Assembly: GCA_937892105.1 (NCBI GenBank)
Contig: CALAUZ010000318.1
Span: 1-16,509, forward strand
DNA: 16,509 nt
Direction of reading: 5' to 3'
Source: an uncultured Fretibacterium sp.
GTDB lineage: Bacteria > Synergistota > Synergistia > Synergistales > Aminobacteriaceae
The first letter of the stretch is position 1; the number at the start of each line of letters is the position of its first letter. Of this stretch, positions 1-16,509 are shown in pieces. A program made the position numbers and the translations under genes. The notes beneath the pieces were generated by a model that saw nothing but the letters and a program-made list of their open reading frames with translations, had not been told where the DNA came from and searched no databases.

Positions 1-1628
1 GTAACCTCCTCGCGCAATAACTTCTTCTCGTCAATGCCTCCTAGAGTCTCCTGCTTTATCTTCTCGCGCGCGGCTAATACTGTCTCAAGGTCTCGCAACT
101 TCCCGTAACGTAACTCAGCGGCCTTGTTGAGGTCATAATCTCGTTCAGCCTTCTCTATCTCAGCCTTCACGTTCTCAATCTGACTCCTCAAGTCCCGAAT
201 ACCGGCAATAGCTTTCTTCTCAGTATCGTACTGTGCTCTGAGGGTATCTGCTTCGTTGCGGGCTTCTGCTAACTCCTGCTGTAAGACCTTGAGGCGTTCT
301 TTGCTTGCGTCGTCGTCCTCGTGCTTTAAGGCTGTCTCCTCAATTTCGAGCTGCATAACCCTTCTTGAGGCAGCATCGAGTTCCGAAGGCTGGGAGTCTA
401 TTTCTGTGCGGATCATTGCGCAGGCTTCATCGACTAGGTCAATAGCTTTGTCGGGAAGAAAACGATTCGTGATGTACCTGTTCGACAGCACCGCCGCAGA
501 CACTAAAGCGTTATCCCTGATTACGACTCCATGATGCACCTGCAATTTCTCGCGAATACCTCTGAGGATAGAGATAGTGTCCTCAACGCTGGGCTGTTCA
601 ACGTCAACGGGCTGGAATCTCCGGGCTAATGCAGCGTCCTTCTCTATATACTTCCTGTACTCGTCAACGGTTGTAGCACCTATGCAGTGAAGTTCTCCTC
701 TCGCCAACATAGGCTTTAACATGTTACCGGCATCTACTGCACCTTCTGCTGCTCCTGCTCCCACAATAGTATGAAGCTCATCAATGAAGAGTATTATTCT
801 GCCGTCGCTGTTCTTTATCTCGTTTAGGACTGCCTTGAGCCTTTCCTCGAACTCTCCTCTGAACTTAGCTCCTGCGATTAATGACCCCATATCCAGCGCG
901 AAAACTGTCCTGTCCTTGAGGCCTTCGGGAACGTCTCCGCGAACGATTCTCTGTGCTAATCCTTCGACTATTGCGGTCTTGCCGACTCCGGGATCGCCTA
1001 TTAGGACGGGGTTGTTCTTGGTCTTGCGTGAAAGTATGCGGACAACACGGCGGATTTCATCATCACGTCCGATTACAGGGTCTAGCTTGTTGTTTCGCGC
1101 GGCTTGAACCAAATCCCTTCCGTACTTCTCCAATGCTTCATACGTCGCTTCAGGGTCTGCACTCTGTACCCTCTGTGAACCCCGTACTTCGTTAAGCGTC
1201 TTCAGGAATTTCTCCTCAGTTATTCCGTAACGTGAGAATATTTTTCCGCAAGGTGTATTATTGGGTTCGTTAAGCATTGCAAGAAAAAGATGTTCAACGG
1301 ATATATATTCATCTTTGAGGGATTTTGCGCGTTCTTCGGCACGGTTAAGTATTCTGTCAAGCCTCTGCGTAATATATATTTTCCCCTGCTCTGTCCCTGA
1401 ACCTGTAACTCTGGGCAGCTTCGACAGTTCTCCGTCAACAGACTTCAACATTTCCTGAGCGTCTATGTCCATTCTCTTGAGTAACTGGGGTATCAGTCCT
1501 CCTGAATCTCTGAGCATTGCGGATAATAAGTGTTCTACGTCTGCCTGCTGATGATTGTATTCGCTTGCTGTTGCCTGCGCTCCGGCTAATGCTTCCTGGC
1601 TTTTCCTAGTCAATTTATTAGCGTCCAT
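1..1628 (-). CDS. clpB: ATP-dependent chaperone ClpB, N-terminal 542 residues (3' end outside window)
   Basis: Cytosolic Hsp100 disaggregase that threads aggregated protein through a hexameric AAA+ ring together with DnaK. The sequence reads from an N-terminal Clp repeat domain (about residues 1-148) into the first AAA+ module. Walker A, GDPGVGKT, is at about 211-218 and Walker B, IILFIDE, lies near 280. These are followed by the long charged coiled-coil middle domain (about 405-525) that distinguishes ClpB from ClpA and ClpC. The second AAA+ module lies beyond position 1. The start is the ATG at 1628-1626. GGAG and GTGGGA lie upstream, though the spacing is somewhat long. A sigma-A-type promoter is visible just upstream. 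No CIRCE repeat (TTAGCACTC/GAGTGCTAA) was found there, so heat control would need another mechanism. Identification is firm; the protein is cut by the window edge, not truncated. Confidence 0.97.
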
Positions 1629-1663
1629 AATATTTATCCCACTCCTTTAACTAAACTTGACTA

Positions 1664-1691
1664 ATTATAGCGGGTAATTTCACGAATGCAA
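1664..1691 (-). promoter_or_regulatory. sigma-A-type promoter of clpB
   Basis: On the minus strand, TTGCAT (1691-1686) and TATAAT (1669-1664) are separated by 16 bp. They lie about 36 bp upstream of the clpB ATG. This is the best-formed promoter in the window. No heat-shock operator is recognisable around it. Confidence 0.65.
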
Positions 1692-1713
1692 GCACGTAAT
1701 CATATTTTGCCGT

Positions 1714-2904
1714 TTATTTGCTGAGATAATCCAGCGCACTCTGCACAAGGTAATCTATCCCATACGCAAAGCAATTCTCGTCAGGACAGAACTTAGTGTT
1801 GTGCAACATTGCCGCATTCTTAACGTCAACATTACAAGGACGACACCCAAGCCACGCCATGAATGCAGGTCTCTCACGCGCAAAAAACGCAAAATCTTCC
1901 GCCCCAAGTTCCGGCTGATCTGCAATAATCACAGCGTCATCACCATATATCTTCCTCACAGCTCCAACTGCAATATCCGCAAGTCCTGCATCATTCACCA
2001 ATGGAGGGTAGCCCTTCACGTACTCGACTTCACACGAACACCCCATAGCTTCAGCAATCCCATTCGCTGTCCGTGTGATTAGTTCAGGCATACGTGATTG
2101 CGTATCAGGATTGAGCGTCCGCACAGTACCTTCGAGTTTCACGCAGTCGGGTATCACGTTGTACCTGTAGCCTCCGTGTATAGTGCCTATGGTGATTACG
2201 GCTGGGTCTAGCGGTGAGACCATTCGCGATACTATCCCCTGCAGACCTGTGATTACATTCGCGGCGGCAACAATCGCATCGTTCCCCTGATCCGGCCTCG
2301 AACCATGAGCAGTTCTTCCTTTTATCGTGATGAATATTCTGTCGGAAGCAGCCATACATGATCCTGAACGTACAGCAACCTTCCCCGTCTCGTACAATGG
2401 CCAGACATGAAGCGCGAACAATGCGTCAACATTAGGATTGTCCAGAACACCGTCCCTGATCATTCCTGGCGCACCCCCGACAGGGTTAAGCTCTTCTGCC
2501 GGCTGGAAGATGAATTTTACGTTGCCGCTGAGACTGCCCCTCATCTCTGAGAGTACACATGCAGCACCGAGAAGCATTGCAGTATGTGTGTCGTGTCCAC
2601 ATGCGTGCATTACACCAGCGTTCTCGGAAGCATATGGAAGCCCTGTCTCCTCGTTCATCGGAAGAGCGTCCATGTCTGCGCGAAGAGCTGCGGTCTTCAT
2701 CATACTGTCGGCCGCGGCAGAGTTTCCCCGCAACAACCCAACAACACCATATCCCCCAACATTCCGCGTAACTTCAAGCCCTAATCCCTCAAGAACATTC
2801 GCAACAAGACCTGCCGTCCTCTCCTCATGCTGTGAGGGTTCAGGGTGTGAATGTATGTCCCTTCTCCATGCTATGACCTGAGACAAAAATTTTTCCGCGT
2901 ACAT
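1714..2904 (-). CDS. M20 family metallo-amidohydrolase (M20D, hippurate/N-acyl-amino-acid hydrolase type)
   Basis: Predicted cytosolic two-metal hydrolase releasing amino acids from N-acyl or peptide-like conjugates; the exact substrate cannot be read from sequence. At 396 residues it has the usual family length. The metal-site motifs are present: RADMDAL (75-81), ACGHD with Cys102 and His104, QPAEE with Glu137/Glu138, LFALH with His166, and LHNTKF with His368 near the C-terminus. The intervening 'lid' dimerisation domain contains the conserved TAHGSRP stretch. There is no signal peptide. The start ATG has GGAG 8 nt upstream. It is divergent from the cation transporter gene and sits 85 bp from clpB. 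A second, more AbgA-like M20 enzyme lies 3 kb away, so the locus is rich in amide hydrolysis. HipO or amaA would be guesses, so no symbol is given. Confidence 0.9.
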   Translation of the reverse strand: MYAEKFLSQVIAWRRDIHSHPEPSQHEERTAGLVANVLEGLGLEVTRNVGGYGVVGLLRGNSAAADSMMKTAALRADMDALPMNEETGLPYASENAGVMHACGHDTHTAMLLGAACVLSEMRGSLSGNVKFIFQPAEELNPVGGAPGMIRDGVLDNPNVDALFALHVWPLYETGKVAVRSGSCMAASDRIFITIKGRTAHGSRPDQGNDAIVAAANVITGLQGIVSRMVSPLDPAVITIGTIHGGYRYNVIPDCVKLEGTVRTLNPDTQSRMPELITRTANGIAEAMGCSCEVEYVKGYPPLVNDAGLADIAVGAVRKIYGDDAVIIADQPELGAEDFAFFARERPAFMAWLGCRPCNVDVKNAAMLHNTKFCPDENCFAYGIDYLVQSALDYLSK

Positions 2905-2930
2905 TTACATCACTCCGCATACAAATTTTC

Positions 2931-2962
2931 TATAATGATATACTTTCTGCCTGAATATTCAC
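2931..2962 (+). promoter_or_regulatory. candidate promoter/leader of the cation transporter gene
   Basis: TATAAT (2931-2936) and an overlapping TATACT (2939-2944) lie upstream of the transporter, but neither has a good -35 box. The 26 bases 2937-2962 match 4097-4122, upstream of the ACT gene, at 21 of 26 positions. A strong Shine-Dalgarno AAGGAGG (2963-2969) follows. Confidence 0.4.
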
Positions 2963-2980
2963 AAGGAGGCTTATGATGTT

Positions 2981-4090
2981 ATGGAGCAAAGGGAAAAGCA
3001 GATTATACGCGTCAGCATTATCGGAATAATAACTAACATATTTCTTGCAGGATTCAAATTCACGGTTGGTTTCCTGTCCAATTCCGTAGCAATAATGGTT
3101 GATGCCCTCAACAACGCAAGCGATGTTTTGTCGTCAGTCATAACTGTAATCGGTACAAAGCTGGCAGGAAGACCAGCAGACAGAAATCACCCTTACGGTC
3201 ATGGCCGCGTTGAATATATTAGTGCCGCCACAATTTCAGCAATTATACTTTACGCAGGAATTACAGCTTTAATCGAGTCGGTAAAGAAAATTATCGCTCC
3301 CATTGAACCCGAATATACAGAAGCAACTCTCATTGTTGTTGCTGCCGGTGTAATAACAAAAATAATTCTAGGGCGTTACGTAAAGCATGAAGGGGAGAAA
3401 TTATCGTCCGACGCTCTCAAAGACTCAGGCCAGGACGCTCTCATGGATTCCGCAGTATCATCATCAACCCTCATAGGGGCGTTAGTGTTTCTCGGCTTCA
3501 ACATCAACCTTGAAGCATGGCTCGGCGCGTTAATCTCAATAGTAATCATCAAGGCAGGAATAGACATGTTCAGCGAGACAACAAGCAAAATTCTCGGCGA
3601 ACGAGAGGAGAGTACCCTCACTAAATCCATAAAGGAAACAATATGCGAGACTGAAGGTGTTTTCGGAGCATATGATCTTATACTGACAAATTATGGGCCT
3701 GACAGGTTGATGGGTTCTGTGCATATTGAAGTTCCAGACACGTGGACAGCAGACAAGATTGACACCGTAAGCAGGGAAATAACCCACAATGTATACGCCG
3801 AACATCACATAATCTTGACGGCAATAGGAGTGTATTCCCACAACTCTAGCGATAATGAAGTCATGGAGATACGAAGCGAAATCACAAGAGCCGTAATGTC
3901 TCAGGATTACGTGCTTCAAATTCACGGGTTCTATTGCGACATTCAGAAGAAAGTTATACGGTTTGATATTGTTGTGGATTTTGCAGCCCCTGATACCGGC
4001 GAGGTTCGCAGGAAAGTCATTGAGGAGGCAGGGAAACTTTACCCGGATTACGAGATAACAGTGCTTGTTGATTCGGACTATTCGGACTAA
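2981..4090 (+). CDS. cation diffusion facilitator (CDF) family transporter, possibly Mn2+ efflux
   Basis: Inner-membrane divalent-cation/proton antiporter of 369 residues. Hydrophobic segments fill about residues 8-205, followed by a hydrophilic C-terminal cytoplasmic region longer than the minimal CDF tail. The HPYGHGR loop (near 67-73) is a CDF hallmark. The metal-site residues are D41/N44/D48 in TM2 (NxxxD) and D152/D156 in TM5 (DxxxD). In the published CDF classification, (N/D)xxxD with DxxxD points to the Mn group, whereas Zn types usually carry His. This specificity is inferred. The start is ATG 2981; AAGGAGG lies 11 nt upstream. ATGs at 2973 and 2976 are closer to that site but open an 18-codon frame that ends at 3029, so they are not this gene. 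The ACT gene follows after 48 bp. Confidence 0.92.
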   Translation: MEQREKQIIRVSIIGIITNIFLAGFKFTVGFLSNSVAIMVDALNNASDVLSSVITVIGTKLAGRPADRNHPYGHGRVEYISAATISAIILYAGITALIESVKKIIAPIEPEYTEATLIVVAAGVITKIILGRYVKHEGEKLSSDALKDSGQDALMDSAVSSSTLIGALVFLGFNINLEAWLGALISIVIIKAGIDMFSETTSKILGEREESTLTKSIKETICETEGVFGAYDLILTNYGPDRLMGSVHIEVPDTWTADKIDTVSREITHNVYAEHHIILTAIGVYSHNSSDNEVMEIRSEITRAVMSQDYVLQIHGFYCDIQKKVIRFDIVVDFAAPDTGEVRRKVIEEAGKLYPDYEITVLVDSDYSD

Positions 4091-4096
4091 GACGAT

Positions 4097-4122
4097 GGTA
4101 TACTTTACGGCTGAATTTTCAC
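4097..4122 (+). promoter_or_regulatory. repeat of the 2937-2962 promoter/leader sequence, upstream of the ACT gene
   Basis: This copy matches 2937-2962 at 21 of 26 bases, including TATACTTT, CTGAAT and TTCAC. TATACT (4099-4104) could act as a -10 box, but I see no convincing -35. A GGAAGGA ribosome site follows before the ATG at 4139. Confidence 0.35.
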
Positions 4123-4138
4123 GGAAGGAAAGACTTAT

Positions 4139-4408
4139 ATGAAGGCAATTATGACAGTTACAGCTCCCGACCGCGTTGGTATCATTGCGGGAGTATGCTC
4201 TCTTCTCGCTGACATGGGCGTAAATATCCTCGACCTAAGCCAGACGGTAATGCAGGGAGTTTTCACCATGACGCTTCTTGTTGACACTTCAACTTCATCG
4301 CATACTTTTGACGAGATACGGTCAGCGTTGATTTCTCGCGGTGAAAAGGAAGCCCTCAACATTCACATACAGAGGGCAGATATATTCGAGGCCATGCACA
4401 GGGTATAA
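4139..4408 (+). CDS. ACT-domain regulatory protein, UPF0237 family
   Basis: An 89-residue protein consisting essentially of one ACT domain, the small beta-alpha-beta-beta-alpha-beta fold that usually binds amino acids as a dimer. The N-terminal stretch [14 protein letters not shown] (about 6-19) and the following [10 protein letters not shown] (about 29-38) are typical of this family. The start ATG has GGAAGGA upstream. It ends 4 bases before the ATG of the UPF0210 gene, so translation is probably coupled. The UPF0237/UPF0210 pair is conserved in many bacteria, for example SP0238/SP0239 of Streptococcus pneumoniae. The ACT protein may therefore sense a ligand for its partner, but no reaction is established. 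It is not GcvR, which carries two ACT domains. Confidence 0.92.
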
Positions 4409-4412
4409 CATA

Positions 4413-5771
4413 ATGCTGAACATTTCCGACATAATGCAGACGGTCAGCATGATAGACCATCAGCACCTCGACATTCGCACAATAACTCTCGGAATATCAC
4501 TCTACGACTGCGCAGACCCCTACATTAAAACCTGTGCCCGCAAAATTCACGACAAGATTTGCCGTAAAGCCGAACATCTCGTATCTGTCGGCGAAGAAAT
4601 AGAACGTGAATACGGTATCCCAATCATCAACAAGAGAATATCTGTTACCCCAATCGCACAGGCTGCCGCATCATGTGAGAACGGTGAATATTCCGTAATC
4701 GGTCATGCTCTCGATGATGCCGCCCATGAATGCGGAGTGAACTTCATAGGGGGATATTCCGCGCTTGTGCATAAGGGCTTCACAAATTCTGACCGCAAAC
4801 TCATCGCCTCAATTCCTGAGACACTCGCAAATACTGAGCTTGTATGTTCGAGTGTGAATGTTGCGACGACAAAAGCAGGAATAAACATGGACGCTGTTGC
4901 ATTAATGGGACATGTCATAAAGGAAACTGCAAAACTTACTGCCGAACATGACGGTTTGGGTTGTGCAAAGCTGGTAGTCTTTGCGAATGCTGTGGAGGAT
5001 AACCCCTTCATGGCCGGAGCATTTCACGGAGCTGGTGAGCCTGAATGCGTGGTGAATGTTGGAGTTTCCGGGCCTGGTGTAGTATGGCGAGCATTGCAGG
5101 ACGTTAAGGGAGAAAGTTTCGATGTTGTGGCCGAGACAGTGAAGCGTACCGCCTTCCGTATAACGCGTATGGGACAGGTTGTTGCCAGTGCTGCGTCTGA
5201 GAGATTGGGAGTACCTTTCGGGATTGTTGACTTGTCGCTTGCACCTACTCCGGCTAAGGGCGACAGTGTTGCGCGTATCCTTGAGGCTATGGGCTTGGAG
5301 GTCTGCGGAACTCACGGGACTACTGCGGCACTTGCGCTTCTGAATGACGCTGTGAAGAAAGGCGGCGTAATGGCATCGGGCCATGTTGGGGGATTGTCGG
5401 GAGCGTTTATCCCTGTTAGCGAGGACGAGGGAATGATTGAGGCTGTGAAGTCAGGTACTCTGAACATCGAGAAACTTGAGGCCATGACGTGCGTGTGTTC
5501 TGTCGGACTGGACATGATAGCTGTTCCTGGTGATACAAGTGCGGATACGATAAGCGCGATAATTGCGGACGAGGCTGCTATAGGTGTCATCAACAACAAA
5601 ACTACAGCCGTCAGAATTATTCCAGCCCCAAACAAGAACATCGGCGATAATGTGGAATTTGGGGGATTATTGGGGAGTGCGCCGATAATGAGGGTGAACA
5701 GTGCGGGAAGCAGTGAGTTTATTGCGCGTGGCGGAAGGATACCTGCGCCTATTCACAGTCTGAGGAACTAA
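4413..5771 (+). CDS. UPF0210/DUF711 family protein ('PFL family protein')
   Basis: A protein of 452 residues, the normal family length. The family is called PFL-like because its fold resembles pyruvate formate-lyase, but no enzymatic activity has been assigned and I see no glycyl-radical motif that would make it a true PFL. Recognisable conserved stretches include the N-terminal [11 protein letters not shown], the INKRISVTP segment and a glycine-rich middle, [21 protein letters not shown] chose the ATG at 4413, four bases after the ACT stop, because upstream in-frame ATGs fall inside the ACT gene and the resulting N-terminus matches the family. The ribosome site is weak, consistent with coupling to the ACT gene. 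Function unknown; it is the partner of the adjacent UPF0237 protein. Confidence 0.93.
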
Positions 5772-5807
5772 TTGCGAGGGGGAGATATTGTTTTTAACAG
5801 TTTTATG

Positions 5808-7088
5808 TCATGATGACATCAGGCGTTCTGTTATCGCAGTTAATGCCATTACACCGTTAATGATTGCCCCCTCGTCAATATCGAATTTCCCGTTATGATG
5901 TGGGGCAGTTATATTGCTTCCGAGACCGAGATACGTTGCCATTCCCCCATGAGATTGCACCCGCCTCATGAACCACGTGGCATCTTCGCTTGCTCCTGCG
6001 TGCATAACATCATCAACACGCTCAAATATCCCTAGACCTCTCACTGCTTCCCCTGCAAGTTTCACAAGTTCGGGACTTCCTTCTGCCGTAGTGCCTTCAC
6101 CTGCCTTAGTGATATTCACATCGACACCGTACATCATTGCCGAACCCTTCAGAACTTCAACAGCCCGCGAATACACATAGTCCGCAATATCCTGTGTCTC
6201 TCCGCGCGTCTCAATCCTCATTGACGCATGGTCAGCTATTACATTACGGCCTGAACCTGCATTGAGTTTCCCGACATTGATACGCATTGTCCCATCAGAA
6301 TGCGGCGCGATACCGTGAAGCCCTAATGCCGCCGAACATGCAGCGAGTAATGCGTTGCGGCCTTTGTGCGGTGAAGCAGCAGCGTGTGCCGGGACTCCCG
6401 TAAAATCCGCGTCAATCTTTGTCGTTGCAAGATAACCTAGTGTGTTAAGTGCGAAAACTCCTGAAGGCACCCCCATACCGATATGCATTGCGAGGAAGTA
6501 ATCAGCGTCATCAACAACACCCTTCTGCGTCATTGCGTAAGCTCCCCTGCAACCTTCTTCGCCGGGCTGGAATATTAATCTTACTTTCCCTTTGAGATTA
6601 TCGCGTTCTGACATCAGCACTTCAGCCACGCCAAGACCAATAGCCATATGAGCATCATGTCCGCATGAATGGCATAACCCAGTATTTACGCTGGAGAAAC
6701 CTTCGTGTTTCGGACGGTGTGAGGGTGAATTGTCCTCCTGAACTTCAACGCAATCCATGTCGAACCTTAACGCCACAACCGGGCCTGGTAATCCCGTATC
6801 TAGTTCTGCTGTGAGACCTGTATAACCGTTAAGCCTTGTTATCCATTCTGGATTTGCACCCTGAGAGATTGCGCGTGTAATATTGGAGGCTATGATTTCC
6901 TCTGATGGTCTGCCCATTACTGAGGCAGGGTCTATGACATCGAGACCGGTTTTGACGACCCAGCCTAATGCTTCAAGTCTTTGCGCAATGATAGAGCATG
7001 TCCGGAACTCAAGCCAGCCAGCTTCAGGGTAAGTGTGGAAGTCTCTGCGTGTGTGAATGAGTTTCTGCTCAAAATTTTTGTAATCCAT
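5808..7088 (-). CDS. M20 family amidohydrolase, AbgA-like (p-aminobenzoyl-glutamate hydrolase subunit A type)
   Basis: Predicted cytosolic metallo-hydrolase of 426 residues, close to the 436 of E. coli AbgA. It shares AbgA landmarks: RRDFH...ESGW-like RRDFHTYPEAGW (14-25), HRPKHEGFSSVNTG (124-137), CGHDAHMAIGLG with Cys142/His144, FQPGEEG with Glu177/Glu178, MHIG with His202, GRNALLAA, and a C-terminal HHNGKFD. AbgA acts with AbgB on p-aminobenzoyl-glutamate from folate breakdown, but no abgB lies in this window, so the substrate is uncertain. I chose ATG 7088. The upstream in-frame ATG at 7133 overlaps the -10 region and lacks a ribosome site, whereas GAAAGG precedes 7088 with a slightly long spacing. 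It is convergent with UPF0210 (36-bp gap) and divergent from the AIPR gene. Confidence 0.9.
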   Translation of the reverse strand: MDYKNFEQKLIHTRRDFHTYPEAGWLEFRTCSIIAQRLEALGWVVKTGLDVIDPASVMGRPSEEIIASNITRAISQGANPEWITRLNGYTGLTAELDTGLPGPVVALRFDMDCVEVQEDNSPSHRPKHEGFSSVNTGLCHSCGHDAHMAIGLGVAEVLMSERDNLKGKVRLIFQPGEEGCRGAYAMTQKGVVDDADYFLAMHIGMGVPSGVFALNTLGYLATTKIDADFTGVPAHAAASPHKGRNALLAACSAALGLHGIAPHSDGTMRINVGKLNAGSGRNVIADHASMRIETRGETQDIADYVYSRAVEVLKGSAMMYGVDVNITKAGEGTTAEGSPELVKLAGEAVRGLGIFERVDDVMHAGASEDATWFMRRVQSHGGMATYLGLGSNITAPHHNGKFDIDEGAIINGVMALTAITERLMSS

Positions 7089-7119
7089 TGTGAAAACACT
7101 GCCTTTCTTAATTATTACA

Positions 7120-7127
7120 ATTATAAT
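7120..7127. promoter_or_regulatory. overlapping divergent -10 boxes between the M20 and AIPR genes
   Basis: The 8-bp ATTATAAT contains TATAAT on the plus strand (7122-7127) and on the minus strand (7125-7120). Each would serve one of the two diverging genes, and RNA polymerase could not occupy both at once. The -35 regions are poor on both sides, so this is tentative. Confidence 0.4.
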
Positions 7128-7166
7128 ATCCATATCTCATATTACAGGAGGATATTTATTCATTCG

Positions 7167-8927
7167 ATGAGTATTTACGACAGAGTGAAAAATGACATTG
7201 CTCAAGAATATTATGTGAACAATTACCCGAATGATGGACAGAGATTTATTGCGTGGTATCTCAGGAATATTCACGGGCTTGATGCTGTAGAGACGAAAGA
7301 GTGTGTTACCGATGGAGCTGGAGACAAGCAGATTGACGCTGTATATGTGAATGACCAGGAGGAAACTGTATATATCCTTCAGGGCAAATTTTATTCTGAG
7401 GGCAGGGTTAACTCGGAGCCATTGCGAGAAGTCCTATCTTCGTGGATACAGATAAAAGATCTCCAGCACCTTCAGGAAAGCGCAAACGATAAGCTGCGGG
7501 CAAAAATAAACGAAATATCTTCAGCACTTGATGACGGCTACGATATATGCTTTGAACTCATTACAGCGTCGGAATTTACAGAGGCGGCAAGGTCAGACCT
7601 TGAGAGGTTCAGCGCGGAACTTTCGGAAAGCAGTACCCTTAGCGCAACCCTTATGCTCATTGACAGTGATACCCTTGAAGCCAGGTACAGAGAAGCACTT
7701 AACGCTAACAGACCGTACATTAACCACAGCTTCAGGCTTGAGGCAGGCAGGTACATGGACATAAACATAGACGGAACAAGGGCGGTTATTGCTGCTGTAC
7801 CATTGAGGGAGTGCCTGAATATTCCAGGTATTAAGGACGGTTCACTGTTCAGGAAGAACGTAAGGCAGTCTTTGGGTTCAGGCAACAAAGTAAACAAGGA
7901 CATTGCACGCACTCTCAGGAACAAGCCAGGAGAATTTTTCTTCCTCCACAATGGAATAACGGCTATATGCTCATCGCTCGAAATCAACGGGGACATAATC
8001 ACCGTCAAAGATCTAAATGTGGTGAACGGCTGCCAGTCCCTCACTACGATATATAGCAGCAGTGAAGCTGTGAAGAATGCTGGTGAGGCATATATCATGT
8101 TCAGATTCTACGAGATAACCAGCAATGAACGCGCTGATGTCATAAGCATATCGACAAACTCACAGAGCGCGGTGAAAGCTAGGGATTTACGTAGCAATGA
8201 TAAATACGTTCTGGCCATGAAGAAATCATATGAGCAGCATTTCACTGATGGATACTTCATCACGAAACGCGGGGAGAAAGTGAATACAGCACGCTACAAT
8301 ACAGCCCATACCGCAGATCTTACTTCACTGGGCAAGCAGTTAATAGCTTGGCATTCACAGAGGCCGACAATCTCATATAGTGAGAGCAAGATATTCGACA
8401 AATATTTTGAGCAGCTCTTTCACCGTGAATACAGCCCTGAAAATATTTACTCACTCAATGAAATATATTCGGCAGTCTATAAGAACTGGAAGCCCGAAAA
8501 CTCAAATCCTCTCGGTCTCAATGAGGCACTTCTGGCAATGAAAGCATATGCGGCGTATCATCATTTCTTTGCGGTGTCAGTAATATTCTGTGAGATTAAC
8601 AACATGCCCGATGCTGTTCCTGACCCTTCGGAAGCATTGAGGCTCATGAATAACGCAGGACTTTCTGAGACAGTAATAGGGATTGCCGGACAGTGCTTCA
8701 ACATGGCCTTTGAGCTTGCTGTTTCAGAGGCTTCACAGAATAACAAGGTATTCAGTACATCGAACTGGATAAAAGCTAAAGCATCACTGAAGGACATTCG
8801 CGCGGCAGTAAAGCAGTACATCATGATGTCGAAACTTACACCTGCCAGCAAACAGGTATTAGACACCCTCAACACTCACCTGAAGATGTCCCGTGATGAT
8901 TTCTCGCCAAGATGGGCGGCAGATTAA
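7167..8927 (+). CDS. AIPR family protein, putative phage-defence nuclease
   Basis: A protein of 586 residues matching the abortive-infection phage-resistance (AIPR) family. The N-terminus carries a restriction-endonuclease-like pattern: Glu14, then GDKQID with Asp53/Asp57, then ILQGKFY with Gln72-x-Lys74. This fits a PD-(D/E)XK-type active site with Gln in the usual acidic position. The family's core signatures follow: FLHNGITAICSS (about 258-269) and VVNGCQSLTT (about 284-293). Known members are linked to abortive infection or occur as effectors of larger defence systems; here the gene is solitary. The start is ATG 7167. AGGAGG (7146-7151) is 15 nt upstream, which is long, so a non-ATG start nearer to it (an in-frame ATT at 7158) is possible. 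One base separates its stop from the symporter start, suggesting co-transcription. Confidence 0.85.
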   Translation: MSIYDRVKNDIAQEYYVNNYPNDGQRFIAWYLRNIHGLDAVETKECVTDGAGDKQIDAVYVNDQEETVYILQGKFYSEGRVNSEPLREVLSSWIQIKDLQHLQESANDKLRAKINEISSALDDGYDICFELITASEFTEAARSDLERFSAELSESSTLSATLMLIDSDTLEARYREALNANRPYINHSFRLEAGRYMDINIDGTRAVIAAVPLRECLNIPGIKDGSLFRKNVRQSLGSGNKVNKDIARTLRNKPGEFFFLHNGITAICSSLEINGDIITVKDLNVVNGCQSLTTIYSSSEAVKNAGEAYIMFRFYEITSNERADVISISTNSQSAVKARDLRSNDKYVLAMKKSYEQHFTDGYFITKRGEKVNTARYNTAHTADLTSLGKQLIAWHSQRPTISYSESKIFDKYFEQLFHREYSPENIYSLNEIYSAVYKNWKPENSNPLGLNEALLAMKAYAAYHHFFAVSVIFCEINNMPDAVPDPSEALRLMNNAGLSETVIGIAGQCFNMAFELAVSEASQNNKVFSTSNWIKAKASLKDIRAAVKQYIMMSKLTPASKQVLDTLNTHLKMSRDDFSPRWAAD

Positions 8928-8928
8928 C

Positions 8929-10404
8929 ATGATAACGGAAGCAGGAATAATACTCGTCATAGTCCTGGTATCATGTGCAGGATTACTCGCAGGACGAAAA
9001 GTTCACGGAGCGTCAGACTTTCTCACAGGAGGCGGCAGAGCTTCATCATGGCTCACAACGGGCGCACTAGTAGGGACGTTACTCGGTTCACAATGCACAC
9101 TTGGTACGGCACAGCTTGCGTTCACTTTTGGACTGTCTGCCTGCTGGTTCACAGTAGGGACGGGACTTGGCTGCCTAATGCTTGGGCTTACGTTCTCGGA
9201 TAGATTGAGGCGTTCAGGCTGCACTACACAATTCCAGATAATAGCGCGGGAATACGGTTCACTGACTGAGAAGGCCGGAGCAATTCTCTGCTCAACCGGA
9301 ACATTCATCAGCGTACTGGCTCAGGTTACGGCCTGTGTTGGCTTCATTCCGGCATTGTATCCCTCAATCAGTCCGTTCATGGCCGCGTTTCTCACAGTGT
9401 TATTCATGTGCCTCTACATCGTAATGGGCGGAACATGGGGAGCAGGTATGGGCGGTATCGTGAAGGTTCTGCTGCTGTATGTATCGTGTGCAGCATGTAT
9501 GGTTCTGGTTCTGGTGAAGTCCGGCGGAGTGTCGGGGACATTCTCAGGTGTTGAGAACATGCTGCTGAATACACATATCGGGGACATAAGCGGGATACTT
9601 ACACATGAGGATTTCACGGCAAGGTACATCTCCCTGACATCAAGGGGAACAGTGAAGGATATTGGCTCTTGTCTGTCGCTAATTCTTGGTGTTCTCTCGA
9701 CACAGACATACATGCAGTACATTCTCAGCGCAAAGGGTGAACGTCAGGCGAGAACGAGTTTATACTGGGCGGCTGTACTTGTTCCCCCTGCAGGCGTTGC
9801 CGGAATATTCATCGGCCTTTTCATGCGGGCAAACTATCTCACTCAGGCCGAAATGAACGCTTTAATCTCTGCCGGCCTTGAAGTCCCACCGCTCCCCGTA
9901 ATTGCGTCAACAATACAGGTTTTCCCATCATTCGTGATGAACCATGTACCTTCTGCATTAGGCGGAATAATGCTGGGTACTTTACTTATTACTATAATAA
10001 GCGGCAGTTCGGGGCTTCTTCTTGGAATATCAGCTATAATCACCGAAGATATATTTTCAGTATCATCATTCGTGAAGACACATAAACTTTTCTTCTCACG
10101 CATCGTTATCGTAATCACGCTCATCATTGCAGTAACAGTCTCATACATTCTTCCTCCCCGTGCCATAAACGATTTGGGTTTCCTGTCAATGACGTTGAGG
10201 GCTTCTGTAGTATTCATGCCGCTGTTATGTGCGTTATATTTCAGGGGAAAAATTAATCCCCGCGCAGTCCTTGCGTCCGTAATACTTTCTCCAACGCTTG
10301 CAATTCTGGGAAGCCTCTTGCATGTTCCCGCCGAACCTCTTGTTATCGGAATGGGAGTATCTGTAATTTGCTGTGTAATTGGTGCGTTCGTGAAGACAGC
10401 GTGA
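8929..10404 (+). CDS. sodium:solute symporter (SSS) family protein
   Basis: Polytopic inner-membrane protein of 491 residues with about a dozen hydrophobic segments, as expected for the Na+-coupled SSS (LeuT-fold) family. The N-terminal part has the family's look: an ASDFLTGGGRASSWLT segment after TM1 and a small-residue-rich TM2 with GTLLGSQCTLGTAQ. The substrate cannot be read from sequence; an amino acid, carboxylate or similar solute is plausible given the neighbours. I chose ATG 8929 because it directly follows the AIPR stop (TAA 8925-8927). The alternative ATG at 8893 lies inside the AIPR gene and adds a hydrophilic N-terminus. There is no clear ribosome site, so translation may depend on coupling. 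Its 3' end overlaps the -35 region of the next promoter. Confidence 0.87.
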   Translation: MITEAGIILVIVLVSCAGLLAGRKVHGASDFLTGGGRASSWLTTGALVGTLLGSQCTLGTAQLAFTFGLSACWFTVGTGLGCLMLGLTFSDRLRRSGCTTQFQIIAREYGSLTEKAGAILCSTGTFISVLAQVTACVGFIPALYPSISPFMAAFLTVLFMCLYIVMGGTWGAGMGGIVKVLLLYVSCAACMVLVLVKSGGVSGTFSGVENMLLNTHIGDISGILTHEDFTARYISLTSRGTVKDIGSCLSLILGVLSTQTYMQYILSAKGERQARTSLYWAAVLVPPAGVAGIFIGLFMRANYLTQAEMNALISAGLEVPPLPVIASTIQVFPSFVMNHVPSALGGIMLGTLLITIISGSSGLLLGISAIITEDIFSVSSFVKTHKLFFSRIVIVITLIIAVTVSYILPPRAINDLGFLSMTLRASVVFMPLLCALYFRGKINPRAVLASVILSPTLAILGSLLHVPAEPLVIGMGVSVICCVIGAFVKTA

Positions 10405-10420
10405 AAATATGTTGTATAAT
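10393..10420 (+). promoter_or_regulatory. promoter of the alanine/glycine symporter gene
   Basis: AAGACA (10393-10398) matches four of six -35 bases and sits 16 bp from a consensus TATAAT (10415-10420). The -35 lies within the last codons of the upstream symporter gene. A GGAG ribosome site follows, 10 nt before the ATG at 10458. Confidence 0.5.
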
Positions 10421-10457
10421 GTAGCGAAAATTTTTGCGATTTAGGAGTGTGTAATTC

Positions 10458-12104
10458 ATGAGCAGCATAATGGATACTATCATGTATTACAACGGGATAG
10501 TAAACAGCTTCGTATGGGGCGCACCCGTCTTAATCTTGCTCGTAGGAACAGGCGTATATTTAACCCTTCTTCTGGGTATTCCTCAGTTCCGTTATTTCTT
10601 TGACGCAATGTCGGAAGTCTTCAGCTTCAGGAAGAAGTCTGGCGCGGACAAGTCAATATCCTCATTTGCGGCAATGGCTACGGCAATGGCGGCCACTGTC
10701 GGAACAGGAAACGTTGCTGGTGTTGCAACAGCCCTTCACTTGGGAGGGCCTGGCGCACTGGTATGGATGTTGATTTCGGCAGTGTTCGGAATGTGTACGA
10801 AGTTTGCGGAAGTTGTTCTTGCTGTGCATTACAGGCAGAAGGACGCTCACGGAGACTGGCGCGGGGGTACAATGTACATTCTCGAAAAGGGTACAAGTGA
10901 AGCACTCGGACAGGGCTGGGGTTTTGTCGGGAAGCTGCTTGCGGTACTGTTTGCACTTTTCGCGTTCCTTGCGTCATTCGGAATTGGCGCGGCAACTCAG
11001 GCAAACTCTGCGGCTGAAGCTATGTCAATGGGCTGGGGAATTGACCATCTCTATAGCGGCATAGTAATGGCGATACTTGTTGCGCTTGTTATTATCGGAG
11101 GACTTAAGAGCCTTTCGACCGTAACGACATACATAGTTCCCTTCATGGCAATATTCTACATTGGCGGAGCAGCATACGTTCTGATTACGAACGCGTCAAT
11201 GATCCCTGAGACGGTCTCACGCGCTGTTCACCTTGCTTTCAACAACCCGCTTGAAACATTGCCCGGAGCATTGGCAGGCTGGGGAGTGAAAGAGGCGGTA
11301 CAGAGAGGAATTGCGAGAGGCGTATTCAGCAATGAAGCTGGTATGGGTTCTGCACCTATGGTTCATGCGACTGCGAACGTTGAACACCCGGTACAGCAGG
11401 GTTTCTACGGAATATTCGAGGTTTTCATGGACACTATAGTAATATGCACGATGACCGCGCTTGTAGTAATGGTAACAGGAACGCTGACAAGCTCACCGGA
11501 TCTCACAGGGGCACAGCTTACGCTAAAGGCTTTCGAGAACGCTTTGGGAACGCCTGGAAAATACGTGCTTTCAGTTGGACTTCTGCTGTTTGCGTTCACA
11601 ACAATACTGGGCTGGTACTGGTATGCTGAGACGGCGGTAACGTATCTGTTTGGAATTTGGTGCAAACCGTTGATGAAGGTGCTGTGGATTGCGATGATAT
11701 TAATCGGAGCAGCAGGAGGACAGTTTATCGGAGCGGAAGGCAACCAGTTCTTAAACAACATCTGGGATATTTCCGACACGCTGAATGGTTTAATGGCACT
11801 TCCCAACCTTATAGGGCTTCTGATACTGTCAGTAACGCTGAAACGTATAGTGAGCGACTATGACGAGAAGTTCGGAACACCTAGCGACAGGGTATTATCG
11901 CCTGTTCAGAAGGTTCTCGTTGCGAAAATACAGTACATAGTAATGGGGATTATCGCTGTTGCTATGGGAATGACGGCGTTCTTTGCGTACACTCAGGTAT
12001 TCGCTTCTCTGGCGATAGTGCTTGGGCTGCTGACGGCGTACAGGAGGCAGACGCTGCTCGGGTTCCTTGCTGTGATACTGGGTATTGCGGCAGCGGCCAT
12101 GTAA
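10458..12104 (+). CDS. alanine/glycine:cation symporter (AGCS) family protein
   Basis: Inner-membrane Na+- or H+-coupled alanine/glycine uptake carrier. Family signatures are GTGNVAGVATALHLGGPGA in an early membrane region, GAATQANSAAEAM (about 177-189), and the diagnostic VFSNEAGMGSAPMVHAT near residue 288. At 548 residues it is longer than many members (often 450-500). After the usual last core helices and the hydrophilic YDEKFGTPSDR stretch (about 470-480), it carries extra hydrophobic segments to the C-terminus. The ATG has GGAG 10 nt upstream. It has its own promoter and is followed directly by a rho-independent terminator, so it is probably monocistronic. With the two M20 hydrolases it fits peptide and amino-acid use. 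Confidence 0.94.
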   Translation: MSSIMDTIMYYNGIVNSFVWGAPVLILLVGTGVYLTLLLGIPQFRYFFDAMSEVFSFRKKSGADKSISSFAAMATAMAATVGTGNVAGVATALHLGGPGALVWMLISAVFGMCTKFAEVVLAVHYRQKDAHGDWRGGTMYILEKGTSEALGQGWGFVGKLLAVLFALFAFLASFGIGAATQANSAAEAMSMGWGIDHLYSGIVMAILVALVIIGGLKSLSTVTTYIVPFMAIFYIGGAAYVLITNASMIPETVSRAVHLAFNNPLETLPGALAGWGVKEAVQRGIARGVFSNEAGMGSAPMVHATANVEHPVQQGFYGIFEVFMDTIVICTMTALVVMVTGTLTSSPDLTGAQLTLKAFENALGTPGKYVLSVGLLLFAFTTILGWYWYAETAVTYLFGIWCKPLMKVLWIAMILIGAAGGQFIGAEGNQFLNNIWDISDTLNGLMALPNLIGLLILSVTLKRIVSDYDEKFGTPSDRVLSPVQKVLVAKIQYIVMGIIAVAMGMTAFFAYTQVFASLAIVLGLLTAYRRQTLLGFLAVILGIAAAAM

Positions 12105-12118
12105 AGCGGAATAACATT

Positions 12119-12153
12119 ATGACCTTCTGGAGTAATCTAGGGGGTCATTTTTT
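12119..12153 (+). terminator. rho-independent terminator after the AGCS gene
   Basis: ATGACC (12119-12124) pairs with GGTCAT (12143-12148) and is followed by a run of six T (12148-12153). It begins 15 bases after the stop codon. Confidence 0.8.
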
Positions 12154-12161
12154 GTATTGTA

Positions 12162-12170
12162 TGCTAATAT
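12162..12170 (+). promoter_or_regulatory. possible extended -10 promoter of the methyltransferase gene
   Basis: TGCTAATAT has TG one base before the hexamer TAATAT, an extended -10 arrangement. No -35 is recognisable upstream, where the terminator stem lies. It is about 30 bp before the ATG at 12201. Confidence 0.35.
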
Positions 12171-12200
12171 TACAAAAATTCGATTTTGAAGGGAAAGAAT

Positions 12201-12956
12201 ATGGGCAGTCATTCCAATATAGCGGAACAAGAAATTTGGGATCAGAGCTACATCAATTTTCAGTTTTTCGAGGCTAAAGATGCAGTAACAAAGACAGTAG
12301 ATGCTTTTCTTGACTCATGTTCGTTTCCTGAAAATACTTCATGTTTTGAGCTGGGGTGTTTTCCGGGACGTTACCTGGTTCATTTCGGGAAGAAATACAA
12401 ATTTGTAGTGAATGGCATTGACAGCACTAAATATCTGGATAATCGTTTCATAGAGTACTTGAAGAGTGAAGGCGTTAAAGTTGGAACGGTGAAACGCGCA
12501 GATGTCTTTGACTACATCAATACGGCAGGAAAAACCTATGATATAGTGTATTCTATGGGATTTATTGAACACTTCGAGGACTATTTAGGGGTCTTAATGG
12601 AGCATGACAGGTTAGTTGCAAAAGGCGGACTGCTCATTATATTCTGTCCTAATTTCAGAGGATCATTCCAGTATAAGGCGCATAAATTCTTTGATGATGA
12701 AAACCTGAAAATACATGTTGTCCCTTCCATGAACCCTGAACAGTGGGCGGAAGAACTAGTTATGAAGGGCTACGAAATTATTTCTGCCGGTTATTACGGT
12801 GGATTTGATTTCTGGGTTGGAAGTCAGAAGAGAAGTTTCGCCAAAAGGTTTTTGCTGCGTATTTTTTCCCGTGTTCGCAGTATACTCAAACTGATACTCA
12901 GAAAAAATAGCCCCAGTTATTCACCGTATTGCGGGATTATAGCCAGAAAGAAATAA
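12201..12956 (+). CDS. class I SAM-dependent methyltransferase
   Basis: Cytosolic methyltransferase of 251 residues with a Rossmann-like AdoMet-binding region. Motif I is FELGCFPGRY (49-58), an aspartate in NGIDSTKY (71-78) could hold the ribose, and YDIVYSMGFIEHF (113-125) is the motif IV/post-IV region. The substrate is unknown; small-molecule, lipid or glycan methylation are all possible. The C-terminus is Arg/Lys-rich and moderately hydrophobic (about 213-240), which may contact the membrane. I chose ATG 12201 because AAGGGA lies 6 nt upstream; a TTG at 12186 would start within that site. The gene is visibly AT-richer than its neighbours and stands alone between a terminator and a non-coding region, suggesting it was acquired. 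Confidence 0.85.
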   Translation: MGSHSNIAEQEIWDQSYINFQFFEAKDAVTKTVDAFLDSCSFPENTSCFELGCFPGRYLVHFGKKYKFVVNGIDSTKYLDNRFIEYLKSEGVKVGTVKRADVFDYINTAGKTYDIVYSMGFIEHFEDYLGVLMEHDRLVAKGGLLIIFCPNFRGSFQYKAHKFFDDENLKIHVVPSMNPEQWAEELVMKGYEIISAGYYGGFDFWVGSQKRSFAKRFLLRIFSRVRSILKLILRKNSPSYSPYCGIIARKK

Positions 12957-12958
12957 CA

Positions 12959-13117
12959 ATGTACGAAGCAGGTAAGTCTGTCGATATATGCACATTGAAG
13001 ATATTACGTGCAGTAGTAGCTGTATTGCTTGTGGCAATTATCATTATGAAACGCCCTAAGCTTGACTTTTTCCTTTTTCTCCTAATAATGAAAAAAGTGA
13101 TTAGTTTTCCAATCTAA
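12959..13117 (+). CDS. small hydrophobic protein, function unknown
   Basis: A possible 52-residue protein starting 2 bases after the methyltransferase stop. A hydrophilic N-terminus (MYEAGKSVDIC) precedes one strongly hydrophobic stretch (about 19-31), a basic KRPK turn (32-35) and a second hydrophobic part (36-43), so it could be a helical hairpin in the membrane. No family is recognised and the ribosome site is weak. It may be a genuine small membrane protein co-transcribed with the methyltransferase, the broken start of a longer membrane protein, or chance. The low GC matches the preceding gene. Confidence 0.35.
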   Translation: MYEAGKSVDICTLKILRAVVAVLLVAIIIMKRPKLDFFLFLLIMKKVISFPI

Positions 13118-13138
13118 CAGAAAGTATACTTATATAAT
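13101..13138 (+). promoter_or_regulatory. candidate promoter for the 13.14-13.53 kb RNA / glmM leader
   Basis: TTAGTT (13101-13106) and TATACT (13125-13130) are 18 bp apart. A consensus TATAAT (13133-13138) follows, with only a weak -35 for itself. Either would start RNA near 13137-13146, just before the structured segment. Confidence 0.45.
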
Positions 13139-13140
13139 AT

Positions 13141-13530
13141 TGAATTTGGGGAAGTACAATCCTCCGATGGCAACGCAGCACCTTAGAGATATAAATCTCC
13201 GGATAGGTGGAACTATGACGTAAAGTGCAATGTAATGTTGTGCCCTATTTGGGGCTATACAGTGGAAACGAAGTGGACATGCATTCAGTAATAATGATGC
13301 TTTAACGGGGGAAGCTTAAAACCTAATTTCCTGGACTAGGATATTTATCCTTGCGAACCCTGCAACTTTAGTCATAAGAGGTTCACTGAGCCGGCTACTA
13401 CCTTCCTTAAAACTAAGGGTAAAGATGAGGAATTTCTCCTAGATTGAAGGCGTTTCTCGACATGGCAGGCGGAAAAAGCTCTGACGATGAGTTTGTTCAG
13501 ATACTAGGACACAGGCTTTAGAAATACATT
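13141..13530 (+). ncRNA. putative structured RNA or long glmM leader, class not recognised
   Basis: About 390 bases without a plausible gene lie between the small ORF and glmM. Several local stems can be read. G13148-A13152 pairs with 13160-13164. A two-part hairpin uses CACCT (13179-13183)/AGGTG (13205-13209) around GAGAT/ATCTC (13186-13199). GCCC/GGGC spans 13242-13255, and GCATT/GATGC spans 13281-13300. AGGAT/ATCCT spans 13338-13351. At the 3' end AAAGCTCTGA (13475-13484) pairs with TCAGA (13497-13501) and, across a 13-base bulge, with GCTTT (13515-13519). A possible long-range pair is TATGAC (13214-13219) with GTCATA (13371-13376). There is no T-run terminator before glmM, so it may be a leader that continues into glmM. 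It does not match tmRNA, RNase P, SRP, 6S or the glmS ribozyme as I know them. The class is inferred from layout only. Confidence 0.5.
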
Positions 13531-13547
13531 AAGGAGTGAATACAAAC

Positions 13548-14879
13548 TTGGAAAAAAAACGAAAATTATTCGGAACTGACGGCGTAAGAGACCTCGCAAA
13601 TTCCGGCAACATGACTCCAGAACTCGCGCTCAAACTTGGCCGGGCATTCATCAGGTTCACGCATGGCCGCAGAATAGTGATTGGCAGCGACACCCGTCTC
13701 AGCGGCAGAATGTTAGAGGGCGCATTGTATTCGGGAATGAGTTCTGAAGGTGCAGAAGTCTGGCTCGCTGGAATTATCCCGACACCAGGTGTCAGCTACG
13801 CGGTGAAGGCCATGAATGCAGACGGCGGCGCGGTAATCAGTGCATCACACAATCCGGCGGAGTACAACGGCATAAAGTTTCTCGGTTCAGACGGCTGCAA
13901 GCTCTCGGACGATGAGGAACTCGCAATCGAAGATATACTCTCTCAGGACGAACGCAGTACAGCCCCCAATGTCGGCAACATACATGATGCTCCCAATCTC
14001 GTTAAGGATTACGCCATGCATATAGCCAGCATTCTTAACCCTGACGCTGTGATTGACCGAGTTGCATTCGACTGCGCAAATGGAGCTTCAGCAATGAGTG
14101 TTCCTGTACTCGTCAAGAACACAGGGTTTTCGCGGGTTAATACGTCAATCATCTCTAGGGATTATGACGGTCTCAACATCAACAAGGCTTGCGGTGTAAT
14201 GCACATGGCCAATCTCACTGGATATGTGAAGGATAACGGTCTAAATCTCGGTTTCGCTTTTGACGGCGACGCTGACAGGGTGTTAATCTCGGACAAATAC
14301 GGCCGCGTTATAGATGGCGATATTATGCTCTGGGTGCTTGGACGATGGCTGAAGGCAAAGAATTATCCTGGCAGTGATAAAGTCGTAATTACCGTAATGA
14401 GCAACATGGCTCTTGAGGCTCATCTTTCGGACAATGGCATAGAGGCTTTGCGATGTCCGGTTGGCGACAGGTACGTGCTTGAGACAATGCGTTCATCTGG
14501 AGCAGGTTTAGGCGGTGAACAGTCGGGGCATATTATAGCATCAGAGTTCACATCGACAGGGGACGGCTTATGTACGGCTATGCTGTTTCTTAATGCCATT
14601 CACGATTTAGGCGAGGACACTTCATCACTCGTTGACCGTTTCGGGCGTTATCCCCAGAAACTCACTAATCTTACGTTAAAGAGGCCGCGTGAAAGTGTTG
14701 ACATGAGTGCAATTAATGATATTGTAAAAACATACCAGCAAAAAATCACGAACGGAAGAATTTTCATACGTACATCAGGAACCGAACCATTACTGCGAAT
14801 ACTTGTTGAGGCTCCTGAAGGCAATACAGTAGAGGAACTGTCAGCAATACTGGTAACGAGGCTTGAAGAATACTGTTAA
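13548..14879 (+). CDS. glmM: phosphoglucosamine mutase GlmM
   Basis: Cytosolic enzyme converting glucosamine-6-phosphate to glucosamine-1-phosphate on the way to UDP-GlcNAc, needed for peptidoglycan. The 443 residues match the usual length of about 445. The order is canonical: FGTDGVRD (8-15), the phosphoserine loop SASHNP with Ser100, the Mg2+-binding DGDADR (239-244), the sugar-binding GGEQSGH and the phosphate-binding RTSGTEP (408-414). I chose TTG 13548 because AAGGAG (13531-13536) is 11 nt upstream (8 nt from the longer AAGGAGTGA). The in-frame GTG at 13536 overlaps that ribosome site and would add four residues. It is followed 13 bases later by galU, forming an envelope-precursor operon. 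It is preceded by about 400 bases of putative structured RNA. Confidence 0.96.
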   Translation: MEKKRKLFGTDGVRDLANSGNMTPELALKLGRAFIRFTHGRRIVIGSDTRLSGRMLEGALYSGMSSEGAEVWLAGIIPTPGVSYAVKAMNADGGAVISASHNPAEYNGIKFLGSDGCKLSDDEELAIEDILSQDERSTAPNVGNIHDAPNLVKDYAMHIASILNPDAVIDRVAFDCANGASAMSVPVLVKNTGFSRVNTSIISRDYDGLNINKACGVMHMANLTGYVKDNGLNLGFAFDGDADRVLISDKYGRVIDGDIMLWVLGRWLKAKNYPGSDKVVITVMSNMALEAHLSDNGIEALRCPVGDRYVLETMRSSGAGLGGEQSGHIIASEFTSTGDGLCTAMLFLNAIHDLGEDTSSLVDRFGRYPQKLTNLTLKRPRESVDMSAINDIVKTYQQKITNGRIFIRTSGTEPLLRILVEAPEGNTVEELSAILVTRLEEYC

Positions 14880-14892
14880 GAGGAGTGAAGAC

Positions 14893-15750
14893 ATGACTGT
14901 TAAGAAATGCCTTTTTCCTGTAGCTGGATTAGGCACAAGGTTTCTGCCGGTAACAAAGGAAATTGCGAAGGAAATGTTGCCACTGGTGAACCGTCCAATA
15001 ATATCGTACGGTGTTGAAGAGGCTTTATCGTCAGGCTGTGAAGACATAGTAATGATTACCGGTAGGACAAAGCGTTCAATCGAGAATTACTTTGACCGTT
15101 CATTTGAGCTTGAGGACATACTGAAAAGGCGCGGGAAACTGGAGCTTTACTACAAGATGATACATATTTCAGAGATGGCTGAAGTGATGTACATTCGCCA
15201 GCGTGAGCCATTAGGATTAGGCCATGCGGTATTATGCGGAGAACCGGTATGCAAGGGTGAATATTTCGGAGTGATACTTCCAGACGATGTATTCATAAAC
15301 CGAGAACCAGTATTATCCCAGCTGATAAAGGTACATGACAGGCTAGGCGGAAGTGTTGTAGCACTTGAACATGTCAAGGACAAAGATGTTTCGCGGTACG
15401 GTATTGCGGCAGGCGAGGAATTTGAACCAGGAATATTCAGGATCAGCAACATGGTGGAGAAGCCCAAACTTTCGGAAGCCCCTTCACGTTATGCGATTAT
15501 GGGACGTTATGTACTGTCGCCGGAGATATTCCCGTTGTTGCACACACAGCAGGCAGGAGCTGGAGGAGAGATACAGCTTACGGACGCGATACGGGAGCTG
15601 TCGAAGTCAGAGCCTGTATGGGGAGTTGTGTATGAGGGCAGGCGTTTTGACTGTGGGACGCAGAAAGGGTGGCTTAGTGCGAACATACAGCTTGCGCTGG
15701 AGGACGATGAACTGCGAGATGTCGTGATGGAGATTGTGAAGGACAACTGA
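14893..15750 (+). CDS. galU: UTP-glucose-1-phosphate uridylyltransferase GalU
   Basis: Cytosolic nucleotidyltransferase making UDP-glucose from UTP and glucose-1-phosphate for surface polysaccharides and glycolipids. At 285 residues it has the usual length. The nucleotide-binding start PVAGLGTRFLPVTKEIAKEM (9-28) and the downstream MVEKP, GGEIQLTDAI and FDCGTQKGWL motifs are those of bacterial GalU. The ATG at 14893 has AGGAG 7 nt upstream; an in-frame ATG at 14863 lies within glmM. It is the second gene of the glmM-galU operon and is followed by a strong terminator. A related glucose-1-phosphate thymidylyltransferase is less likely given the VEKP/FDCGTQKGWL pattern. Confidence 0.96.
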   Translation: MTVKKCLFPVAGLGTRFLPVTKEIAKEMLPLVNRPIISYGVEEALSSGCEDIVMITGRTKRSIENYFDRSFELEDILKRRGKLELYYKMIHISEMAEVMYIRQREPLGLGHAVLCGEPVCKGEYFGVILPDDVFINREPVLSQLIKVHDRLGGSVVALEHVKDKDVSRYGIAAGEEFEPGIFRISNMVEKPKLSEAPSRYAIMGRYVLSPEIFPLLHTQQAGAGGEIQLTDAIRELSKSEPVWGVVYEGRRFDCGTQKGWLSANIQLALEDDELRDVVMEIVKDN

Positions 15751-15771
15751 TTTTTGAGTGCAAAGAATATT

Positions 15772-15804
15772 CCCTTCTGGTGTGATAACTGGGAGGGTTT
15801 TTTT
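15772..15804 (+). terminator. rho-independent terminator of the glmM-galU operon
   Basis: CCCTTCT (15772-15778) can pair with GGGAGGG (15791-15797) using two G-U pairs, and is followed by seven T (15798-15804). It starts 21 bases after the galU stop. Confidence 0.85.
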
Positions 15805-15829
15805 GTGCGTTATTTTGCTGTGATAGAAT
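15801..15829 (+). promoter_or_regulatory. candidate promoter of the small amphipathic-peptide gene
   Basis: TGATAGAAT (15821-15829) has the TGn of an extended -10 box directly before TAGAAT. The -35 region (TTTTGT, 15801-15806, 17 bp away) is poor and overlaps the preceding terminator's T run. A start near 15836 would give a leader of about 107 nt before the ATG at 15943. Confidence 0.42.
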
Positions 15830-15839
15830 TATGGCTAGT

Positions 15840-15938
15840 CCGTGATATCGTATCTCACGGATCAGGGAAGCCCCCGATAATCCAAAGCGGGGGGTTGTCG
15901 TAAGAGGAAAACTTCTCCCCGCTTAGAATGGGGGTGAG
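15840..15938 (+). promoter_or_regulatory. structured leader with competing stems around a strong ribosome site
   Basis: CCGTGA (15840-15845) pairs with TCACGG (15855-15860). Further on, AAGCGGGG (15885-15892) pairs perfectly over 8 bp with CCCCGCTT (15917-15924). The same G run (15889-15894) could pair instead with CCCCC (15871-15875). The ribosome site GGGGGTGA (15930-15937) could also be covered by either C run. The folds are mutually exclusive, which suggests translation of the peptide is controlled by RNA structure. The stems are seen; regulation is inferred. Confidence 0.45.
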
Positions 15939-15942
15939 AGTC

Positions 15943-16029
15943 ATGAGGGACTTCATAAAACTCCTCGAGGCAGTCGCTAAGGTCATCAACGCGATAGCCC
16001 ACCTCATTAACTCGATAAAGAAGAAGTAG
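15943..16029 (+). CDS. 28-residue amphipathic cationic peptide, possible type I toxin-like (TisB-like design)
   Basis: A short ORF encodes a peptide beginning MRDFIKLLEA and ending NSIKKK. Hydrophobic residues F4, L8, V11, I15, I18, I22 and I25 repeat at 3-4 spacing, with L7, V14 and L21 beside them. Polar residues R2, K6, E9, K13, N16, H20, N23 and K27 form the opposite face. This describes one amphipathic helix with a lysine tail, like membrane-active peptides such as TisB (29 residues) or phenol-soluble modulins. No sequence family is recognised. The ATG at 15943 has GGGGGTGA 5 nt upstream, which matches seven of eight bases complementary to the anti-Shine-Dalgarno. An in-frame ATG at 15928 sits before that site and is less likely. 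It has its own candidate promoter and structured leader, and it is isolated between a terminator and the CDC48-like gene. Confidence 0.6.
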   Translation: MRDFIKLLEAVAKVINAIAHLINSIKKK

Positions 16030-16032
16030 CGT

Positions 16033-16078
16033 CTCAATCGTTGTTTGTTTTTGCTGGTTGAGGCTCACACCCTCAATC
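16033..16078 (+). repeat. two competing hairpins just after the peptide stop codon
   Basis: CTCAATC (16033-16039) can pair with GGTTGAG (16056-16062). GGTTGAGG (16056-16063) can pair instead with CCTCAATC (16071-16078). CTCAATC thus occurs twice around one complementary segment, so only one hairpin can form at a time. No T run follows, so a simple terminator is not supported. Confidence 0.5.
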
Positions 16079-16159
16079 GGCAATCAAACATTTCATCATG
16101 TCCGTAGCTTCCCCGTACGCTTTTATTATAGCGCCTCACAGATTGAAGGGATAATCCAC

Positions 16160-16509
16160 ATGCAAAAAATATTCAGAGTTCAGGAAGCCTACTCAGGGGA
16201 CGCGATGAAAGGACTCGCCCGCATACATCCTGATGACATGGCCGCGCTAAACCTCACAGACGGCGACCTAATCAGCATCACAGGACGCAGAACAACTCCC
16301 GCAAGAATCCGAACAGGAGACCGCGAAACAGGCCGGGACATAATTCAGATTGACGGACTAATACGCGAAAACGCAGGGACATCACTCGATGAAAATATTA
16401 CCCTTGAGACAAATATCACTCACCATTTCGCCGGAAGCGTAACCCTCCAGCCACTAGGCGACGTTAAGCTCTCCTCCAAAGAGAAGGACGAGACCTACAT
16501 TCTCTCGCT
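16160..16509 (+). CDS. CDC48/VCP-like AAA+ ATPase, N-terminal domain (partial, runs off the window)
   Basis: The first 116 residues of a longer protein. They match the N-domain of CDC48-type AAA ATPases: an N-terminal double-psi beta barrel with ARIHPDDMAALNLTDGDLIS (20-39) and DIIQIDGLIRENAGTSLDEN (65-84), followed by the start of the second N-subdomain (SVTLQP at 100-105). CDC48 homologues unfold substrate proteins in hexameric rings; in bacteria their substrates are mostly unknown. The Walker motifs would lie beyond 16509. The start ATG at 16160 has GAAGGGA about 9 nt upstream. A dyad CGCT/AGCG with TATTAT (16118-16133) lies just upstream as a possible promoter element. Confidence 0.85.
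   Translation, partial: MQKIFRVQEAYSGDAMKGLARIHPDDMAALNLTDGDLISITGRRTTPARIRTGDRETGRDIIQIDGLIRENAGTSLDENITLETNITHHFAGSVTLQPLGDVKLSSKEKDETYILS

Follow-up and report, generated by a model that had tools for sequence, protein, structure and literature searches.

A folded RNA-peptide cassette of Synergistaceae with paired RNA ends and a facing opposite-strand promoter motif

TisB is a short membrane-active peptide encoded behind a structured leader, and the antisense gene of the TisB/IstR pair lies upstream in divergent orientation, its RNA binding a standby site. AapA peptides comprise approximately 30 aa, and in hok mRNA the 5' and 3' ends are paired. In aapA mRNAs, a 5'-3' interaction covers the SD and silences the message, and 3' cleavage activates it; end-clamped toxin mRNAs are known type I logic (PMC6733600). 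The antitoxin geometries of type I systems have been reviewed, including the convergent RNAs of Fst/Ldr (par), which share direct repeats and a terminator (PMC4147584). According to a 2025 paper, which proposes a candidate from cyanobacteria, no phyla other than Proteobacteria, Firmicutes, and Tenericutes had until then been known to have type I systems (PMC12390103). No report of a type I system from Synergistota was among the literature matches listed, with subscription journals and preprints outside the scope of that search.

This study investigated a small-peptide locus in the window, the whole 16,509-nucleotide stretch of DNA analyzed, from an uncultured Fretibacterium sp. The locus is almost certainly a structured, translated, and widely kept RNA-peptide cassette, and we consider it reasonably probable that this Synergistaceae locus is chromosomal and type I toxin-antitoxin-like, with an end clamp resembling those of hok and AapA and not of the TisB type. 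Similar to aapA/IsoA of Helicobacter, the cassette combines a small peptide with a 5'-3' long-distance interaction, which was perfect in 43 of 50 copies, and with stems predicted to cover the SD (PMC6733600). However, the AapA 3' end covers the SD directly, whereas that of the cassette pairs with a linker approximately 60 nt upstream of the SD, and a 3' anti-SD acting directly on the SD was not found in the cassette. With hok/Sok the cassette shares the pairing of a 5' segment with a 3' segment of the mRNA and, putatively, an antisense RNA (PMC4147584, PMC6733600); the small toxic peptide of hok/Sok has its counterpart in a small, presumably toxic one. It differs from hok/Sok in that its antisense promoter motif stands at the 3' side, its clamp uses a 3' hairpin loop (a pseudoknot), and its peptides match no family. 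No consistent mok-like leader frame was identified; an out-of-frame reading frame overlapping the start was present in 22 of 39 copies, and none in the window. The genes of txpA/RatA and bsrG/SR4 in B. subtilis are convergent, with the toxin mRNA overlapped at its 3' end, and resemble the putative antisense layout of the cassette, but TxpA has 59 aa, the peptides of the cassette match no such family, and the portion of the review used here mentions no such end clamp (PMC4147584). Direct repeats of 12 or more, the Fst/Ldr feature, were not found in 15700-16200; shorter ones may be present.

The preliminary description of the locus had proposed a type I toxin-like layout resembling TisB and belonging to no known family. 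The layout was supported, with the toxin role itself a matter of interpretation, and Rfam, Pfam, NCBIfam, and PADLOC offered no fitting family. The TisB model was not supported: a short peptide behind a structured leader is common to both, but the promoter motif of the cassette is at the 3' side and faces inward instead of lying upstream and divergent, the ends are clamped as in hok and AapA, the mean hydrophobicity of the window peptide is low (0.10, Eisenberg scale), and 37 peptides had no toxin-family match in Pfam, which presumably includes a TisB model.

Extent of the cassette and collection of its copies

The cassette sits between galU and a gene encoding a CDC48-like AAA ATPase and spans approximately 310 bp (15821-16130). 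Its features and immediate neighbors are as follows.

15772-15797: terminator-like hairpin of galU
15821-15829, plus strand: putative extended -10 promoter of the peptide mRNA, TGATAGAAT (profile TGNTARAAT over the copies)
15839-15861, plus strand: 5' hairpin TCCGTGA..TCACGGA (91.9% of cells paired; two-sided changes in 7/7 pairs)
15865-15871, plus strand: 5' linker GGGAAGC, first half of the clamp (98.9% paired; two-sided changes in 5/7 pairs)
15871-15875, plus strand: C-tract 1, predicted to cover the ribosome site or to pair with G-tract 1
15875-15900, plus strand: pseudoknot stem 1, CGATAATCC (15875-15883) with GGGTTGTCG (15892-15900)
15885-15924, plus strand: stem 2, AAGCGGGG (15885-15892) with CCCCGCTT (15917-15924), pseudoknotted with stem 1
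15930-15938, plus strand: ribosome-binding site (SD), GGGGGTGAG
15943-16029, plus strand: open reading frame of the 28-aa amphipathic peptide MRDFIKLLEAVAKVINAIAHLINSIKKK
16043-16089, plus strand: post-stop hairpin, with its inner stem at 16053-16081
16100-16118, plus strand: 3' hairpin GTCCG-loop-CGTAC, with one stem mismatch in the window
16107-16113, plus strand: loop GCTTCCC of the 3' hairpin, second half of the clamp
16125-16130, minus strand: -10 TATAAT of a putative antisense promoter facing the gene; in the window, the TG extension is missing its T
16160-16507, plus strand: CDC48-like AAA ATPase gene (PF02359, E 2e-20), cut by the window end and outside the unit

BLAST of the region against 80 loci identified homologues in eight (L001, L003, L006, L008, L011, L012, L015 with two copies, and L016). 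A covariance model built on the leader of 10 copies (R1) matched 17 of the 24 genomes reached through loci and 28 of 81 family genomes (48 hits). A wider model of 40 leaders (R2) matched 32 of 180 class genomes at E <= 0.01, two of them marginally (G018, G051), and none of the 39 Bacillota genomes used as a specificity control. A set of 40 copies, the window copy among them, was obtained with a rule that demanded TGNTA[ACG]AAT, GGGGTG, and ATTATA together, and those letters are consequently selected in this set. Fourteen copies read from covariance-model or protein hits were added without the rule (xL106, xL108, xL111b, xL116, xL120, xL125, xL126, xL158, xL159, xL160, and xL192-xL195); xL116 replaced a wrongly cut form of the same copy, and the total was 53 copies from the Synergistaceae-related genomes examined. 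Left out were L103 and L109 (degenerate), L101 (reading frame truncated where the contig ends), L157 (3' part not seen), and L196 (partial). The named carriers were mostly ruminant-gut MAGs, and the window GalU shared 91% identity with that of three MAGs, of which two were goat-reticulum Synergistaceae and the third was named uncultured Fretibacterium.

Comparison of the copies revealed, at the level of sequence, a discrete cassette that codes for a predicted amphipathic peptide (24-37 aa). Its folded mRNA covaries and pairs the 5' linker with the loop of the 3' hairpin, and a near-invariant extended -10 lies on the opposite strand, immediately beyond that hairpin. The locus had been described as self-contained and as ending at 16078. 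Its autonomy was supported, and its own promoter motif and 3' end recur across copies; the proposed end was too short, as the 3' hairpin and the opposite-strand -10 belong to the unit. The segment 15826-16080 folded at -84.4 kcal/mol, and none of 200 dinucleotide shuffles was as stable (z -2.77). The Rfam covariance models had no match in the window at E up to 1.

Folding of the RNA and pairing of its ends

A consensus sigma-70 scan of 15600-16300 returned no promoter (0.9 expected by chance). The candidate promoter of the preliminary description was therefore upheld only in the form of a conserved extended -10 that no clear -35 accompanies; counting the cassette's own copies, TGNTARAAT occurred 16 times in 545 kb of related loci. 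The RNA would start at approximately 15836, giving a leader of approximately 107 nt with competing GC-rich stems, in line with the earlier estimate of approximately 100 nt. Structure was examined in 38 aligned copies (alignment A5). In the whole structure, which was drawn from the window row and is thereby favored over slid versions, 88.4% of cells were paired, compared with 81.8% with shuffled 3' partners (0 of 500 shuffles reached the observed value) and 39-50% with slid partners. Two-sided changes occurred in 28 of its 49 pairs.

The best-kept RNA feature, absent from the preliminary description, is the clamp between the mRNA ends, in which the linker at 15865-15871 pairs with the loop at 16107-16113. 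Both halves vary together, as in GGGAAGC/GCTTCCC, GGATGAC/GTCATCC, GGAGAGC/GCTCTCC, and GGAAGGT/ACCTTCC and, among others, GGAGGAC/GTCCTCC, GGATAGC/GCTATCC, and GGAGAAC/GTTCTCC. With the 3' hairpin chosen blind to the linker, both parts were present in 50 of 53 copies, and the clamp was perfect (7/7) in 43 and at least 6/7 in 46 of these; shuffled partners gave 10.2 perfect clamps on average and 21 at most (5000 shuffles). This was the second attempt, confined to the 62 nt that precede ATTATA and run with Watson-Crick stems and an ATTATA offset larger than before; the first blind search had mostly picked a wrong hairpin and yielded 12 perfect clamps in 47 copies (191 of 329 cells, shuffle maximum 190). 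Seven copies were imperfect, namely L086, L097, and L111 (6/7), xL126 and xL194 (5), and L095 and xL116, whose score of 3 reflects a wrongly picked hairpin. The three copies without both parts were L092 (3' part lost), xL158 (no linker), and the window, where the stem mismatch prevented a hairpin call; the window loop nevertheless pairs with the linker at 7/7. The 3' hairpin itself was paired in 84.7% of cells, with two-sided changes in two of five pairs. The loop pairs with the linker and not with 15930-15938, and the clamp thus does not cover the SD. Judged on the copies compared, the covariation of the structure and of the clamp is beyond chance.

Within the leader, stem 1 was paired in 90.4% of cells (a two-sided change in one of six pairs, one-sided in four) and stem 2 in 86.9% (two-sided changes in two of eight), and together they are modeled as an H-type pseudoknot. 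A best-score search recovered both stems in roughly 31-34 of 52 copies, counted by reading, and in most of the remaining copies picked stem 2 first. The order of tracts is C1-G1-C2-SD. The columns of C-tract 1 are mostly invariant or nearly so, and the tract is a predicted SD partner in many copies; GGGGTG is invariant in the 38 aligned copies by construction, having been required at extraction. The model agrees with the earlier proposal that leader stems can cover the ribosome site: C2 or C1 can cover the site, and G1 can free it of C2 by taking C2. The mean SD pairing in nested folding of 36 copies was 0.83 at full length, 0.85 after 3' trimming, and 0.80 for the leader alone, figures that weigh little because G-rich sites pair easily. 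Simple activation by 3' trimming was not supported by the nested-fold model, in which the SD is still paired after removal of the 3' hairpin.

The hairpins proposed after the stop codon were upheld for the inner stem, which was paired in 92.3% of cells with two-sided changes in 7 of 11 pairs, and less so for the outer stem, which was paired in 60.4%. A T run follows the post-stop hairpin in L113, L121, L122, and the second L090 copy, and some mRNAs may therefore stop at this point, short of the clamp loop.

The peptide and the opposite-strand promoter motif

The preliminary description had named missing synonymous bias among relatives as evidence against its 28-residue frame. In eight close copies, the in-frame pN/pS was 0.17, against 1.35 and 2.33 for the two alternative frames; the values were 0.40 compared with 0.83 and 1.57 over 22 short copies and 0.36 compared with 0.86 and 2.03 over 13 long copies, the copy pairs in these figures not being independent. 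The frame at 15943-16029 was thus confirmed and, on these substitution patterns, is under purifying selection beyond chance, which suggests that the amphipathic peptide is translated. With 28 aa and frame-specific selection, it has the size of a short (<60 aa) type I toxin. The 37 peptides that align (alignment A6) comprise a short type of 24-29 aa (24 rows) and a long type of 32-37 aa (13 rows) carrying a 7-residue insert relative to the short one. An aligning amphipathic reading frame is hence retained by 37 of the 40 rule-extracted copies; outside the alignment are L086, whose frameshifted peptide has 8 aa, L092, which has lost the 3' part and reads through, and L097, in which no start codon was found. 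Of 38 rows, 36 (all but L105 and L123) had an 18-residue amphipathic moment greater than that of 95% of their composition shuffles. The window peptide has no clear transmembrane segment by prediction, and its hydrophobicity is low for a transmembrane toxin.

Database searches with the peptides identified no toxin family in Pfam-A (37 peptides; best E 0.014, chance level), no convincing family in NCBIfam (best E 0.0049, one member, a secretion-needle model) or PHROGs (best E 0.00087, the unnamed phrog_3399, 3 of 37 members), and no match in PADLOC. Membership in an Rfam, Pfam, NCBIfam, or PADLOC family was accordingly rejected, and the cassette apparently represents a family of gut bacteria that has so far not been described. 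Two copies lie next to each other in five genomes (G007, G015, G021, G050, and G058) and pair a long with a short peptide in four cases and a long-like peptide (27 aa) with a short one in G058. The leaders of these adjacent copies differ (L084, L087, L090, L110, and the long-like and short copies of L111), suggesting either that two paralogues are being maintained or that the peptides form a two-peptide system.

The opposite-strand motif was examined in the 52 copies in which ATTATA was found. ATTATA.CA, which reads TGNTATAAT on the minus strand, was present in 49; the exceptions were the window (GCG), xL158 (TTA), and xL116, in which an earlier ATTATA had been taken and the true one is ATTATAGCA. 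Although selection was only on ATTATA, the TG extension had its T in 38 and its G in all of 39 rows, with C22 T11 A4 G2 at the free N. The motif is rare: across both strands of 24 related loci (545,438 bases), it occurred 15 times. Eight of these occurrences are followed by the 3' hairpin of the cassette itself, and reading assigned it another two (L001 and the L011 remnant), so that approximately 10 belong to copies and the true background is about 5. All nine rule-extracted copies not standing before cdc48 keep the motif, and in seven of them the nearest downstream reading frame is on the opposite strand; the motif thus serves the cassette and not the neighbor. The facing motif is a perfect consensus, whereas TGNTARAAT is further from consensus, and a stronger facing promoter with a weaker mRNA promoter would be the balance expected of antitoxin and toxin. 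No minus-strand terminator was consistent across copies, in which only scattered candidates were found.

In the type I toxin-antitoxin-like reading, the 28-residue helical peptide is probably the toxin. Its mRNA would be made from the weaker TGNTARAAT promoter and be born silent, because the C-tracts would cover the ribosome site and the ends would be clamped. An antisense RNA starting near 16118 would read back over the 3' hairpin, whose loop would offer it a natural docking site, and would block or destroy any opened mRNA. If the antisense RNA failed or the mRNA were processed, the leader could switch through the pseudoknot, with G-tract 1 taking C-tract 2; the ribosome site would then be free, and the peptide would act on the cell's own membrane. 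Several points speak against this reading, namely the low hydrophobicity, the lack of a consistent antisense terminator, the SD that is paired despite trimming, the clamp that lies off the SD unlike in AapA, the window antisense -10 without TG, and the few two-sided changes in the pseudoknot stems.

The cassette would operate in the manner of the known systems but is set apart from them by the linker-to-loop clamp, the pseudoknot leader, the extended -10 facing from the 3' side, the peptides without a known family, and the phylum. Whether all of these amount to a new class of peptide-coding riboregulator in Synergistota, combining the pseudoknot leader, the clamp, the facing antisense promoter, an architecture that outlasts peptide divergence, and an adjacent long/short two-peptide toxin, is a tentative and rather doubtful proposition. 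If the type I reading is correct, the locus would extend the type I kind to a further phylum, provide a strongly covarying 5'-3' clamp for studying the silence of toxin mRNAs, and supply an architecture rule (clamp plus facing extended -10) that finds such loci where peptide homology fails.

The strong amphipathy, the long and short peptide types of the adjacent pairs, and the low mean hydrophobicity, which suits a soluble amphipathic peptide, would equally fit a riboregulated peptide acting outside its producer in a bacteriocin-like or surfactant-like manner, with the clamp and the antisense RNA timing its synthesis. We consider this unlikely, since the nearest neighboring reading frames vary by site and, by reading of their sequences, include no exporter or immunity genes, and a facing antisense promoter is typical of self-toxins.

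A distant branch bears on whether the RNA or the peptide is the functional product. R2 matched G119 (E 1.8e-5), a genome outside the 81-genome family set, whose peptide of 40 aa had 16 relatives in the protein collection, one named uncultured Cloacibacillus, a genus that NCBI places in Synergistaceae; among the 180 class genomes, this peptide had four places in G119 and one in G120. BLASTP of the G119 peptide against the window peptide returned no alignment at E up to 100, and by eye the C-terminal halves of both have the same amphipathic pattern. The copies L192-L195 have a GGAAGGG linker, CCCTTCC in the 3' hairpin (CCCTTTC in L194, whose hairpin was mispicked in the clamp test and scored 5/7), and a kept ATTATA.CA; the partial L196 differs (ATTATATATCA). 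Judging from these copies, the distant branch retains the clamp and facing promoter layout with another peptide. Such a clamp, kept while the peptide diverges beyond alignment, is what a functional structured RNA acting as a regulator, with the peptide secondary, would display. This explanation is quite improbable in view of the amphipathic frame aligning in 37 of 40 copies and its purifying selection; moreover, the linker letters vary freely as long as pairing is kept, and the linker can therefore hardly be a trans-target seed.

Genomic context of the copies

Thirty of the 40 rule-extracted copies stand upstream of cdc48, with ATTATA mostly 30-50 nt ahead of the predicted start; clustering placed 27 of them there, and reading placed the window, L093, and L111. 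Nine are elsewhere, and in L121 the contig ends. Copies also recur at a second site, flanked by a periplasmic-adaptor-like gene and a radical-SAM-like one, both named by reading sequences. The frequent position just upstream of a widespread cdc48-like gene would be expected of a leader peptide or attenuator controlling that gene, a role we regard as highly improbable because seven of the nine copies elsewhere have their nearest downstream reading frame on the opposite strand, the cassette retains its own promoter and 3' end, and cdc48 is present in 71 of 81 family genomes but the cassette in only 28. Among the best 30 of the 71 cdc48 loci, 22 had a cassette (19 by script; L163, L187, and L191 by reading), six had none within about 420 nt upstream, one held a remnant, and L183 was not parsed, its contig carrying copy L122. 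As a general role, control of cdc48 was refuted by the copies standing elsewhere, and read-through into cdc48 could still exist.

All that the remnant, L185 (G060), retains is the -10 on the left, the start of the 5' part, and ATTATAACA on the right. Its reading frame and most of the RNA body were lost in a natural, internal deletion, and the flanks of the site match G046, which carries a full copy. The patchy spread, the doubled copies, the frameshifted L086, and the deleted L185 are, as far as sequence can tell, compatible with a dispensable selfish or toxic locus. That the cassette is instead a small MITE-like mobile element, its ends being inverted repeats and not promoters, can hardly be correct: copies are multiple and both ends read TGNTA.AAT inward, but the ends agree only at promoter-consensus positions, the copies are mostly at two recurrent sites, and limited phage and plasmid searches at the DNA and peptide levels, together with one exact viral pattern, returned no matches.

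Elsewhere in the window, the reading frame at 7167-8924 (plus strand) matched the AIPR (abortive-infection phage-resistance) family PF10592 (E 1.9e-34), with a weak Mrr_cat match, and is a candidate phage-defense gene unrelated to the peptide cassette.
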